DNA of 64,000 nucleotides from Cellulosimicrobium cellulans (GTDB taxonomy: Bacteria; Actinomycetota; Actinomycetes; Actinomycetales; Cellulomonadaceae). Positions 1 through 64,000 of the stretch are shown here, piece after piece (the stretch's first letter is position 1; each line of letters opens with the position of its first letter). Under the pieces are notes generated by a model. The model made no database searches, had not been told where the DNA came from, and saw only the letters and a list, made by a program, of their open reading frames with translations. The stretch covers positions 558,001 to 622,000 of the forward strand of contig NZ_JAFGYF010000001.1 in assembly GCF_016921195.1 (NCBI RefSeq), given 5' to 3'. Both the position numbers and the translations under genes were made by a program.

Positions 1-168
1 GAGGAGCGTGAGCTTGACCCCGACGACGAGGAGCGCGAGCACGAGAGGCAGCGTCCCGACGAGCCACCAGGTGCGCCGGCGCAGCCGCGCGGCGCGGAGC
101 GCGGCGACACCCGTGGGGCGCGGCTTCCGCCGCCCCGTCGGGGGCATGGGGGGAGGGGTCCAGGTCAT
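1..168 (-). CDS. Membrane protein, N-terminal fragment (runs off left edge)
   Basis: Only the first 56 codons are in the window. The ATG overlaps the stop of the upstream VWA gene (ATGA), so it is the last visible gene of the MoxR/VWA operon. The visible part is a basic, proline- and arginine-rich cytoplasmic start followed by a hydrophobic stretch from about residue 37 (WWLVGTLPLVLALLVVG), which looks like one membrane segment with the rest outside. In comparable MoxR-VWA operons a membrane-anchored TPR or BatC/BatE-like protein often follows the VWA pair. That identity is inference from position; no domain can be seen here. Confidence 0.6.
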   Translation of the reverse strand, partial: MTWTPPPMPPTGRRKPRPTGVAALRAARLRRRTWWLVGTLPLVLALLVVGVKLTLL

Positions 169-1349
169 CGCCGGACCTCCACCGCGTCCGCCGTGAGGGC
201 GCCCGACGGCGGTCGCTCGCCGTCGCCCTGCCCGCCCGGCTGCCGTGCGCCCGGGTCGCGCGCGGGTCCCCCGGTCGCCGGCGGCCGGGACGTCGTCGGG
301 CGCACGAGCGAGCGGCTGGCCGAGCGCGACCAGAACCATGCCTCGAGGCCGAGCAGCGCGACGAGCACGAGCGCGAACGGCCAGACCACGGGGCGGTACG
401 CCGTGACGTCGCGTCGTCCGTCGGCCGCGACCTGCTGCGGGTCCACGCCCGCGACGAGCGACGCCGTCTCGGACGGCTCCTGCCGGTGCACGTACGGCAC
501 GCCGAGCTGGTCCGCGAGCGCGGTGAGCGACTCCTCGTCGAGCACGGACAGCGCCTCGACGGGCTCGCCGTCGTCGCTCGGCTGCGACCAGTCGATGATG
601 TACTCCGCGTCCTCGGGGTCCACGTCGGGGTCGTACTCCTTCATGCGCCCGCCCTCGGGCGTGCCGTAGCCGAGCACGGCACCGCCGTCGACGAGCGGGG
701 CCAGCTCGGCGAACGAGCGCGGCTCGCCCTCCGCCGTCTGCTCCCCGTCGGTGAGGAAGAAGACGAGGCGCACGTTCGCGGGGTGCTGCTCGGCGGACCC
801 CTGGAGCGCGGACCGCAGCTCGTCGAGGGGCCGGTCCGTGAGCGAGCCCTGCGAGTACCGCGTGATCTCGCGGTTGAAGGTCTCCGCCCACGACGTGATC
901 GCGCGCGCGTCGGTCGTCAGGGGCAGCTGGCGCGACGCCTGCGAGTCGAACGAGATGATCGAGTAGCGCGCGCCGGGGATCGCCTCGGTGAGGCTCGTGA
1001 TGTCGTGCCGCACGCCGTCGAGCCGCTCCTGGCCGCCCTCGGGCCCGTAGTCCTCGGCCGCCATCGAGCCCGTGCGGTCGACGACGAAGAACATGTCGAC
1101 GTTCGCGACCGACGTGTCGCGGTCCGTCGACGCGACCGACGGCGCGAGCCCGATGATCCCGAGCAGCACCACCGCGCCGGCGCGGCGCAGCCACGCCGCG
1201 CGCGGGGCGCCCGGGCGCGGGACGCCGTCGGGGCCGGGGCGTCCGGCCACGACCGCCTGCCACACCGTGAGGCCGAGCAGCGGCAGGACGAGCAGCGTGA
1301 GCGCCCACACGGGCACGAGCGGCTGGAGCGTCAGTCCGGCGAGGTTCAT
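165..1349 (-). CDS. VWA-domain membrane protein (BatA/BatB-like), second copy
   Basis: 394 aa. Two hydrophobic segments near the N-terminus (about residues 12-33 and 57-72) are followed by a von Willebrand factor A domain whose metal-binding (MIDAS) motif is DRTGS at residues 91-95, with Thr in place of the usual middle Ser. Another membrane segment lies near residues 325-342, before a proline/arginine-rich tail. This is the BatA/BatB arrangement of a VWA domain displayed outside the membrane. It ends 4 nt inside the next gene and begins 7 nt after the other VWA gene, so the operon is tightly coupled. In this family MoxR ATPases are thought to act on the VWA partners as chaperones; the client is unknown. 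Confidence 0.88.
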   Translation of the reverse strand: MNLAGLTLQPLVPVWALTLLVLPLLGLTVWQAVVAGRPGPDGVPRPGAPRAAWLRRAGAVVLLGIIGLAPSVASTDRDTSVANVDMFFVVDRTGSMAAEDYGPEGGQERLDGVRHDITSLTEAIPGARYSIISFDSQASRQLPLTTDARAITSWAETFNREITRYSQGSLTDRPLDELRSALQGSAEQHPANVRLVFFLTDGEQTAEGEPRSFAELAPLVDGGAVLGYGTPEGGRMKEYDPDVDPEDAEYIIDWSQPSDDGEPVEALSVLDEESLTALADQLGVPYVHRQEPSETASLVAGVDPQQVAADGRRDVTAYRPVVWPFALVLVALLGLEAWFWSRSASRSLVRPTTSRPPATGGPARDPGARQPGGQGDGERPPSGALTADAVEVRR

Positions 1350-1356
1350 CGGCCCG

Positions 1357-2451
1357 TCACTCCTTCACCCGCCACGCGACGACGAGCAGCAGCGCGACGC
1401 CGAGGACCGCGACGAGGAACCAGCCCGCGGGCCGGTCCGTGACGATCACCTCGGGCGACGCGTCGAGCTCGACGGCCTGCTGCGCGACGACGTCGTCCAC
1501 CATGCCCTGCACCGCGGCCGGGTCGTCGGCGAGGAAGTAGAGCCCGCCGCCGTCCTCGACCGTGCTGCGGTACTCGGTCTCCTCGGGCGTGCCCTCGTAG
1601 CGCTGCGACCCGCCGAAGATCCCGTGCAGCGTGATGTCGCGCGACGCGACGAGGTCGGCCGCCTGGGGCAGCGTGTAGATCGGCTCGCCGGAGACGTAGT
1701 TGTCGGTCGCGAGGATGATCGAGCGCGAGCGCTCGGTGTCCTCCGCGTCGAACTGGAGCGCGCAGCTCGCGAGCCCGTCGCCGATGAGGCTCGCGCCGGA
1801 GAGGTTCGCGGTCGTGCCCGCGGTGAACTGCGCGTACTCCAGGATCTCGGCGTCGTCGGACCCGCCCGTGTAGTCGAACGTGGAGGGGTCCTTGTCGAGC
1901 GCGTCGATCCCGGCCTGGAGCTCCTCCTGCACGAGCGTGTAGTCGTCGGTGAGCGGAAAGACGGTGCGCGACGAGGAGTTGAAGATCGACAGCGCGATCC
2001 GCTCGCCCTCGAAGTTGTCCACGAGCTCCTGGAACACCTTGAGCACCGCGCCGTCGTACTCGATCATCGAGCCCGACACGTCCAGGCACAGCACGATGTC
2101 GCGCGTGCCGAGCCGGTCGACGACGACGTCCGTCTCGACCGGACGCGCCGCCACCGCCCCGGCGCCGACGACCGCGACGAGCAGTCCCGCCGCCGTCAGG
2201 CCCTGGAGCACGCGGTACCGCCGCACCCACGCCGCGAACGCGGGCACGCGAGCGAGGTACTCGGAGTTCGCGACCCAGAGCACGTCCTCGTCGGTGTCGC
2301 TGGCCCGGCGCCGCCGGGCGAGCCACCAGGCGACCGCACCCGCGGCGAGGACCGCGACGACGAGCGCGCCCCACAGCCACGGCCACAGGATCGACGAGCC
2401 CTGCGGCCCGGGGACGACGGCGGTGCTCGTCGCGAGCGCGTTCCTCACCAT
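1357..2451 (-). CDS. VWA-domain membrane protein (BatA/BatB-like), first copy
   Basis: 364 aa from an ATG (2451) that overlaps the preceding gene by 7 nt. Hydrophobic segments occur at about residues 22-45, 85-102 and near the C-terminus (WFLVAVLGVALLLVVAW). The VWA domain has a canonical MIDAS, DVSGS at residues 124-128. The reading frame stays open upstream to 2907, but that part lies antisense-shifted over the previous gene and has no protein-like composition, so the internal ATG was chosen. It pairs with the downstream VWA gene, whose MIDAS is variant (DRTGS). The two probably form a pair on the same membrane face. Confidence 0.9.
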   Translation of the reverse strand: MVRNALATSTAVVPGPQGSSILWPWLWGALVVAVLAAGAVAWWLARRRRASDTDEDVLWVANSEYLARVPAFAAWVRRYRVLQGLTAAGLLVAVVGAGAVAARPVETDVVVDRLGTRDIVLCLDVSGSMIEYDGAVLKVFQELVDNFEGERIALSIFNSSSRTVFPLTDDYTLVQEELQAGIDALDKDPSTFDYTGGSDDAEILEYAQFTAGTTANLSGASLIGDGLASCALQFDAEDTERSRSIILATDNYVSGEPIYTLPQAADLVASRDITLHGIFGGSQRYEGTPEETEYRSTVEDGGGLYFLADDPAAVQGMVDDVVAQQAVELDASPEVIVTDRPAGWFLVAVLGVALLLVVAWRVKE

Positions 2452-2948
2452 CCGCGCACCACCGATCGCGCGCGGTCGATCGAGTCCTCGGCGTCGGTCG
2501 CGCGGGCCGCCGGGTCGTTGTCGTGGTCCGCGAACGACGGCCGGTAGTAGCGCGCGATGAGCTGCGTGAGGCGCCCGGCCTCGCTGAGCTGCTGGATCTC
2601 CGAGAGCGTCATGGACGACGCGTCCTGGCCCAGCCGGCCCGTGGCGAAGCCCCGCATCTCGGCGGAGAGCGCGAGGTGCAGCGTGCGCTCGTCGAGCTCG
2701 CCCGCGCGGAACCGCTCCGCGACGGCGTCCAGCCGCCGCTCGTACTCGGCGCGCAGCGACGCGTAGGGGTCGTACGGGCCGGTGGGGAGCAGGGGTGCGG
2801 GCGGCGGCGCGGCCTTCTCCGCCGCGCTCGCGCGCGTCAGCCAGACGACCAGGAACACGACGGCGGCCGCCGCGAGGATCAGCGCGATCCCCAGGACGGT
2901 CCACCACCCCGAGTAGCCCACGGGGTCGACGAGCTCATCGACGGGCAC
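2445..2948 (-). CDS. Small single-pass membrane protein of the MoxR/VWA operon
   Basis: 167 aa. One clear membrane segment (about residues 15-37) near the N-terminus is followed by a cytoplasmic helical region with heptad-like charged residues (EYERRLDAVAERFRAGELDERTLH). It overlaps the DUF58 gene upstream by 14 nt and the VWA gene downstream by 7 nt, so it is translated as part of the MoxR-DUF58-x-VWA-VWA cluster. A DUF4381-like protein often holds this slot in other bacteria. I do not see enough conserved residues to assign that family. Confidence 0.75.
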   Translation of the reverse strand: MPVDELVDPVGYSGWWTVLGIALILAAAAVVFLVVWLTRASAAEKAAPPPAPLLPTGPYDPYASLRAEYERRLDAVAERFRAGELDERTLHLALSAEMRGFATGRLGQDASSMTLSEIQQLSEAGRLTQLIARYYRPSFADHDNDPAARATDAEDSIDRARSVVRGW

Positions 2949-3837
2949 GCTTCTGCCTCCCCAGGAGCTCGACGAACCGCTGCACCACGTCGTCCGACCC
3001 CTCGACGAGCACGCCCTCGACCTGGAGGCTGCGCAGCCGCTCCGCGACCTCGGCCCGGCGCGCGGCGAGGGCCTGGGCCGCGGACTCGGCGAGCGCGGCC
3101 CGGCCGCGCAGGAACGCCGGCAGGCGCAGCGTCCCGTCGACGTCCGCGACGTCGCCGGTGGCGTGCCGCCCCGCGCCCGCGCCGACGGGGGAGAGGTCCG
3201 CGACCTGGACGACCATGACCTCGTGGCGCACGCGCAGCGACCGCAGGAGCTGCTCGTGCTCGGCGGCGGGTCGCGCCTCGTCGGTCACGACCACGATCAG
3301 CGAGCGGCGCCGGAAGGCGGAGCGGGCGCGGTCGAGCGGCCGCGTCAGGTCGCTCGGCGGCGCGTCGGGCCGCCACAGGTCCTCGACGGTCCGCAGCAGC
3401 ACCTCGAGGTCGCGCGTGCTGGCGCGCGGCGGGAGCTGGGAAAGACGCTCGGCGTCCCCCGCGACGAGCGCGACCCGGTCGCCCCGGTCGCGCGCGAGGT
3501 AGGCCACGAGGGCGCAGCAGAAGCCCGCGACCTCCGCCTTGGTCTCGCCGCTCGGGGCGGTCGCGCCCATCGTGCGGCCGGTGTCGACGACGAGCACGAG
3601 GTTGAGGTTCGACTCGCGCACGAACCGGCGGATGATCGGCAGTCCGGCGCGCGCCGACGACTTCCAGTCGATGTCCCCGACGTCCTCGCCCGGCGCGTAC
3701 AGGTGCAGGTCGTCGAAGTCCTGGCCGTGCCCCTTGAAGACCGACCGGTGCCGTCCCTCGAGCAGGCCGGACGCCCGGCGCGCGACCGGGAGGTCGAGCC
3801 GGGCCCTGACCTGGGCGAGACGGGAGACGTCGGGCAC
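2935..3837 (-). CDS. DUF58 domain-containing protein
   Basis: 300 aa from a GTG at 3837; no in-frame ATG is available between it and the moxR stop. The DUF58 signature is present at residues 36-63 (GHGQDFDDLHLYAPGEDV... then DIDWKSSARAG), followed by a degenerate VWA-type strand (VDTGRTM, 84-90) in which the metal motif is not intact. It sits 32 nt after moxR and overlaps the next gene, the standard MoxR-DUF58-VWA order. DUF58 proteins are accessory, VWA-like partners of MoxR ATPases, here without a membrane segment. Biochemical function is not established for the family. Confidence 0.9.
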   Translation of the reverse strand: MPDVSRLAQVRARLDLPVARRASGLLEGRHRSVFKGHGQDFDDLHLYAPGEDVGDIDWKSSARAGLPIIRRFVRESNLNLVLVVDTGRTMGATAPSGETKAEVAGFCCALVAYLARDRGDRVALVAGDAERLSQLPPRASTRDLEVLLRTVEDLWRPDAPPSDLTRPLDRARSAFRRRSLIVVVTDEARPAAEHEQLLRSLRVRHEVMVVQVADLSPVGAGAGRHATGDVADVDGTLRLPAFLRGRAALAESAAQALAARRAEVAERLRSLQVEGVLVEGSDDVVQRFVELLGRQKRARR

Positions 3838-3869
3838 GTGGTGCTCTCTCGGGAGGGTGCGGGGGTCGC

Positions 3870-4868
3870 TCAGGGCGTCGGGACGGCGTCGAACACCGCG
3901 TCCACGAGCTGCTCCGGCGGCACGTTGTTGGCGAGCGCGTCGAACGTGCGCACGAGGCGGTGCCGCAGCACCGAGTAGCGCACCGCCTTGATGTCGTCCG
4001 GGATGACGTACGCGCGGCCCGCGAGGATCGCGAGCGCCTGGCCCACGCGCATGAGCGCGATGCCCCCACGCGGCGACGCGCCCACGCGCACGTGGCGGTC
4101 GAGGCCGGGGATCGGGCGCGGGCCGGAGAACCGCGTCGTGTTGATGAGGTCGACGACGTAGCGCTTGATGGAGTCGTCCACGTACACGTCGTCGACCAGG
4201 CCGCGCAGGAAGCGCACGTCGTCGAGCGAGATCGGCTGCGCCGTGAGGGGTTGCGTCATCTGACCGGTCGCGATGCGCTGGAGGATCTCGAGCTCCTGCG
4301 GCGGCGTCGGGTAGGTGAGCACCTCCTTCATGAGGAAGCGGTCCATCTGGGCCTCGGGGAGCACGTACGTGCCCTCCTCCTCGATGGGGTTCTGCGTCGC
4401 GAGCACCATGAACGGGTCCGGCAGCGCGAAGTTCTCCCCGCCGATCGACGTCTGCTTCTCCTGCATCGCCTCGAGCATCGCCGACTGCGTCTTGGCCGAC
4501 GAGCGGTTGATCTCGTCGAGCAGCACGACGTTGGCGTGCACCGGGCCGAGCTGCGTCGTGAACTCGCCGGTCGCGTAGTTGAAGATCTGCGTGCCGACGA
4601 TGTCGTTCGGCATGAGGTCGGGCGTGCACTGGATGCGGTGGAACGAGCCGTCGACCGCCGCGGCGAGCGTCTGCGCCGCCGTCGTCTTGGCGAGCCCCGG
4701 CACGGACTCGAGGAGGATGTGGCCGCCCGCGAGGAGCGAGCTGACGAGCGCCGTGCGCAGCGCGTCCTGGCCGACGACGCGCTGGTCGAAGACCTGGCCG
4801 ACGCGCTTGAGCAGGTGGCTCGCGCGGTCGAGGTCCTGCGTCGAGATGCTGCCGTGCCCTGCGGCCAT
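3870..4868 (-). CDS. MoxR family AAA+ ATPase
   Basis: 332 aa. The start at ATG 4868 is fixed by GGAGGA 7 nt upstream; an in-frame extension to 5033 is compositionally non-coding. Walker A is SVPGLAKTT (Lys61), Walker B is VVLLDEINR (Asp118, Glu119), and an ATQNP sensor-1 stretch and a C-terminal lid follow. MoxR proteins are hexameric ATPases that act on VWA-domain clients, and here it is the first gene of the DUF58-VWA-VWA operon. The 251 bp upstream contain the divergent promoter of the CopD/CtaG gene. I see no specific operator there. Confidence 0.95.
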   Translation of the reverse strand: MAAGHGSISTQDLDRASHLLKRVGQVFDQRVVGQDALRTALVSSLLAGGHILLESVPGLAKTTAAQTLAAAVDGSFHRIQCTPDLMPNDIVGTQIFNYATGEFTTQLGPVHANVVLLDEINRSSAKTQSAMLEAMQEKQTSIGGENFALPDPFMVLATQNPIEEEGTYVLPEAQMDRFLMKEVLTYPTPPQELEILQRIATGQMTQPLTAQPISLDDVRFLRGLVDDVYVDDSIKRYVVDLINTTRFSGPRPIPGLDRHVRVGASPRGGIALMRVGQALAILAGRAYVIPDDIKAVRYSVLRHRLVRTFDALANNVPPEQLVDAVFDAVPTP

Positions 4869-5107
4869 CGATCGTCCTCCGGGTCGTGCGTGGGTCGTGC
4901 GGGTGTGGTCCCGTGCGCGGCCGGAAGGGTGGACGAGTCGTCTCCGGCCCCCGGCGAACCCGGCCCAGTATGCCAGCGGGACCCCCGCCGGACCCGGCGC
5001 CGCCCACAGGTCCGGGTGGGGAGAGGTACCCACCCGTTCCGCGCACGGGCGCCACCAGGGCCCCCGGGTCGTCCACAGGCGATGACCGACGGGGCCCGCG
5101 CGCTCGA

Positions 5108-5122
5108 TACCCTGGACCGGTG
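5108..5122 (+). promoter_or_regulatory. Leaderless-type promoter of the CopD/CtaG gene
   Basis: TACCCT at 5108-5113, a 6-nt spacer, then the GTG start at 5120. With a start site about 7 nt after the -10 box the transcript would begin at the start codon. No Shine-Dalgarno sequence is visible. The same geometry recurs before many genes of this window. Confidence 0.5.
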
Positions 5123-7273
5123 ACCACGACTGCCCTGCGCCGCGCGCCGTCGGACGCCCGACCCGCGAACCCGTGGTGGCTCGTCCTCGCCGGACCGTTC
5201 GCGGTCGTCGTCGCCGTCGTCGCCGTGCTCGCCGCCGGCGCGTTCTCGGCCGCGTTCACCGTCCCGGCCGGCTTCCCCGACCCGGGTGCGCTCGCGCGCC
5301 TCGGCACCCCGGTCGTCACGGTCCTCACCGAGCTCTCCGTCGCGCTGACGCTCGGCTCGCTCGTCCTCGCGGCGTGCGTGCTGCCGGCCGGGACGCCGGT
5401 CCGCAAGGCGCTCGGGGTCGCGGGCGCGGCGGCCGCGACGTGGGCCGTGCTGTCGGTCGTGCAGGTCGTGCTGCGCTACTCCTCGATCTCGAGCACGCCC
5501 GTCACGGGCCCGACGTTCGGCGACCAGCTCGGCCTCTTCGTCTCGCAGGTCAGCCTGGGTCGCAACTACCTCGCGATCGTCGTGGTCGCGGCGCTGACGT
5601 CCGCCGCCGCGCTCGCGGTGCGCAGCGCGACGGGCGCGATGTGGACGGCCGCGCTCGCGCTCGTCGCGATCGCGATGCAGGCCAACACGGGTCACGCCGC
5701 GGGAGCGGTGAGCCACGAGCTCGCCGTCTCCTCGATGTTCCTCCACCTGGCCGGCGCGGCGCTGTGGGTCGGTGGCCTGGGGACGCTCGCCGTCGTACGC
5801 GTGCGCGGCGGGCTGGGTCGTGCGGACTTCGCGGCGTCCGTCGCGCGGTACTCCGCGATCGCGCTGTGGTGCTACGTCGCCGTCGCCGTCTCCGGGATCG
5901 CGAACGCGAGCATCCGCGTCGACACGCTCGCGGGACTCACCACCGACTACGGCATCCTCCTGCTCACCAAGCTCGCGCTCCTGCTCGTCCTGGGCGCCGT
6001 CGGGTTCGCGCACCGCGAGCTCGTCGTGCGACGGCTCGCCGGCCCGACGGCGGTCGCGCGGGCGGGCGCCGACCGTGCGTCGGCGAAGGGGTCGCCGAAG
6101 GTCGCCGCGAAGGGCTCGAAGAGCTCGTCGGGCAAGTCCACGCAGGGGGTGACGTCGTCGTCCACGGGCGCGAGGGGTGCCGCCGCGGAGGGCACGCGCT
6201 GGCTGTTCTGGCGCCTGGTCGCGGTCGAGCTCGCGATCATGGGCGCGGTGTCCGGCGTCGCCGTCGCGCTCGGGTCGACCGCACCGCCGGTGCCGCAGGA
6301 GGAGCCGCTCGACAGCTCCGCCGCGTACCAGGTGACCGGGCACGCGCTGCCCCCCGAGCCGACGCTGGCGCGCTGGTTCACCGAGTGGCGCTGGGACCTG
6401 CTGCCCGCGTTCGCGTGCGTCGCGGCGCTCGTCGTCTACCTGGGGTGGGTGCGCCGGCTCGCGAAGCGCGGCGACTCGTGGTCGGTGGGCCGCACGGTCT
6501 CGTGGTGCATCGGCATCCTCATCCTCTTCTGGGTGACCTCGGGTGGGCCCGCCATGTACGGGCACGTGCTGTTCAGCGCGCACATGGTCCAGCACATGAT
6601 CCTCGCGATGGTCGTGCCGATCTTCCTCGTGCTCGCGGCGCCGGTGACGCTGCTCGTGCGGGCCGTCCCACCGCGCAAGGACGGGTCGCGCGGGCCGCGC
6701 GAGTGGGCGCTCGCGGTCGTGACGTCCCGCGTGGGCCAGTTCTTCGCCAACCCGATCGTCGCCGCGGTGAACTTCGCCGGCTCGATGATCGTCTTCTACT
6801 ACACGCCGGCGTTCGAGTACGCCCTGACGACGTACGCCGGGCACCTCGCGATGCTCGCGCACTTCACGCTCGCGGGGTACCTGTTCGCCAACGCGCTCGT
6901 CGGGATCGACCCCGGCCCGCACCGGCCGCCCTACCCGCAGCGCCTGCTCCTGCTCTTCGCGACTATGGCGTTCCACGCCTTCTTCGGCGTCTCGCTGACG
7001 TCGGGCGAGGTGCTCCTCGTGCCGGAGTGGTTCGGCCTGCTCGGCCGCGAGTGGGGCCCGAGCGCCATCGCCGACCAGCAGCGCGGGGGCGGCGTCGCCT
7101 GGGGCATCGGCGAGCTCCCGACGCTGATCCTCGCCATCGTCGTCGCGGTCATGTGGACGCGCTCGGACGAGCGCGAGGCCAAGCGTCGCGACCGTCAGGC
7201 CGACCGCGACGGCGACGCCGAGCTTCAGGAGTACAACGCCATGCTCGCCGAGATGTCGAAGCGCGACGACTGA
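5120..7273 (+). CDS. Fused CopD copper-resistance / CtaG cytochrome c oxidase assembly protein
   Basis: 717 aa, polytopic. The N-terminal half (about 1-310) is CopD-like, with conserved His in membrane helices (NTGHAAGAVSHELAVSSMFLHLAGAALWVGG). A low-complexity Lys/Ser/Gly cytoplasmic linker spans about residues 315-357. The C-terminal half is CtaG-like, with HMVQHMIL and later HLAMLAHFTLAG histidine-bearing helices. This fusion is common in actinobacteria and is thought to move copper across the membrane for insertion into cytochrome oxidase. The GTG start at 5120 was chosen because the upstream in-frame region is not protein-like and because a TACCCT box lies 6 nt before it. It stands alone, divergent from moxR. 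Confidence 0.9.
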   Translation: MTTTALRRAPSDARPANPWWLVLAGPFAVVVAVVAVLAAGAFSAAFTVPAGFPDPGALARLGTPVVTVLTELSVALTLGSLVLAACVLPAGTPVRKALGVAGAAAATWAVLSVVQVVLRYSSISSTPVTGPTFGDQLGLFVSQVSLGRNYLAIVVVAALTSAAALAVRSATGAMWTAALALVAIAMQANTGHAAGAVSHELAVSSMFLHLAGAALWVGGLGTLAVVRVRGGLGRADFAASVARYSAIALWCYVAVAVSGIANASIRVDTLAGLTTDYGILLLTKLALLLVLGAVGFAHRELVVRRLAGPTAVARAGADRASAKGSPKVAAKGSKSSSGKSTQGVTSSSTGARGAAAEGTRWLFWRLVAVELAIMGAVSGVAVALGSTAPPVPQEEPLDSSAAYQVTGHALPPEPTLARWFTEWRWDLLPAFACVAALVVYLGWVRRLAKRGDSWSVGRTVSWCIGILILFWVTSGGPAMYGHVLFSAHMVQHMILAMVVPIFLVLAAPVTLLVRAVPPRKDGSRGPREWALAVVTSRVGQFFANPIVAAVNFAGSMIVFYYTPAFEYALTTYAGHLAMLAHFTLAGYLFANALVGIDPGPHRPPYPQRLLLLFATMAFHAFFGVSLTSGEVLLVPEWFGLLGREWGPSAIADQQRGGGVAWGIGELPTLILAIVVAVMWTRSDEREAKRRDRQADRDGDAELQEYNAMLAEMSKRDD

Positions 7274-7396
7274 CTGACACCGCCCGCGCCGCCGAGCGCG
7301 ACCTTGCGGTCGGCCTCGGGCCGATCACGAGCAGCCCCGCGGTCGGCGCGCCGGGGCGGGGGCGAGCGGGGGCGGGAGCCGTGATAGGACGTACGG

Positions 7397-9709
7397 GTGA
7401 GTAACGACGCCGCCACGCCCGGTACCTCCGACTCGTCCGAGACCCCGTTCCACGACCTCGACCACTACCTCGCGATCCCGCGGGTCGGAGGGCTCGCGCT
7501 CTCGCCCGACGGCGCGCGTCTGGTCACGACCGTGCAGACGCTCGACCCGAAGCGCACGGGGTACCGGACCGCGCTGTGGGAGGTCGATCCCGCGGGCGAA
7601 GCCCCGGCGCGTCGGCTCACGCGCAGCGCCACGGGCGAGTCGAGCGCGACGTTCACGGGTGCGGGCGACGTGCTCTTCACGTCGGCACGGCCCGACCCCG
7701 ACGGCGGGTCCGACGACGACCCGAAGGCCGCGCTGTGGCTGCTCCCGGCGACGGGCGGTGAGGCGCGCGTCGTCGCGACGGCGCCCGCGGGCGTGAGCGG
7801 CCCGCTCGCGGCCACGGACGCGCCGGTCGTGTCCGTGGCGGCGTCGGTGCTCCCGAGCGCTCGCGACCTCGCGCACGACGCGGAGCTCCGGTCCGCGCGC
7901 AAGGACGCCAAGGTCGCAGCGATCCTCCACAGCGCGTACCCCGTGCGCCAGTGGGACCACGACCGCGGCCCGGACGAGGCGCACCGGTTCGTCGGTGACC
8001 TCACGACCCTCGCCGACGAGCCCGTCCAGCCGCTCCCGTCGCCGGCCGCGCCGGCCGACGCAGGGGCGGACGACGCCACCGCGGCGAACGAGACCGCGCG
8101 CCACGACCGCCGGCTCCTCGACCTGCGTGACGTCACCCGCGGCGTCGAGCAGGGCTCCGCGCCGGGCCGCGCGCTGCACGAGCACGCCGCGGACCTGTCC
8201 GCCGACGGCACGACCCTCGTCACGACGTGGCAGGTGGCCGGTCCCGGGCCGCAGGTGCGCAACACGCTCGTCGCGATCGACACGGCGACGGGCGCGCGCC
8301 GCACGCTCGTCGACGAGCCGCGGGCGGAGGCGCACTGGCCGCGCATCTCGCCCGACGGCGCGTGGGTGGCGTTCGTGCGCGAGACCGTCTCGACGCCGCA
8401 CCAGGCGCCGGAGGAGAGCCTCGCCGTCGTGCCGCTGCACGCGCCGGACGCGCCGGCGGGGACCGCGGAGGGGCACGACGACTCGGCGACGACGCGCGCG
8501 GAGAACCATGCGACCCCGCGCACGCTCGTGCCGCACTGGGACCGGTGGCCGACGTCGCTGCGCTGGCTGCCCGACGGCTCGGGCCTGCTCGTCACGGCCG
8601 ACGACGACGGCCGCGGGCCGGTCTTCCTCGTTCCCTTCTCGCCGGACGGGACGGCGGAGAACGGCACCGCCGAGCGCGTGACGAGCGACGACGCCGTCTT
8701 CACCGACGTGCAGGTCGCTCCCGACGGCCGCACGGCGTACGCGCTGCGGACCAGCTACCTCGAGCCGTCGCACCCGGTCCGCATCGACCTCGGGGCGTTC
8801 CTCGGTTCCGGTACGTCGGGCAGCCGCACGCCCGTGCCCGCGACGCCGCTGCGCGGACCGGTCGCGACGCCCGACCTGCCGGGCACGCTCGTCGACGTCG
8901 AGACCGCCGCGTCGGACGACGTGCGCGTGCGCGGCTGGCTCGCGCTGCCGCACGGGGCGTCCGCCGAGAACCCGGCACCCTTGCTGCTGTGGATCCACGG
9001 CGGCCCGCTCGGGTCGTGGAACGCGTGGAGCTGGCGCTGGAACCCGTGGCTGATGGTCGCCCGGGGGTACGCGGTCCTGCTCCCGGACCCCGCGCTGTCG
9101 ACCGGGTACGGCCAGGACTTCGTGCAGCGCGGCTGGGGGGCGTGGGGCAAGGCCCCGTACACGGACCTGCTCGCGATCACCGACGCGGTGGAGGCGCGTC
9201 CCGAGGTCGACGCGACCCGGACGGCCGCGATGGGCGGGTCGTTCGGCGGGTACATGGCGAACTGGGTCGCCGGCCACACGGACCGCTTCCGCGCGATCGT
9301 CACGCACGCGAGCCTGTGGGCGCTCGACCAGTTCGGCCCGACGACGGACCACGCGTACTACTGGGCGCGCGAGATGACGCCGGAGATGGCGCTCGAGAAC
9401 AGCCCGCACCGGTTCGTCCAGGACATCGTCACGCCGATGCTCGTGATCCACGGCGACAAGGACTACCGCGTCCCGATCGGTGAGGGGCTGCGGCTCTGGT
9501 ACGAGCTGCTCCAGTCGTCGGGCCTGCCCGCCGGGGCCGACGGCGAGACGGTGCACCGGTTCCTGTTCTACCCCGACGAGAACCACTGGATCCTCCAGCC
9601 GCAGCACGCGAAGGTCTGGTACCAGGTGGTGCTCGCGTTCCTCGCGGAGCACGTCCTCGGCGCCACGCCGGGCGAGGGCGACGCGGAGCTGCCGACGACG
9701 CTCGGCTGA
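7397..9709 (+). CDS. S9 family serine peptidase (prolyl oligopeptidase / acylaminoacyl peptidase type)
   Basis: 770 aa, no signal peptide, probably cytoplasmic. The N-terminal two thirds hold repeated SPDG motifs of a seven-bladed propeller. The C-terminal alpha/beta-hydrolase domain carries the triad Ser615 (GGSFGGY), Asp689 (HGDKDYRVP) and His730 (DENHW). The oxyanion region WIHGGPLGSWN is present. Such enzymes cleave short peptides or acylated N-termini. GTG start at 7397 follows a TAGGAC box with a 6-nt spacer, so it is probably leaderless and transcribed independently of the gene 123 bp upstream. It ends before a strong hairpin at 9733. Confidence 0.93.
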   Translation: MSNDAATPGTSDSSETPFHDLDHYLAIPRVGGLALSPDGARLVTTVQTLDPKRTGYRTALWEVDPAGEAPARRLTRSATGESSATFTGAGDVLFTSARPDPDGGSDDDPKAALWLLPATGGEARVVATAPAGVSGPLAATDAPVVSVAASVLPSARDLAHDAELRSARKDAKVAAILHSAYPVRQWDHDRGPDEAHRFVGDLTTLADEPVQPLPSPAAPADAGADDATAANETARHDRRLLDLRDVTRGVEQGSAPGRALHEHAADLSADGTTLVTTWQVAGPGPQVRNTLVAIDTATGARRTLVDEPRAEAHWPRISPDGAWVAFVRETVSTPHQAPEESLAVVPLHAPDAPAGTAEGHDDSATTRAENHATPRTLVPHWDRWPTSLRWLPDGSGLLVTADDDGRGPVFLVPFSPDGTAENGTAERVTSDDAVFTDVQVAPDGRTAYALRTSYLEPSHPVRIDLGAFLGSGTSGSRTPVPATPLRGPVATPDLPGTLVDVETAASDDVRVRGWLALPHGASAENPAPLLLWIHGGPLGSWNAWSWRWNPWLMVARGYAVLLPDPALSTGYGQDFVQRGWGAWGKAPYTDLLAITDAVEARPEVDATRTAAMGGSFGGYMANWVAGHTDRFRAIVTHASLWALDQFGPTTDHAYYWAREMTPEMALENSPHRFVQDIVTPMLVIHGDKDYRVPIGEGLRLWYELLQSSGLPAGADGETVHRFLFYPDENHWILQPQHAKVWYQVVLAFLAEHVLGATPGEGDAELPTTLG

Positions 9710-9732
9710 GCACGGGGTTGCCCGCTCTCGAC

Positions 9733-9779
9733 CACGACGTTGCTGTCGCTCTCGGCCCGAGGGCGACAGCGACGTCGTG
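9733..9779. terminator. Bidirectional hairpin terminator
   Basis: Two 23-nt arms pair with two mismatches around a very short loop (left arm begins CACGACGTTGCTGTCG, right arm ends CGACGTCGTG). It lies between the convergent peptidase and sigma-factor genes. There is no T-run, as is usual in very GC-rich actinobacteria. Its left arm resembles a stretch at 61792. Confidence 0.75.
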
Positions 9780-9788
9780 CTCGGCGGG

Positions 9789-10343
9789 TCAGGGATCGGC
9801 GCGGAGCTGGGCCAGGCCGCGGCGCGCGTGGCTCTTCACGGTCCCGAGCGGGAGGCCGGTCTCGGCCGCGACCTGGGCGTGCGTCCGGCCCTGGGCGTAC
9901 ACGAGGCGCACCACCCGGCGCCGCTCGGGGGCGAGACGGCGCAGTGCGCCGTCGAGGTCGACCCGGGTCGCGACGTCGTCGGCGGGGTCGGGGACGGCCG
10001 TGGCGACCCGGCACCGCGCGGCCGCCTCGCGCCGTCGTGCCTCGCGCGCCCGCGCGCGCAGGACGTCGGCGGCCACGTGGTGCGCGATGCCCAGCAGCCA
10101 CGCCGGAACGTCCCCGCGCGCGGGGTCGAACCGGTCGCGCGAGCGCCACGCCGCGAGGAAGACGAGCTGTGTCGCGTCGTCGGCGTCGGCCGGGTCGCCC
10201 AGGCGGCGCGCGACGACGGCGCGGACGAGCGGCGCCCAGCGGGCGTAGGCCGACGGCAGGTCGAGGACGTCGTCGCCAGGCGCGCGCTCGTCCCGCCTCG
10301 CGCCCTGACGGGGGCGGGGGACACGTGCCACGGTCCTGACCAT
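9789..10343 (-). CDS. ECF-type RNA polymerase sigma factor
   Basis: 184 aa. Region 2 is visible at about residues 38-100 (DATQLVFLAAWRSRDRFDP, then WLLGIAHHVAADVLR), and region 4 at about 135-182 with the helix-turn-helix GRTHAQVAAETGLPLGTVKSHARRG. Region 3 is missing, as in extracytoplasmic-function sigma factors. No anti-sigma gene overlaps or follows it, so its control is not evident from context. Two small genes of unknown function lie upstream on the same strand. Confidence 0.9.
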   Translation of the reverse strand: MVRTVARVPRPRQGARRDERAPGDDVLDLPSAYARWAPLVRAVVARRLGDPADADDATQLVFLAAWRSRDRFDPARGDVPAWLLGIAHHVAADVLRARAREARRREAAARCRVATAVPDPADDVATRVDLDGALRRLAPERRRVVRLVYAQGRTHAQVAAETGLPLGTVKSHARRGLAQLRADP

Positions 10344-10460
10344 CGCGCCACCGGTCCTCGTCGTCCTCCTCCCAGTGTCCGACGCCGCGGCGCGGGACGC
10401 GAGGTCGCGTGCGCCGGGGACGGCGGAGCCGGTGCGCGGGCGGCCGTGGTCAGGCGCGCG

Positions 10461-10649
10461 TCAGCGGTGCACCGGGCGGCGTTGGTGGACGTGCCGGTCG
10501 TGCACGGCCTTGCCGAGCTCGTAGATCGAGCCGACGAGGATCGCGGTGATGACGAGCGCGCCGAAGATGAGGAACCACTGCGACATGCCGTTCCCGATCC
10601 CGGTGACGCCGATCGTCCCGCCGGACCCGGCAGTGAGCGACGCGAACAT
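10461..10649 (-). CDS. Small single-pass membrane protein
   Basis: 62 aa. ATG at 10649 follows a strong AGGAGGAGG ribosome-binding site, which excludes the longer in-frame extension. A Gly/Thr-rich start is followed by one membrane helix (WFLIFGALVITAILVGSIY) and a His-rich basic tail (HDRHVHQRRPVHR). No family recognised. It lies 117 bp upstream of the sigma-factor gene on the same strand, so co-transcription is possible but not shown. Confidence 0.7.
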   Translation of the reverse strand: MFASLTAGSGGTIGVTGIGNGMSQWFLIFGALVITAILVGSIYELGKAVHDRHVHQRRPVHR

Positions 10650-10749
10650 GGCGGCCTCCTCCTGAGGGCGGACGTGCCCTCTCGTCCGGGGTTCGCCCGC
10701 GAACGTCCGCAGGGATGCGCCCTCGCGGTCCGGGTCCGGTGACCTCGCG

Positions 10750-10956
10750 TCAGGCGACGGTCGACGGGACCGGGGCGGATGCCGCGCGCCAGCGGCGCAC
10801 GAGGCGCCGGTCGGCCGCACCCCGGGCTGCTGCCCACGCGCAGTGCTGGGTGGTCTCGCGGTGCTCCAGGAGGGCGTCGCGGTCGTGCTCCAGGGCCCAG
10901 AGCAGGGCGGTGCGCACCTCGGTGCGCGAGGGGGCGGAGGGCAGGGTGTCGTGCAT
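10750..10956 (-). CDS. Small helical protein of unknown function
   Basis: 68 aa from ATG 10956. Predominantly helical and charged (TEVRTALLWALEHDRDALLEHRETTQHCAWAAARGAADRRLVRRW), with no membrane segment or signal peptide and no recognised motif. The composition is protein-like, but the gene is short and lacks a strong ribosome-binding site, so confidence is moderate. The 159 bp upstream, to the hydrolase stop, contain an A/T-richer patch near 11050 that could hold its promoter. Confidence 0.5.
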   Translation of the reverse strand: MHDTLPSAPSRTEVRTALLWALEHDRDALLEHRETTQHCAWAAARGAADRRLVRRWRAASAPVPSTVA

Positions 10957-11115
10957 GGTCCGTCTCGTCGTCGGTCGGGCTTCGGGCGGCCTGCTGACCG
11001 CTTTCACCCGACAAGACGGCACAAGTCGCCGTCCGTGACGCGAGTTCGGTCACTTTTCTCCGGCGAGGACGTGACGCCGGCCGCACGGGCTCGGGCTCGT
11101 GCGACCGGCCGCGCG

Positions 11116-11853
11116 TCAGGAGACCGCGTCGACGACGGCCGCGGCGAGGTCGCGGGGCCGCGAGAACATCGGCCAGTGGCCCGTCGGGAGGTCGACGTAG
11201 GTGAGGTCCGAGAGCTCGCCCAGCTCGGTGTGCAGGGGAGGGCCGGGGTGGGCGAGCTCCGCGAGCACGGCCGACGGGATGGAGCAGCAGATCACGGTCG
11301 TGGGGACGTCGAGCCGTGCCGGGTTCGTCACGTGGACCGGCCCGCGCGCGACCGGTCCGGGCATCGGCACCGCGCGGTCGCGGAACCGCGCGAGCATCGC
11401 CTCGTCCAGGCCGTCGAGGCTCGATCCGTCCTCGCCCAGCGTCTCCCAGGCGGGCAGCGGGACCTCGGCCGCTTCCGCCGGGAGGTCGGGCGACAGGGCG
11501 GCACCGTCGACGAGGGGGCCGGTGTCGACGTAGACGATCCGCTCGATCCGGGCCGGGTCGCGGTCGGCGGTCTGCTGCACGACGGGCCCGCCGCCGCTGT
11601 GGCCGACCAGTGCGACCCGACCGTCGAGCCCGTCGACGAGCCGCGCGACCGCGTCCACGTGGTCCTCGCGCGTGACCCGGGCGCGGTCCTGCGCGGTCGC
11701 GCCGGGCTCGAGGCCGGGGAGGGTCACGGCGTGCGGGACGAGACCGGTGGCCTCGAGGTGGGTGACGACGTCGTCCCATGCCCACGCGCCCAGCCAGAAG
11801 CCGGGGACGAGGACGACGTGGAGGGGCTGCGCGGTCGTGTCGTGGTTGCTCAT
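11116..11853 (-). CDS. Alpha/beta hydrolase
   Basis: 245 aa. HVVLVPGFWLGAWAWDDVV is the oxyanion region, the nucleophile elbow GHSGG gives Ser86, and the likely catalytic histidine is His226 (PTGHWPMFSRP). It resembles esterase/chloroperoxidase-type hydrolases; the substrate is unknown. The second ATG (11853) was preferred over 11883 because the longer start would run through the dyad at 11876-11895. It is divergent from a WYL regulator, and this pairing suggests the regulator controls it. Confidence 0.88.
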   Translation of the reverse strand: MSNHDTTAQPLHVVLVPGFWLGAWAWDDVVTHLEATGLVPHAVTLPGLEPGATAQDRARVTREDHVDAVARLVDGLDGRVALVGHSGGGPVVQQTADRDPARIERIVYVDTGPLVDGAALSPDLPAEAAEVPLPAWETLGEDGSSLDGLDEAMLARFRDRAVPMPGPVARGPVHVTNPARLDVPTTVICCSIPSAVLAELAHPGPPLHTELGELSDLTYVDLPTGHWPMFSRPRDLAAAVVDAVS

Positions 11854-11875
11854 GCACCCACCCTCGCAGGGCATC

Positions 11876-11895
11876 GGTGACACCTGTCTGTCACC
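11876..11895. promoter_or_regulatory. Operator between hydrolase and WYL regulator
   Basis: A perfect inverted repeat, GGTGACA-N6-TGTCACC, lies 8 nt before the regulator ATG and 22 nt before the hydrolase ATG. The position allows one bound protein to control both divergent genes. The likely ligand-sensing repressor is the adjacent WYL protein (inference). Confidence 0.7.
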
Positions 11896-11903
11896 ATCGT
11901 CCG

Positions 11904-12665
11904 ATGAACAGGACGGAACGCCTCTACGCGATCGCGGAGGAGCTGCGGAGGGCGGGGCGGACCGGCACGACGGGACCGCGCCTCGCGGCCGCGCTCGAGG
12001 TGAGCGAGCGGACGATCAAGCGTGACGTGGCTGCGCTCCAGCAGGGCGGGCTGACGATCTGGGCCCAGGCCGGTCCCGGCGGCGGCTACGTGCTCGACCC
12101 GAGCGCATCCCTGCCGCCGGTCAACTTCACGCCCGGCCAGGCGGTCGCCGTCGCGGTAGCGCTCGCGACGCTCCCGTCCGGCAGCCCGTTCGCGGTCGAC
12201 GCGCACGCGGCGCGCGGCAAGGTGTGGGACGCGCTCGCGGCCGGCGACCGCGAGCGGGCCGAGGCGCTCGCCGCGCGGGTGTGGGTCCGGCACGACGCCC
12301 CGGACGCACCGCCCGAGGCGCCCGCCGCAGCGGGTGGGGAGATCGTCGGTCGTGCGCGGTCGCACCTCGGGGTGCTGCGCGCCGTCGAGCAGGCGCTCGC
12401 CGGGTCGCGCGTGCTCGCGATCCGCTATCGGGACGGCCGGGGCGCGACCTCGTCGCGCCGGGTCGAGCCCGTGCTGCTCGCGCACACCGACGGGCACTGG
12501 TACCTGGTCGCGTGGTGCCGGTCGCGCGAGGCGATCCGCTGGTTCCGGCTGGACCGCGTCGAGCGCGCCGACCTCACCGCCCAGACGTACGCGCCCCGCC
12601 CGGTCGAGGACGTCGGCGAGCCACCCGTCGGCGCGGCCGCCGTCTACGACCCCGACCCGGCGTGA
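11904..12665 (+). CDS. YafY/WYL-family transcriptional regulator
   Basis: 253 aa. N-terminal winged helix-turn-helix at about residues 1-60 (TTGPRLAAALEVSERTIKRDVAALQQGG), then a WYL domain with the characteristic GHWYLVAWCRSREAIRWFRLDRV at about residues 195-220. WYL domains sense ligands or nucleic acids in metabolic and defence regulators. The ATG at 11904 lies 8 nt after the dyad, so autoregulation is likely. It is divergent from the alpha/beta hydrolase it probably controls. Confidence 0.93.
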   Translation: MNRTERLYAIAEELRRAGRTGTTGPRLAAALEVSERTIKRDVAALQQGGLTIWAQAGPGGGYVLDPSASLPPVNFTPGQAVAVAVALATLPSGSPFAVDAHAARGKVWDALAAGDRERAEALAARVWVRHDAPDAPPEAPAAAGGEIVGRARSHLGVLRAVEQALAGSRVLAIRYRDGRGATSSRRVEPVLLAHTDGHWYLVAWCRSREAIRWFRLDRVERADLTAQTYAPRPVEDVGEPPVGAAAVYDPDPA

Positions 12666-12689
12666 CGTCGCCAGCGGACCGTCGGTCCC

Positions 12690-12825
12690 CGCGCAGCACG
12701 CAGAACTCCTTGCCCTCGACGTCGGCCATGACGAGCACGGCCTCGCCGCGGGGTCCGGTCTCGCGCCCTGTCCAGCCGGGCGCGGCCTGCCAGAGGTCCG
12801 CGACGACGACGGGCTGGACGCGGCG
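12690..12825 (-). pseudogene. C-terminal remnant of a VOC (glyoxalase-like) protein
   Basis: Directly after the TetR stop, in the same minus-strand frame, about 45 codons translate to a typical VOC/glyoxalase-like C-terminus containing VVVADLWQAAPGW and VMADVEGKEFCVLRG. There is no start codon before it and nothing of the N-terminal half. It then runs without a stop into the antisense of the WYL gene. I read it as the tail of a deleted VOC gene. The family assignment rests on the ADxEGxEFCVL ending. Confidence 0.6.
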
Positions 12826-13521
12826 TCAGGCCGCGTCGGGGTCCGGCTCGACGAGCCGCCCGACGAGCGCCGGCAGCCAGTCGGCGGCCTGCGCGCGGGC
12901 GACCGCGTCGTCGCCGGCGGGGCCGAGGAACGCGTCCCTCGCCGCGCACGTGTAGGCGCTGATGAGCACGCGCGTGGCCGAGGCGGCGTCGATCGCGAAG
13001 CGCATCCCGACGCTCGTGAGCACACGCGTGAGGATGTCCGCGAGCTCCGCCCGGAACGACTCCTCCTGGTCCGCGAACCGCTCCGCGACCTGCGGGTCGC
13101 GCAGCGCGAGCAGCTCGAGCTCCGCGTTCATGAGGCACCAGCGCCGCTCGTCGCGCGGGTCCGCCATCACGGCGGCGACGATCGTCGCGATCGCCTCGGG
13201 TGCGATGACGCCGTCGCGCACCGGGTCCTCCGGGAGGTGCTCGACGGCGGCCTCGAGGCTCCGCATGCGCATCCGGATCTCGCGCTCGGTGAGCGCGAGG
13301 AAGAGCGACTCCTTGGTCTCGAAGTTCGAGTAGAAGGCGCCGCGCGTGAAGCCCGCGGCCTCGCAGACGGCCTCGATCGACGTGCCGTTGATGCCGTGCT
13401 CGGCGAACAGCCCGTAGGCGGCGTCGAGCAGGCGCTCGCGCGTGCGCTCGCGGCGGGGGGAGAGGGGGGTCTCGCTCTCGGCGTCGCGGTCGACTCGGGT
13501 CCGGTCGAGGTCGGTGGTCAC
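12826..13521 (-). CDS. TetR family repressor of the MMPL/YhgE operon
   Basis: 231 aa from GTG 13521, which has GGGAG at about 10 nt. ATG 13530 is possible but too close to that site. The helix-turn-helix covers about residues 22-68 (RERLLDAAYGLFAEHGINGTSIEAVCEAAGFTRGAFYSNFETKESLF). The C-terminal half is an all-helical ligand and dimer domain. It is divergent from the MMPL exporter, with two dyads in the shared region, the usual layout for a TetR repressor controlling an exporter and itself. Confidence 0.92.
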   Translation of the reverse strand: MTTDLDRTRVDRDAESETPLSPRRERTRERLLDAAYGLFAEHGINGTSIEAVCEAAGFTRGAFYSNFETKESLFLALTEREIRMRMRSLEAAVEHLPEDPVRDGVIAPEAIATIVAAVMADPRDERRWCLMNAELELLALRDPQVAERFADQEESFRAELADILTRVLTSVGMRFAIDAASATRVLISAYTCAARDAFLGPAGDDAVARAQAADWLPALVGRLVEPDPDAA

Positions 13522-13572
13522 GCCGCACATGCTCCCACTGTCGGACGGCGCCACCCGCACGGGCGGCCTTGC

Positions 13573-13623
13573 GATACACGAGTGTATCCGATACGGTCAC
13601 GCATCGGATACAGCGGCGTATCC
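13573..13623. promoter_or_regulatory. Two TetR operators in the tetR-MMPL intergenic region
   Basis: Two dyads share the half-site GATAC/GTATC: GATACAC-GA-GTGTATC at 13573-13588 and GGATAC-N6-GTATCC at 13606-13623. A third GATAC half-site lies between them. They lie between the divergent starts (13521 and 13659), so binding would block both promoters. Confidence 0.75.
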
Positions 13624-13658
13624 TGAAATCCGTCTGCACTCTCCCCGGGAGGCCGCTC

Positions 13659-16550
13659 GTGTCCTCAGCGCTCTACTCGCTCGGCCGCTGGGCGGTCGGG
13701 GCGCGCCGGCTCGTCCTCGCCGCGTGGATCGGGATCCTCGTCCTCGCGGGCGCGCTCGCCGGCCTCGTCGGCCAGGGCCTCGACGACGAGGTGACCATCC
13801 CCGGCACCGAGTCCCAGGCGGCGCTCGACCGCCTCGCCGCGACGTTCCCTCAGGTCAGCGGCGCGTCCGCGCAGGTCGTCGTGGTCGCGCCCGACGGCTC
13901 CACCATCGAGGACGACGCCGTCCGCGCGCCCGTGGAGGACGCGGTCGCCGCGCTCGGCGACGTCGACGGCGTCGCCGCCGTCACCTCGCCCTACGACGAC
14001 ACCATGACCGCGTCGATCAGCGACGACGACGTCGCGACGCTCATGACCATCCAGCTCGACGAGGGGCAGAGCGAGGTCCCCGACGCCACCAAGGACGCGC
14101 TCGGCGACCTCGTCGACGACCTCGCCGCGGCCCTGCCCGACGGCGCCCAGGCCGCGCTCGGCGGGCAGCTCTTCAGCACCGAGTTCCCGACGCTCACCGT
14201 CACCGAGGCCCTCGGCCTGCTCGTCGCGCTCGTCGTGCTCGTCCTCACCTTCGGCTCGTTCGTCGCGGCCGGGCTGCCGCTCCTCAACGCCGTGATCGGC
14301 GTCGGCGTGAGCATGGGCCTGCTGTTCGCCGCGACCGCCGTCGCGCAGATCAACTCCACGACGCCGATGCTCGCCGTCATGCTCGGCCTCGCGGTCGGCA
14401 TCGACTACGCGCTGTTCATCGTGTCCCGGCACCGCGACGAGCTCGCGAGCGGGCTGAGCGTCGAGGAGGCCGCCGCTCGCTCCGTCGCGACGGCCGGCTC
14501 CGCCGTCATCTTCGCCGGCCTCACGGTGATGATCGCGCTCGTCGGCCTCGGCGTCGCCGGCATCCCGTTCCTCACCGTCATGGGCGTCGCCGCCGCCGTC
14601 GGCGTGGGGCTCGCCGTCCTCGTCTCGATCACGCTGCTGCCCGCCATGCTGGGGTTCGCGGGCGAGCGGCTCCGCCCGAGGTCTCCGCGTCGCCGTGAGC
14701 GTGGGCGTCGGCGTGCGGGGTCGGGGACGGCGGCGGGGGGACGCCCGAGCACCTCGGGGGCAGCCGACACGGAGCCGACCACGACCGCCCAGGCGACCGT
14801 CGAGCACCGCAACCGGTTCTTCGCGGGATGGGTGCGGGCCGTCACGCGGATCCCGCTGCTGACGATCGGGCTGGTCGTGGCGGCGATCGTGCTGCTCACG
14901 CTGCCGGCGCGGGACCTGCAGCTCGCGCTGCCGGACGCGGGGACGCTGCCGGAGGACAACCAGGCGCGCGTCACGTACGACCTGGTGTCGGAGCACTTCG
15001 GGCCCGGCTTCAACGGGCCGCTCATCGTCACCGGGACGATCGTCACGTCGACGGACCCGGTCGGGCTCATGGACGACCTCGGCGACGAGATCGCGGACCT
15101 GCCGGGCGTCGCCGACGTCCCGCTCACGACGCCCAACCTCACCGCGGACACGGGCATCGTGCAGGTCGTCCCCACGGGCGCGCCGGACTCGGAGGAGACC
15201 AAGGACCTCGTCACCGAGATCCGCGCGCAGCACGACCACTTCCTCGACGAGTACGGCGTGGACCTCGCGGTCACGGGGTTCACGGCGGTCGGGATCGACG
15301 TGTCGGCGAAGCTGGGGGCTGCGTTGCTCCCGTTCGCGTTCGTCGTCGTGGGCCTGTCGCTCGTGCTGCTGACGATGGTGTTCCGGTCGGTCGCGGTGCC
15401 GATCAAGGCGACGCTCGGCTACCTGTTCTCGGTCGGCGCGGCGTTCGGGGTCGTGACGCTCGTGTTCGAGCACGGGGTCCTCGCGGACGCGCTCCACGTC
15501 ACGCGGCTCGGCCCGGTCATCTCGTTCATGCCGATCGTGCTCATGGGCGTGCTGTTCGGGCTCGCGATGGACTACGAGGTGTTCCTCGTGGCGCGCATCC
15601 GCGAGGACTACGTCCACTCGGGCAAGGCCCGGAGGTCGATCTTCACCGGGTTCCAGGCGTCGGCGAAGGTCGTCACGGCGGCCGCGGTCATCATGTTCGC
15701 CGTGTTCGTGGCGTTCGTGCCCGAGGGCGACATGAGCCTCAAGCCCATCGCGCTCGGGCTCGCGGTCGGCGTCCTCGTCGACGCGTTCGTCGTGCGCATG
15801 ACCCTGGTGCCCGCCGTGCTCGCGATGCTCGGCGACAAGGCGTGGTGGATGCCACGCTGGCTCGACCGGGTGCTCCCGTCGTTCGACGTCGAGGGGGAGG
15901 GGCTGTCCAAGGAGCTCGCGCTCGCGGACTGGCCGGAACCCGGCAGCACGGACGCCGTCGTCGCGCACGACCTCGTGATCGCCGGGGCGCACGGGCCCCT
16001 CGCCGAGCCGGTCACGGTCCGCGTGCCCGAGGGTGGGTCGCTCGTCGTGCACGGGACGTCGCCCGCGGCGGTGTCGGGAGTGGTGCTGGCGCTCGCGGGG
16101 CGGCTCAAGCCGGCCACCGGTGCGCTCAAGGTGACGGGCCTCGTCCTGCCCGAGCGCGCGTCGAGCGTGCGCCGCCGGGTGGCCCTCGTGGACCTCGCGG
16201 CCGACGTCGCGGCCCTGCCCGGCGACGCGCCCGCGCCCGCCGCGCACCGCGTGCCCGCGGCGGCGAGCGTCGCGGCGCTGCTGCGCGAGGACCCGCGGCT
16301 GCTCGCCGTGGTCGGGACGGACGCCGTCACGTCGCCCGCCGAGCGCGCCGCCCTGTCCGAGGTGCTCGCCCGGGCGGCCGAGCGCGGCACGGCGATCGTG
16401 CTCGGCGCCGTCGGGCTCGCGCCGACCGACCTCGCCCCACCGGGGACGCAGGTGCTCGACCTGCACGGCCCCGACCCCGCCCCCGCGGTGCCCGCCCCCA
16501 CCGACCCGGCGCCCGCCGTCGGCCCGCGCACCGAGGAGGTGCCCGCATGA
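13659..16550 (+). CDS. MMPL/RND-family transporter with C-terminal degenerate ABC-ATPase-like domain
   Basis: 963 aa from GTG 13659 with CGGGAGG upstream. Residues 1 to about 735 form a typical MMPL (YdfJ-like) proton-driven exporter: two repeats, each with an extracytoplasmic loop and a helix bundle, including GLAVGIDYALFIVSRHRDEL and GLAMDYEVFLVARIREDYVHSG. An Arg-rich cytoplasmic loop joins the repeats near residue 350. After about residue 768 comes an unusual soluble domain resembling an ABC nucleotide-binding domain whose Walker A is lost (HGTSPAAVSG near 798-807). It overlaps the YhgE gene by ATGA, so the two are translated together under the TetR regulator. Substrate unknown. Confidence 0.9.
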   Translation: MSSALYSLGRWAVGARRLVLAAWIGILVLAGALAGLVGQGLDDEVTIPGTESQAALDRLAATFPQVSGASAQVVVVAPDGSTIEDDAVRAPVEDAVAALGDVDGVAAVTSPYDDTMTASISDDDVATLMTIQLDEGQSEVPDATKDALGDLVDDLAAALPDGAQAALGGQLFSTEFPTLTVTEALGLLVALVVLVLTFGSFVAAGLPLLNAVIGVGVSMGLLFAATAVAQINSTTPMLAVMLGLAVGIDYALFIVSRHRDELASGLSVEEAAARSVATAGSAVIFAGLTVMIALVGLGVAGIPFLTVMGVAAAVGVGLAVLVSITLLPAMLGFAGERLRPRSPRRRERGRRRAGSGTAAGGRPSTSGAADTEPTTTAQATVEHRNRFFAGWVRAVTRIPLLTIGLVVAAIVLLTLPARDLQLALPDAGTLPEDNQARVTYDLVSEHFGPGFNGPLIVTGTIVTSTDPVGLMDDLGDEIADLPGVADVPLTTPNLTADTGIVQVVPTGAPDSEETKDLVTEIRAQHDHFLDEYGVDLAVTGFTAVGIDVSAKLGAALLPFAFVVVGLSLVLLTMVFRSVAVPIKATLGYLFSVGAAFGVVTLVFEHGVLADALHVTRLGPVISFMPIVLMGVLFGLAMDYEVFLVARIREDYVHSGKARRSIFTGFQASAKVVTAAAVIMFAVFVAFVPEGDMSLKPIALGLAVGVLVDAFVVRMTLVPAVLAMLGDKAWWMPRWLDRVLPSFDVEGEGLSKELALADWPEPGSTDAVVAHDLVIAGAHGPLAEPVTVRVPEGGSLVVHGTSPAAVSGVVLALAGRLKPATGALKVTGLVLPERASSVRRRVALVDLAADVAALPGDAPAPAAHRVPAAASVAALLREDPRLLAVVGTDAVTSPAERAALSEVLARAAERGTAIVLGAVGLAPTDLAPPGTQVLDLHGPDPAPAVPAPTDPAPAVGPRTEEVPA

Positions 16551-18874
16551 GCGTCTTCCCGCCCGACACGGCGCAGACCGAGCCGTCCACCCCGGACGCG
16601 CCGCGGCCCGCCGCCTCCCGGACCCGCCGCGTCGACGCCCGGCGCGCGTGGACCGTGGCCGCCGCCGTCGCGCTGCCGCTCGCGGTGCTCGGCCTGCTGC
16701 TGTGGGCGTTGTGGAACCCGCAGGAGCGGCTCGACACGGTGAAGGCGGCGATCGTCAACCTCGACGAGCCTGTCGAGGTCGACGGCCAGACCGTCCCGCT
16801 GGGACGCCAGCTCACGGCCGGGCTGGTGAGCGGCGGCGCGGCCTCGACGGACACCGGACCGGTCGCCGTCCAGCCCGACGCCGGCACGACGAACTACGAC
16901 TGGGTCATCACCGACGCCGACGACGCCGCGTCCGGGCTCGCCGACGGCACGTACGCCGCCGTCGTGACGATCCCGGAGGACTTCTCCGCGGCGGCCACGT
17001 CGTTCAGCGGCGACGCGTCCGACGCGACCCAGGCCACGCTGACCGTCGAGACGACGCCGGGCGGGCGGGTCGTGGACGAGGCGCTCGCGCGCATCGTCAC
17101 CACGACCGCGAGCTCCGTGCTCGGCACGACGCTCACCGAGAACTACGTCGACGGTGTGCTCGTCGGCTTCACGACCCTGAACGAGCAGCTCGGCGAGGCC
17201 GCGGACGGTGCCGACCAGCTCGCGGACGGGGCGTCCGCGGCGAGCGACGGCGCGACGCAGCTCGCGTCCGGCGCGGGCGAGCTCGCGACCGGCGCCGGGG
17301 CGCTCGCGTCCGGCGTGGGCGAGCTCGGCTCGGGCGCGGACCAGCTCGCGTCCGGCGCGGGCGACCTCGCGACCGGGGCGCAGGGCGTCGCCACCGGGTC
17401 GCGGCAGGTCGCGGACGGCATCGCGCAGTCCGCGTCCGGTGCGGGCTCGCTCGCGACCGGCGCCCAGGGCCTGGCCGACGGCGTCGCGGGAGTCTCGGGC
17501 GGCGCGTCCGACCTCGCGAGCGGGCTCGGCACGCTCGACGCCTCGATCTCGGCCGTCCCCCTCCCCGGCGGTGGGTCCACGTCGCTCCCCGCGCTCGGGA
17601 CCAGCCTCGCGTCGGGGTCGCGCGACGTCGCCGGCGGGCTCGCGCAGGTCGTCGCCGGGATCGAGCAGCAGAAGGTCCAGGCGGGGTGCGAGGCGGCCCC
17701 GACGTCGCCCGCGTGCCAGGCGCTCGACCAGCAGCTCGCCGCGCTGCGGCCGCTCGCGGTCGGTGCGGCGGAGGTCGCGGCGGGGAACGCCGCGCTGGCC
17801 GGGGCGCCGTCGGGCGCGAACGGGCCCACCGGGCTCTACGCGCTCGCCGCCGGCGTCGACCAGGCCGCGCAGGGCGCGGACCGGCTCGCGAGCGGCGCGG
17901 CGCAGGCCGCCACCGGCGCGACGGGCGTGGCCGGCGGAGCGCGCGACCTCTCGGCCGGTCTCGGGCAGCTCGCGACCGGCGCGGACCGGGTGGCCGACGG
18001 CGCCGCGCAGCTCGCGGGCGGCGCGGGCGAGCTGTCGACGGGTGCGGACGGGCTCGCGACGGGTGTCGGGGCGCTCGGGACCGGAGCCGACCAGCTCGCG
18101 ACCGGGACCCAGGACCTGGCGACGGGCGCGGGCGACCTCGCGGGCGGCGTCGGGCAGCTCGCTGACGGGACGACCGAGCTGGCCCAGGGCCTCGGCGACG
18201 CGACGGAGCAGGTCCCCTCCTACACGGACGCCGAGCGCGAGAACCTCTCCGCGGTCGTCGCGGACCCGGTGGCCGCTCCCGGCGTCGAGGACCTCGGCAC
18301 CGGGTCGACCGGCCCGCTGTTCGCCGTCCTCGCCCTGTGGCTCGGCGCGCTCGCGATCTTCGTCGCGTTCCCGCCCGTGCCCGCGAAGCTGCTCGGGTCG
18401 ACGCGCACCGCGGGGCGCCTCGTGCTGGCCGCGCTCGCGCTGCCGGCGGGGATCGCCGCCGCGACCGGTCTCGTGGTCGGCGGCGTCCTCGCCGCGGTCG
18501 AGGGGGCGAGCGTCGGCGGCTGGATCGGTCTGCTCGCGACCGGTGCGCTCGCGTCGGTGGTCTTCGTCGCGCTCAACCAGGCGCTCGCCGCGCTCGTCGG
18601 GAACGTCGGGCGGGCGATCAGCCTGCTCGTCGCGGTGCTGCTCGTCGCGACCGGCATCGTCGCGACCGTCCCGGCCACGCTCACGGGTCTGCGCGACGTC
18701 CTGCCGGTGGGCTCGGCGCTCCGCCTGCTCACGTCGATCGTCGACCCCGGTGCGGCCGGGGGAGCGGGGGACGCCGTCGCGCTCGTGCTGTGGGGCCTCG
18801 CGTCGGTGGCGGTGACGACGCTCGTCGTCGCCCGGCGCCGGTCGGTCCGCGTGGAGCAGCTGCTCCGCGCCTGA
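16547..18874 (+). CDS. YhgE/Pip-family membrane protein
   Basis: 775 aa, ATG overlapping the MMPL stop, GAGGAGG upstream. One N-terminal membrane helix (about 33-52) is followed by a large external region: a YhgE N-terminal domain, then a long helical repeat region (about residues 215-560) built from heptad-like units of the form LASGAGELATGAG, interrupted near residues 385-400 by a segment with two Cys. Five or so membrane helices close the protein. YhgE/Pip proteins relate to phage-infection protein and ESX-like secretion accessories. Coupling with an MMPL exporter is a recurrent actinobacterial pair of unknown substrate. Confidence 0.92.
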   Translation: MSVFPPDTAQTEPSTPDAPRPAASRTRRVDARRAWTVAAAVALPLAVLGLLLWALWNPQERLDTVKAAIVNLDEPVEVDGQTVPLGRQLTAGLVSGGAASTDTGPVAVQPDAGTTNYDWVITDADDAASGLADGTYAAVVTIPEDFSAAATSFSGDASDATQATLTVETTPGGRVVDEALARIVTTTASSVLGTTLTENYVDGVLVGFTTLNEQLGEAADGADQLADGASAASDGATQLASGAGELATGAGALASGVGELGSGADQLASGAGDLATGAQGVATGSRQVADGIAQSASGAGSLATGAQGLADGVAGVSGGASDLASGLGTLDASISAVPLPGGGSTSLPALGTSLASGSRDVAGGLAQVVAGIEQQKVQAGCEAAPTSPACQALDQQLAALRPLAVGAAEVAAGNAALAGAPSGANGPTGLYALAAGVDQAAQGADRLASGAAQAATGATGVAGGARDLSAGLGQLATGADRVADGAAQLAGGAGELSTGADGLATGVGALGTGADQLATGTQDLATGAGDLAGGVGQLADGTTELAQGLGDATEQVPSYTDAERENLSAVVADPVAAPGVEDLGTGSTGPLFAVLALWLGALAIFVAFPPVPAKLLGSTRTAGRLVLAALALPAGIAAATGLVVGGVLAAVEGASVGGWIGLLATGALASVVFVALNQALAALVGNVGRAISLLVAVLLVATGIVATVPATLTGLRDVLPVGSALRLLTSIVDPGAAGGAGDAVALVLWGLASVAVTTLVVARRRSVRVEQLLRA

Positions 18875-18980
18875 CGGGTCGTCGGCGTGGCGCGGTGCGG
18901 GTGTGGGCGGCTGCCGTCAGACTCGCTCGGCAGGACGCGGACGGCGGGAGCCGTCCGTCGGGCGAGGGGACGGTGCACCG

Positions 18981-20066
18981 ATGGACCAGCAGAAGGCACG
19001 AGAGATCAAGTCGCAGCTCGCGGACTACGCGCGCGAGCTCGCCGAGCGGTCGGGTCTGTCGGGCCGGTCGGACACGGCGATCGAGGCGCGCGACGTGCCC
19101 GACGCGGCGGAGGTCGTGCGCGCGCCCACCCTCGCGATCGGCCTCGCCCCGCACGACGACGGCGGGTACGCGATCGCGGTCCGGTACCGGCTGGGCGTGC
19201 CCACCGCGCGCAGCATCGCGCGCAAGGTCGCCTCGGAGGCGGGGGACACGGTCGACGTGCGACGCACGGGCCGGATCCGGCCCCTCGCCGCGGCGCCGGG
19301 CTCGGGGCGTGCGGGCGACGGACCGGGCCTGCGTCCGCCCGTCGTCACCGCCTACGCGACCGGGGAGACGGGCCGGGTCCGGCCGTTGCGGCCGGGGGTG
19401 TCGATCGCCCACGTGGACGTCACCGCCGGGACGCTCGGCGCGTTCGTGCGCGTCGCCGAGCCGCCGGTGGCGGGAGCGGACGCCGCGTCGGTGTACGCGC
19501 TGTCGAACTGGCACGTGCTCGCGGGGTCGCCGTCCGCGCGGGTCGGGGACGTCGTCGTGCAGCCTGGTCCCGCCGACGGCGGCGGTGCGCCCGACGACCG
19601 CGTCGGGACCCTCGCCGCGCTCGTCCCCCTGGAGGCGGGCGTCACCCAGACCGTCGACGCCGCCGTCGCGCTCCTCGACGACCCCGCCGTGGATCCGGAG
19701 TATCCCGTCGGCCGGATCACGAAGACCGCGGTCGCGCTCGGCGGCGAGGCGGTCGGCAAGTCCGGCCGGACCACCGGCGTCACGACCGGCCGCGTCACGG
19801 CCATCGAGCTCGACGACGTCGTGGTGGGCTACGGCGACGGCCTCGGCGCGCTGCGGTTCGACGACCAGATCGAGGTCGAGTCGACGGGCGACGGTCCGTT
19901 CTCGCGCGGCGGCGACTCGGGGTCGCTCGTGTACCGGGAGGACGGCGTCGCGCTCGGCCTCCTGTTCGCGGGGTCGGAGACGGGCGGCGCGAACGGCACG
20001 GGGCTCACGTACTGCAACCCGATCGTGACCGTGCTGGAGCGGCTCGGCGCGACGCTGCTCGGCTGA
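18981..20066 (+). CDS. Trypsin-fold serine protease, cytoplasmic-type
   Basis: 361 aa from ATG 18981, no signal peptide. The chymotrypsin-like triad is clear: His178 (SNWHVL), Asp226 (TVDAAVALL) and Ser313 (RGGDSGSLV). Residues 1-25 form an amphipathic helix and about 50-105 a small alpha/beta domain (LAIGLAP..., ending VDVRRTGRIRPLA) resembling the separate protein encoded just downstream. Without an export signal it would act inside the cell, unlike most trypsin-fold enzymes. GGGGAC upstream is a weak ribosome site. A role in conflict or regulation is possible but not shown. Confidence 0.85.
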   Translation: MDQQKAREIKSQLADYARELAERSGLSGRSDTAIEARDVPDAAEVVRAPTLAIGLAPHDDGGYAIAVRYRLGVPTARSIARKVASEAGDTVDVRRTGRIRPLAAAPGSGRAGDGPGLRPPVVTAYATGETGRVRPLRPGVSIAHVDVTAGTLGAFVRVAEPPVAGADAASVYALSNWHVLAGSPSARVGDVVVQPGPADGGGAPDDRVGTLAALVPLEAGVTQTVDAAVALLDDPAVDPEYPVGRITKTAVALGGEAVGKSGRTTGVTTGRVTAIELDDVVVGYGDGLGALRFDDQIEVESTGDGPFSRGGDSGSLVYREDGVALGLLFAGSETGGANGTGLTYCNPIVTVLERLGATLLG

Positions 20067-20163
20067 ACCGGCGCGACGCCGCTCGGCGACCCGGCGGGGC
20101 GGGGCGGTCGGCACTGCCCTCCGGCCGCCGTCGGGCGCACAATGGGTGCGGGAGGTGGTTGCC

Positions 20164-20424
20164 GTGGCGACCCTCGAAAGAGCCCGGGAGGCCAAGGCGG
20201 CGCTGCGCGACGAGCTCGCAGGCCTCGACGGCGTGACCGGCGTCGGCATCGCACGCGCCGACCTGAACGGCGTCGCGGTGCGGGGCGCCGGGTCGTCGGG
20301 CGTCGGCGACGACTGGCTGCTGCGCGTCAACGTGACGTCCGACGACGTCGCGGTCCCCGAGACGGTGGACGGTGTCGACGTGGAGGTGCGCGTCGTCGGC
20401 GACGTGACGGCGTCGCGCGCCTGA
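20164..20424 (+). CDS. Small companion protein of the serine protease
   Basis: 86 aa from GTG 20164 with GGGAGG 8 nt upstream. An N-terminal helix (LERAREAKAALRDELAGL) precedes an alpha/beta core, GVTGVGIARADLNG..., WLLRVNV, then VDVEVRVVGDVTA. This pattern (G-V/I-G strand, R-V strand, V-x-V-R-x-x-G end) mirrors residues 50-105 of the upstream protease, so it looks like a free-standing copy of that domain. It ends at a hairpin. The function is unknown; an inhibitor, activator or substrate of the protease are all possible. Confidence 0.75.
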   Translation: MATLERAREAKAALRDELAGLDGVTGVGIARADLNGVAVRGAGSSGVGDDWLLRVNVTSDDVAVPETVDGVDVEVRVVGDVTASRA

Positions 20425-20439
20425 GCGCCGCACGACGCG

Positions 20440-20476
20440 TGCCCGGCACCGCACCGGGAGGGTGCGGCACCGGGCA
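20440..20476. terminator. Bidirectional hairpin terminator
   Basis: Sixteen-nt arms with two mismatches and a GGGAG loop, between the convergent companion gene and the YHS gene. No T-run on either side. Confidence 0.7.
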
Positions 20477-20497
20477 GCGGAGCCGGTCAGGAGCCGG

Positions 20498-20809
20498 TCA
20501 GGCGGCGCGGGCGTACCGGGCCGGGTCGGCGTCGAACAGCGGGCCGCACGACGAGCAGCACAGCCAGTAGCGCACGCCCTCGTGGTCGCGCACGAGCCCG
20601 GCCGCCTCGGCGTGGGCCTTCGCGACCATGCTCCCGCGCATCACGGGGCACTCGGCGAGGTCGTCGTCCGCCGCCTCACCCGTCGCAGGCGCGACCCCCG
20701 CGGCGGTCGCGGGCGCGTGGTGGTGCGCCGTGTCGTGCGCACCGTGGTGCCCGCCGTCGTGCGGGTGGTCGTCGTGGCCGGGGTGCGTGTCGTCGTGGTG
20801 CTGGCACAT
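20498..20809 (-). CDS. His-rich YHS-domain metal-binding protein
   Basis: 103 aa, AGGAGG 7-8 nt before ATG 20809. The N-terminal third is a histidine/aspartate-rich tail (CQHHDDTHPGHDDHPHDGGHH). The C-terminal half is a YHS domain: CPVMRGSMV, then a paired-cysteine strand YWLCCSSCGPLFDADPARY. YHS domains accompany copper ATPases and may deliver or scavenge copper. It lies 44 nt after copA on the same strand, so it is probably the last gene of the copper operon. Confidence 0.85.
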   Translation of the reverse strand: MCQHHDDTHPGHDDHPHDGGHHGAHDTAHHHAPATAAGVAPATGEAADDDLAECPVMRGSMVAKAHAEAAGLVRDHEGVRYWLCCSSCGPLFDADPARYARAA

Positions 20810-20853
20810 GCGGGGTCCTCCTGGAGGGTCGTCAGTCGGGGTCGGGGTCGGGG

Positions 20854-23172
20854 TCAGACGCCGGCGAGCCGGGCCGTCGGCGCGGTCGGGGCGGGCGTGC
20901 CGGGGTGCGCGCCGGTCGCGCGGCTGGAGAACGAGCGCAGCCGCAGGCTGTTGCCCACCACGAAGACGCTCGAGAACGCCATCGCGGCACCGGCGAGCAT
21001 GGGGTTGAGCAGGCCGAGCGCGGCGAGCGGGATCGCGGCGACGTTGTAGGCGAATGCCCAGAAGAGGTTCACCTTGATCGTCCCGAGCGTCCGGCGCGCG
21101 AGCCGGATCGCGTCGGCCGCGGAGCGCAGGTCGCCCCGCACGAGCGTGATGTCCGCGGCCTCGATCGCGACGTCGGTGCCCGTCCCCATGGCGAGGCCCA
21201 GGTCGGCCTGGGCGAGGGCCGCGGCGTCGTTCACGCCGTCGCCGACCATCGCGACGACCTTGCCCTCGCCCTGGAGCCGGCTGACGACGTCGACCTTGTC
21301 GCGCGGCATGACCTCGGCGATCACCTCGTCGATGCCGACCTCGGCCGCGATCCGTCGGGCGACGGTCGCGTTGTCCCCGGTCAGGAGCACCGGGGTGAGG
21401 CCGAGCGCGCGGAGCTGGCGGATCGCCTCGGCGCTCGTGGGCTTGACCGCGTCGGCCACCACGAGGACGCCGCGGGCGCGCCCGTCCCACCCGACGCCGA
21501 CGGCGGTGCCGCCCTGCTCCTCGGCGCGGGCCTTGGCGTCGGCGAGCCCGCGCGGGAGGTGCTGCGCCCACTCGGCGAGGAGCGACTCGCGGCCGACGAG
21601 CACGGCGTGCCCGTCCACGACGCCCTGCACGCCCTTGCCCTCGACGTTGGTGAACTCCGCGGGCACGGGGAGCGGGCCCACCTCCTGAGCCGCACCGCGG
21701 GTGATCGCCCGGGCGACGGGGTGCTCCGAGGCGTCCTCGAGCGCGCCCGCGAGGCGCAGGAGCTCCCCGCGGTCCGTGCCCGTCCCGGTGACGACGTCGG
21801 CGAGCGTCATGACGCCTGTCGTCACGGTGCCCGTCTTGTCGAGCACGACGGTGTCCACGGCCCGCGTGGACTCGAGCACCTCCGGTCCCTTGATGAGGAC
21901 GCCCATCTGCGCGCCTCGGCCCGTCCCGACGAGCAGCGCCGTCGGGGTGGCGAGGCCCAGGGCGCACGGGCACGCGATGATGAGGACCGCGACGGCCGCC
22001 GTGAACGCCGCCGAGGCCGGGGCGCCCGCCCCGAGCCACGCGCCCAGCGCGCCGACGGCGATCGCGATGGCGATGGGGACGAAGATCGCGGAGACCCGGT
22101 CGGCGAGGCGCTGGACCTGCGCCTTGCCGGACTGCGCGTCCTCGACGAGGCGCGCCATCTGCGCGAGCTGGGTGTCGCCGCCGACGCGCGTGGCACGCAC
22201 GACGAGCCGCCCGCCGGCGTTGACGGTCGCCCCGGTGACGGCGTCGCCCTCGCCCACCTCGACGGGCATGGACTCGCCCGTGAGCATCGAGGCGTCGACG
22301 GCGGAGGTGCCGGCCACGACGGTGCCGTCGGTCGCGATCTTCTCGCCCGGCCGCACGACGAACTCGTCGCCCACGGCGAGCTCGGCGATCGGGATGCGGG
22401 TCTCCGCGCCGTCGCGCAGCACGGCGACGTCCTTCGCGCCGAGCTCGAGCAGGGCGCGCAGCGCGGCGCCCGCCTGCCGCTTGGACCGCTTCTCGAAGTA
22501 GCGGCCGGCGAGGATGAACGTCGTGACGCCGGCGGCGACCTCGAGGTAGATGTTCGCCGCGCCGTCGGTCCGGGCGACGGAGAGCGTGAACGGGTGCGTC
22601 ATGCCGGGCTCGCCGGCCGTGCCGAGGAACAGCGCGTAGAGGGACCAGAGGAACGCGGCGCTGGTCCCGACGGAGATCAGGGTGTCCATCGTCGCCGCGC
22701 CGTGGCGCAGGTTCGTCCACGCGGCGCGGTGGAACGGCCAGGCCGCCCACACGACGACGGGCGCGGCGAGCGCGAGGCTGGCCCACTGCCAGTACGTGAA
22801 CTGGAGCGCGGGGACCATGGCCATCGCGATGACCGGGATCGACAGCACGACCGCGCCGATCAGCCGGTGCCGCAGCGCGGTGAGCTCGGGGTCGTCCGCG
22901 TCCGTACCCGCGTCCTCCCCGGAGGCGGGGACCTCGGCGCGCGGGACCTGCGCCGTGTAGCCGGTCTTCTCGACCTCCGCGATGAGCGTGGCCGCGTCGA
23001 CGCCGTCCGGGACGGTGACCTTCGCCTTCTCGGTCGCGTAGTTCACGGTCGCGGTGACGCCCTCGAGCCGGTTGAGCTTCTTCTCGATCCGCATGGCGCA
23101 CGAGGCGCAGGTCATCCCGCCGATCTCGAGCTCGACGAACGTCCCCGGCGGCGGGGCGGCGGATGCCGTCAT
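20854..23172 (-). CDS. copA: Copper-exporting P1B-type ATPase
   Basis: 772 aa. An N-terminal heavy-metal domain has the motif [10 protein letters not shown]. Membrane helices include the metal site [11 protein letters not shown]. The phosphorylation motif DKTGT, the TGES actuator and the [10 protein letters not shown] hinge are all present. Start ATG 23172 has AAGGAGAACCTC; a longer start at 23220, overlapping the previous gene, is possible. It pumps Cu(I) out of the cytoplasm. It lies in the order CopZ, metal-binding membrane protein, CopA, YHS, downstream of CsoR-type operators, so copper induction is expected. Confidence 0.95.
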
Positions 23173-23219
23173 GAGGTTCTCCTTCCGGCCGGGCGACGTG
23201 CTGCCCGGTGCAGGGGTCA

Positions 23220-24179
23220 TCAGTGGTCGTGCGGAGTGGTGTCGTGGTCGGCCGAGGGGGCGTCGCCCGTACGGTCGACGGCCGGGGCGGCCTCGACCGT
23301 GAAGGCGGCGGTGCGCACCTGGCCCTCGACCTGGAAGTCGAGGTAGAGGAGGTACCGGCCCGCGGTGGGCGCCTCGACGCCGAACGTCACGGTCGGGCCC
23401 GAGACCTCGCCCGGCGCGGCCTCGGCGCCCTCGGGGTGGGCGTGCAGGTAGGCGAGGTCGCCGTCACGGAGCGCGACGAGGTGACCGAACGCGCCGAGGT
23501 ACGGCTCGAGCGTCGTGACCGGCTCGCCGTCCCGCGTGACCTCGAGCGTCAGCCGCGAGACCGCGCCGGCCTCGAGGCTCCCGCCGAGCGCGACGTCGTA
23601 CCCGTCGACGGACGCGGTGGTCGTGGGGGCGTCCGCCCGGACGGGCACGACCTCGCCCGCGACCTCGACGGTGCGGCTCAGGGTGAGCGGGTCGCCGCCG
23701 GTGGGGACGGCGTCGGCGTACACGCGGTAGGTGCCCGCGGCGTCCCACGTCCAGGGCACCGACCAGCGGCCGGCGTCGTCCAGCTCGGGGTGGGCGTGGC
23801 GGTAGTGCGCCCCGTCGGAACGCACGACGACGAGGTGAAGGCGCTGCTCGTGCGTGACGGCGAAGTCGGTCACCGGTGCGCCCGTGGGGTCGGCCAGGGT
23901 GAAGGTGAGCTCGCCGGGCGCGCCCGGCGTCTGCGGGGCCTCGATCTCGCCCAGCGTGTAGCCGTCCTGCTCCAGGGACAGTCCGCCGACCATGTCCGCT
24001 CCTCTCCTGGTCTCCTGCGGGGGGTCGTCGCTCGTGGCGGCGTGCTGCTCCGGCGCGTGCGCGGCGGGCGGTTCCGACAGGGCGCCGTCGGGGACGACGG
24101 CGCCCGCGACCGCGGCCGAGGCCACGAACACGACCCCGAGCCCGGCGACGTAGAGCCCGATCCGGGCGGGGGCTCTCAT
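23220..24179 (-). CDS. Membrane-anchored copper-operon protein with His-rich tail
   Basis: 319 aa, ATG overlapping the copZ stop (ATGA). One N-terminal membrane segment (about residues 7-28), then an external region of beta-rich repeats: [23 protein letters not shown] and [19 protein letters not shown] are two homologous blocks of the kind seen in YtkA-like/heavy-metal-binding domains, each with HAHPE. The tail ends DHDTTPHDH. Likely a periplasm-side copper binder acting with CopA. It has no lipobox cysteine, so the anchor is the uncleaved helix. Exact family uncertain. Confidence 0.82.
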
Positions 24180-24394
24180 CGCACCCGCTCCGCCGTGTAG
24201 CCGGCCTCGTCGACGGCGGCGAGGACCGCGGTGTCGTCGACGGGCTGGTCGGCCGTGACGACGAGCCGACCGGTGGTCGCGCTGACGTCGATCGCGGTGA
24301 TGCCGGGCACCTGTCCGACCTCCTCGCGCACCGACATCTCGCAGTGTCCGCAGGTCATGCCGGTCACCTGGTACTCGATCTCGACGATGCTCAC
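24176..24394 (-). CDS. copZ: Copper chaperone, heavy-metal-associated domain
   Basis: 72 aa from GTG 24394 with GGAGGA 5 nt upstream; a longer in-frame start would run into the operator. The complete ferredoxin-like metallochaperone fold carries MTCGHC near residues 11-16. It binds Cu(I) and passes it to the N-terminal domain of CopA. It is the first gene of the copper operon, directly downstream of a CsoR-type operator. Confidence 0.93.
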   Translation of the reverse strand: MSIVEIEYQVTGMTCGHCEMSVREEVGQVPGITAIDVSATTGRLVVTADQPVDDTAVLAAVDEAGYTAERVR

Positions 24395-24414
24395 GACGTT
24401 CCTCCTCGATGCTG

Positions 24415-24464
24415 ATACCCCCACGGGGTATGCCTAGGATGGCGAATATACCCAGCGGGGGTAT
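24415..24464. promoter_or_regulatory. Two CsoR-type copper operators flanking a -10 box
   Basis: ATACCCC-CAC-GGGGTAT at 24415-24431 is a perfect dyad. ATACCCA-GCG-GGGGTAT at 24448-24464 has one mismatch. Both match the TACCCC/GGGGTA form of CsoR sites. They lie between copZ (minus) and the FAD reductase (plus), with TAGGAT between them, so both directions should respond to copper. No csoR gene is present nearby. Confidence 0.8.
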
Positions 24465-24482
24465 CGAGGTCAAGGAGGAGAG

Positions 24483-25682
24483 ATGGGCGACGTGGACAGG
24501 CCGGACGTGGTGGTGGTCGGTGGCGGAGCAGCCGGGCACGCTGCCGTGACGACGCTGCGCGGCGAGGGGTTCGACGGTCGTGTCGTCCTCGTGCACGGCG
24601 AGGAGGGCGATCCCTACCTGCGGACCCTCGTCGACAAGGCGATCCTCCAGGGCCTGCTCACCGCGGAGCAGGCCGCCCTGCCCGTGCCGGCCGACGTCGA
24701 GCTCGTGCGGTCGCGCGCGACCGGGCTGGACCCCGCGCGGCGTACCGTCGTCCTCGCGGACGGGCGCGTGCTCACCGCCGCCGCCGTGCTCCTCGCGACC
24801 GGCGCGGTGCCTCGCCCTGGTCCGGCCGTGGATCGCGCTCCCGCGCTCGCGGGCATCGACCGCGCGGAGTCCCGCGTGGTGCCCCTGCACACCGCGCGGG
24901 ACGCCGAGCGGCTGCGCGCCCTGCTCGGCCCCGATCCCGCGCGGCGCACGGTCACCGTGCTCGGCGCCGGGTTCGTCGGTTCCGAGACCGCCGCCTGGCT
25001 CGCCGAGGCCGGCTCGACCGTCCACCTCGTCGCCCGTTCCCGGCTCCCGCTCGCCGGGCCGCTCGGGACCGCGGTCGCGCGCGCCGTCGCCCTGCGCCAC
25101 GAGGAGCGCCTCGACGCGCACCTCGGCCGCCGGGTCGAGGCGGTGACCGAGCATCCGGGCGCCGTCGCCGTGCGCCTCGCCGAGGGGACGACGCTGGAGT
25201 CCGACCTCGTCGTCGTCGCGCACGGCACCGTCCCCGCCGCGCCCGGCGCGGGCGTGCCCGTCGTCGCCGCGAGAGGCGGCGTCGACGTCGACGACCGGCT
25301 CGCCGTCCCGGCCGCGCCCGGCCTGTTCGCCGCCGGAGCGGTCGCCGTCCACCGGGACCGGCGCGGCCAGAGATTCCGGACCGACCACTGGGACGCCGCC
25401 GCCGCGCAGGGCGCCCACGCGGCGCACGCCGTCCTGCGCCACCTCGTCGGCGGCCGGGACCCCGGTCCGTACGTACCGGACGCCGGGTTCTCGCTCGTGC
25501 TGCACGGCGCCCAGGTCGCCGGGTTCGGCGTGGCCGTGCCCGGCGCGATCCCGCAGCATCGCGCCCTCGACGGTGGCGGGCTGCTCAGCGAGTTCCGCGT
25601 CGGTGGCGACCTCGTCGCGGTGGTCGGCCTCGGTGCGACGCGCGAGCTCCACGCGCTGCGTCCCCACCTGCGCCGCCCCTGA
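24483..25682 (+). CDS. FAD-dependent pyridine nucleotide-disulfide-type oxidoreductase
   Basis: 399 aa, AAGGAGGAG before ATG 24483. FAD-binding VVVVGGGAAGHAAV at the N-terminus, a second Rossmann motif VTVLGAGFVGSETA near residues 157-170, and LFAAGAVAV close to the end of the NAD(P) domain. It resembles ferredoxin/rhodocoxin-type reductases (class I Rieske-reductase-like), without a CxxxxC redox disulfide. Its promoter carries a CsoR-type operator, so it belongs to the copper response, perhaps reducing a redox partner under copper stress. Electron acceptor unknown. Confidence 0.88.
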   Translation: MGDVDRPDVVVVGGGAAGHAAVTTLRGEGFDGRVVLVHGEEGDPYLRTLVDKAILQGLLTAEQAALPVPADVELVRSRATGLDPARRTVVLADGRVLTAAAVLLATGAVPRPGPAVDRAPALAGIDRAESRVVPLHTARDAERLRALLGPDPARRTVTVLGAGFVGSETAAWLAEAGSTVHLVARSRLPLAGPLGTAVARAVALRHEERLDAHLGRRVEAVTEHPGAVAVRLAEGTTLESDLVVVAHGTVPAAPGAGVPVVAARGGVDVDDRLAVPAAPGLFAAGAVAVHRDRRGQRFRTDHWDAAAAQGAHAAHAVLRHLVGGRDPGPYVPDAGFSLVLHGAQVAGFGVAVPGAIPQHRALDGGGLLSEFRVGGDLVAVVGLGATRELHALRPHLRRP

Positions 25683-25738
25683 GGCGGTGACGGACCGTGG
25701 GCGTCGGTACCGGGGGGCCGGGGCGGGAGAATGGTCGC

Positions 25739-25870
25739 GTGACCACCGAGCGACTTCCCCGTGTCCGTGCGTCCGAGCTCGGGCGCGGCCGGCTCAACAC
25801 GGGCGGCAAGAGCCTGACCCTCGCGGACCTACGCGGGAAGATCGTCCTGGCCGACTTCTGGAGGTTCTAG
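25739..25870 (+). pseudogene. Interrupted 5' end of the thioredoxin/NHL gene
   Basis: Forty-three codons from a GTG with a GAGAAT box 6 nt upstream (25727-25732). The peptide reads ...RVRASELGRGRLNTGG, then KSLTLADLRGKIVLADFW, and stops at TAG after RF. It aligns with residues 9-43 of the intact gene at 27603, and is high in GC like the host. The break follows GACTTCTGGA, exactly where the low-GC insertion begins. It is therefore the original host 5' end cut off by insertion, possibly still transcribed. Confidence 0.85.
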
Positions 25871-25995
25871 ACCTTATCGCCAAACTGGTCGGTATCCCAC
25901 CTGCTTGTAATCAGGCCACGAGGGGGTAGCCAACTCCGACGCGCGATGGGAGAATGCTCCTCCCAGCGTAATCGGCGACCGAGAGGGCTTTCCTA

Positions 25996-27576
25996 GTGAG
26001 CGATCCAGTCAGCATTGAGCGCCTGATCTCCCGTGTCCGTCTTGGAGAACTGCGCATCCCGGGATTTCAGCGCGAGTTTGTGTGGGAGCCGCAGCAAGCG
26101 GCGTTGCTGATGGACAGCATCTTCAAAGGTTTCCCTTTCGGGTCTATCCTCTTGTGGCGAACTGGAAACAAGCTAAATACGGAAAAGCGGCTGGGTGGAT
26201 TTGAATTGCCACTACCCGCCAAGGATTACCCAATTGACTACGTCCTTGATGGACAGCAGCGAGTGACCTCGATATTCGCGACGTTTCAGAATGAGATCGC
26301 GGGTGAGGGCGAGGACCCCGAAGTCTGGCTTCCCATCTACTACGATTTCGAAGCAAAGACCGATGCTCAGGAATCGCGATTCGTAGCACTTCAGCTGAAC
26401 GAGGTGGACGATGCTCGCCACTTCCCGCTTAAGACCTTCTTCAATCCCGTTGCGTTTTCGCGCATGTCGCAGGCGCTTCCAGAGGGTAAGTTCGAAGAAA
26501 TTGTAGTAGTCCAACAGCGCTTCGTTTCGACGCTGATCCCGACGCAGACGTTCGAGACCGAGGATCGGGCGAGTGTCGCAATCGTATTTGAGCGGGTTAA
26601 TCGCCTGGGCATCGAGCTTGACATGTTCCAGCTTCTCACGGCGTGGACGTGGAGCGACGATTTCGACTTGCAGGAGCAGTTCGCGCAGCTTTCGGAGAGT
26701 TTTGCCGAGTTCGGGTTTGGTGAAGTCGGCTCGGACAACGATCTCATGCTGCGGTGTTGCGCCGCTATCCTCGTAGCTGACCCCTCTCCTACGGCACTCA
26801 TTGACGTGAACGGTGCGGAGGTGCGCTCACAGTTCGAAACTGTGTCGCGCGCTCTCGAACTGGCCATCGACTTCCTGCGACGCAACCTCCAGGTGCGGCA
26901 CCTAAAGTTCCTGCCATACCAGGCGTTGCTCATTCCTCTCGCAGCGTACTTTTCGATCGACCAGCACAAGGCTGTCACTGACGCGCATCGGCAGGTGTTG
27001 CTGCGGTGGTTCTGGCGGACATCTTTCTCCCACCGGTACAGCGGCAATCCGCTGCGCAATGTGAGAACTGACGTAACGCAAGCAATGGCGCTACGTCGTG
27101 GAGAGGCCTCAGCTCTCGATGCGATTCGCTCCGACGTTGACGAGAGTTTCTTCCTGGACCACTCCTTCCGATCGACAAACGTGGCGTCAAAGTGCTTGAT
27201 CCTCTTACTGGCGCAGCGGCGGCCGAGGTCGTTTATCAGCGGTGAGCATGTCGAGTTGGACACGGTCCTCGCTGAGCCGAACCGTAAGGAATATCACCAC
27301 TGCTTCCCGAAGGCGTATCTCAAGGCAAATGCGATTGAGTTGGATGACGCTCGGATCAACGCGCTGGCAAACATTGCGTTTATCAGTCGTGTTGACAATC
27401 GAACCATCCTCCACAAGGCGCCGTCCGTGTACAGGGCAGAGGATATGCCTGCTGACAGTTCAGACATTGCCGAAGCTGCGCTGATTCCCGAGTCGCTCTT
27501 TGAAGATGATTGGGAGAAGTACTTGACCGAGCGTGCTGCGCTCCTTGCCGGCGAAGCGCAAGGGCTTGTCGCCTGA
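25996..27576 (+). CDS. DUF262 / HNH (GmrSD-like) putative defence nuclease
   Basis: 526 aa from GTG 25996, weak GAGAGGG upstream. The N-terminal DUF262 domain carries IPGFQREFVWEPQQ and the hallmark DGQQR at residues 85-89 (ParB-like nucleotide-binding fold). The C-terminal domain has HHCFPKAY at residues 434-441, followed by NALANIAFISRVDN, as in the HNH/DUF1524 part of GmrSD-type restriction proteins that cleave modified DNA. The middle is helical. Codon use is far less GC-rich than neighbours, so it is horizontally acquired. It is the only gene of the insertion and ends 26 nt before the restored start codon of the interrupted gene. Anti-phage function is inferred from family. Confidence 0.88.
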   Translation: MSDPVSIERLISRVRLGELRIPGFQREFVWEPQQAALLMDSIFKGFPFGSILLWRTGNKLNTEKRLGGFELPLPAKDYPIDYVLDGQQRVTSIFATFQNEIAGEGEDPEVWLPIYYDFEAKTDAQESRFVALQLNEVDDARHFPLKTFFNPVAFSRMSQALPEGKFEEIVVVQQRFVSTLIPTQTFETEDRASVAIVFERVNRLGIELDMFQLLTAWTWSDDFDLQEQFAQLSESFAEFGFGEVGSDNDLMLRCCAAILVADPSPTALIDVNGAEVRSQFETVSRALELAIDFLRRNLQVRHLKFLPYQALLIPLAAYFSIDQHKAVTDAHRQVLLRWFWRTSFSHRYSGNPLRNVRTDVTQAMALRRGEASALDAIRSDVDESFFLDHSFRSTNVASKCLILLLAQRRPRSFISGEHVELDTVLAEPNRKEYHHCFPKAYLKANAIELDDARINALANIAFISRVDNRTILHKAPSVYRAEDMPADSSDIAEAALIPESLFEDDWEKYLTERAALLAGEAQGLVA

Positions 27577-27590
27577 CCCTCGATGTGAGG

Positions 27591-27605
27591 GATACTCGAC
27601 CCGTG
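27591..27605 (+). promoter_or_regulatory. Replacement leaderless promoter supplied by the insertion
   Basis: GATACT at 27591-27596, a 6-nt spacer, then GTG 27603. The lost host promoter has the same geometry (GAGAAT, 6 nt, GTG at 25739). The insertion therefore replaces both promoter and start region. Confidence 0.55.
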
Positions 27606-29630
27606 TCGAAACTGCGTTCTGCTCCTCGTGTCCGTGCGTCCGAACTCTTGGGACGAGGGTGGCTGAATACCGGCGGGAGGAGCCTCACACTTGGTGATTT
27701 GCGGGGAAGTGTGCTGGTTTTGGACTTCTGGACCTTCTGCTGCGTGAACTGCCTGCACGTCCTCGACGAGCTGCGCGAGCTCGAGGAGCGGCACCGCGAC
27801 GTGCTGGTCGTCGTCGGCGTGCACTCGCCGAAGTTCGAGCACGAGGCGGACCCGGCGGCGCTCGCGGCCGCGGTCGAGCGGTACGAGGTGCACCACCCCG
27901 TGCTCGACGACCCCGAGCTCGTCACCTGGTCCGCGTACGCCGCGCGCGCCTGGCCGACGCTCGTGGTCGTCGACCCCGAGGGCTACGTCGTCGCGCAGAT
28001 GGCGGGGGAGGGGCACGCGTCCGCGATCGCCGCCCTCGTCGACGAGCTCGTCGCGGAGCACGACGCGAAGGGCACGCTGCACCGCGGCGACGGCCCGTAC
28101 GTGCCGCCCGCGCCGTCGTCGGGCACGCTGCGCTTCCCCGCGAAGGCGATCGAGCTGTCCGGCGGCAACCTCCTCGTCGCGGACGCCGGGCACCACTCGC
28201 TCGCCGAGCTCCTGCCCGACGGCGAGACGCTCGTCCGGCGCATCGGGTCCGGCGAGCGCGGTCTCGCCGACGGCGGGCCCGACGACGCGCGGTTCGCCGA
28301 GCCCAACGGGCTGTGCCTCGTCCCGGTCGAGCTGCGGTCATGGCTCGAGTACGACGTCGTCGTCGCGGACACGGCGAACCACGTCCTGCGCGGCGTACGC
28401 CTCGCCGACGGTCACGTGACGACCGTCGCGGGCACGGGCGAGCAGTTCATGGTCGGCGGGGTCGAGAACGTCGTGCTGCGGGAGGGGCGGGGCGCCGACG
28501 TCACCGGCCACGGTCCTGCCGCGCCGGGCGGACAGTACCCGCCGCTCGACGTGCGCCTCTCCTCACCGTGGGACGTGACCTGGTCGCAGGACCTCGCGGC
28601 GTTCGTCGTGGCGATGGCCGGGAACCACACGCTGTGGGCGTTCGACGGCGAGCAGGGCTCGATGACGCACCTCGCCGGGACCATGAACGAGGGCCTGGAG
28701 GACGGCCCCGGTGAGTCGGCGTGGTTCGCGCAGCCGTCCGGACTGGCCGTCGGCGCGGACCGGGCGATCTGGGTCGCCGACGCGGAGACGTCGGCGCTGC
28801 GCCGCGTGACCCCGGTGCCCGGCAGGGGCGTCGAGGTCCGGACCGCCGTCGGACAAGGGCTGTTCGACTTCGGCCACCGCGACGGCCCGGCCGAGCAGGC
28901 GCTCATGCAGCATCCGCTCGGGGTCGCGACGCTGCCCGACGGGAGCGTCGTCGTCGCAGACACCTACGACGGCGCGCTGCGCCGGTTCGCGCCCGCGACC
29001 GGCGACGCCGGGAGCGTCGGGGACGACACCTCCGGAACCCGCCTCGCCGGTGAGGTCACGACGCTCGCGACGGGCCTCGCCGAGCCGAGCGGCGTCGTCG
29101 TGCAGGTGGGCGAGGGGCCGGACGGCGAGCCGCAGGTGCACCTGCTCGTCGTGGAGTCCGCGGCGCACCGCCTGACGCGCGTCGCGCTCCCGGCGTCGCT
29201 CGCGGGCGAGGTGCTCGACGGCGGCGCGCACCGCACGCAGCGCCCCGTCACCGACATCGGGGCCGGGCCGCTGTGGCTCGACGTCCCGTTCGTCCCGGCG
29301 CCGGGCCAGAAGCTCGACGACCGGTTCGGCCCGTCGACCGAGCTGCGCGTGAGCGCGACGCCGACCGAGCTCCTGCTGTCCGGGGAGGGCGTCGGCGTCG
29401 AGCTCGGTCGCGACCTCGTCATCAATCCCGAGGTCCGCGAGGGCGTGCTGCACGTGACGGCCCGGGCGGCGTCGTGCGACGTGGTCCCGCTCGGCCCCGA
29501 CGGCGAGCCCGACCCGGACGTGTTCCCCGCGTGCCACCTCGCCCAGCAGGACTGGGGCGTCCCGGTCCGGGTCGTCGACCGAGGCGAGCCGGGCGACGTC
29601 CCGTCGCTCACGCTCCCGCTGCGCGGCTGA
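27603..29630 (+). CDS. Thioredoxin-fold / NHL-repeat protein (hybrid 5' end)
   Basis: 675 aa. Residues 1 to about 150 form a thioredoxin/AhpC-like domain with DFWTFCCVNCLHVL; the redox pair is Cys47-Cys50 and an extra Cys46 precedes it. About 185-545 are NHL/beta-propeller repeats (repeated LPDG, VADT and VAGTG motifs). A C-terminal beta-rich domain follows. Proteins of this architecture resemble NHLRC2; a thiol-redox role is inferred. Codons 1-40 are low in GC and come from the insertion, and the rest is host-type sequence, joined in frame at GACTTCTGGA. It ends before a 90-bp palindromic repeat. Confidence 0.92.
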   Translation: MSKLRSAPRVRASELLGRGWLNTGGRSLTLGDLRGSVLVLDFWTFCCVNCLHVLDELRELEERHRDVLVVVGVHSPKFEHEADPAALAAAVERYEVHHPVLDDPELVTWSAYAARAWPTLVVVDPEGYVVAQMAGEGHASAIAALVDELVAEHDAKGTLHRGDGPYVPPAPSSGTLRFPAKAIELSGGNLLVADAGHHSLAELLPDGETLVRRIGSGERGLADGGPDDARFAEPNGLCLVPVELRSWLEYDVVVADTANHVLRGVRLADGHVTTVAGTGEQFMVGGVENVVLREGRGADVTGHGPAAPGGQYPPLDVRLSSPWDVTWSQDLAAFVVAMAGNHTLWAFDGEQGSMTHLAGTMNEGLEDGPGESAWFAQPSGLAVGADRAIWVADAETSALRRVTPVPGRGVEVRTAVGQGLFDFGHRDGPAEQALMQHPLGVATLPDGSVVVADTYDGALRRFAPATGDAGSVGDDTSGTRLAGEVTTLATGLAEPSGVVVQVGEGPDGEPQVHLLVVESAAHRLTRVALPASLAGEVLDGGAHRTQRPVTDIGAGPLWLDVPFVPAPGQKLDDRFGPSTELRVSATPTELLLSGEGVGVELGRDLVINPEVREGVLHVTARAASCDVVPLGPDGEPDPDVFPACHLAQQDWGVPVRVVDRGEPGDVPSLTLPLRG

Positions 29631-29646
29631 CCGACGACCGAAGCCC

Positions 29647-29736
29647 GCCGACCCCGGGCTTATCGTGCCGGATCCAGCCGAACCCGGGGATGTCGCCGGG
29701 TTCGGCGCGCGAGGTGCCGATAACCCCGGGTTCGGC
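29647..29736. repeat. 90-bp tripartite palindromic repeat, copy 1
   Basis: Three 30-bp blocks. The centre (29677-29706) is a palindrome, GCCGAACCCGG-N8-CCGGGTTCGGC. The outer blocks are imperfect inverted repeats of each other, sharing TTATCG/CGATAA at the place where other copies carry different paired bases. It sits between the convergent NHL and EIIA genes, so it may also act as a terminator. Confidence 0.8.
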
Positions 29737-29744
29737 GCCGGGCG

Positions 29745-30209
29745 TCAGCCCCAGGTGAGGAGCTCCTCGCCGCGGGCGGCCCACGCGCCGACCTCGGCGA
29801 GCGAGGTCACGTCGTCGGGGACCGCCTCGAGCGCGACGACCGGGCACACCGCCGACCGACCGCCGTCGCGCACCGCCTTCGGGTCCCACGAGACGAGCAC
29901 GGTGCCGCGCTGGACGTGGTCGCCCTGCGCGACGTGCGTGGTGAAGCCCGCGCCGCCGAGCTGCACGGTGTTGATGCCGAGGTGCACCAGGACGGCGCGG
30001 CCGTCGTCGTGCTGGACGACGAACGCGTGCGGGTGCAGCTTGACGACCGTGCCCGTGATGGGCGCGACGGCCTCGCCGCCCTGCGCGTCGTCGGGCTCGA
30101 CGGCGAGCCCCGGCCCGACGAGCCCCGCCGAGAAGACGGGGTCGTCGACGTCGGCGACGTCGACGACCGTGCCCGTGACGGGCACGAGCACCGTGAGCGG
30201 CGCGGCCAT
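29745..30209 (-). CDS. PTS glucose/GlcNAc-type EIIA component
   Basis: 154 aa. Crr-type EIIA with VVDVADVDDPVFSAGLVGPGLAV, HPHAFVV (His61) and the phosphorylation site VHLGINTV (His76). It accepts phosphate from HPr and passes it to EIIB, and the free form may regulate other systems. Its ATG overlaps the stop of the EIIB gene by 1 nt, so EIIB and EIIA are translated together. A longer open frame upstream is the shadow of the EIIB gene. Confidence 0.93.
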   Translation of the reverse strand: MAAPLTVLVPVTGTVVDVADVDDPVFSAGLVGPGLAVEPDDAQGGEAVAPITGTVVKLHPHAFVVQHDDGRAVLVHLGINTVQLGGAGFTTHVAQGDHVQRGTVLVSWDPKAVRDGGRSAVCPVVALEAVPDDVTSLAEVGAWAARGEELLTWG

Positions 30210-30439
30210 CAGCGCAGGTCCTCGATGTCGGAGGCGATGTTGTCGGCCTCGGGGCCGACGATGACCTGGATCGCGGCGCCGGACCGCACGACGGCGATCG
30301 CCCCGGCGGCGGTCAGGGTCGCGTCGTCGACGAGCGCGGGGTCCTCGACCTCGACGCGCAGGCGCGTGATGCACGCCTCCAGGTCGACGACGTTCGCGTC
30401 GCCGCCGAGGCCTCGGAGGATCTGCTCTGCCTTGCTCAC
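30209..30439 (-). CDS. PTS EIIB component (first of two)
   Basis: 76 aa, a complete glucose-family EIIB domain with the phosphocysteine in EACITRLRVEV (Cys23). It donates phosphate to the sugar carried by EIIC. It lies 148 bp downstream of a second EIIB gene on the same strand; the gap shows a GC-rich hairpin-like stretch (CCGGCCGGGGCCGG) but no gene. The two EIIB proteins differ clearly in sequence. Confidence 0.9.
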   Translation of the reverse strand: MSKAEQILRGLGGDANVVDLEACITRLRVEVEDPALVDDATLTAAGAIAVVRSGAAIQVIVGPEADNIASDIEDLR

Positions 30440-30587
30440 GGGTGCTCCTCGTGGTCGTGCTCCGGCCGGGGCCGGGTCAGGTGTCCCGGCCGGCTGCCGT
30501 GCCGGTCGGGGTGCGCGGGGCGCGCGGGTCGGGACGCCGTCGACGGCGGTGGTGCGACGGCGGTGGTGCTGCGGTCGTGGCGGGTCC

Positions 30588-30833
30588 TCACATGAGGTCG
30601 GCGAGGTCGGACGCGATCGTGTCGACCTGCGGGCCGACGACGACCTGGACGACCCGGCCGTTGACCATGACGCCGAACGCCCCGGCGCGCCGCAGGAGCG
30701 CGGCGTCGACGAGCGCGGGGTCCTTGACGAGCGATCTCAACCGGGTCGTGCACGGGTCGATCTCGTCGATGTTCGCCACCCCGCCGAGCCCGGCGAGGAT
30801 CGTCGCGGCGCGCTCTGCGTCGGACTGTGTCAT
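30588..30833 (-). CDS. PTS EIIB component (second)
   Basis: 81 aa, ATG overlapping the stop of the GntR gene (ATGA). EIIB domain with phosphocysteine Cys28 in DPCTTRLRSLVKDPALV. As in the other EIIB, the residues after the cysteine (TTRLR) match the glucose/GlcNAc family. Translational coupling to the regulator is unusual. Either EIIB may serve the single visible EIIC at 32036. Confidence 0.9.
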   Translation of the reverse strand: MTQSDAERAATILAGLGGVANIDEIDPCTTRLRSLVKDPALVDAALLRRAGAFGVMVNGRVVQVVVGPQVDTIASDLADLM

Positions 30834-31669
30834 CGGTCGTTCCCTTCGGTCGCCCGGGCCGGCACTGGCACGGGGTCGAGGTCGTCGGTGGTCGTCGTCT
30901 CGGGGTTGCTCGTCATGGGGGTCGCGCCGGTGCGCGGCACGAGCGTCGGCCTCGCCTCGCGCAGCGGGACGAACACGCTGTACCGGTCGCCGCGGTAGCT
31001 CGACCGCGAGTACATGAGCGGTGCGTCGCCCGCGAACGTGCGGCGGACGGTGCGCATGACGGCCCGCGACGCGCGCAGCCCGAGGAGCTTCTGCTCCTGG
31101 ACCGTGGCGTCCGACGCGGTGATCGTGTCCTCGCCCCACGTCGGGGCCAGGCCGCGCTCGCGCAGGGCGCCGTAGAGGCTCTCGGGGACGCCGTCGTCGA
31201 GGAGGTCGGGCGCGAGGTCGACGGGGATCCATGCCTCCTCGACGCTCATGGGCGACCCGTCGGCGGAGCGCAGGCGCACCACGTGGTGCATGGGGTCGCC
31301 CGTCGCGCGCCCGAGCGACTCGGCGACCGAGGCCGGCGCGGGCACCGTGCCGGCCTCGAGCACGTCGGTGCCCGGCTCCATCCCGCGGCGCCTCGCCTCC
31401 TCGCCGAACGTCGTGAGGCGCATCTCGAAGTCCGCGCGCGGCGGGGCGACGAACGTCCCGCGGCCCTGCGCGCGCTCGAGCACGCCCTCGGTCACGAGCG
31501 CGTCGATCGCCTGGCGCACGGTCATGCGCGAGACGCCGAACTTCTCCGTGAGGCTGCGCTCCGACGGCACCGCGTCGCCGACGGAGAGCTCGCTCGCCAC
31601 GAGGTCGGCGAGGTAGGCGCGCACCGTGAGGTACTTGTGCTCGCTCGCCTTCGATCGTGACCTGCTCAT
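30830..31669 (-). CDS. dasR: GntR/HutC-family regulator, DasR-like
   Basis: 279 aa from ATG 31669; ATG 31696 is an alternative. Winged helix near the N-terminus (VPSERSLTEKFGVSRMTVRQAIDALVTEGVLERAQGRGTFV in the first 75 residues), then a UTRA effector domain (MHHVVRLRSADGSPMSVEEAWIP through YSRSSYRGDRYSVFVPL). DasR represses chitin/GlcNAc PTS genes and is released by glucosamine-6-phosphate in streptomycetes. Sites matching its dre consensus lie before EIIC and HPr here, which supports the name. The C-terminus has an extra acidic/proline tail. Confidence 0.85.
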   Translation of the reverse strand: MSRSRSKASEHKYLTVRAYLADLVASELSVGDAVPSERSLTEKFGVSRMTVRQAIDALVTEGVLERAQGRGTFVAPPRADFEMRLTTFGEEARRRGMEPGTDVLEAGTVPAPASVAESLGRATGDPMHHVVRLRSADGSPMSVEEAWIPVDLAPDLLDDGVPESLYGALRERGLAPTWGEDTITASDATVQEQKLLGLRASRAVMRTVRRTFAGDAPLMYSRSSYRGDRYSVFVPLREARPTLVPRTGATPMTSNPETTTTDDLDPVPVPARATEGNDR

Positions 31670-31839
31670 CGTCGTGCCGCGTCTCTTTCCTGTCATCGGT
31701 CCCGCGTCTGCGTCGGTGCCTGGCCCGGACGGGCCGTCCTGCGTCGGTGCCTCGATCTCCACGGGTGCATTGTCCGTCGTCCGACCTGCGGCGACGCGAG
31801 TCGTGGACCTGCCCGTGTGTCCCGGGTCACCTCCGGGGG

Positions 31840-31891
31840 TTGACACATCATGAGGTCTAGACCACTCTTCCTGCAAGTGGTCCAGACAACC
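31840..31891 (+). promoter_or_regulatory. EIIC promoter with two dre-like (DasR) operators
   Basis: TTGACA at 31840-31845 is a good -35 box, with a -10 candidate CACTCT at 31863-31868. TGAGGTCTAGACCACT (31851-31866) fills the spacer and matches the dre consensus ACTGGTCTAGACCACT. A weaker site AGTGGTCCAGACAACC follows at 31876-31891. Bound regulator would cover the promoter. The 366-bp gap from 31670 to 32035 holds only this and a leader of about 150 nt ending in GGAGGAGAAC. Confidence 0.8.
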
Positions 31892-32035
31892 TGGACCGGG
31901 TGTTCGGGGACGACGGCCCCAGGTCTTCTCGTCGTGCCCCGGGACCGGCAACGACGCCCGTACGACGTCGCGCCACAGCCGCCGCTCGACGCACCTCGGC
32001 CTGCGCCCCAGGCCCACCCAGGAGGAGAACGACAC

Positions 32036-33433
32036 ATGACCACCGTCGCCGAACCGACGAGGACGAAGAAGGGCGTGCCCGGCTTCGCGCAGCTCCAGCG
32101 CGTCGGGCGCTCGCTCATGCTGCCCATCGCGTCCCTGCCCGCCGCCGCGCTCCTGCTGCGCCTGGGCCAGCCCGACATGCTCGGCGCCGACGGCGTGGCC
32201 GGCACCTTCGCGTGGATGCAGCCCGTCGCCGACGTGCTCGGGGCGGCCGGCAACGCGCTGTTCGCCAACCTGCCGATCATCTTCGCCCTCGGCGTCGCGG
32301 TCGGGTACGCGAAGAAGTCCGACGGGACGACGGGCCTCGCGGCCCTCATCGGCTACCTCGTCTTCAAGGGCGTCAGCGACTCCCTCTCGCCCTACGTGCT
32401 CGGCAAGGCCGCCGAGGGCGAGACGCAGGAGCTCATCAACTACGGCGTGCTCGGGGGCATCGTCATCGGCCTCACGGCGGCGCTGCTCTACCAGAAGTAC
32501 TACCGGATCAAGCTGCCTCCGTACCTCGCGTTCTTCGGCGGGCGACGCTTCGTCCCGATCGTCACCGCGGGTGTGTCGGTCCTCATCGCCGTGGTCGGCG
32601 CCCTGATCTACCCCGCCTTCGACTGGCTGATCAACGACACGATCGGTGGGTTCGTCACGGGTTCGACGATCCTCGGCGCGTTCATCTTCGGCACGCTCAA
32701 CCGTCTGCTCGTCCCGATCGGCCTGCACCACCTGCTCAACTCGCTGCCGTGGTTCCAGTTCGGCGAGTACACCGCGCCCGACGGCACGGTCGCCCAGGGC
32801 GACATCTTCCGGTTCCTGGCGGGTGATCCCACGGCCGGCACGTTCCTCACCGGCTTCTTCCCCATCATGATGTTCGCGCTCCCGGCCGCTGCGCTCGCGA
32901 TCGTCCACACCGCCAAGCCGGCTCAGCGCAAGGTCGTCGCGGGCATCATGGGCTCCGCCGCGCTCGTCTCGTTCGTCACGGGCGTGACCGAGCCGCTCGA
33001 GTTCGCGTTCGTCTTCGTCGCCTACCCGCTGTACGTCATCCACGCGGTGCTCACGGGGACGTCGCTCGCCCTGGTCAACGCTCTCGGTATCCGCGACGGC
33101 TTCGGGTTCTCGGCCGGCGCGATCGACTACCTGCTGAACTTCCGGATCGCCGAGATGCCGCTCCTGCTCATCCCGATCGGGCTCGGCTACGCGGTGATCT
33201 ACTACTTCCTCTTCCGCTTCGTCATCACGCGCTGGAACCTGCGGACCCCGGGCCGCGAGGACGACACCGACGGTGCTGTCGAGGCGACGGGGGCCGCGGG
33301 GGCGACCGGCACCCCGACGGTGGACGCTCCGGTGCTCGACGCCCCGACGGCCGCGCGAGGCGACCGAGCCACCGACGGCACCGAGGGCGACGTCCCGAGC
33401 CGGACCGGCTCGGGCAGCGGAGGCACGGCGTGA
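32036..33433 (+). CDS. PTS EIIC permease, glucose/N-acetylglucosamine family
   Basis: 465 aa, GGAGGAGAAC before ATG 32036. About ten membrane helices, conserved EIIC motifs including LMLPIASLPAAALLLRLGQ, GLHHLLNSLPWFQFGEY and the substrate-contact TGVTEPLEFAF. The cytoplasmic tail (from about residue 400) is Thr/Gly/Asp-rich and carries no EIIB or EIIA domain, so phosphate must come from the separate EIIB/EIIA genes on the other strand. dre-like sites favour GlcNAc (NagE2-type) over glucose as substrate (inference). Confidence 0.93.
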   Translation: MTTVAEPTRTKKGVPGFAQLQRVGRSLMLPIASLPAAALLLRLGQPDMLGADGVAGTFAWMQPVADVLGAAGNALFANLPIIFALGVAVGYAKKSDGTTGLAALIGYLVFKGVSDSLSPYVLGKAAEGETQELINYGVLGGIVIGLTAALLYQKYYRIKLPPYLAFFGGRRFVPIVTAGVSVLIAVVGALIYPAFDWLINDTIGGFVTGSTILGAFIFGTLNRLLVPIGLHHLLNSLPWFQFGEYTAPDGTVAQGDIFRFLAGDPTAGTFLTGFFPIMMFALPAAALAIVHTAKPAQRKVVAGIMGSAALVSFVTGVTEPLEFAFVFVAYPLYVIHAVLTGTSLALVNALGIRDGFGFSAGAIDYLLNFRIAEMPLLLIPIGLGYAVIYYFLFRFVITRWNLRTPGREDDTDGAVEATGAAGATGTPTVDAPVLDAPTAARGDRATDGTEGDVPSRTGSGSGGTA

Positions 33434-35163
33434 CCGTCGCCGACGACGCGACGCGCGCACCTGCACGGGTCTTCGACCCGGGGCTGACCGGTGTGCCGGT
33501 CAGCCCCGGCCGGGGCGCGGGAACGGTCGTGCGGATGCCCGACCCGGTCCCCGAGCCGGACCCGACCCCGCTCGCCGCGGACGGCACGGACGCCGACGTG
33601 GACCTCGCGGTGACGCAGGTCCTCGCGGCCGTCACGACCGTCCAGGAGGACCTCACGGCGCGCGCCGCGCGGGCCGAGGGCACCGCGGCGGAGGTGCTCG
33701 GCGTGACCGCCGCGATGGCGGCGGACCCCGCGCTGGCGCGCGACGCCGTCGGGCGCGTGCGTGAGCAGCGGTCCACCCCGGCGCGCGCCGTGTGGGACGC
33801 GGCGGGCGTCGTCGTCGGGCAGCTCGAGGCGCTGGGCGGGCTCATGGCGGAGCGGGCGCGCGACGTGCGCGACGTGCGCGACCGGATCGTCGCGACGCTG
33901 CTCGGCCTGCCTGCTCCGGGCGTGCCCGACCCCGGGTTCGCGTTCGTGCTCGTCGCGGACGACCTCGCGCCCGCGGACACCGCCCAGCTCGACCCGGAGC
34001 GCGTGCTCGCCGTCGTGACGCGGGGCGGCGGGCCGACGTCGCACACCGCGATCCTCGCGCGCGCTCTCGGCATCCCGGCCGTCGTGGCGGTCGAGGACGC
34101 GCTGACCCTGCACGACGGCGACATGGTGCTCGTGGACGGCGGGCTCGGCACGGTCGAGCGCGACCCGTCCGCCCAGGACGTGGCCGCCGTCGTCGCGGCC
34201 CGGGGGGCACGCGGTGAGCGTCGCCGCTTCGACGGCGAGGGGCGGACGGCGGACGGTCGTCGCGTCGAGCTCCTCGCCAACGTCGCGAACGGGGAGGACG
34301 CGCGGGCCGCCGCGGAGGCGGGGGCGGAAGGCGTGGGGCTCTTCCGCACCGAGGTGTGCTTCCTGGGCCGCACGGTCGAGCCGACGATCGACGAGCAGGT
34401 CGCGGCCTACCGGGAGGTGCTCGCGGCCTTCGGCGGCCGCAAGGTCGTCGTCCGGACGCTCGACGCGGGAGCGGACAAGCCGCTCCCGTTCGTCACGCCC
34501 GAGGCCGAGCCCAACCCGGCGCTCGGCGTGCGCGGCCTGCGCACCGCGCGCCGGCACCCCGAGGTGCTCGACCGGCAGCTCACGGCCATCGCGCGTGCCG
34601 CGGAGGCGGAGTCGGCGGACGTGTGGGTCATGGCGCCGATGATCGCGACGCCGGACGAGGCGGAGTCGTTCGTCGCGCTGTGCGCGGAGCACGGCCTGGG
34701 CACCGCGGGCGTGATGATCGAGGTCCCCGCCGCGGCGCTCGGGGCGCGCTGGGTGCTGGCGAAGGCGTCGTTCGCGAGCATCGGTACGAACGACCTCACG
34801 CAGTACACGATGGCGGCGGACCGCGAGGTCTCCGACCTCGCGCGGCTCTCGACGGCGTGGCAGCCGACCGTCCTCGCGCTCGTCGGCGCGACCGGCTCGG
34901 GGGCGGCGCTCAACGGGCGACCGCTCGGTGTGTGCGGCGAGGCCGCGGCCGACCCGGTGCTCGCGCCGGTCCTCGTGGGCCTCGGCGTGACGTCGCTGTC
35001 CATGACGCCCCGTGCCCTCGCCGACGTGGCGACGGTGCTGGGGGCGACGACGTCGGACCAGTGCGAGGAGCTCGCGTTCCTCGCGCTCCAGCAGCCCACG
35101 CCCGACGCGGCGCGCGCGGCCGTCCGGTCGCGCCTCCCGATCCTGACCGAGCTGGGCCTCTAG
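33430..35163 (+). CDS. ptsI: PTS enzyme I
   Basis: 577 aa, GTG overlapping the EIIC stop (GTGA), so translation is coupled. Phosphorylation site GGGPTSHTAIL gives His205. The C-terminal PEP-binding barrel includes EGVGLFRTEVCFLGR, DAGADKPLPF, SIGTNDLTQYTMAADR and the acid/base Cys motif LGVCGEAAADP. It takes phosphate from PEP to HPr. The N-terminus has an extra spacer of about 25 residues rich in Pro/Asp (MPDPVPEPDPTPLAADGTDA) not usual in the family. It ends just before a 90-bp repeat. Confidence 0.95.
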   Translation: MTVADDATRAPARVFDPGLTGVPVSPGRGAGTVVRMPDPVPEPDPTPLAADGTDADVDLAVTQVLAAVTTVQEDLTARAARAEGTAAEVLGVTAAMAADPALARDAVGRVREQRSTPARAVWDAAGVVVGQLEALGGLMAERARDVRDVRDRIVATLLGLPAPGVPDPGFAFVLVADDLAPADTAQLDPERVLAVVTRGGGPTSHTAILARALGIPAVVAVEDALTLHDGDMVLVDGGLGTVERDPSAQDVAAVVAARGARGERRRFDGEGRTADGRRVELLANVANGEDARAAAEAGAEGVGLFRTEVCFLGRTVEPTIDEQVAAYREVLAAFGGRKVVVRTLDAGADKPLPFVTPEAEPNPALGVRGLRTARRHPEVLDRQLTAIARAAEAESADVWVMAPMIATPDEAESFVALCAEHGLGTAGVMIEVPAAALGARWVLAKASFASIGTNDLTQYTMAADREVSDLARLSTAWQPTVLALVGATGSGAALNGRPLGVCGEAAADPVLAPVLVGLGVTSLSMTPRALADVATVLGATTSDQCEELAFLALQQPTPDAARAAVRSRLPILTELGL

Positions 35164-35183
35164 CGGCCACGCCCCACCCCGCT

Positions 35184-35273
35184 GCCGAACCCGGGGTTGT
35201 GGTCACCCCGGCCGCCGAACCCGGCGACATCCCTGGGTTCGGCGGCTGGGGTGACCACGACCCCGGGTTCGGC
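35184..35273. repeat. 90-bp tripartite palindromic repeat, copy 2
   Basis: Same 30-30-30 layout as the copies at 29647 and 54419. The outer blocks pair almost fully along their length (left TTGTGGTCACCCC against right GGGGTGACCACGA). The central block is a GCCGAACCC/GGGTTCGGC palindrome, here in the opposite orientation (CGACATC instead of GATGTCG). It lies between the convergent ptsI and HPr genes. Confidence 0.82.
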
Positions 35274-35313
35274 GGCTGGTGGTGGGCGCAGGTGGCGGGC
35301 CGGGCCGACGGGC

Positions 35314-35583
35314 TCAGGCGACCTCGGTCTGCTCCAGGAAGGTCGCGAGCGCGTCGATCGACGCGCTCGCGTCGTCGCCGTCGGCGTCGGTCGAGAGGAC
35401 GACCTCGTCCCCGGCCGCGACGCCGAGCGTCATGACGCTGAGGATGCTCGCCGCCTCCACGGGGTCGCCGCCCGGCTTGGCGATCCGCACGGGCGCGGGC
35501 TGGGCGGCGGCCGCCTTGACGAACAGGGCGGCGGGGCGGGCGTGAAGGCCTTCGGTGATCGCGACGACGACGGCACGGTCCAT
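35314..35583 (-). CDS. ptsH: PTS phosphocarrier protein HPr
   Basis: 89 aa, GGAGGA 7 nt before ATG 35583. Phosphorylation site EGLHARPA gives His14; the regulatory serine position is Ser46 (AASILSVMTLG). It carries phosphate from enzyme I to EIIA. It is convergent with ptsI but has its own promoter with a dre-like operator, so it should be co-regulated with EIIC-EI by the DasR-like protein. Confidence 0.95.
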   Translation of the reverse strand: MDRAVVVAITEGLHARPAALFVKAAAAQPAPVRIAKPGGDPVEAASILSVMTLGVAAGDEVVLSTDADGDDASASIDALATFLEQTEVA

Positions 35584-35603
35584 GGTGGTTCCTCCGGCAG
35601 ACA

Positions 35604-35630
35604 AGTGGTCTGGACCAGTGCATCCTAGGG
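35604..35630 (-). promoter_or_regulatory. ptsH promoter with dre-like operator
   Basis: AGTGGTCTGGACCAGT at 35604-35619 is a near-perfect dyad matching the DasR dre consensus. Reading the minus strand, TAGGAT lies immediately upstream (about 35622-35627), so the operator covers the transcription start. The 271-bp gap to the next gene otherwise shows an unassigned stretch and the next gene's promoter. Confidence 0.78.
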
Positions 35631-35841
35631 GAAAGCCCCGCACAAGGCGAGGGCCCCAGGGCCCCCGTCCCACAGGACCGCCTTGCCCGGCGCGCGCGAC
35701 GCGGGTCCCGGTGTCTCCCGTCGAGCCCGCGACCACGTGGATGTCGATGACGCCCGCCGTCGCCGCCATGGCGAGGCCAGGGCGGTCCACCGCTTCTCCC
35801 CAGCCGAGCGCTCGCTGGGTGTGGGGCACAGCCGACGGGTC

Positions 35842-35857
35842 TAGGGTGACCGGCATG
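35842..35857 (+). promoter_or_regulatory. Leaderless-type promoter of the isomerase gene
   Basis: TAGGGT at 35842-35847, a 7-nt spacer, then ATG 35855; no Shine-Dalgarno sequence. Confidence 0.55.
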
Positions 35858-36814
35858 TCCGACGCGACGACGCCGCGCGCGCCCTCCCCGGCACCGGAAG
35901 AGGCGCAGCGCATCCACGTCACGCTCTCGACGGCCAGCGTCTACCCGCGCAAGGCCCCGTACGCCTTTGAGGCGGCGGCCGACCTCGGGTACGACGGCGT
36001 CGAGGTGATGGTGTGGTCCGACGAGACGACCCAGGACGCCGCGACGCTCCGGCGGCTCGCCGCCGACCACGACGTCCCCATCCGGAGCATCCACGCGCCC
36101 ACGCTCCTGGTCAGCCAGCGCGTGTGGGGGCGCTCGCCCGGTCCCAAGCTGCGGCGCAGCGTCGAGCTGGCGCAGGAGGTCGGGGCGAGCACCGTCGTGG
36201 TGCACCCGCCGTTCCGGTGGCAGTACCGCTACGCGCGCGAGTTCGAGGACCTCGTCGGCGAGCTCGACGAGACCGAGGGCGTGACCATCGCGGTCGAGAA
36301 CATGTACCCGTGGCGCAGCCGCAAGCGCGAGATGCAGGCGTACCTCCCGGGCTGGGACCCGTCCGAGCACGGCTACGAGCACGTGACGCTCGACCTGTCG
36401 CACGCCGCCGTCGCGCAGCAGGACGCGCTCGCGCTGCTCGACGTGTTCGACGGCCGCCTCGCGCACGTGCACCTCGCCGACGGGTCGTCGTCGATCACGG
36501 ACGAGCACCTCGTCCCGGGGCGCGGCGACCAGCCGTGCGACAAGGTGCTCGCCGAGCTCGTGCGGCGCGGGTGGTCGGGCGACGTCGTCGTCGAGATCTC
36601 GACGCGCCGCGCCCGGACCGCTGCCGAGCGCCGCGAGGACCTCGCGGCCTCGCTGTTCTTCGCGCGCACCTACCTCACACCCGGACCGCACCCGGGCTAC
36701 GAGCCGCCGCCCGGGCCCCCGCACCGCCACGCCGACGCCTGGGGCGAGGAGGACGCGCGCGAGGGGGCGGAGACGACGGCGGACGGCTCCCCGGAGGACG
36801 CGGGAACGGCCTGA
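35855..36814 (+). CDS. Sugar phosphate isomerase/epimerase family protein (TIM barrel)
   Basis: 319 aa from ATG 35855 (leaderless). AP-endonuclease-2/xylose-isomerase-like barrel: strand ends YDGVEVMVW, RSIHAPTLL, VVVHPPFRWQY, IAVENMY, TLDLSHAAV and AHVHLADG carry the expected metal-binding His/Glu/Asp residues. The last 45 residues are an acidic tail rich in Gly/Pro/Glu beyond the barrel. The reaction cannot be named from sequence alone. The next gene (MFS) starts 28 nt downstream from its own promoter. Confidence 0.85.
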   Translation: MSDATTPRAPSPAPEEAQRIHVTLSTASVYPRKAPYAFEAAADLGYDGVEVMVWSDETTQDAATLRRLAADHDVPIRSIHAPTLLVSQRVWGRSPGPKLRRSVELAQEVGASTVVVHPPFRWQYRYAREFEDLVGELDETEGVTIAVENMYPWRSRKREMQAYLPGWDPSEHGYEHVTLDLSHAAVAQQDALALLDVFDGRLAHVHLADGSSSITDEHLVPGRGDQPCDKVLAELVRRGWSGDVVVEISTRRARTAAERREDLAASLFFARTYLTPGPHPGYEPPPGPPHRHADAWGEEDAREGAETTADGSPEDAGTA

Positions 36815-36842
36815 GGCGATCGCTGACGTAGGCTCGGCGATC

Positions 36843-38162
36843 GTGGCTCGCGTCAACGGTCTCCTCGCCGACACGACGCCGCTGCGTACCTCCCCGCCGT
36901 TCCGCCGGCTGTGGTGGGGGCTGGGCATCTCGAACCTCGGCTCGCAGCTCACCGTCGTCGCGGTCGGCCTCCAGGTCTACGCGCTCACCGGCTCGTCGCT
37001 CGCGGTCGGCGTGCTCGGGCTCTGTGCCCTCGTGCCCCTCGTCGTGCTCGGGCTCTACGGCGGCGCCCTCGTCGACGCGTACGACCGCCGCAAGGTCGCG
37101 CTCGCGGCGTCGACCGCCCTGTGGGTCATCACGGCGCTCATCGCGGTCCAGGCGTGGCTGCACCTGAACTCGGTGGGCGTGCTCTACGCGCTCGTCGCCG
37201 CGCAGTCCGCGGCGTTCGCCATCAACAACCCGGCGCGCTCGGCGATCATCCCGCGCCTCGTCGAGCCCCGGCTCCTGCCCGCGGCCAACGCGCTCCAGAC
37301 GATCGCCTGGAACGTCGCGCTCACCGTGGGCCCGCTGGGCGGCGCCTTCCTCGTCGCGCTGTGGGGCTACCAGGTCGCGTACACGATCGACGCCGTGCTC
37401 TTCACCGCCGCGCTGTGGGCCGTGTGGCGGCTGCCCGACATCCCGCCGCTCACCGGCGACGACACCCCGCAGGCCGCGCCCGCGGGGCGGCGCCGCCGGG
37501 TCGTGGGCTGGCGGTCCGTCGTCGACGGCCTGCGCTACCTCGCGACGCAGCCCAACGTCCGCACGACCTTCCTCGTCGACCTCGCCGCGATGGTGCTCGC
37601 GTCGCCGCGCGTGCTGCTGCCCGCCGCGGGCGTCCTGTTCCTCGGCGGCGGGGAGGCGACCACGGGCGTGCTCACCGCGGCGTTCGCGGTCGGCGCCGTG
37701 CTCGCGGGCGTGTTCTCCGGCGGGCTGTCCCGCGTGCGCTGGCAGGGCCGCGTCATCGTCTGGGCGGTCACCGCGTACGGGCTGTCGATCGTGCTGTTCG
37801 GCCTCGTGCTCGTCGGGGTCGGCCCGACGGCCCCGACGACGGTTCTCGTGGGCGGTGTCGTCGCGGCGAGCGTGGCGCTGGCCCTCGCGGGCGCGTCGGA
37901 CGCGGTGAGCGCGGTGTTCCGCCAGACCATCCTCCAGACCGCGACGCCCGACGACATGCGCGGCCGCCTCCAGGGCGTGTTCATCGTCGTCGTCGCGGGT
38001 GGGCCGCGCCTCGGCGAGCTCGTGCTCGGGGCGCAGGCGACGTGGGTCGGCGAGGCGTGGGCCGCCGTCGCCGGGGGCGTGGCGTGCGTCGTCGTGCTGT
38101 GGCTCGTCGTGCGGTCGCAGCGCAGGTTCTGGCGCTACGACGCCCTGCACCCCGAGCCCTGA
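36843..38162 (+). CDS. MFS transporter (enterobactin exporter EntS-like)
   Basis: 439 aa, about 12 membrane helices. MFS signature between helices 2 and 3 (GGALVDAYDRRKVALAAS), and an NNPARSAIIPRLVEPRLLPAANAL loop typical of the EntS/MFS_3 group. GTG start at 36843 is preceded by TAGGCT (36829-36834) and an 8-nt spacer. Substrate unknown. It ends 9 bp from the convergent HxlR gene, with no room for a separate terminator. Confidence 0.9.
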   Translation: MARVNGLLADTTPLRTSPPFRRLWWGLGISNLGSQLTVVAVGLQVYALTGSSLAVGVLGLCALVPLVVLGLYGGALVDAYDRRKVALAASTALWVITALIAVQAWLHLNSVGVLYALVAAQSAAFAINNPARSAIIPRLVEPRLLPAANALQTIAWNVALTVGPLGGAFLVALWGYQVAYTIDAVLFTAALWAVWRLPDIPPLTGDDTPQAAPAGRRRRVVGWRSVVDGLRYLATQPNVRTTFLVDLAAMVLASPRVLLPAAGVLFLGGGEATTGVLTAAFAVGAVLAGVFSGGLSRVRWQGRVIVWAVTAYGLSIVLFGLVLVGVGPTAPTTVLVGGVVAASVALALAGASDAVSAVFRQTILQTATPDDMRGRLQGVFIVVVAGGPRLGELVLGAQATWVGEAWAAVAGGVACVVVLWLVVRSQRRFWRYDALHPEP

Positions 38163-38171
38163 GCCGCCGGG

Positions 38172-38588
38172 TCAGCCGGCGCGCGGGGCGCCGATGCGCT
38201 CGATGCGGTCGCGCCCCCAGTCGCCCAGGGACGCGAGCGCCGTGTTGAGCGAGCGGCCGTGCGCGGTGAGGGAGTACTCGACGCGCGGCGGCACCTCGGG
38301 GAACACCTCGCGCACGAGGAGGTCGTCCGCCTCCATCTCGCGGAGCTGCTGCGCGAGCACCTTGTCGCTCACCCCGGGCAGGCCGCGCTTGAGCTCGGCG
38401 TACCTGCGCACGCCGTGGGCCGCGAGCTCCCAGAGGATCAGGGACTTCCACTTCCCGCTCACGACGTCCATCGCCGCGTCGAGGCCGCAGACGTAGGGCC
38501 CGCGCCGCGCGGGTCCGGTGGCGGCGCCGGTGGACGTGCCCGTGGGCGTCCCCGTGCCCGGGGAGGTGCGGACCGCCGTCGTCGTCAT
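38172..38588 (-). CDS. HxlR family transcriptional regulator
   Basis: 138 aa, AAGGAGCG before ATG 38588. A Thr/Gly/Pro-rich N-terminal extension of about 28 residues precedes the HxlR winged helix: CGLDAAMDVVSGKWKSLILWEL, then RRYAELKRGLPGVSDKVLAQQLREMEADDLLVRE. Cys34 sits at the position that is redox- or aldehyde-sensitive in several HxlR proteins. It is divergent from two NAD(P)-dependent dehydrogenases, which it probably controls. The 184-bp intergenic region carries the motif TCACCCAGTGGTGAG (38644-38658), a plausible operator. Confidence 0.9.
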   Translation of the reverse strand: MTTTAVRTSPGTGTPTGTSTGAATGPARRGPYVCGLDAAMDVVSGKWKSLILWELAAHGVRRYAELKRGLPGVSDKVLAQQLREMEADDLLVREVFPEVPPRVEYSLTAHGRSLNTALASLGDWGRDRIERIGAPRAG

Positions 38589-38772
38589 CGTTCGCTCCTT
38601 CGTCGCACTCGTTCCGTCGCGGGAGGCGCCCTGACCTGCACGCTCACCCAGTGGTGAGAACCCCACCTCGAAGTGCGTTCTTCCCGGGCGACCGTACGCC
38701 GGGGAGGGTGGACCGCGAGGGCACGCCGCGCCGTCGGCCGCCCGAGGACCCACCCACCGACCCGGAGGAACG

Positions 38773-39716
38773 ATGCCCGACCGCCACCACCCGCAGCACC
38801 CGCAGCGCGCCCCGTCACCGTCCTCGGCCTGGGCGCGATGGGCAGCGCCCTCGCCGCCGCGACCGTCGCCGCCGGCCACCCGACGACCGTGTGGAACCGC
38901 ACGCCGGGCCGTGCGGACGCGCTCGTCGGGGCCGGCGCCCGCGAGGCGGCATCGGTGCGCGACGCCGTCACCGCCTCGCCGCTCGTCGTCGCGGTCCTGC
39001 TCGACCACGCGTCGGTGCACCAGACCCTGGACCCGGTCGCGGACGCGCTCGGGGGCCGGACGCTCGTCAACCTCGTGACGACGACGCCCGAGGAGTCCCG
39101 CGAGCTCGCCGCCTGGGCCGGCTCCCACGGGGCGACCTACCTGGACGGCGGCATCATGGCCGTCCCCGGGATGATCGGCGGGCCGGGGGCCGAGGTCCTG
39201 TACAGCGGGTCGCGCGCCGCGTTCGACGGCGCCCGTCCCGTGCTCGACACGTGGGGCGAGAGCACGTGGTTCGGCGAGGACCCGGGCCTCGCGCCGCTCT
39301 ACGACCTCGCGCTGCTTGCGGGGATGTACGCGATGTTCGCGGGCTTCTTCCACGGCGTCGCCATGGTCGGCACCGCGGGCGTGAGCGCGAGCGACTTCGC
39401 GCGCCGCGCCGCGCCGTGGCTCGTCGCGATGACGTCGGAGCTCGCGGGCTACGCGGACGTGATCGACCGCCGCGACTACGCCGGTCCCGGCCAGCAGAGC
39501 CTCGACTTCTCCGACCTCACCCACCTGGTGCGGGCGAGCGAGGAGGCCGGGCTCTCGGCCGACGTCGTCGCGGCCGTGCAGGCGCTCATCGACCGCCAGG
39601 TCGACGCCGGCCACGGTGCCGACGGGTTCGCGCGCGTCGTCGAGAGCATCCGCGACCCTGCCCGCACCACTGCCCGCATCCACGACCGCAGCGTCACCGC
39701 AGGAGGAGCACGATGA
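38773..39716 (+). CDS. NAD(P)-dependent oxidoreductase (imine-reductase/HIBADH-like), apparent frameshift near start
   Basis: The Rossmann start RPVTVLGLGAMGSALAA and NADP-type WNRTPGRADAL are clear, followed by the linker helix and C-terminal helical domain seen in imine reductases. The ATG at 38773 has a strong GGAGGAACG site but lies one frame away from this sequence; a missing base between about 38776 and 38815 would join them. The only in-frame start upstream is GTG 38673, which adds an unlikely Arg-rich leader. So it is either a 1-nt deletion, a sequencing error, or the odd GTG start. It overlaps the next, related gene by ATGA. Confidence 0.75.
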
Positions 39717-40624
39717 GCGCGCACGCCGCCGTCACGCTGATCGGCCTGGGTCCGATGGGCCAGGCCATGGTCCGCACGCTGCTCGGCGCGGGCCACCCCG
39801 TCACCGTGTGGAACCGCACGCCGTCGCGGGCCGACGCGCTCGTGGCCGAGGGCGCCGTCCTCGCCGCGACCCCGGCCGAGGCGGTCGCGGCGAGCGAGGT
39901 CGTCCTGCTGAGCCTGACGGACTACGCGGCGATGTACGACGTCCTCGGCGGGGCGACCGACGTCCTGCGCGGCCGGACGGCCGTGAACCTCAGCTCGGAC
40001 ACGCCGGACGCGACGCGCGCCGCCGCGCGCTGGGCGGACGAGCACGGCGCGACGCTCGTGACCGGCGGCGTCATGGTGCCCGCGCCCCTGGTCGGGACCC
40101 CGGACGCGTACGTGTACTACTCCGGTCCGGAGGCGGCCTTCCGCGCGCACGAGAGCACGCTCGCGCTGCTCGGCACGCCGCGCTACCTCGGCGAGGACCC
40201 GGGCCGCGCGCAGGTCCTCTACCAGGCGCAGCTCGACGTCTTCCTCACCGCGCTGTCGGGCCTCGCGCACGCGACCGCGCTCGCGCAGGCGGCCGGGGTC
40301 GCGCCCACGCAGTTCGTCCCCGAGGCGCTGCGCACGCTCGTCGAGACGCCCGCGATGATCGGGGGCGACGGTGCTCCGGGGACGGAGTTCGAGACCGGCG
40401 TCCACCCGGGCCACCTCAGCACCGCGACGATGATGGGCGCGACCGCGGCGCACGTCCTCGGAGCGAGCGAGGAGCTCGGGGTCGACGACGTGCTGCCGCG
40501 CGCGGTCCTGTCGCACTACGAGCGCGCGCTCGCCGCCGGGCACGGGCGGGACAACTGGTCGGCGATCTTCGAGGTGATCAAGGCGCGCACGCCCGTGGCG
40601 CGGGGCGTCGGTGGCGGGTCCTAG
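39713..40624 (+). CDS. NAD(P)-binding imine-reductase-like dehydrogenase
   Basis: 303 aa, AGGAGGAGCACG before ATG 39713, overlapping the preceding gene. GLGPMGQAMVRTLL and VWNRTPSRADALV mark an NADP-binding Rossmann fold of the 6-phosphogluconate/3-hydroxyisobutyrate dehydrogenase superfamily. The C-terminal helical half (YYSGPEAAFRAHESTLALLG, YLGEDPGRAQVLYQAQLDVF) matches imine reductases. It is a paralogue of the gene upstream, and the two could form a heteromeric or divergent-substrate pair under HxlR control. Its TAG stop doubles as the start of the next gene's -10 box. Confidence 0.9.
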   Translation: MSAHAAVTLIGLGPMGQAMVRTLLGAGHPVTVWNRTPSRADALVAEGAVLAATPAEAVAASEVVLLSLTDYAAMYDVLGGATDVLRGRTAVNLSSDTPDATRAAARWADEHGATLVTGGVMVPAPLVGTPDAYVYYSGPEAAFRAHESTLALLGTPRYLGEDPGRAQVLYQAQLDVFLTALSGLAHATALAQAAGVAPTQFVPEALRTLVETPAMIGGDGAPGTEFETGVHPGHLSTATMMGATAAHVLGASEELGVDDVLPRAVLSHYERALAAGHGRDNWSAIFEVIKARTPVARGVGGGS

Positions 40625-40633
40625 GCTCGGGGC

Positions 40634-41299
40634 GTGCGCCCGAAGAAGCCGACGACCGAGCCGCCCGTGATCGACCCGGTCGTCCTGGACGACCTGCAGC
40701 GCGGCGACGCGTACGACCTCGAGGCCGAGGCCGACCTCGAAGGGTTCGAGCTCGTCGACCTCCGCCTCGACCGGCTCGACCTGCACGGCGCGAGCGTGTT
40801 CTCGACGCGGCTCGACCAGGTTCGCGCCGACGAGGCGGACCTCGGGGCGGTGACGCTCACGGAGGTGGTGCTCGACCGTCTCGACGTGCCCGTGCTGCGC
40901 GGGACACGCGGCCGGTGGCGCGAGGTCGAGGTGCACGGCGCGCGGCTCGGGTCCGCCGAGCTGTACGAGTCGTCGTGGGCGGGGGTCCGGTTCGTCGGCT
41001 GCAAGCTCGGCTTCGTCAACCTGCGGGGCACGACCCTGCGCGACGTGATGTTCACCGACTGCACGATCGACGAGCTGGACCTCGTCGCCGCGGACGCGTT
41101 GCGCGTGGCGTTCGAGGGCACGCGCGTGCGCCGGCTCGACGTGCAGGGGTCCACGCTCGCGCACGTCGACCTCCGGGGCGCGGAGATCGACGAGCTGAGC
41201 GGCATCGAGTCCCTGCGGGGCGCGACGATCGACTCGACCCAGCTCGCGCGCCTCGCAGCGACGTTCGCGCACAGCCTCGGCATCACGGTCACGGACTGA
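40634..41299 (+). CDS. Pentapeptide-repeat protein
   Basis: 221 aa. From about residue 40 the sequence follows the A(D/N)LXX pentapeptide rhythm of a right-handed quadrilateral beta-helix (for example LDLHGASVFSTRLDQVRADEADL, then VNLRGTTLRDVMFTDCTIDELDL). Role unknown; family members include DNA-mimicking gyrase protectors, but this fold alone does not show that. GTG 40634 follows TAGGCT at 40622-40627 with a 6-nt spacer, whose TAG is the stop of the previous gene. Confidence 0.88.
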   Translation: MRPKKPTTEPPVIDPVVLDDLQRGDAYDLEAEADLEGFELVDLRLDRLDLHGASVFSTRLDQVRADEADLGAVTLTEVVLDRLDVPVLRGTRGRWREVEVHGARLGSAELYESSWAGVRFVGCKLGFVNLRGTTLRDVMFTDCTIDELDLVAADALRVAFEGTRVRRLDVQGSTLAHVDLRGAEIDELSGIESLRGATIDSTQLARLAATFAHSLGITVTD

Positions 41300-41319
41300 C
41301 CGGGGATAGGGTGCGCGAC

Positions 41320-42216
41320 GTGACCGACGCGACGCTCCCGTCCACCGCCCTGCCCGACCCCGTCGGGACCGAGATCCTGGTCGCCGGGCCGGCGTCGTGG
41401 AACCTCCTCGTGCAGCTCGACGAGCTGCCCGCGCCCACACCGCACACCGTGTTCGCCCGGTCGCACCGCCACACGGTCGGGGGGACCTCGGCGGGCAAGG
41501 CGCTCAACCTCGCGCGGCTCGGTCGGTCGGTGCTGCTGCGCACCGTGCTCGGGGAGGACGACGACGCCGCGCGCGTCCGGTCCGTGCTCGACGGTGCGGG
41601 CGTGCGGGTGCTCGCGGAGCCCTCGCCCGACGGGCGCACCGAGAGCCACCTCAACCTCATGGACGACGACGGCGGGCGCGTCTCGGTCTATCTGCGCGCC
41701 CCCGGCGAGGTCGCGGCCCGGGGCGCGTCGTGGGACGTCGCGGTCGCGGCGCTCGACGCGGCACGCGCCGTCGTGGTCGACCTCGCGCTCCCGGCGCTCC
41801 CCGTGCTCGACCTCGCGGTGTCGCGCGGTCGCGACGTCTGGGTCGACCTGCACGACTACGACGGCGAGTCCGCGTTCCACCGGCCCTGGGTCGACGCCGG
41901 GACGCACGTGTTCCTCAGCGGGGACCGCCTCGAGGACTGGCGCGGCTTCATGTCCGCGCGGGTCGACGCGGGCGCACGGCTCGTGGTGTGCACGCACGGG
42001 TCGCGCGGTGCCGTCGCGCTCACGCCCGAGGGCGGCTTCGTCGAGGTGCCCGCACAGCACGTGCCGCACGTCGTCGACACGAACGGTGCGGGCGACGGCT
42101 TCTTCGCGGGCTTCCTCGACGCGCACCTGCGGGGCGCGGGCGTCGAGGAGGCGATGGAGGCGGGCGCGCGCCACGCCGCGCTCGTCGTGCAGAGCCCGGA
42201 CCTCGTCCCGGCCTGA
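41320..42216 (+). CDS. PfkB family sugar/nucleoside kinase
   Basis: 298 aa from GTG 41320. PfkB motif 1 is GGTSAGKALNLARLG near residues 52-66, and the ATP/anion-hole motif 2 is DTNGAGDGFFAGFL with catalytic Asp259. The active-site groove contains HDYDGESAFHRPW, and the sugar substrate is not evident. TAGGGT (41307-41312) plus a 7-nt spacer gives a leaderless start. It ends 34 bp from a convergent gene. Confidence 0.9.
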   Translation: MTDATLPSTALPDPVGTEILVAGPASWNLLVQLDELPAPTPHTVFARSHRHTVGGTSAGKALNLARLGRSVLLRTVLGEDDDAARVRSVLDGAGVRVLAEPSPDGRTESHLNLMDDDGGRVSVYLRAPGEVAARGASWDVAVAALDAARAVVVDLALPALPVLDLAVSRGRDVWVDLHDYDGESAFHRPWVDAGTHVFLSGDRLEDWRGFMSARVDAGARLVVCTHGSRGAVALTPEGGFVEVPAQHVPHVVDTNGAGDGFFAGFLDAHLRGAGVEEAMEAGARHAALVVQSPDLVPA

Positions 42217-42250
42217 CGGACCGGGCCCGGCGTCGGTGCCGCGTGCTCGG

Positions 42251-43318
42251 TCAGCGCGCGGCGCCCACGCGCTCGGGCGGGGGTGCGACGTCGTCCGCCT
42301 CGCGGAGGGCGGTGGGGGTCGCCGCGCCGCGGTCGCGGAAGTGGCCGACGAGCGAGAGCAGGAGCCCGAGCGCGGCCCATCCCGTGAGCACGAGCCAGGG
42401 GAAGGTCGTGCCTGCGCCGGGGAAGTACGACAGGTCGCGCAGGAGGGTCGCGGACGCACCCGGCGGGAACCACTGCCCGACGGCGCCCCACGGGCTGAGC
42501 AGGAACTCGACCGGCATCGCGGCCGCGGAGAGCGGGTTCGCGACGAGCAGGAACAGGACGGGGCCCACGGCGATGCCGGGGCGCCCGAGCACCGCGACGG
42601 CGCCGACGATCGTGCCCCCGATGCCGAGCAGCGTGAGCGCGACGGCGAGCGAGTCGGCGAGGTACGCGCCGTGCAGCCCGCCGAGGCCGTGCAGGACCGC
42701 CGCGATCGCGAGCCCGCCCACGACCGCGTAGACGCCCAGCGCGGCGACACGACGCCACACGCCGACGACCGCGAGCGAGATGGCGATGCCACCGACCATC
42801 CCCCCGAGCACGAGGGGGAACGACGCCGCGGCGAGCGTGGTGCCGCGCGCGTCGTCCGCCGAGAGCGGGACGACGTCGGTCACCGCCACGGTCGGGACCG
42901 CGTCGGCGGGCACGCCCTGCGCGGTCGCGGCGGCGTCGACCTGCGCCTGGAGCGCGGGCTGGAGGCCCGCGAGGAGCTGCGCGACGGCGGGGCTCGCCGC
43001 CGAGGCGGTGAGGACCTCGGGCTGCTGCCCGAGGACGAGCGCACCGTACGCGTCGCGGGACTCGACGAGGTCGACGGCCGCGTCACGGTCGGCGACGGCG
43101 ACGAGCTCGATCGCGCCCGGTGCGTTCTGGTCCAGCCCGGCCTGCGCCTGGGCGACGACGGCGGGGTCGCCCGCGGCCGCGACGGGGAGGTCCTTCGGCT
43201 CGGCGGTGACGGAGGGCCAGAGGAACGCGAGGACGACGACCGCGACGAGGGCGACGAGCCCGACGGCAGTCGTCACGACGCGCGGCCAGTGCGTGTGCGG
43301 GGCGGCGGCGGAACTCAT
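42251..43318 (-). CDS. Membrane protein, ABC-2/YhgE-like permease under TetR control
   Basis: 355 aa. One helix at about residues 12-34, an external region to about 165 (rich in Ala/Val/Asp, including VLGQQPEVLTASAASP), then five or more helices and a short cytoplasmic tail. This is the ABC-2-type/YhgE-like topology, but no ATPase gene accompanies it. Expression should be repressed by the divergent TetR, whose operators lie at its start. Substrate and partners unknown. Confidence 0.8.
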   Translation of the reverse strand: MSSAAAPHTHWPRVVTTAVGLVALVAVVVLAFLWPSVTAEPKDLPVAAAGDPAVVAQAQAGLDQNAPGAIELVAVADRDAAVDLVESRDAYGALVLGQQPEVLTASAASPAVAQLLAGLQPALQAQVDAAATAQGVPADAVPTVAVTDVVPLSADDARGTTLAAASFPLVLGGMVGGIAISLAVVGVWRRVAALGVYAVVGGLAIAAVLHGLGGLHGAYLADSLAVALTLLGIGGTIVGAVAVLGRPGIAVGPVLFLLVANPLSAAAMPVEFLLSPWGAVGQWFPPGASATLLRDLSYFPGAGTTFPWLVLTGWAALGLLLSLVGHFRDRGAATPTALREADDVAPPPERVGAAR

Positions 43319-43335
43319 GGGGAGACCTCTCGTAA

Positions 43336-43406
43336 AACGAATGTTCGTTCTCTAAAGGGTCGACCTGTCGGCGCCCTCTGTCAAGAACGATCGTTCGGTT
43401 TAAAGT
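43336..43406. promoter_or_regulatory. TetR operators and promoter between the membrane protein and tetR
   Basis: AACGAA-TG-TTCGTT at 43336-43349 and GAACGATCGTTC at 43385-43396 are perfect dyads sharing the half-site GAACGA/TCGTT. TAAAGT at 43401-43406, 6 nt before the tetR ATG, is its probable -10 box. This A/T-rich patch stands out in the region. Confidence 0.78.
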
Positions 43407-43412
43407 GGGCGC

Positions 43413-44006
43413 ATGCCACGGGTGAGCGACGAGTACCGGGCGCAGCGGCGCGACGACATCGCCGCCGCAGCCCTGCGCGTGTTCCGCCGCAAGGGCTTCA
43501 CAGCCACCTCGATGGCGGAGATCATCGCCGAGTCCGGGCTCTCCGCCGGGGCGATCTACGGCTACTACGACTCCAAGATGGCGATCGTGCACGACGTCGC
43601 GGGCCGGATCGTCGGCGGGCGCATCGCCGACGTCGAACGACTCGCCGAGCGCGACCCGCTCCCTCCGCCGTCCGACCTGGTCGCCGTCCTCATGCACGGG
43701 GTGGTGCGCGAGCTCGGCAGCACCGCGATCCTGCTCCAGGTCTGGGGCGAGGCCGTGACCGACCCTCGCATCCTCGAGTTCGCCTCGGCCGTCCTCGCCC
43801 GTCTGCGCTCGGTCTTCGCGACCTACGTCGCGGCGTGGCACGAGCGCACGCACGGGCTCGACCCCGCGCGCGCGGCGGCGGTCGGCGCCGAGCAGGCGCC
43901 GCTGTTCGTCGCCGCGTGCCAGGGCTTCATCGTCCAGAGCGCGCTCATGGACGACTTCGACGCCGATACCTACCTCGACCGCACGACCCGCCACCTCCCG
44001 CGCTGA
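43413..44006 (+). CDS. TetR family transcriptional regulator
   Basis: 197 aa from ATG 43413, leaderless (TAAAGT, 6 nt). N-terminal helix-turn-helix at about residues 10-60 (AAAALRVFRRKGFTATSMAEIIAESGLSAGAIYGYYDSKMAIV), then a ligand-binding helical domain. It is divergent from the membrane protein at 42251 and probably represses it and itself through the dyads at 43336-43396. It is followed by the 21-bp repeat array. Confidence 0.92.
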   Translation: MPRVSDEYRAQRRDDIAAAALRVFRRKGFTATSMAEIIAESGLSAGAIYGYYDSKMAIVHDVAGRIVGGRIADVERLAERDPLPPPSDLVAVLMHGVVRELGSTAILLQVWGEAVTDPRILEFASAVLARLRSVFATYVAAWHERTHGLDPARAAAVGAEQAPLFVAACQGFIVQSALMDDFDADTYLDRTTRHLPR

Positions 44007-44052
44007 CGGCACGACCGCCGGGCCAGGGCCGGGACCGCGCCCGTGGGTGCGC

Positions 44053-44195
44053 GAGGTAGAACCGTGGTCAGCCGAGGTAGAACCGTGGTCCGCCGAGGTA
44101 GAACCGTGGTTGTGCGACCACGGTTCTACGTCGCGCGACCGGGGTTCTACCCCGCGGGACCGGAGTTCTACCTCGCGCGACCAGGGTTCTACCCC
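44053..44195. repeat. Array of seven phased 21-bp units around GGTAGAACC, copy 1
   Basis: Units start at 44053, 44074, 44095, 44116, 44137, 44158 and 44179, each exactly 21 bp. The first three read GAGGTAGAACCGTGGT plus 5 variable bases, and the last four are the inverse form (ACCRSGGTTCTAC). The array therefore has a dyad between units 3 and 4. It lies between convergent tetR and response-regulator genes. Confidence 0.85.
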
Positions 44196-44208
44196 TTGGG
44201 GTGGGCGG

Positions 44209-44988
44209 TCAGGCGAGGCCGGTGTCGCGGGCCACGATGGCCGCCTGCATGCGGGTCGCGACGCCGAGCTTGGCGAGGACGCGCGAGACGTGCGTCTTGG
44301 CCGTGGCCTCGGTGATGTAGAGGTCCGCCGCGATGCCCTGGTTGGAGAGGCCGCGGCCGAGCGCCGCGAGCACGTCCACCTCGCGGGGCGTGAGGTCGGC
44401 GAGCCGTGGATCCTGGGCCGGCCCGCTCGCGTCGGTGCTCGGCCCGGCGGCGGGTGTCGGGAGGCCACCGCCGGTGTCCGAGGGCGGTCCCCCGGCCGGA
44501 GCTGCGGGCCCGCCCGGGCGGGCGGTCGGGTCTGGACGCGGGGCGCCGTCGGCCGCCGGGCCGCGCGCGAACGCGGCGAGGAGGCGGCGCGTGACCTCGG
44601 GCGCGAGCACGCCGTCGCCGTCGGCGACCCGACGGACCGCGTCGAGCAGCGCGGCGGGCTCCGCGGACTTGAGGAGGAAGCCCGCGGCGCCCGCGCGGAG
44701 CGCGCCGTCGACGTACTCGTCGAGGTCGAACGTCGTGAGCACGAGGACGTCGGCGAGCCCTTCGCCCGTGATGACGCGGGTGGCCTCGATGCCGTCGACG
44801 CCGGGCATGCGCAGGTCCATGAGCACGACGTCGGGCCGCAGCGCCCGGGCGTTGGTGATCGCCGCGGTGCCGTCGGACGCTTCGCCGACGACCTCGACGT
44901 CGTCGGCGGCGTCGAGCAGGAGGCGCAGGCCCGCGCGGATCGCCGCGTGGTCGTCGGCCAGCAGCACCCGGACCGGTCGTGACGTCAC
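44209..44988 (-). CDS. LuxR/NarL-type response regulator
   Basis: 259 aa, GTG overlapping the kinase stop (GTGA), GAGGGAG upstream. Receiver domain with acidic pair DD at 12-13 and phosphoacceptor Asp58 (VVLMDLRMPG). A 55-residue Pro/Gly/Ala-rich linker (about 141-195) precedes the LuxR helix-turn-helix (LTPREVDVLAALGRGLSNQGIAADLYITEATAKTHVSRVLAKL). The linker is longer than usual for NarL types. It is the partner of the kinase directly upstream. Targets unknown. Confidence 0.94.
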   Translation of the reverse strand: MTSRPVRVLLADDHAAIRAGLRLLLDAADDVEVVGEASDGTAAITNARALRPDVVLMDLRMPGVDGIEATRVITGEGLADVLVLTTFDLDEYVDGALRAGAAGFLLKSAEPAALLDAVRRVADGDGVLAPEVTRRLLAAFARGPAADGAPRPDPTARPGGPAAPAGGPPSDTGGGLPTPAAGPSTDASGPAQDPRLADLTPREVDVLAALGRGLSNQGIAADLYITEATAKTHVSRVLAKLGVATRMQAAIVARDTGLA

Positions 44989-46352
44989 GCGTTCTCCCTC
45001 TCGATCGGACGCTCGGCGACCGGGACTGTCGCGCGCACGGCCCATCCGCCGGCCGTCGTCGGCCCCGCCTCGAACGTCCCGCCGAGGCCGTCCGCCCGCT
45101 CGCGCATGGTCAGCAGCCCGGTGCCCGCGCTCAGGGGGGCCTCGACCGCCGCCGAGCCCGGCGCGCCGTCGTCGCGCACCTCGAGCACGACGGCCGACCC
45201 GTCGCGGACGAGCCGCACCGTCACGGGCGACCCCGGCGCATGCTTGAGCGCGTTCGTCACGGCCTCCTGCACGATCCGGAACAGCGCCTGGTCCGCCGCG
45301 GCGGGCAGGTCCGACGCGGCGACGCCGTCGGGGTCGTCGAGCGTGACCGTGGTGGTGGCGCGCGCGGCGTCGAGCAGGGCGTCGAGGCCCGCGAGCCGGC
45401 CCGGCGCGGCCACGGCGTCGGGGACGTCGTCGCGCCGACCCTCCGTGCGGAGCAGCAGGATCATCGACCGCATCTCGTCGAGGGACGCGACGGCGCTCGC
45501 GCGCACCTGCTCGAGCGCGGCCCGGTCCTTCGCCGCGTCGGGCAGGAGGGCGAGCGCGGCCCCGGAGTGGATCGCGATGGTGGACAGGTGCGAGGCGATG
45601 ACGTCGTGCAGGTCGCGCGCCATCGCGGCGCGCTCGGCCTGCACCGCCTCGTGCCGGTCGAGCTCCGCGATGCGCTCGAGGTCGCTCGCCCGCTGCCGCT
45701 CCAGGTCGGCCGTGCGCGCCGCGGCCTCCGCCTCGCGCGCCGCGAGGTCGGCGCGCTCGTCCGCGAGCTCGGCGAGCTCGCTCTTGGTGCGCACGTTGGT
45801 CGCCCACCACATCGGCACGAGGAGCACGGCTCCGAGCTGGAGACCCATGTACACGAACTGCCGCACGTCGCGCGCGGCCTCGCCCGCCGCCACGGAGCCC
45901 AGGACCGCGACGGTCACGGCCACCCCCCAGAGCCACGCGCGCGCCCGCGGCCCCGACCACAGTGCGGCGGCGTAGAGCAGGTCCCACAGGACGAGCGTGA
46001 TCGCGAGGCTGCCGCCCCACCGGACGTCGACGGCGGTGACGGCGACGCCGCCGAGGAGCGCCAGGATCGGGTGGGCGCGCTTGACGAGGATGAGGAGGCA
46101 GCCGGCCCCGAGCAGGGCGACGCGCCACCACGGCTCCGCCGGCTCGACGACGAACGGCGCGCGCACGATCCCGACGAGGCCCACCTCGAGGAGGACCCAC
46201 CCGAGGACGAACGTGGTGACGGCGGAGAAGGCGTCGTTGCGGCGGTCCTCGATGCGCCAGACCTGGGGTACCGACCGGACCGCCACCTGCCAGGTGCCGG
46301 AGCGCCCGGGCTTGCCGGGGCGCGCCTCGTCCGTCCCGCCGTCCGTGCTCAC
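44985..46352 (-). CDS. Sensor histidine kinase, HisKA_3 (NarL-partner) type
   Basis: 455 aa. About five membrane helices in the first 165 residues without a large external loop, a coiled coil (SELAELADERADLAAREAEAAARTADLERQRASDLERIAEL), the dimerisation/phosphoacceptor motif MARDLHDVIASHLS with His249, and a C-terminal ATPase domain (FRIVQEAVTNALKHA, GTGLLTMRERADGLGG). Similar to DesK-type membrane sensors. GTG start at 46352 is weakly supported. It is co-translated with the response regulator. Confidence 0.93.
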   Translation of the reverse strand: MSTDGGTDEARPGKPGRSGTWQVAVRSVPQVWRIEDRRNDAFSAVTTFVLGWVLLEVGLVGIVRAPFVVEPAEPWWRVALLGAGCLLILVKRAHPILALLGGVAVTAVDVRWGGSLAITLVLWDLLYAAALWSGPRARAWLWGVAVTVAVLGSVAAGEAARDVRQFVYMGLQLGAVLLVPMWWATNVRTKSELAELADERADLAAREAEAAARTADLERQRASDLERIAELDRHEAVQAERAAMARDLHDVIASHLSTIAIHSGAALALLPDAAKDRAALEQVRASAVASLDEMRSMILLLRTEGRRDDVPDAVAAPGRLAGLDALLDAARATTTVTLDDPDGVAASDLPAAADQALFRIVQEAVTNALKHAPGSPVTVRLVRDGSAVVLEVRDDGAPGSAAVEAPLSAGTGLLTMRERADGLGGTFEAGPTTAGGWAVRATVPVAERPIERENA

Positions 46353-46502
46353 GCACCTATCCCAGCACAGTGCGCGGATCGACGGATCGGCCGAACGGTG
46401 TACGACGGCGGCGCCGCCGCCCCCGGGGTGGCGCCGCCGATGGCCCCGGGTCGGCCGTTCGCCCGACGACGGGACGGTGCCCCGGGGGCGAGGCTCGACG
46501 GC

Positions 46503-47381
46503 ATGGACATCCCTCTCGACCTCGACGCCGTCGGCGGGCCCGGCCTCGGCCTCGCCGCGATGGCGGGCGTGCTCGTCGTACTGGCCCTCATCGACTCCAC
46601 GAGCTTCGGCACGCTGCTGATCCCCGTCTGGCTGCTCCTCGCCCCGGGCCGCCTGCGGGCCGGGCGCGTGCTCGTCTACCTCGGCACGGTCGCCGCGTTC
46701 TACCTGGCCGTCGGGATCGTCGTCCTGCTGGGCGCAGGGGCCTTCCTCGACCGGTTCGGCGACGCCCTCGACACCCGCGCCGCGGCGATCGTGCAGCTCC
46801 TGCTCGGCATCGGCCTCTTCGCGCTGAGCTTCCGGTTCGACAGCAAGCGCGCGGCCCGGCGGGACGCGCGCGCGGCCGCCGTCGCACCGGCGTCGGTCGG
46901 TGCCCCGACCGACGTACCGGGCGGGCCGACCTCGCCGGCAGCAGGGACGACGTCGGCCCCCCGCCCGGGGCGGCTCACCCGCTGGCGCGAGCGCGCGCTG
47001 GGGATCGAGGCGGACGCGGACGGTGCCGGTGCGGTGCGGACCCGCCCGTCCGTGCTGCCGCTCATGGGGCTCGCGCTCGGAGCCGTCGCGCTCGAGGTCG
47101 GGACGATGCTGCCGTACCTCGCCGCGATCGGTCTGCTCACGACGTCGGACGTCGGCTGGCCCGCGACCGGCGGCATCCTGGCGGCCTACTGCGTCGTGAT
47201 GATCGCGCCCGCGCTCCTGCTGCTGCTCGGGCGCGTCGTCGCTGCACGCGCGGTCGACCCGCTGCTGCGCCGGCTCGACGCGTGGCTGACGAGGAACGCG
47301 ACCGACATGACCGGCTGGGTGCTGGGCATCCTCGGCGTCCTGCTCGCGCTCGACGCGTTCGGCCGACTCGGCTGGACCTGA
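46503..47381 (+). CDS. GAP (Sap/GPL-addressing) family membrane protein
   Basis: 292 aa, about six membrane helices in two groups of three, joined by a Pro/Ala/Gly-rich cytoplasmic loop (about residues 115-170). The first helix group (LALIDSTSFGTLLIPVWLLL) matches the GAP/SfLAP family linked to glycolipid transport in mycobacteria and to lysine-type transport superfamilies. Divergent from the kinase across 150 bp with no evident operator. It ends before a strong hairpin. Confidence 0.82.
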   Translation: MDIPLDLDAVGGPGLGLAAMAGVLVVLALIDSTSFGTLLIPVWLLLAPGRLRAGRVLVYLGTVAAFYLAVGIVVLLGAGAFLDRFGDALDTRAAAIVQLLLGIGLFALSFRFDSKRAARRDARAAAVAPASVGAPTDVPGGPTSPAAGTTSAPRPGRLTRWRERALGIEADADGAGAVRTRPSVLPLMGLALGAVALEVGTMLPYLAAIGLLTTSDVGWPATGGILAAYCVVMIAPALLLLLGRVVAARAVDPLLRRLDAWLTRNATDMTGWVLGILGVLLALDAFGRLGWT

Positions 47382-47410
47382 TCAGACCGGCCCGCGCCCG
47401 GTCCGTCGAC

Positions 47411-47458
47411 CATGTGGTCGTGGCCCGTCCGGACGTCCGGACGGGCCACAACCACATG
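47411..47458. terminator. Bidirectional hairpin terminator
   Basis: A 48-bp palindrome with a single mismatched pair (left arm CATGTGGTCGTGGCCCGTCC), centred on GTCCGGACGTCCGGAC. It separates convergent GAP and flotillin genes. Confidence 0.85.
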
Positions 47459-47472
47459 CTCGGCAGGGTGGG

Positions 47473-48942
47473 TCAGTGCGAGGTGCCGTTCGACGACGAC
47501 TCGCCCGACGGCGTGAGCTGCGTGCCCGCGAGGTTGGCGATGAGCTGGTTGATGTCGACGCCGGTGAGCTGCTTGATGACGCCCTGGCCCTCGCCGAGGA
47601 CCGACGCGACGTTCTTCGTCACCGCGGACGCGCCGTCGGTCGAGACGACGGTCATGCCCTGGATGTTGCCGATCGGCTCGGCCGCGGCGCGCACGATCTC
47701 GGGCAGGCGCTCGATGAGCTCCTGCACCAGGGCCGCCTCGCCGTACTTCTGGAGCGCGTCGGCCTTGGCGTCGGTCGCCGCCGCCTCGGCGCGACCCTCG
47801 GCCTCGATCGCGGCGGCGCGCGCCTCACCCTCGGCCTTGATACCGGCGGCGAGGGCGACCTGGCGGTCACGCTCGGCCTCACCGGCGCGGCGCACGGCCT
47901 GCGCGGACGCCTCGGCGTCCTGGATCGCGGCCGTCTTGTTCGCCTCGGCGATGACGGTGCGCTTGTACGCGTCGGCCTCGGTCGCGGCGTTCGCGGCGTC
48001 ACGACGCGCGTTCGCCTCCTGGACCTCGGCGTAGGCCTTGGCCTCGGCGGGCTTGCGGATCTCGATGTCGAGGCGCTCCTGCGTCACGCGCGCCTGCTCG
48101 GCGAGCGCCTCGCGCTCCTGCTGCGCGACGAGGCGGTCCTGCTCGGCGCGCGCGAGCTGGCCCGCGGCCTCGGCCTCGGCGTTGGCGCGGTCGGTGTCGG
48201 CCTTGATCGCGGCGCGCTTGAGGTCGAGCGCCTTCTGGCGCTCGGCGATCTGCTCGGCCGCCTCGATGACGGCGAACTCGGACGCGCGCTGCGCCTCGGC
48301 CTCGGAGACCTCGGCGACCTGGCGGGCGCGGGCCGACTCGGCGCGGCCGAGGTTGGCGAGGTAGTCCGAGCCCGGCGTCGAGATGTCGGAGATGTTGAGC
48401 AGGTCGACCTGGAGGCCCTGCTCCGAGAGGTCGGCCTTGGTGGACTCGACGACGCGGTCGGACAGGCCCTTGCGGTCGGAGATGATCTGCTCGATCGTCA
48501 TGTCGCCGACGATGGAGCGCAGCGAGCCCTCGAGGGACTCCTTGATGATCTCCGTCAGCGTGCCCTGCTGGGAGAGGAAGCGCTGGGCCGCGCGACGCAC
48601 GCCCTCCTCGTCACCGCGGACCTTGAAGTTGATCGACGCCTTGATGGCGATCTTGATGCGGTTCTTGTCCACACCCTCGACCGTGATGCCGATCTGGCGC
48701 TGCTCGAGCGAGATGGAGAAGCCCTGCTGGAGGATCGGCCACACGAACGTGCGGCCGCCGACGACGACCTTCTGCCCGCTCCCTGCGGCCTCCTTGCGGC
48801 CCGCGCCGCGGCCGACGATGACCAGGGCCTCGTTCGGCGGGACGCGGCGGATGCGCTTGCTGATGAAGATGACCACCGCGAAGAACGCGATGACCAGGGC
48901 GACGATCGCCAGGGTCGTGATGAGGTTCGTGTCGTCGAACAT
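47473..48942 (-). CDS. Flotillin-like SPFH-domain membrane protein
   Basis: 489 aa. N-terminal membrane helix (residues 7-28), SPFH/PHB domain at about 40-210, then a long coiled coil rich in Ala/Glu/Arg (about 215-410; REALAEQARVTQERLDIE), and a flotillin-type C-terminus (VQELIERLPEIVRAAAEPIG, then GASAVTKNVASVLGEGQG). Flotillins scaffold membrane microdomains. It follows an NfeD-like gene on the same strand after 167 bp, the usual partnership. The intergenic stretch may hold a second promoter. Confidence 0.94.
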   Translation of the reverse strand: MFDDTNLITTLAIVALVIAFFAVVIFISKRIRRVPPNEALVIVGRGAGRKEAAGSGQKVVVGGRTFVWPILQQGFSISLEQRQIGITVEGVDKNRIKIAIKASINFKVRGDEEGVRRAAQRFLSQQGTLTEIIKESLEGSLRSIVGDMTIEQIISDRKGLSDRVVESTKADLSEQGLQVDLLNISDISTPGSDYLANLGRAESARARQVAEVSEAEAQRASEFAVIEAAEQIAERQKALDLKRAAIKADTDRANAEAEAAGQLARAEQDRLVAQQEREALAEQARVTQERLDIEIRKPAEAKAYAEVQEANARRDAANAATEADAYKRTVIAEANKTAAIQDAEASAQAVRRAGEAERDRQVALAAGIKAEGEARAAAIEAEGRAEAAATDAKADALQKYGEAALVQELIERLPEIVRAAAEPIGNIQGMTVVSTDGASAVTKNVASVLGEGQGVIKQLTGVDINQLIANLAGTQLTPSGESSSNGTSH

Positions 48943-49109
48943 GGTCCGCGCCGGGGCGCGTCTCCTTCCGTGGGTGCGGGCAGGTCAGGGCGTGCGGCAG
49001 TGCTCGGTGGACGGGCCGGGCGGTGCCCGGCCGGGCCGCCGGTGATGCGTGCGGGTGCGCGGCACCCACGGGTCGACGCTCGGGGCGTCGCGGTCGGTCC
49101 TTCAGAACC

Positions 49110-49580
49110 TCAGTCGTTGGGGTAGTGGCGCTGGACGCGCACGCGGCTCCCGGACTGCTCGAGCACGACGACGCGCGCGCCCTCCGGGATGGGCTCGTCG
49201 GACCACGCGAGGCGGCGCTCGAGCTCGTGCGCCGCGTCGAGCGAGACCTCGCCGCGCGCGGGGTCGATCGCGGTCGTCGCGGTGCCCTGCACGCCGACGA
49301 GCGACGTCGGGACGCCGTCCTCCGACTCGCGCAGGTGCTTGACCAGGGCCTGGACGAGCACCATGACGACCAGCGCCACGACGAGCGACCCTACGTACGC
49401 GAGCCAGGTCGGCAGGTCGTTGGACGCCACGATCACGCCGACGGCGCCGAAGACCACACCACCCACGCCGAGCGACGTCCCCGACACGGCGCCGTCACCC
49501 AGGTCGACGATCTCGCCGACGAGCAGCGAGAGGAGCAGGAGGGCGAGTCCGGCGATGCCGATGACGATGAACGCGATCAT
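49110..49580 (-). CDS. NfeD-like membrane protein with OB-fold tail
   Basis: 156 aa from ATG 49580; the longer in-frame start is not protein-like. Two to three membrane helices in the first 90 residues (IAFIVIGIAGLALLLLSLLVGE, then LAYVGSLVVALVVMVLVQAL), then a small beta-barrel domain, LVGVQGTATTAIDPARGEVSLDAA through GARVVVLEQSGSRVRVQRHYP, typical of NfeD C-termini. It pairs with flotillin. The promoter lies about 90 nt upstream. Confidence 0.9.
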   Translation of the reverse strand: MIAFIVIGIAGLALLLLSLLVGEIVDLGDGAVSGTSLGVGGVVFGAVGVIVASNDLPTWLAYVGSLVVALVVMVLVQALVKHLRESEDGVPTSLVGVQGTATTAIDPARGEVSLDAAHELERRLAWSDEPIPEGARVVVLEQSGSRVRVQRHYPND

Positions 49581-49673
49581 GCGAGGTCCCTTGCTGCAGC
49601 GGGCGGCCGTGCGGTGTGTCGTGCGGACGTGTCGTCCCGACGTGGCGTGTGGAGTTGTCGTGAACGTACGCAC

Positions 49674-49679
49674 ACCCTA
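49674..49679 (-). promoter_or_regulatory. Probable -10 box of the nfeD-flotillin operon
   Basis: TAGGGT on the minus strand in the otherwise empty 175-bp gap. A start site about 7 nt further would give an 85-nt leader before the NfeD ATG. Confidence 0.4.
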
Positions 49680-49755
49680 TCGTGACCCGACCGTGCCGAG
49701 AGGCCGCCCTGGGCGTCCGAGCATGGGGAGCACTCCCCAGGTGCGACGGCCCCGG

Positions 49756-50808
49756 TCAGGAGCCGAGCTCGTCGAGCATCCGCAGGAGGTTCGCGCGCGC
49801 GGTGCCGACGTACCCCTCGACCCAGTCGCCCTCATAGGCGCGCGGGACCACCTCGACGGTGAGGACGCACGCGAGGTACGCGCGGTACAGGCGCAGTCGC
49901 GTCCACGCGTCGGGGTCGCCCGAGCCCGGCGTGCCGTCGCCCAGGCCCAGCTCCCCGCCCGCGGCGGCGTACCCCGCGATCAGGTCGGGGTCGACCGGCC
50001 CGGCACCGAGCTGGTCCGCCCCGGCCAGCTCGAACAGCGGGTCTCCCCACAGCGACCGCTCCGCGTCGAGCACGCCGACGATCGCGAGGCCGTCCGTGCC
50101 CGCGTCGTCGGTCGCCTGGTCGTGGCCGCCGAGCAGCACGTTCCCGGGCCACAGGTCCGCGTGCACGAGCCGGGGGACCGGCACGTGGGCGAGCAGGTCG
50201 CGGTGGCGCGCGACGGCGTCGCGCGCCCGGGCCTCGGGGAGCTCCACGCCCCAGCGGCGGGCGTCGTCGAGCACGGCCTCGACCATGCGGGCGAACGCGT
50301 CGGGCCACCGTGTCGCGGCCAGGTCCGACGCCGGGGCCGGGTACCCGAACCGGTCGCCCGTGATCCGGTGCAGCCGGGCCATGAACGACCCGAGCCCGCG
50401 GCGCACCACCGCGGTGGCCGCGTCGTCGAGCTCGCGACCGCTCCACAGGGAGCCGTCGAGGAACGTGACGACGAGCGCGTCGCCGTCCACGTGCTCGCGC
50501 GTGAGGTCGGCGTGCAGCACGCGCGGGACGGGCAGCCCGGCGGCGTGCGCCGCCCGGTAGGCGGCGTCCTCCGTGGTGAGGATGCCGTGCTCGTAGCGCA
50601 GCAGGCGCGAGGTGTCCGCCCCGGTGACCTTGACGACGACACGCGCGGGGACGCCGTCGGGCAGCGGGCTCCCGGGCGGCGCGGCCAGGTCCACGGCGAA
50701 GACGCTGGCGAACATCCCGCCGCTCAGCGGCTCGACGCCGACGGCCTTGCCGAGCGGCGCCACGACGGCCGCGACCTGGTCCTGCGTGACCGACGCCTTG
50801 GTGAGCAC
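49756..50808 (-). CDS. APH-family phosphotransferase (fructosamine/aminoglycoside kinase fold)
   Basis: 350 aa. Kinase-like lobes with the ATP lysine region ARVVVKVTGADTSRLLRYE, catalytic loop LVHADLWPGNVLL (Asp and Asn present) and metal-binding LDAERSLWGDPLFELA. The substrate is not evident; fructosamine, choline and antibiotic kinases share this core. GTG 50808 is preceded by TAGCAT (50815-50820, minus strand) and a 6-nt spacer, so it is probably leaderless. Confidence 0.85.
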   Translation of the reverse strand: MLTKASVTQDQVAAVVAPLGKAVGVEPLSGGMFASVFAVDLAAPPGSPLPDGVPARVVVKVTGADTSRLLRYEHGILTTEDAAYRAAHAAGLPVPRVLHADLTREHVDGDALVVTFLDGSLWSGRELDDAATAVVRRGLGSFMARLHRITGDRFGYPAPASDLAATRWPDAFARMVEAVLDDARRWGVELPEARARDAVARHRDLLAHVPVPRLVHADLWPGNVLLGGHDQATDDAGTDGLAIVGVLDAERSLWGDPLFELAGADQLGAGPVDPDLIAGYAAAGGELGLGDGTPGSGDPDAWTRLRLYRAYLACVLTVEVVPRAYEGDWVEGYVGTARANLLRMLDELGS

Positions 50809-50847
50809 GCGGCGATGCTACCGGCCCGCCCGGGCGCGGCCCCGGGG

Positions 50848-52464
50848 TCAGGACGGGGTGAGGAGGTCCTGCTCCGCCACGGCGTCGAGGCTCAGCGTCC
50901 GGTACCCGTGGGTCTCGAAGAGGACCGTCACGCGGTCGTCCCCCTCGTACCCCATGACGGTCCCCGCGCCGAACTCCGGGTGCTGCACGGTGGTGCCGGT
51001 CGACCAGGGGGCCGCGTCGTCGTCGGCCGACCGTTCGGCCGCCGTGCCGGCCCAGCACGTGTCGCAACGGCCGCACGGATCGGGCAGGTCCTCCCCGAGG
51101 TAGGCGAGCAGGAACTGGCGGCGGCACTGCGCCGTCTCGGCGTACGCGCGCATCATCTCCAGGCGCGAGTCGTCGACCCGGCGCCGGGCCTCGGCGAGGT
51201 CTCGCGCGGTGTCGGCCACCGCGGCCGGACGCGCGTCGTCCCCGGCGAGAGCGCGCGCGTCCTCGACGAGCGCGCGCAGGCGCGCGAGGCGCCGGGGCAG
51301 GCGGGCCCGACCGTCGGCCGCACGGGTGCTCGACGTCCCGGGGCCGAGGGCACGAGCGACCTCGCGCAGGTCGTCGCGGTCGGGCACGCTCACGGCGAAG
51401 AAGCGCTGGAGCCCCAGGTCCTCGGGGCGGTAGAAGAGCACCGCGACGGCGGGCTCGCCGTCGCGCCCGGCGCGTCCCACCTCCTGGTAGTAGGAGTCCG
51501 GCGAGCCGGGGACGTCGGCGTGCACGACGAACCGCACGTCCGGCTTGTCGATGCCCATGCCGAACGCGGACGTCGCGACGACGACGTCCACCTCGTCCTC
51601 GGTGAAGCGCCTCTGGGCCTCGTCACGCTCGGCCCGCCGCAGCCCGCCGTGGTAGGCCGCGGTGCGCAGGCCCGCCTCCGCGAGCGCGTCGGCGACCTCG
51701 GTCGTGCGACGCCGCGTGCCCACGTAGACGATCCCCACGCCGTGCTCGGCCTCCGCGCGGACGCGCTCGACGACCGCGCGGTCCTTGTCCGCCGCCTCGA
51801 CGGTGCGCACGACCTCGAGCGCGATCCCCGGGCGGGCGAACCCGCGGACGATCACCGCGGCGTCGCGCAGGTGCAGGCGCTCCGCCACGTCCTCGCGCAC
51901 GGGCGGGGACGCCGTCGCGGTGAGGGCGAGCACGGGCGGCCGCGGGTCGAGCGTGTCGAGGCGCTCGCCGACGCGCAGGTACTCGGGCCGGAAGTCGTGC
52001 CCCCAGGTCGAGACGCAGTGCGCCTCGTCGACGGCGACGAGGCTGGGCCGGGCGGCGCGCACCGCGTCGAGGACCTCCTCGTTGGCGAGCTGCTCGGGCG
52101 ACAGGAAGAGGAACTCCAGCTCGCCCGCCGCGGCGGCCTCGAGCGCGGCACGCCGCTCGGCGGCGGGCACCGCGGAGCTCACGGCCGCGGCCCGCGCGTC
52201 GTCGTCGCCGAGCTCGAGCAGGGAACGCACCTGGTCCTGCTGGAGCGCGATGAGCGGCGAGACGACGAGCGTCGGCCCGGGCAGCTCGAGTCCCGGGACC
52301 TGGTAGACCGCCGACTTGCCGGCACCGGTCGGCAGGACGAGCAGGACGTCGCGCCCGTCGAGGAGCGCGGCGATCGCCTCGCGCTGCCCGGGGCGCAGGT
52401 CGCGGTAGCCGAAGACCTCCCGGGCGGTGTCGCGGACGTCCGCGAGCGTGGGCTCGTCGGTCAC
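50848..52464 (-). CDS. recQ: RecQ family ATP-dependent DNA helicase
   Basis: 538 aa, GTG overlapping the stop of the pyruvate oxidase gene (GTGA). Motif 0 (FGYRDLRPGQREAI), Walker A LPTGAGKS, DEAHC, TATA, motif V SAFGMGIDKPDVRFVVH and motif VI QEVGRAGRDG are intact. A zinc-binding set C...CGRCDTC follows in the RecQ-Ct. The HRDC domain is absent; instead a short C-terminal beta segment (VQHPEFGAGTVMGYEGDDRVTVLF) resembles the tail of actinobacterial RecQ-like helicases. Works in recombinational repair. Coupling to poxB is unusual. Confidence 0.94.
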   Translation of the reverse strand: MTDEPTLADVRDTAREVFGYRDLRPGQREAIAALLDGRDVLLVLPTGAGKSAVYQVPGLELPGPTLVVSPLIALQQDQVRSLLELGDDDARAAAVSSAVPAAERRAALEAAAAGELEFLFLSPEQLANEEVLDAVRAARPSLVAVDEAHCVSTWGHDFRPEYLRVGERLDTLDPRPPVLALTATASPPVREDVAERLHLRDAAVIVRGFARPGIALEVVRTVEAADKDRAVVERVRAEAEHGVGIVYVGTRRRTTEVADALAEAGLRTAAYHGGLRRAERDEAQRRFTEDEVDVVVATSAFGMGIDKPDVRFVVHADVPGSPDSYYQEVGRAGRDGEPAVAVLFYRPEDLGLQRFFAVSVPDRDDLREVARALGPGTSSTRAADGRARLPRRLARLRALVEDARALAGDDARPAAVADTARDLAEARRRVDDSRLEMMRAYAETAQCRRQFLLAYLGEDLPDPCGRCDTCWAGTAAERSADDDAAPWSTGTTVQHPEFGAGTVMGYEGDDRVTVLFETHGYRTLSLDAVAEQDLLTPS

Positions 52465-54257
52465 GGGCGGGGCACGTTGCGCAGGTTGGCGCGGGCCATC
52501 GAGACGACCTCGCCCATGCCGCCGCCGAGGACCTCCTTGCTCATCGCGACCGCGAACCCGCGGACCTGGCCCGCGGTGATGTTCGGCGGGATCGAGAGCG
52601 CGCGGGGGTCGGTGACGACGTCGACGAGCGCCGGCCCGGGCCGGTGCAGCGCCTCCTGGAGCGCGCGGCGCAGGTCCTTGGGCTTCTCCACGCGCACCGC
52701 CGGGATGCCGACGGCGTTCGCGACCGCGGCGTAGTCGACCTGCGGTGACTCGGTGCCGAACATCGGCAGCCCGTCGACGAGCATCTCGAGGCGCACCATG
52801 CCGAGGCTCGCGTTGTCGAAGAGGACGACCTTGACCGGCAGGTCGTAGTGCTTGAGCGTGACGAGCTCGCCGAGCAGCATCGAGAGCCCGCCGTCGCCGG
52901 ACATCGCGACGACCTGGCGGCCGGGTTGCGAGGCGGCGACGCCGATGGCGTGGGGGAGCGCGTTGGCCATCGAGCCGTGGAGGAACGACCCGATGACGCG
53001 GCGCTTCCCGTTGGGCGTGATGTAGCGCGCCGCCCACACGTTGCACATGCCCGTATCGACGGTGAACACCGCGTCGTCGGAAGCGACCTGGTCGAGCGTG
53101 TCGGCGACGAACTCGGGGTGGATCGGCGTCGTGCGCTCGACCTTCTTCGTGTACGCCCCGACGACGCCGGTCATCGCCTTCTCGTGCTTGGTGACCATCG
53201 CGTCGAGGAACTTGCGCGACCGCGCCTTCTTCACGAGCGGCAGGAGCGCGCGCACGGTCTCGCCGACGTCGCCCACGACCGCGAGGTCCAGGCGCGTGCG
53301 GCGGCCGAGGTGGGTCGGGTCGACGTCGACCTGCGCCGTGCGGACGGACTCCGGGAGGAACTGGTCGTAGGGGAAGTCGGTGCCGAGCAGGATCAACAGG
53401 TCGCAGTCGTGCATGGCGTCGAACGCGGCACCGTAGCCGAGCAGGCCGGACATGCCGACGTCGAACGGGTTGTCGTACTGGATGAACTCCTTGCCGCGCA
53501 GCGAGTGGCCCACGGGCGCGGCGATCTTGTCGGCGAGCGCGATCACGTCGTCGTGCGCGCCGCGCACGCCCGCGCCGGCGAAGATCGTCACCTTCTTCGC
53601 CGCGTCGATCGCCGCGGCGAGCTCCTGGACCGCCGCGGCGTCGGGGACGACGCGCGGGGGAGCGGGCCGGCACGCGACGTCGGGCACGGCGGCGGGCGCG
53701 TCGAGGTCGGCGACGTCGCCCGGGAGCGTCAGGACGGAGACGCCGCGCGCGCCGTACGCGTGGTGGATCGCGGAGTTGATGACGCGCGGCGCCTGCTCGG
53801 CGCTCGAGATCATCTCCGAGTAGACGGAGCACTCCGTGAACAGGCGGTCGGGGTGCGTCTCCTGGAAGAACCCGGTGCCGATCTGCTTGCTCGGGATGTG
53901 GCTCGCGATGGCGAGCACGGGCACGCGTGACCGGTTGGCGTCGTAGAGGCCGTTGATGAGGTGGAGGTTGCCCGGCCCGCACGACCCCGCGCACACCGCG
54001 AGGCTGCCCGTGACCTCGGCCTCGGCGGCCGCGGCGAACGCGGCCGCCTCCTCGTGGCGCACGTGGATCCACTCGATCCCTTTGCCCGCGTTCTCGCCCG
54101 CGTTGGACCGGTGCACGGCGTCGACCACGGGGTTGAGGCTGTCGCCGACGATGCCGTAGATCCGCCGCACCCCCGCCTCGATGAGCTGCGCGACGAGCAG
54201 GTCCGCGACCGTGCGGTTGCGCTTGTCCTGCGGGGAGCGACCGATTCCGAACGGCAT
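52461..54257 (-). CDS. poxB: Thiamine-pyrophosphate pyruvate dehydrogenase (quinone) / pyruvate oxidase
   Basis: 598 aa, GGAGGT 6 nt before ATG 54257. N-terminal PYR domain with the ThDP glutamate (HVRHEEAAAFAAAAEAEVTG), a central FAD-type domain (IFAGAGVRG), and a C-terminal TPP domain, GDGGLSMLLGELVTL through VVLFDNASLG. The C-terminal region LGGGMGEVVSMARANLRNVPRP resembles the amphipathic membrane-binding tail of PoxB. It oxidises pyruvate to acetate and CO2, feeding electrons to quinone. It is the first gene of a unit with recQ. Confidence 0.93.
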   Translation of the reverse strand: MPFGIGRSPQDKRNRTVADLLVAQLIEAGVRRIYGIVGDSLNPVVDAVHRSNAGENAGKGIEWIHVRHEEAAAFAAAAEAEVTGSLAVCAGSCGPGNLHLINGLYDANRSRVPVLAIASHIPSKQIGTGFFQETHPDRLFTECSVYSEMISSAEQAPRVINSAIHHAYGARGVSVLTLPGDVADLDAPAAVPDVACRPAPPRVVPDAAAVQELAAAIDAAKKVTIFAGAGVRGAHDDVIALADKIAAPVGHSLRGKEFIQYDNPFDVGMSGLLGYGAAFDAMHDCDLLILLGTDFPYDQFLPESVRTAQVDVDPTHLGRRTRLDLAVVGDVGETVRALLPLVKKARSRKFLDAMVTKHEKAMTGVVGAYTKKVERTTPIHPEFVADTLDQVASDDAVFTVDTGMCNVWAARYITPNGKRRVIGSFLHGSMANALPHAIGVAASQPGRQVVAMSGDGGLSMLLGELVTLKHYDLPVKVVLFDNASLGMVRLEMLVDGLPMFGTESPQVDYAAVANAVGIPAVRVEKPKDLRRALQEALHRPGPALVDVVTDPRALSIPPNITAGQVRGFAVAMSKEVLGGGMGEVVSMARANLRNVPRP

Positions 54258-54418
54258 GACGTACCTCCAGCGGGTGGGCTCGGGTTCGTCTCCATCGTGC
54301 GCCGGGCCCGCGCGCGCCGCAGCATGAGGCGGCGTCTCGTGCATCACGGTCGCCGCGCCCCGCCCCGCCCCGCCCACCCCGCCCGCCTTGCCCGCCCGCC
54401 CGCCCCGCCCCACCCGGT

Positions 54419-54508
54419 GCCGAACCCGGGCTTGTCGCACCCCAGGGCGCCGAACCCGGGGATGTCGCCGGGTTCGGCGTACTCCTGGGCGACAAACCCG
54501 GGTTCGGC
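54419..54508. repeat. 90-bp tripartite palindromic repeat, copy 3
   Basis: Third copy of the 30-30-30 element. Centre is identical to that of copy 1 over the GCCGAACCCGG/CCGGGTTCGGC arms and the intervening GATGTCG. Outer arms pair through TTGTCGC/GCGACAA. It lies between two minus-strand genes (thioredoxin-reductase-like stop at 54544 and the poxB start at 54257), so it may end one transcript before the next. The remaining bases of this 286-bp gap are a C-rich tract (54340-54415). Confidence 0.82.
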
Positions 54509-54543
54509 GACGGCCCGGGACGTGGACGGCGGTCGGATCGGCG

Positions 54544-55518
54544 TCAGGGCCGGGCCGCTGCGGACGGGGTGCGGCGGCGCGCGACGGCGGCAGCGGCGTC
54601 GGCCAGTGCGAGCTCGCCGTGGATCCCGGCGCCGGCCATGACCCCGGCCGCGGCGGACGCGCCCACCTGCGCCATGAGGTCGCTCGAGTTCCCGGCCGCC
54701 CAGACTCCCGGGACGGCTGTCGCGCCGCGCGGGTCGGCGGGCACGAACCGCCCGAAGGGGTGCTCCTCGAGCGTGCCGCCGAGCTGCTCGAACAGCTCGC
54801 CACGCGCGACGAACCGCGGCCCGACGACGACCGCGTCCACCGGGAACGACGTCCCGTCCGCGAGCACGACGGACCGTACGGCCCGCCCCTCGACGTCGAG
54901 GCGCGCGACCTCGCCCTCCACCACGCGCACGCCGAGCGCCGAGAGCTGCTCCCACGTGGCGTCGTCGAGCTCGGGCGCGGTGTGCTGGAAGAGCGTGACG
55001 TGCGGCGTGAGCTGGCGGAACAGCAGCACCTGGTGCGCCGCGGCGGGCCCGGTCGCGAGCACCGCGATCCGCTGCCCGCGCACCTCCCAGCCGTGGCAGA
55101 ACGGGCAGTGCAGCACGCTCGACCCCCAGCCCTCGCGGACCCCGGGGACGTCGGGGAGCTCGTCGACCAGGCCCGTCGCGAGCAGGACGCGGCGCGCACG
55201 GACCGTCCCGCCGTCGTCGAGCGTGAGTGCGAAGCCCGTCTCGACGTCGCCGGCCCCGCGGGTCACGCGCGCGTCACGGACCTCGGCGCCGTAGCCCTCG
55301 GCCTCGGCGCGACCCGCGGCGAGCAGCTCACGCGGCGGGATCCCCTCGCGCCCCAGCAGGTTGTGCGCGCCCTCCGCGGGCGCGTTGCGCGGCTCGCCGG
55401 CGTCGAGCACGACGACGGAGCGCAGGGACCGCGCGAGTGTCACCGCGGCGCTCAGCCCGGCGGGGCCTCCGCCGACGATCGCGACGTCGTGGACGGTGTT
55501 CTCGGACATGGTGGTCAT
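54544..55518 (-). CDS. Thioredoxin-reductase-like FAD/NAD(P) oxidoreductase
   Basis: 324 aa, GAGGAGAGCC directly before ATG 55518. FAD motif VAIVGGGPAGLSAAV, a central NAD(P) domain with the redox pair Cys138-Cys141 (LHCPFCHGWE), second Rossmann motif VLATGPAAAHQVLL lacking the usual GxGxxA glycines, and VWAAGNSSDLMAQVG at the FAD end. Size and order match TrxB relatives, but the altered nucleotide motif suggests a ferredoxin- or non-NADPH-dependent member. It follows a methyltransferase gene 25 nt upstream. Confidence 0.88.
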   Translation of the reverse strand: MTTMSENTVHDVAIVGGGPAGLSAAVTLARSLRSVVVLDAGEPRNAPAEGAHNLLGREGIPPRELLAAGRAEAEGYGAEVRDARVTRGAGDVETGFALTLDDGGTVRARRVLLATGLVDELPDVPGVREGWGSSVLHCPFCHGWEVRGQRIAVLATGPAAAHQVLLFRQLTPHVTLFQHTAPELDDATWEQLSALGVRVVEGEVARLDVEGRAVRSVVLADGTSFPVDAVVVGPRFVARGELFEQLGGTLEEHPFGRFVPADPRGATAVPGVWAAGNSSDLMAQVGASAAAGVMAGAGIHGELALADAAAAVARRRTPSAAARP

Positions 55519-55543
55519 GGCTCTCCTCAGCAGGGGAAGGGGG

Positions 55544-56419
55544 TCAGCGGGGGCGGCGGGCGGCCCAGACGATGCGGCCGCCGCGCGCGCCGACGGTGTG
55601 CGCGGGTGCCGGGTCGGCGGGGCTCGTCGCCGCGACGACCGCGTCGAGCGCGGCGAGGTCGTCGGGGTCGAGGTGGTCGGCGAGGTGCTCGCGCTGGCGG
55701 GTCGTGGTCGCGTGCGCCCAGCGCGTCACGTCCGGCCCGGGCGGCACGACGGCGGTCGGCTCGCGCCGCTCGACGAGGTCCAGGCCCGCGTCGGTCAGGT
55801 ACGGCGACCAGTCGGGGTAGCGGTTCCATCCCGCCTGGCCCAGGGCACGCTCGAGGTGGGCGGCGAGCTCGGGGTGCGCGACGCCGTCGGGCGGGACCGG
55901 AGTGGTGGCGGTCATCTCGACGACGACGAGCAGGCCACCGGGCACGAGCGCGTCGTGAGCGTCGCGCAGGACCCGCGCCGGGTCGACGACGTGGTGCAGC
56001 GACGCGGAGGCCCACACGACGTCGGCGGCACCGACGCCCGGCCAGCCGGCGTCGAGGTCGGCCTCGACCGTGCGCACCCGGCTCGCGAGGCCGGTCCCGG
56101 CGAGCCCGGAGCGCAGTCGCTCGAGCATCTTCGCGTCGGCGTCGACCGCGACGACCTCCGCGTCCGGGAACGCGCGCGCGAGTGCCCGCGTCCCCGTGCC
56201 GGTGCCCGCGCCGAGGTCGACGACGGTGCGCGTCGGGCGGGGCGCGTGCGCGACGGCGACCGACACCGCCTCGTCGAGCAGCGTCCCGAACACCGACGCG
56301 TCGAGCTCGAGCAGCTCGGCCAGCCCGTCCGCGTCATGGCCGTGCTCATGGCCGTGCACCTGCGTGGGGCCGTGCCCGTGGTCGGAGCCGTGGTGGTGGT
56401 CGTGCCCGGGGAAGTCCAT
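55544..56419 (-). CDS. SAM-dependent methyltransferase with His-rich N-terminus
   Basis: 291 aa from ATG 56419; ATG 56455 would add 12 residues. Motif I VVDLGAGTGTGTRAL, motif II VVAVDADAKML and the post-I segment ADVVWASASLHHVVDP mark a class I methyltransferase. The first 30 residues are a histidine/aspartate tail (GHDHHHGSDHGHG) that could bind metal. Substrate unknown. It is divergent from an XRE-cupin regulator and co-directional with the thioredoxin-reductase-like gene, so the two are a probable regulated pair. Confidence 0.88.
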   Translation of the reverse strand: MDFPGHDHHHGSDHGHGPTQVHGHEHGHDADGLAELLELDASVFGTLLDEAVSVAVAHAPRPTRTVVDLGAGTGTGTRALARAFPDAEVVAVDADAKMLERLRSGLAGTGLASRVRTVEADLDAGWPGVGAADVVWASASLHHVVDPARVLRDAHDALVPGGLLVVVEMTATTPVPPDGVAHPELAAHLERALGQAGWNRYPDWSPYLTDAGLDLVERREPTAVVPPGPDVTRWAHATTTRQREHLADHLDPDDLAALDAVVAATSPADPAPAHTVGARGGRIVWAARRPR

Positions 56420-56454
56420 ACGTTCCACCGTAGGACCCTTCTGCGTCTGCGACA

Positions 56455-56478
56455 TAGGATCTTGCTCATGACGCAAGA
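56455..56478. promoter_or_regulatory. Promoter and dyad at the XRE-cupin start
   Basis: TAGGAT (56455-56460), 7-nt spacer, ATG 56468: a leaderless start. The dyad TCTTGC-TCATGAC-GCAAGA (56460-56478) covers the start codon and lies just upstream of the divergent methyltransferase, so autoregulation and joint control are plausible. Confidence 0.55.
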
Positions 56479-57043
56479 AGTTGACCTCGACGCCGTCGTC
56501 CGGCAGCGCATCCGCGGGCTGCGCCTCGCGCGCGGCTGGACCCTGGACGCCCTGGCGGCGCGGTGCTTCCTCAGCCCGTCGACGCTCAGCCGTCTCGAGA
56601 CCGGGCACCGCCGCATCGCGCTCGACCAGCTCGTGCCGATCGCGCGGGCGCTCGGCACGACGCTCGACCAGCTCGTCGAGCCGGTCGACGACGAGGACGT
56701 CGTCATCCGGCCCGAGCCCCAGCGCCGGCCGGGGGAGACCACGTGGCTGCTCTCGCGAGACCGTCCCGGGACGATGGTGGCGAAGATGCGCCTGACGCCC
56801 GAGAGGGCTGTCGGCCCCGAGCACCAGCGCGTCCACCCGGGGCACGAGTGGTTCACGGTCCTGTCGGGGACGGCCGTCGTCTACCTCGCGGACCGCCGGA
56901 TCCTCGTGCACGAGGGGCAGGCGGCGGAGTTCTCGACGATGGTGCCGCACTCGTTCGGTGCGCACGACGGACCGGTCGAGATCCTCACGATCTTCGACCA
57001 GGAGGGCGAGCGCGCCCACCTCTCGGGCGCAGACCCGTCCTGA
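56468..57043 (+). CDS. XRE-family regulator with C-terminal cupin domain
   Basis: 191 aa. Helix-turn-helix at about residues 10-65 (IRGLRLARGWTLDALAARCFLSPSTLSRLETGHRRIALDQLVPIARALG), then a cupin of about 90 residues with HQRVHPGHEWFTVLSG and VPHSFGAHDGPVEIL, both holding metal-type histidines. Such regulators sense small molecules. It is divergent from the methyltransferase/thioredoxin-reductase-like pair and probably regulates it. Confidence 0.92.
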   Translation: MTQEVDLDAVVRQRIRGLRLARGWTLDALAARCFLSPSTLSRLETGHRRIALDQLVPIARALGTTLDQLVEPVDDEDVVIRPEPQRRPGETTWLLSRDRPGTMVAKMRLTPERAVGPEHQRVHPGHEWFTVLSGTAVVYLADRRILVHEGQAAEFSTMVPHSFGAHDGPVEILTIFDQEGERAHLSGADPS

Positions 57044-57117
57044 CCGCCATGCCGCCGGAGCAGGGGTTGCTCCTCAGCCACGGCCCCGCCTGCGGAGAGA
57101 CCCCGGGCTGGGCGGCG

Positions 57118-58449
57118 TCAGTGCGCCGGCGCGACGTCCTCGCGGTCCGCGCTGCGGCGCAGCGACCGCAGGGCCACGAGCACGAGCACGACGGCGAGCG
57201 CCGCCGCCGCGACGACCACCTCGAACCCGGCGTGCGCGCCGCCGGCGTCGATGCGCGACCCGGCGACGGACGACCCGATGGACACGCCCACGCCGAGCGC
57301 CGTGCCGACCCACGCGAGCCCCTCGGTGAGCTGGTTCGGCGCGACGAGGTTCTGCACCAGGTTGTTGCCGTTGATGAGCGTGGGCGCGATGGCGAACCCG
57401 GTCACGAACATCACCGCGGCGAGGACGGGGATCGACGTGACGAAGAAGAACAGCGACACGCCTGCGGCGAGCGCGACGATCCCGATGACGAACCGTCGCC
57501 ACAGCGGCGACACCCAGTGGCGGGCGCCGTAGACGAGGCCGGAGATGAGCGAGCCCATGGCGAACACGGCGAGGATGACGCCGGCCGCGCCCTTCTGGCC
57601 CTCCTCCTCGGCGAACGCGATGGTCGAGACGTCGGTCGCGCCGAACACGATGCCCATCGCCACGAAGATCACGGCGAGCACGATCATGCCCGTCGAGCGC
57701 ATCGCGGAGCGCTGCTTCACCCCCGCCTCGGGCACGACGACGGGCGGCTCGGTCGCGCGCTGCGACAGGAACCACAGCCCGCCCACGACCGCCGCGACCA
57801 GGGGCACGAGCAGCCCCGCGGAGGGCGACACGCTCGTGGCGAGCACCGTCGCGAGCACCGGGCCGACGACGAACACGAGCTCGTCGAGCGCGGACTCGAG
57901 CGAGTAGGCGGTGTGCAGGCGCCGCGCGTCGGGCACGGTGTGCGTCCAGCGCGCGCGGACCATCGAGCCGTACGACCCCTGCGTCGCGCCGGAGACCGCG
58001 GCGAACACGTAGAGCGTCCACTCGGGTGCGCGCAGCACCGCGCACAGGATGAGGCCGCCGAGCCCGAACGTCGTCGCGGCGAGCATCGGCAGCATGACGA
58101 CGCGCTGCCCGGTCCGGTCGACGAGGCGCGCGATCTGCGGGGACACGATCGCCTGCGCGACGACGAGCGCCGCCGCGACGCGACCGGCGAGCGCGTACTC
58201 GCCGTAGATGCCCTGGATCATGAGGATCGTGCCGATCCCGACCATGGACATGGGCAGGCGCGCGACGAGCGCCGCCGCGGAGAACCGCCACGCGCCGGGG
58301 AGCGACAGGACGGCGCGGTAGGGGTTGCGCGAGGCGGGGGCGGCGTCCTCGGGCGGCGTTCCCGACGTCGTCTCCTCGGTCGTCAGGTCGTCCCGCCGGT
58401 GCTCGGGGTTCTCGGGGTCGTCAGCGCGCGACGGGGAATCCTGGACCAC
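57118..58449 (-). CDS. MFS transporter
   Basis: 443 aa, about 12 helices. Conserved helix 2-3 loop AIVSPQIARLVDRTGQRVVM and a central cytoplasmic loop (residues about 225-245, REKQRSAMRS-type). N-terminal 40 residues are acidic and soluble. GTG 58449 is preceded by GACACT with a 6-nt spacer; longer in-frame starts are compositionally non-coding. Substrate unknown. It is convergent with the XRE-cupin gene across 74 bp. Confidence 0.88.
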   Translation of the reverse strand: MVQDSPSRADDPENPEHRRDDLTTEETTSGTPPEDAAPASRNPYRAVLSLPGAWRFSAAALVARLPMSMVGIGTILMIQGIYGEYALAGRVAAALVVAQAIVSPQIARLVDRTGQRVVMLPMLAATTFGLGGLILCAVLRAPEWTLYVFAAVSGATQGSYGSMVRARWTHTVPDARRLHTAYSLESALDELVFVVGPVLATVLATSVSPSAGLLVPLVAAVVGGLWFLSQRATEPPVVVPEAGVKQRSAMRSTGMIVLAVIFVAMGIVFGATDVSTIAFAEEEGQKGAAGVILAVFAMGSLISGLVYGARHWVSPLWRRFVIGIVALAAGVSLFFFVTSIPVLAAVMFVTGFAIAPTLINGNNLVQNLVAPNQLTEGLAWVGTALGVGVSIGSSVAGSRIDAGGAHAGFEVVVAAAALAVVLVLVALRSLRRSADREDVAPAH

Positions 58450-58589
58450 CGTCCCAGTGTCGCACCCGGATGCCGTCCGCCCGGTAGCGAATTCGCGGCT
58501 CGCCGCGGGACGTGACGACCGTCTCGCCCCGCGGCCCGGCCCGCGCCCGCCGGTTGTCCGACGGCGGTGCGGCGGCGACGATGGGCGCC

Positions 58590-58895
58590 ATGACCGACAG
58601 CCCCGCACCCCGCGCTACGACCGTCACCGTCACCGACGCGGGTGACCGCTTCGAGGCCCGGACCGACGACGGCGTCGTCGCCGGCTTCGCCGCCTACGTC
58701 CGCGAGCCCGGGAAGGTGATCTTCACGCACACCGAGGTCGACCCGGCGTTCGAGGGTCGGGGCGTCGGCTCCGCGCTCGCCGCGGGCGCGCTCGACCAGG
58801 TCCGCGCGTCGGGAGAGCGCGTCGTGCCGCTGTGCCCGTTCATCCGCGCGTACATCGAGCGCCACCCGGACTACGAGGACCTCACGCGGCGGTGA
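58590..58895 (+). CDS. Small GNAT-fold N-acetyltransferase (YjdJ-type)
   Basis: 101 aa. Single short acetyltransferase domain: VIFTHTEVDPAFEGRGVGSALAAGALDQVRASG is the acetyl-CoA-binding motif, and VVPLCPFIRAYIERHPDYEDL the characteristic ending of this small subgroup (Acetyltransf_CG). Acceptor unknown. ATG 58590 has GACGAT 7 nt upstream; ATG 58581 is an alternative. It ends before a hairpin. Confidence 0.9.
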   Translation: MTDSPAPRATTVTVTDAGDRFEARTDDGVVAGFAAYVREPGKVIFTHTEVDPAFEGRGVGSALAAGALDQVRASGERVVPLCPFIRAYIERHPDYEDLTRR

Positions 58896-58954
58896 GGTGG
58901 AGCCCGGCGGTGGGTGACACCTGCCGGTGGGACGACCCTCGGGTGAGACGGCAG

Positions 58955-58983
58955 AGCGCCCTGGTCCGCAGGACCAGGGCGCT
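58955..58983. terminator. Bidirectional hairpin terminator
   Basis: Perfect 13-bp arms (AGCGCCCTGGTCC/GGACCAGGGCGCT) with a GCA loop, between the convergent acetyltransferase and lipoprotein genes. Confidence 0.88.
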
Positions 58984-59009
58984 CGCGTGCGGCAGGGAGC
59001 CGCGAGGGA

Positions 59010-59738
59010 TCAGGAGATGGTGCCCGTGCCCTCACCCTCCATGCGCTCGTCGTGCAGGAGCTCGCCCTCGGCGTCGACCGGGACGATCGTGCCGTCGAAC
59101 GTGATGGGCGAGCCCGGCTGGTAGCGAAAGTTCGTCGCGTAGGAGTACGACTGGCCGGTGCCGAACGTGTAGACCGTCGGCTCGCGGTACGCCTGGTCGT
59201 GCATCGCGTCGGCGTTCACGCCCTGCGCCTCGTACAGCGAGTCGTCGACGATCGTGTCCATGCCCTGCATGTAGGGCCAGTCGTCGTAGCGCTCGTCGAT
59301 GCTCACGAGGCTCGAGCCGAGGTCGATCGGCGCGCCCTCGTTCGTGATGACGTAATTGACGAAGACGATGTCGTCGCCCTCGGCGATGATCGGCTGGTTG
59401 CTCTCCGGGTCGACGAACAGGCCGTCCTTCGTCGCCTGCGTGACGCCCACCTGGTAGACGTCGATGCGCACGTCGCCGACGTTGAAGGTCGAGATCTGCT
59501 CGCCCGGGTTCGTGACGGGGTTCGCCCAGTCGGGCAGCTCGCCGCTCGAGCCGGTCTCCTCGGCCGCGGCGTCGTCGACCTCCTCCGCGTCCTCGACCGG
59601 AGCCGACTCCTCGGCGGTCGTCTCCTCCGGCGCCGGCGTCTCGGGCGTGTCGCCACCGACGTTGATGGTGCACGCGGTGAGGCCGAGCGCGAGCGCGGCG
59701 GCGACGGTGAGGCGGGCTGCGGAACGGACAGGACGCAT
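59010..59738 (-). CDS. Secreted lipoprotein, DUF4352-like
   Basis: 242 aa from ATG 59738 with GGAGCTCC upstream. Lipoprotein signal with lipobox LTAC (Cys23), an acidic Glu/Ala/Asp-rich spacer (about 28-65), then an immunoglobulin-like beta domain (FNVGDVRIDVYQVGVTQATKDG, IVFVNYVITNEGAPIDLG, SYSYATNFRYQPGSPITFDGTIVP). Such domains protect or scaffold at the cell surface; the specific role is unknown. Divergent from frdA across 238 bp. Confidence 0.85.
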   Translation of the reverse strand: MRPVRSAARLTVAAALALGLTACTINVGGDTPETPAPEETTAEESAPVEDAEEVDDAAAEETGSSGELPDWANPVTNPGEQISTFNVGDVRIDVYQVGVTQATKDGLFVDPESNQPIIAEGDDIVFVNYVITNEGAPIDLGSSLVSIDERYDDWPYMQGMDTIVDDSLYEAQGVNADAMHDQAYREPTVYTFGTGQSYSYATNFRYQPGSPITFDGTIVPVDAEGELLHDERMEGEGTGTIS

Positions 59739-59976
59739 GAGGAGCTCCGGGAGTCTCGGGGAGAGGTGCCGCACGGACCTTACCCACAGACGTGCGCGCG
59801 CCTCGATGGGGAGCGGTGCCCATGAGACGTCGTGGGCGTCCGGGACCTTCGCCTGTTGCGCCGCCGCGGGAGCGCGAGGACCCTTCCCCTATGCCTCGGC
59901 AGCGCCACTCCCCGACCCCTCCCGCCCGCGCGGACCTGCGCGTTCGTCCCGCGACGGCCGCGCCGTGGGGGCCCGC

Positions 59977-61863
59977 GTGACCGCGCTGCGCGTCGAGCGC
60001 GCCGACGTCGTCGTCGTGGGCGGCGGTGGCGCAGGTCTCAGTGCGGCGCTCGCGGTCGCGGAGGCCGCGGCGCGGGACGAGGGCCGCGCACCCGTCGTCG
60101 CGCTCGTCTCGAAGGTCTACCCCATGCGCTCGCACACCGTCGCCGCGGAGGGCGGGGCCGCGGGCGTCGTGGGCGACGACGACTCGCTGGAGCAGCACGT
60201 CGCCGACACCCTTGCCGGTGGCGCCGGGCTGTGCGAGGAGGACGCCGTCCGGTTCGTCGTCGAGCGCGCCGCGGGCGAGCTGTACCGCCTCGAGCGCTGG
60301 GGCCTGCCGTGGTCGCGCACGGACGACGGCGACGTGGCCGTGCGGCGGTTCGGCGGCATGAGCCGCGCGCGCACGTGGTTCGCCGCGGACAAGACCGGCT
60401 TCCACCTGCTCCACACCCTGTTCCAGACGTCGCTGCGGTACTCGGGCGCCGACGGACCCCTCCGCCGGTACGACGAGCACCACGTGCTCGACCTGGTGGT
60501 CGACGACGCGGGCGGGCCGGACGCGCGAGTGCGCGGCGTCGTCGTGCACGACCAGCACCGCGGCGAGCCGCTGCTCCTGGAGGCGCCCGCCGTGGTCCTC
60601 GCGACCGGCGGCTCGGCGCGCGCGTGGGGGACCAGCACCAACGCGGGCATCTGCACGGGCGACGGCGCGGCGATGGCGCTGCGCGCCGGCGTGCCGCTGC
60701 GCGACATGGAGTTCCTCCAGTTCCACCCGACCGGCCTGCCGGGCAGCGGCATCCTGCTCACGGAGGCCGCCCGCGGCGAGGGCGGCGTGCTGCTCGACGC
60801 CGACGGCCGGCGCTACCTCGCCGACTACGGGCTCGGGCCTGAGACGCCCGTCGGGGCGCCGGTGCCGCGCACCATGGAGCTCGGGCCGCGCGACCGGCTG
60901 TCGCAGGCGTTCTGGCACGCCGACCGCGACGGCCGCACGATCCCCACCCCCGACGGCGGCGTCGTGCTGCTCGACCTGCGCCACCTCGGGCGCGCGCGGT
61001 TGTCCGAGCGGCTGCCGCTCGTGACGGGCCTCGCGAAGCAGTTCGCGGGCGTCGACCCGGCCGCCGAGCCCGTGCCCGTCCGCCCGACGGCGCACTACAC
61101 GATGGGCGGCATCCGCACGGACGCGCGTGGTGCGACCGGCATCGCCGGGCTGTTCGCCGCGGGGGAGTGCGCGTCCACCGGCCTGCACGGCGCCAACCGG
61201 CTCGGGTCCAACTCGCTCGTCGAGACGCTCGTGGTCGGGCGCGCGGCGGGCGAGGCGGCGCTCGTGTGGGCGCGGGCGGTCGGGCACCCGGGGGCCGACG
61301 GCGGCGCGGCGGGTGCCGGGGCCGGCGTCGGTCCGGCGTCGGCGGACGGGGTGGTGGTCGACCGCGCCGCCGAGATCGCCGACGGCTACCTCGCGATGCG
61401 GGGCCGCGGGACCGAGCCGCCCGCCGCGATCCGGGCCGAGCTCGGCCGGGTCCTCGACGTCGACGCCGGGATCTACCGCGACGCCGACGGCCTGCGGCGG
61501 GCGCTCGCGGCCGTCGAGGACCTGCGCGCCCGGTACGCCGACGTGCGCGTCGCCGACACGAGCGCCGTGCTCAACACCGACTGGGCGACGACCGTCGAGC
61601 TCGGCGCGACCCTGCTCGTCGCGCACGCGACCGTCGCTGCCGCGCTCGCTCGGGAGGAGTCGCGCGGAGCGCACCAGCGCCTCGACTTTCCGGAGCGCGA
61701 GTCGGTGGCACACCACTCGGAGGTCCGGCTGGATACGGGCGGCCTGATCGAGGTGGCGCACGTCCCGGTGGGCGCCGGGCCCGCCGCCGAGCACGAGGTT
61801 GCTGTCGGAAAGGGCTCGATAACGACAGAGTCGTTCTCGACGGGAAGGAGTGAGGACGTATGA
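59977..61863 (+). CDS. frdA: Fumarate reductase/succinate dehydrogenase flavoprotein subunit
   Basis: 628 aa from GTG 59977. FAD motif DVVVVGGGGAGLSAAL; the covalent FAD histidine is His53 (RSHTVAAEGG); substrate-site segments FLQFHPTGL, PVRPTAHYTMGGI and GLHGANRLGSNSL are present. The capping-domain loop near residue 440 has a Gly/Ala expansion. The last 20 residues (from about 606) come from a stretch resembling the hairpin repeat at 9733 and are not conserved in the family. Overlaps frdB by ATGA. Membrane anchor subunits are absent nearby. Confidence 0.92.
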   Translation: MTALRVERADVVVVGGGGAGLSAALAVAEAAARDEGRAPVVALVSKVYPMRSHTVAAEGGAAGVVGDDDSLEQHVADTLAGGAGLCEEDAVRFVVERAAGELYRLERWGLPWSRTDDGDVAVRRFGGMSRARTWFAADKTGFHLLHTLFQTSLRYSGADGPLRRYDEHHVLDLVVDDAGGPDARVRGVVVHDQHRGEPLLLEAPAVVLATGGSARAWGTSTNAGICTGDGAAMALRAGVPLRDMEFLQFHPTGLPGSGILLTEAARGEGGVLLDADGRRYLADYGLGPETPVGAPVPRTMELGPRDRLSQAFWHADRDGRTIPTPDGGVVLLDLRHLGRARLSERLPLVTGLAKQFAGVDPAAEPVPVRPTAHYTMGGIRTDARGATGIAGLFAAGECASTGLHGANRLGSNSLVETLVVGRAAGEAALVWARAVGHPGADGGAAGAGAGVGPASADGVVVDRAAEIADGYLAMRGRGTEPPAAIRAELGRVLDVDAGIYRDADGLRRALAAVEDLRARYADVRVADTSAVLNTDWATTVELGATLLVAHATVAAALAREESRGAHQRLDFPERESVAHHSEVRLDTGGLIEVAHVPVGAGPAAEHEVAVGKGSITTESFSTGRSEDV

Positions 61864-62759
61864 GCGACCTCGGGTCGAGCGAGGTCGGACGGACCGTGCG
61901 GCTGGAGGTCGCGCGGACGTCGCCCGACGACGCGGACACCGGGCGGCGGGACGTGTTCGACGTGCCCTACGACGACCGCACCTCCGTGCTCGACGCGCTC
62001 CAGTGGGTCAAGGACCACGCCGACCCCACGCTGACGTTCCGGTGGTCGTGCAAGATGGCGGTCTGCGGGAGCTGCGGCGTCAGGGTCAACGGCCGCCCGG
62101 TGCTCGGGTGCGAGACGTTCGTGCGCGGCTACCGCACGTCGGGCCTGGTCGTCGAGCCGCTCGCGCACGCCGACGTGCTGCGCGACCTCGTCGTCGACAC
62201 CGACACGTTCCTCGGCAAGCTCGCCACCGTGCAGCCCTGGCTCGTGCCCGACGGCGCCACGCGCCTCCCGCTCGTCGACCCGCCCTCGGCCGGGGTCGGG
62301 GCTGAAGCCGGCGCCGGGGCGGGGGCCGGCGCCGGGGGCGAGGTGGGCGAGGACGTCGACGGCCCGCCGGCGCCGGACGGCGGCGACGTGCTGCGGGCGG
62401 TCGGGCCGACGTTGGGCTACCGGCAGACGCCCGGCGAGCTCGCCGCGTTCAAGGGCTTCGCCGAGTGCATCGACTGCATGCTCTGCTACGCGGCGTGCCC
62501 ACAGCTCGACGTCGCGCCCGACTTCCTCGGCCCGGCCGTCGTCGCGACGGCACGCCGCTGGGACGAGGACTCGCGCGACGCGGGCGAGCTCGACCGCGCC
62601 GACGTCCTCGACACCGAGTTCGGCGCCTGGCCGTGCATCCAGGTCGGCGCGTGCACGCAGGTCTGCCCCAAGGGTGTGGACCCGGCCCGCGCGCTCCGCG
62701 ACGCCCAGCGCGTCGCGACGGACACGTGGGAAGCGCGCGAACGCCGTCGCGCGAGGTAG
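61860..62759 (+). CDS. frdB: Fumarate reductase/succinate dehydrogenase iron-sulfur subunit
   Basis: 299 aa, GGAAGGAGTG before ATG 61860. Plant-type [2Fe-2S] ligands Cys64, Cys69, Cys72 and Cys84, then a Gly/Ala/Glu-rich linker (about 141-175) unusual for the family, and the [4Fe-4S]/[3Fe-4S] ligands CIDCMLCYAACP and CTQVCPKG. Transfers electrons between FrdA and quinone. Its stop codon TAG lies inside the first unit of the 21-bp repeat array. No cytochrome b-type anchor gene follows. Confidence 0.92.
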   Translation: MSDLGSSEVGRTVRLEVARTSPDDADTGRRDVFDVPYDDRTSVLDALQWVKDHADPTLTFRWSCKMAVCGSCGVRVNGRPVLGCETFVRGYRTSGLVVEPLAHADVLRDLVVDTDTFLGKLATVQPWLVPDGATRLPLVDPPSAGVGAEAGAGAGAGAGGEVGEDVDGPPAPDGGDVLRAVGPTLGYRQTPGELAAFKGFAECIDCMLCYAACPQLDVAPDFLGPAVVATARRWDEDSRDAGELDRADVLDTEFGAWPCIQVGACTQVCPKGVDPARALRDAQRVATDTWEARERRRAR

Positions 62760-62852
62760 AACTTCGGTACGCCGAGGTAGAACCCTGGTTCGCCGAGACA
62801 GAACCCTGGTCATGACCACGGTTCTACCTCGCGCTACCAGGGTTCTACCCCG
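62753..62852. repeat. Array of 21-bp units around GGTAGAACC, copy 2
   Basis: Three forward units start at 62753, 62774 and 62795 (GAGGTAGAAC..., the third being GAGACAGAACC), then two inverse units at 62814 and 62835. Spacing is 21 bp except for one of 19 bp at the orientation switch. It supplies the frdB stop codon and ends 9 bp before the convergent phosphoglucomutase stop. Confidence 0.85.
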
Positions 62853-62861
62853 GCGGGACGA

Positions 62862-64000
62862 TCAGCTGCCGAGAGCGGCGGAGACGACGTCCTTCGCCTC
62901 GGCCTGGACCTGGGTCAGGTGCTCGGCGGAGACGAACGACTCGGCGTAGATCTTGTAGACGTTCTCCGTGCCCGACGGCCGGGCCGCGAACCACGCGTTC
63001 TCGGTCGTGACCTTGAGCCCGCCGATCGGGGCGTCGTTACCGGGCGCGTCGGTGAGCTTCGCGGTGATCGGCTCGCCCGCGAGCTCGGTCGCGGTGACCT
63101 GCTCGGGAGAGAGCTTGCCGAGCGTCGCCTTCTCCTCGAGCGTCGCGGGCGCGTCGACCCGGGCGTACCAGGACTCGCCGTACTTCTCGACGAGGTCGCG
63201 GTGGTGCTCGGACGGGGTGCGGCCCGTCGTCGCGATGATCTCCGACGCGAGCAGCGCGAGGAGCAGGCCGTCCTTGTCCGTGGACCAGACGCGGCCGTCC
63301 TTGCGCAGGAACGACGCCCCCGCGGACTCCTCGCCGCCGAACCCGACCGAACCGTCGAGCAGACCGGGCACGAACCACTTGAACCCGACGGGGACCTCGA
63401 CGAGCCGGCGACCGAGCCCGCCCGCGACCCGGTCGATGAGCGCGGACGACACGAGCGTCTTGCCGATCGCGGCGTCGTCGCGCCAGCCCTCGCGCGCGCC
63501 GCCGTAGAGGTACTGGATCGCGACGGCGAGGTAGTGGTTGGGGTTCATGAGCCCGGCGTCGGGCGTGACGATCCCGTGGCGGTCGGAGTCGGCGTCGTTG
63601 CCGGTCGCGACGTCGAACGGCGCGCCGCCCTCGGCGTCGCCGGACTCCCCGGTCATGCCCGAGACGAGGGACGCCATCGCGTACGGCGACGAGCAGTCCA
63701 TGCGGATCTTGCCGTCCCAGTCGAGCGTCATGAACGCCCACCGCGGGTCGACCCGCGGGTTGACGACCGTGAGGTCGAGCCCGTACCGCTCGCCGATCTC
63801 GCCCCAGTACTCGACCGACGCGCCGCCCAGCGGGTCGGCGCCGATCCGCACGCCGGAGTCGCGGATGGCGTCGAGGTCGAGGACGTTCGCCAGGTCGTCG
63901 ACGTACGTGGTGAGGAAGTCGTGCTTGTGCACGTGCTCGGACGTGAGCGCCTGGGTCAGCGGCACGCGCGGCACGCTGCCGACGCCGGTGCGCAGGATCT
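62862..64000 (-). CDS. pgm: Phosphoglucomutase, C-terminal part (runs off right edge)
   Basis: The reading frame is open to the window edge; the true start and the catalytic-serine domain lie outside. Visible: [32 protein letters not shown], metal-binding DADSDRHG, sugar-binding GGEESAGAS, and the C-terminal phosphate-binding RPSGTEN. This is the alpha-D-phosphohexomutase superfamily, alpha-phosphoglucomutase branch (glucose 1-P to glucose 6-P). Convergent with frdB. Confidence 0.94.

Follow-up and report, generated by a model that had tools for sequence, protein, structure and literature searches.

SXT and the dusA-specific islands, the closest described counterparts of the insertion reported here, use tyrosine-type integrases. 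Restoration of a target's 5′ end is known for SXT in prfC and for the dusA-specific islands (IMEVchUSA3), the latter as presented in the portions of PMC4482086 drawn on here. Like these elements, the insert analysed here carries its target's replacement 5′ end in frame; it differs in that the enzyme associated with it belongs to another family (large serine recombinases, LSRs), the target is an actinobacterial thioredoxin/NHL gene, and the insert itself has no recombinase, the enzymes scanned in three relatives carrying a Resolvase domain. No LSR element that restores its target's 5′ end was found in a literature search.

Elements termed ‘CIMEs’, which keep attL and attR, lack integration and transfer genes, and form tandem structures by accretion, are described for ICE and IME lineages in the available sections of PMC5704250. 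The insert likewise has no integration or transfer genes; in contrast to CIMEs as described there, it is related to an LSR prophage and to elements of small size, and its target's 5′ end is rebuilt. The Dehalococcoides ssrA islands, in the part of PMC3146451 used here, have a serine recombinase and stand in tandem at one gene, 15 of them without an integration module, but that text concerns the 3′ end of a tmRNA gene and a 20-bp repeat, with no protein-coding 5′ end. An LSR atlas (PMC10083194) reports, in the excerpts consulted, that diverse LSRs share one conserved coding site (e.g. prolyl isomerase), and the NHL site is similarly a conserved coding site used recurrently; the same excerpts describe targets as disrupted, however, and the terms thioredoxin and NHL are absent from the atlas's main text.

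The locus lies in a 64,000-nucleotide stretch of Cellulosimicrobium cellulans DNA (the ‘window’; all features are on its forward strand), where a stump of the thioredoxin/NHL gene is followed by 1,870 bp with a single DUF262 (GmrSD-type) gene, and then by the NHL gene again. The native stump (25739..25870) comprises 43 codons from GTG to TAG, the gene being interrupted at its DFW codons. A 10-bp core, GACTTCTGGA, has exactly two copies in the window on either strand, spaced 1,870 bp apart, one at an attL-type junction (25853..25862) and one at an attR-type junction (27723..27732). Next to the left core lies the left (P′) arm (25863..25900), followed by the DUF262 gene (25996..27576), the one convincing gene in the insert, a short region upstream of the replacement start (27577..27602), and a foreign replacement 5′ end for the thioredoxin/NHL gene (27603..27732), which runs through the right core copy and is in frame with the native rest of the gene (27733..29630; CCVNC redox motif and NHL repeats). 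The restored gene extends from GTG 27603 to 29630 (starts were read from the sequence), has Pfam matches to NHL repeats, Thioredoxin_8 and AhpC-TSA, and presumably encodes a working NHL protein after repair. Open reading frames, Pfam domains and the doubled core agree with the stump, insert and full gene outlined in a preliminary description of the window, which had also placed the insertion at the DFW codons.

The restored gene is a mosaic. GC3 is 0.59 in the replacement 5′ end, vs. 0.89 in the stump and 1.00 in the 402 bases past the junction, while uninterrupted relatives (n = 53) have a mean of 0.943 (SD 0.047, minimum 0.76). Stump and replacement share 76% nucleotide and 75% protein identity; the stump is 87–89% identical in nucleotides to its four nearest relatives (three congeners and the stump of genome G007), and the first 402 post-junction bases are 96–97.5% identical to the five nearest congeners. 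The insert has a GC content of ∼50–60%, vs. ∼75% in its flanks, so that the low-GC, differently spelled N-terminus and the alien composition pointed out earlier are both evident. Seven replacement 5′ ends have lower GC3 than the 53 uninterrupted relatives (Mann-Whitney p = 5e-5), and lower GC3 than their stumps when paired in six genomes (p = 0.031; not lower in G084). L071, the stump of G142 and the replacement of G045, all missed by the pattern search, were added to this set by hand, and its uninterrupted hosts include G139 and G140, which the pattern had not scored as full (CCLNC), and 40 hosts outside the genus hand-picked from listed gene places. By nearest-neighbour nucleotide identity, these replacement ends do not form a single close group; those of G084 (97%) and G045 (87%) are close to their own stumps.

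Both starts have the geometry given in the preliminary description: a -10-like GAGAAT (25727–25732) and a 6-nt spacer (together 25727..25738) ahead of the native GTG, and GATACT (27591–27596), 6 nt and GTG at the replacement. A more general upstream motif (A-AAT, 5–8 nt, RTG) is present in 32/53 uninterrupted relatives and 4/7 stumps scored, vs. 7/3,350 shuffles. A promoter at the replacement starts is not supported by this motif, which occurs at two of the six replacement 5′ ends scored and is not matched ahead of the replacement start in the window. For these reasons the replacement promoter claimed earlier is retained here as a putative one, and the region around GATACT may drive the restored gene.

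Foreign DNA is present at the NHL site in 8 of 199 matched family genomes, seven of which bear a stump; the eighth, G053, is a fossil with a split LSR and a replacement 5′ end, from which the stump is absent. A replacement 5′ end accompanies the insert in seven of these eight genomes, and G007 has the same site occupied with no 5′ repair. Within the genus (17 genomes), the gene is uninterrupted in 13, interrupted at the same codons in the window genome (G000), G012 and G007, and cut by a contig end in G014. The stumps of six other genomes end in the same codons as that of the window, and the same short core is interrupted in independent genomes with unrelated inserts, its arms being unrelated to the target. 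Comparison with empty-site relatives and a search for the same junction with other cargo, both suggested by the preliminary description, accordingly reveal recurrent use of one site. Tandem full-length NHL genes, from which the locus might have arisen by deletion, were seen in none of the relatives searched (the family and 164 genomes of other families), and an ancestral DUF262–NHL order is at odds with the stumps in other genomes and with DUF262 matches at 1e-30 in only 4/221 family genomes. In other families of the order, the N-terminus is matched just once in each of the 164 matched genomes, at a threshold (1e-8) that could miss a diverged stump; family genomes with more than one high-scoring N-terminus copy owe this to stumps, except G024 and G155 (second copy on a separate contig). 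Repeated end copies are found in G084, G011, G028 and G143, those of G084 possibly reflecting plain tandem duplication.

One LSR clade is found at the NHL site in four of the eight insert-bearing genomes (one LSR being split), and at E ≤ 1e-40, with at most six first-look candidates scored per genome, it occurs in 4/221 family genomes, in all four at this site. Its profile matches phiC31-integrase chains (3.2e-9). The G007 insert is a prophage encoding terminase, portal, protease, head and tape-measure proteins, and the left arm of the window resembles the arm next to the prophage's LSR gene so closely that 4 of 20000 shuffles score as well; on both strands of the 64-kb window, the only 38-mers reaching this score start at 25857–25864. 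Inverted symmetry between arms is matched by 33 (G007), 39 (G012) and 133 (virus contig L068) of 3000 shuffles; it was not found between the right (P) and left arms of the window (2203/3000) or in virus contig L067 (1955/3000). The window element has an attL arm like that of G007 and an attR core next to a recoded P arm that lacks symmetry. A first contig scan with an LSR alignment gave no locus and a further scan gave one in Isoptericola luteus, which coincides with G142 in contig and position; across the order, the LSR search returned three weak matches (33–35% identity), none adjoining an NHL gene. The other four inserts at the NHL site are recombinase-less and hold no convincing LSR remnant (best E 1.0).

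The NHL 5′ end also travels with a phage. Virus contig L067 (41.6 kb) contains the 5′ end only of an NHL gene, beside a 42%-identical LSR and with phage genes nearby; the arm and LSR of L068 are similar, and this contig gives no match to the NHL gene. In virus scans, a two-sequence LSR alignment gave no match and a four-sequence alignment four loci (two at 42%, two at 25–28%), while the 5′-end alignment and a DNA pattern both found the same two contigs; scans for the ligase end considered below, and for DUF262 by exact peptide patterns, found none. Among 50,697 phage records, both the NHL 5′ end (E ≤ 0.01) and the LSR clade (E ≤ 1e-20) are absent.

The LSR clade at this site in relatives, the virus-borne 5′ end and the left-arm match to an LSR prophage make it most likely that the window insert is an LSR-type integrant without a recombinase, CIME-like rather than a homing-nuclease element. 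It probably belongs, as a member without a recombinase, to a group of site-specific integrative elements for which the DFW codons of actinobacterial thioredoxin/NHL genes are the landing site. Full members (the prophage and smaller elements) would encode an LSR adjoining the left junction, and enzymes of this clade probably catalyse recombination at the NHL site; most members would carry a start codon and ∼40 homologous codons on the attachment-site side facing the remainder of the gene, so that integration would yield a whole, chimeric gene and leave the native stump behind. The window copy would have kept its left arm as well as a replacement 5′ end, with a DUF262 defence-type gene as cargo and no recombinase, and may have originated as cargo of an LSR element followed by deletion, or have been mobilised in trans, or through accretion in cis; its LSR may have been lost or may never have been present. 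The absence of a recombinase, site-specific insertion, 5′ restoration, recurrent site use and a defence-type gene were all proposed in the preliminary description, as were decay and movement in trans, and these stand, whereas its third route, HNH-driven homing, is disfavoured. Several observations count against the LSR-type integrant: no trace of an LSR remains in the insert (best tblastn E 1.6) and the window genome has no clade member at E ≤ 1e-40, the P arm lacks symmetry, replacement 5′ ends form no single close group, G007 uses the site without 5′ repair, and the phage records hold no member.

The cargo gene matches GmrSD_N (PF03235, 5.2e-26, 92.4 bits vs. a cut-off of 33.2) and its product matches the 7p9k DUF262 chain (1.1e-8); the protein has a DGQQR motif and a C-terminal HNH-like stretch, HH-P..N..N, and is a candidate anti-phage PDC-M55C, its fold prediction (pLDDT 35.6) giving no usable fold. 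At 1e-30, DUF262 matches occur in four of the 221 family genomes, G000 included, and in the other three the DUF262 and NHL genes are on different contigs. Phage and plasmid records contain only distant homologues (at best 28% and 47% identical, respectively), and in two genomes close relatives lie, without a recombinase, within a DNA ligase gene at its 3′ end.

These inserts raise the possibility, which we consider tentative, that recombinase-less single-gene cassettes are themselves the mobile unit, moved whole in trans by the site's recombinase and swapping cargo and gene-end modules. At each of two genes, recombinase-less inserts are accompanied by an additional gene end (4/8 at the NHL site; 8/8 inspected at the ligase site, with reading frames judged by eye, Pfam run on six proteins and G071 left out), some with one defence-type gene; the DUF262 homology between the window and G220 stops at the ends of the gene, and repeated end copies occur in relatives (the four genomes named above). 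Decay of larger elements would give the same picture, however, with G053 as a decay intermediate; moreover, the ligase site yielded no recombinase, its DUF262 genes are broken, and the G084 repeats have a simpler potential source. A broader form of this proposal, possible but on balance doubtful, is that single defence-type genes in this family travel as recombinase-less cassettes defined by a spare household-gene end (the 5′ end for the thioredoxin/NHL gene, the 3′ end for the DNA ligase gene). Since the spare end would rebuild the gene together with a target-like core, cassettes could stack in arrays; LSR phages using the same site could insert behind these cassettes and take them along, having first gained the spare end through aberrant excision in the manner of lambda gal transduction, with the stump retained.

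It is highly improbable that the element spreads by nuclease homing, with the DUF262/HNH protein cutting uninterrupted copies of the gene while the element is shielded by its recoded 5′ end, in the manner of a natural cleave-and-rescue drive. The GmrSD_N domain with its HNH-like stretch and the heavy recoding of the replacement end would suit such a role, but none of the seven other genomes with NHL-site inserts gives a DUF262 match at E ≤ 1e-30, indicating that the endonuclease gene is not a constant part; an LSR gene is at the site in four genomes, a prophage among them, whose arm the window matches, and close DUF262 relatives sit in the ligase gene. GmrSD-type proteins, furthermore, are modification-dependent restriction enzymes. 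Homologous recombination with foreign DNA, or duplication followed by deletion, would account for the homology of stump and replacement (97% identical in G084), yet same-codon junctions in independent genomes with unrelated inserts, the absence, across the relatives searched, of full-length genes in tandem, and the G007 prophage, which shares the junction without a replacement 5′ end, leave this origin little credence.

Phages and defence genes can apparently land in a conserved protein-coding gene without loss of that gene, by bringing the missing end along. Pairs with and without a spare end (G012 vs. G007, L067 vs. L068) offer a way to learn how such ends are acquired and, because the rebuilt junction resembles attB, whether they alter serine-recombinase directionality. 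Two gene-end hotspots (NHL and ligase) gather small, partly defence-type genes without a recombinase, and would be missed by integrase-based element finders. At the ligase hotspot, GC3 of the gene-side end is not lower than that of the stump in G115 (0.99/0.99) and hardly lower in G116 (0.96/0.98), but is clearly lower in the other three of five: G220 (0.79/0.91), G058 (0.82/0.93) and G093 (0.66/0.98).

The thioredoxin/NHL gene of the window, which belongs to a 4.58-Mb genome (G000), is interrupted at its DFW codons. A native 5' fragment, the stump, can be read in the sequence from a GTG at 25739 to a TAG at 25870, and the full gene extends from a GTG at 27603 to 29630; the 10-bp core GACTTCTGGA occurs at both junctions (25853 and 27723, 1,870 bp apart) and nowhere else in the window. 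Between the core copies there is a single convincing gene (25996-27576), whose product matches GmrSD_N (PF03235, 5.2e-26) and PDC-M55C, a candidate defence family (3.8e-61). Alongside a 31%-identical homologue, the protein retains DGQQR as well as HH..P..N..N in its C-terminal part. ARAGORN detected no tRNA in the window, and the insert contains no trace of a large serine recombinase (LSR; best E 1.6). These results bear out the preliminary description, which reported a stump and a full gene joined to the insert by the same 10-bp sequence, with a lone DUF262 gene and no recombinase between them.

The interrupted gene has a mosaic structure. The stump has a GC3 of 0.89, the replacement 5' end brought by the insert 0.59, and the 402 bases that follow 1.00; at the 5'-end codons, uninterrupted relatives (53 in all: 13 from the genus plus 40 chosen by hand from elsewhere in the family) average 0.943 (SD 0.047, minimum 0.76). 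Stump and replacement share 76% identity. The low-GC, differently spelled N-terminus noted earlier is thereby confirmed. The stump is 87-89% identical to its four nearest relatives (one being the stump of G007, a congener), and the post-junction part 96-97.5% identical to those of the five nearest congeners. Replacement 5' ends from seven loci (GC3 0.59, 0.68, 0.70, 0.78, 0.81, 0.89 and 0.92) fall as a group below the uninterrupted relatives (Mann-Whitney p=5e-5); paired with their own stumps in six genomes they give p=0.031, the replacement of one genome, G084, not being lower.

The stump/repaired-gene structure and the empty site, which the preliminary description had proposed to look for, are both found among relatives. 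All genomes surveyed were species representatives. Within the genus (17 genomes), 13 have an uninterrupted gene, three (G000, G012 and G007) have an interruption, at identical codons, and in one (G014) a contig end truncates the gene. A family search with a 61-residue query (1e-3, paralogues included) matched 199 of 221 genomes, and a 44-residue query was then applied to the 74 that had several matches or an unusual score. Together with the genus survey, these searches yielded seven genomes with stump-bearing insertions: 1.87 kb in G000, about 3.3 kb in G012, 53 kb in G007, about 12.6 kb in G142, 610 bp in G031 (the smallest single insert), 674 bp in G045, and, in G084, a pair of repeats (564 and 567 bp). 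An eighth locus, G053, has a split LSR gene and a low-GC3 replacement 5' end without a stump, so that the site is occupied in 8 of 199 matched genomes; G024 and G155, where the second N-terminus copy sits on a separate contig, are left out of this count. A replacement 5' end is present at seven of the eight loci, the exception being G007, whose gene is left startless. In an order-wide sample of 396 genomes (threshold 1e-8, 196 matched), each of the 164 matched genomes from other families gave one match, and two were found only in G000 among 32 from this family, in a sample that includes G000 alone of the eight positive genomes and at a threshold that a diverged stump could escape.

The two near-identical units of G084 (L046, 992-2133), each a stump and a small membrane-protein-like frame, precede the full gene; small cargo frames also occur in the inserts of G045 (L044, 1707-2144; 145 residues) and G031 (L043, 1485-1820; 111 residues). 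Uninterrupted genes in G175 (L115), G173 (L110) and G013 (L018) have low-GC3 first codons (0.76, 0.84 and 0.84); these may be ancient replacement 5' ends that have since lost their stump, as in G053. In G076 the opening codons of the gene seem to contain a frameshift (L047, 1260-1400).

The G012 insert encodes a 573-residue protein with a Resolvase domain, and a profile built from its clade hits PDB chains of phiC31 integrase (3.2e-9). Among the matches listed (E<=1e-40; at most six initial candidates scored per genome), this clade occurs in four of 221 family genomes, G007, G012, G053 and G142, always at the NHL locus; identity to the G012 protein is 71% for G007, 57% for G142 and 49% for G053 (first frame only). 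The G007 insert is a real prophage, with terminase, portal, protease, major head and tape measure genes, and G142 (a contig of Isoptericola luteus NEAU-Y5) has portal and head-protease genes. Judged by these sequences, the clade's recombinase appears to belong to the NHL site.

The arms, the element DNA next to the core, link the window's insert to this group. An alignment of the insert's left arm to the arm beside the LSR gene in G007 scores 31 (equalled or bettered in 4 of 20,000 shuffles; 144 of 20,000 for the G012 arm). When every 38-mer of the window, from either strand, was scored, the only ones to do as well were eight that overlap one another right at the junction. Among 45 pairs from 10 sequences (uninterrupted site included; 1,000 shuffles), eight have p<=0.05, where about two would be expected by chance: G007-G012, G007-G000, G012-G142, G012-G000, G142-G084, G045-G084, the virus contigs L067-L068, and G031-L068, which is without other support. 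The alignments indicate that the window's insert is probably a member of the NHL-site LSR group. Inverted arm symmetry is present in G007 and L068, which carry no 5' end (33 and 133 of 3,000 shuffles equal or better), and in G012 (39 of 3,000), and is absent in the window (2,203 of 3,000) and L067 (1,955 of 3,000).

L067 (IMGVR_UViG_3300037418_001551, 41.6 kb), which like L068 is a fragment according to its record, encodes an LSR that shares 42% identity with the G012 enzyme. Beside it, on the opposite strand, the thioredoxin/NHL gene is represented by a start codon and some 40 codons, terminating in GACTTCTGGAAACTCCGCCCC; the record has no further match to this gene, and genes typical of phages (DNA polymerase, sigma factor, excisionase) are found nearby. 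L067 is one case of a phage-borne spare 5' end. In L068 the arm and the LSR are similar, and the thioredoxin/NHL gene has no match there, so that G012/G007 and L067/L068 form two pairs with and without the spare end. On contig L071 (624-2377), a 5' portion of the gene precedes a different sort of LSR, only 26% identical to the main clade, which may represent another LSR lineage that targets this motif a few codons later; the sequence is left out of the count, being close to a contig end and perhaps a stump of chromosomal origin.

The most likely mechanism is integration of the LSR type, directed to the DFW codons: one attachment arm would encode the replacement 5' end, and the recombinase of the window's insert would have been lost or would act from elsewhere. 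Since the rebuilt junction is similar to an uninterrupted site, elements could stack there, and the G084 repeats hint at this; they may instead be a plain tandem duplication. Phages may have acquired their 5' end by aberrant excision that kept the stump, which would account for the spare end taking the place of one arm. Lambda gal phages, products of aberrant excision, offer an analogy.

The integrases of SXT and of the dusA islands are of the tyrosine type. Insertion of IMEVchUSA3 in dusA is shown, and that of SXT in prfC stated, to supply a new promoter and N-terminus (PMC8409611; for dusA islands generally, PMC4482086). Other sources describe cis-mobilizable elements and accretion (PMC5704250); tandem serine-recombinase islands at ssrA, 15 without an integration module (PMC3146451); streptococcal ICEs with a single serine integrase, which exchange the 3' portions of both rumA and their integrase gene (PMC4701971); and dnaJ2 rebuilt at its 3' end by Bifidobacterium prophages with a tyrosine integrase (PMC6109161). 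The words thioredoxin and NHL are absent from the main text of an LSR atlas (PMC10083194). Our search recognised no case of an LSR supplying a 5' end; since most subscription papers were outside its reach, novelty is provisional.

Broken relatives of the window's DUF262 gene, two frames each, occur in G220 (70% and 84% protein identity) and G143 (69% and 52%), where an ATP-dependent DNA ligase gene (named by reading its protein) is the host and its 3' end the place of insertion. The broken DUF262 gene lies between the ligase gene, which has its own end, and a second copy of the ligase 3' end; DNA homology between the window and G220 covers 397-1972 of the compared stretch, in which the DUF262 gene occupies 396-1976. 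The ligase end gave more than one match in 9 of 165 matched family genomes. No recombinase was found among the listed reading frames at this site in the eight genomes inspected (G071 left out), and no ligase end on virus contigs. Evidence for a foreign origin of the ligase ends is mixed, GC3 being clearly lowered in three of five. Cargo includes AbiJ_NTD4/PDC-S32 in G116 (1.2e-89), HEC-04 in G028 (1.1e-181), an ORC-CDC6-like protein without a PADLOC match in G093, and small frames likewise without one. Counting the gene's own, there are four end copies in G143 and G011 and three in G028. These loci (L064, 5097-8779; L065, 1-4538; L117-L122) would make the ligase 3' end another gene-end hotspot, one that gathers single-gene inserts lacking a recombinase as well as end copies in arrays.
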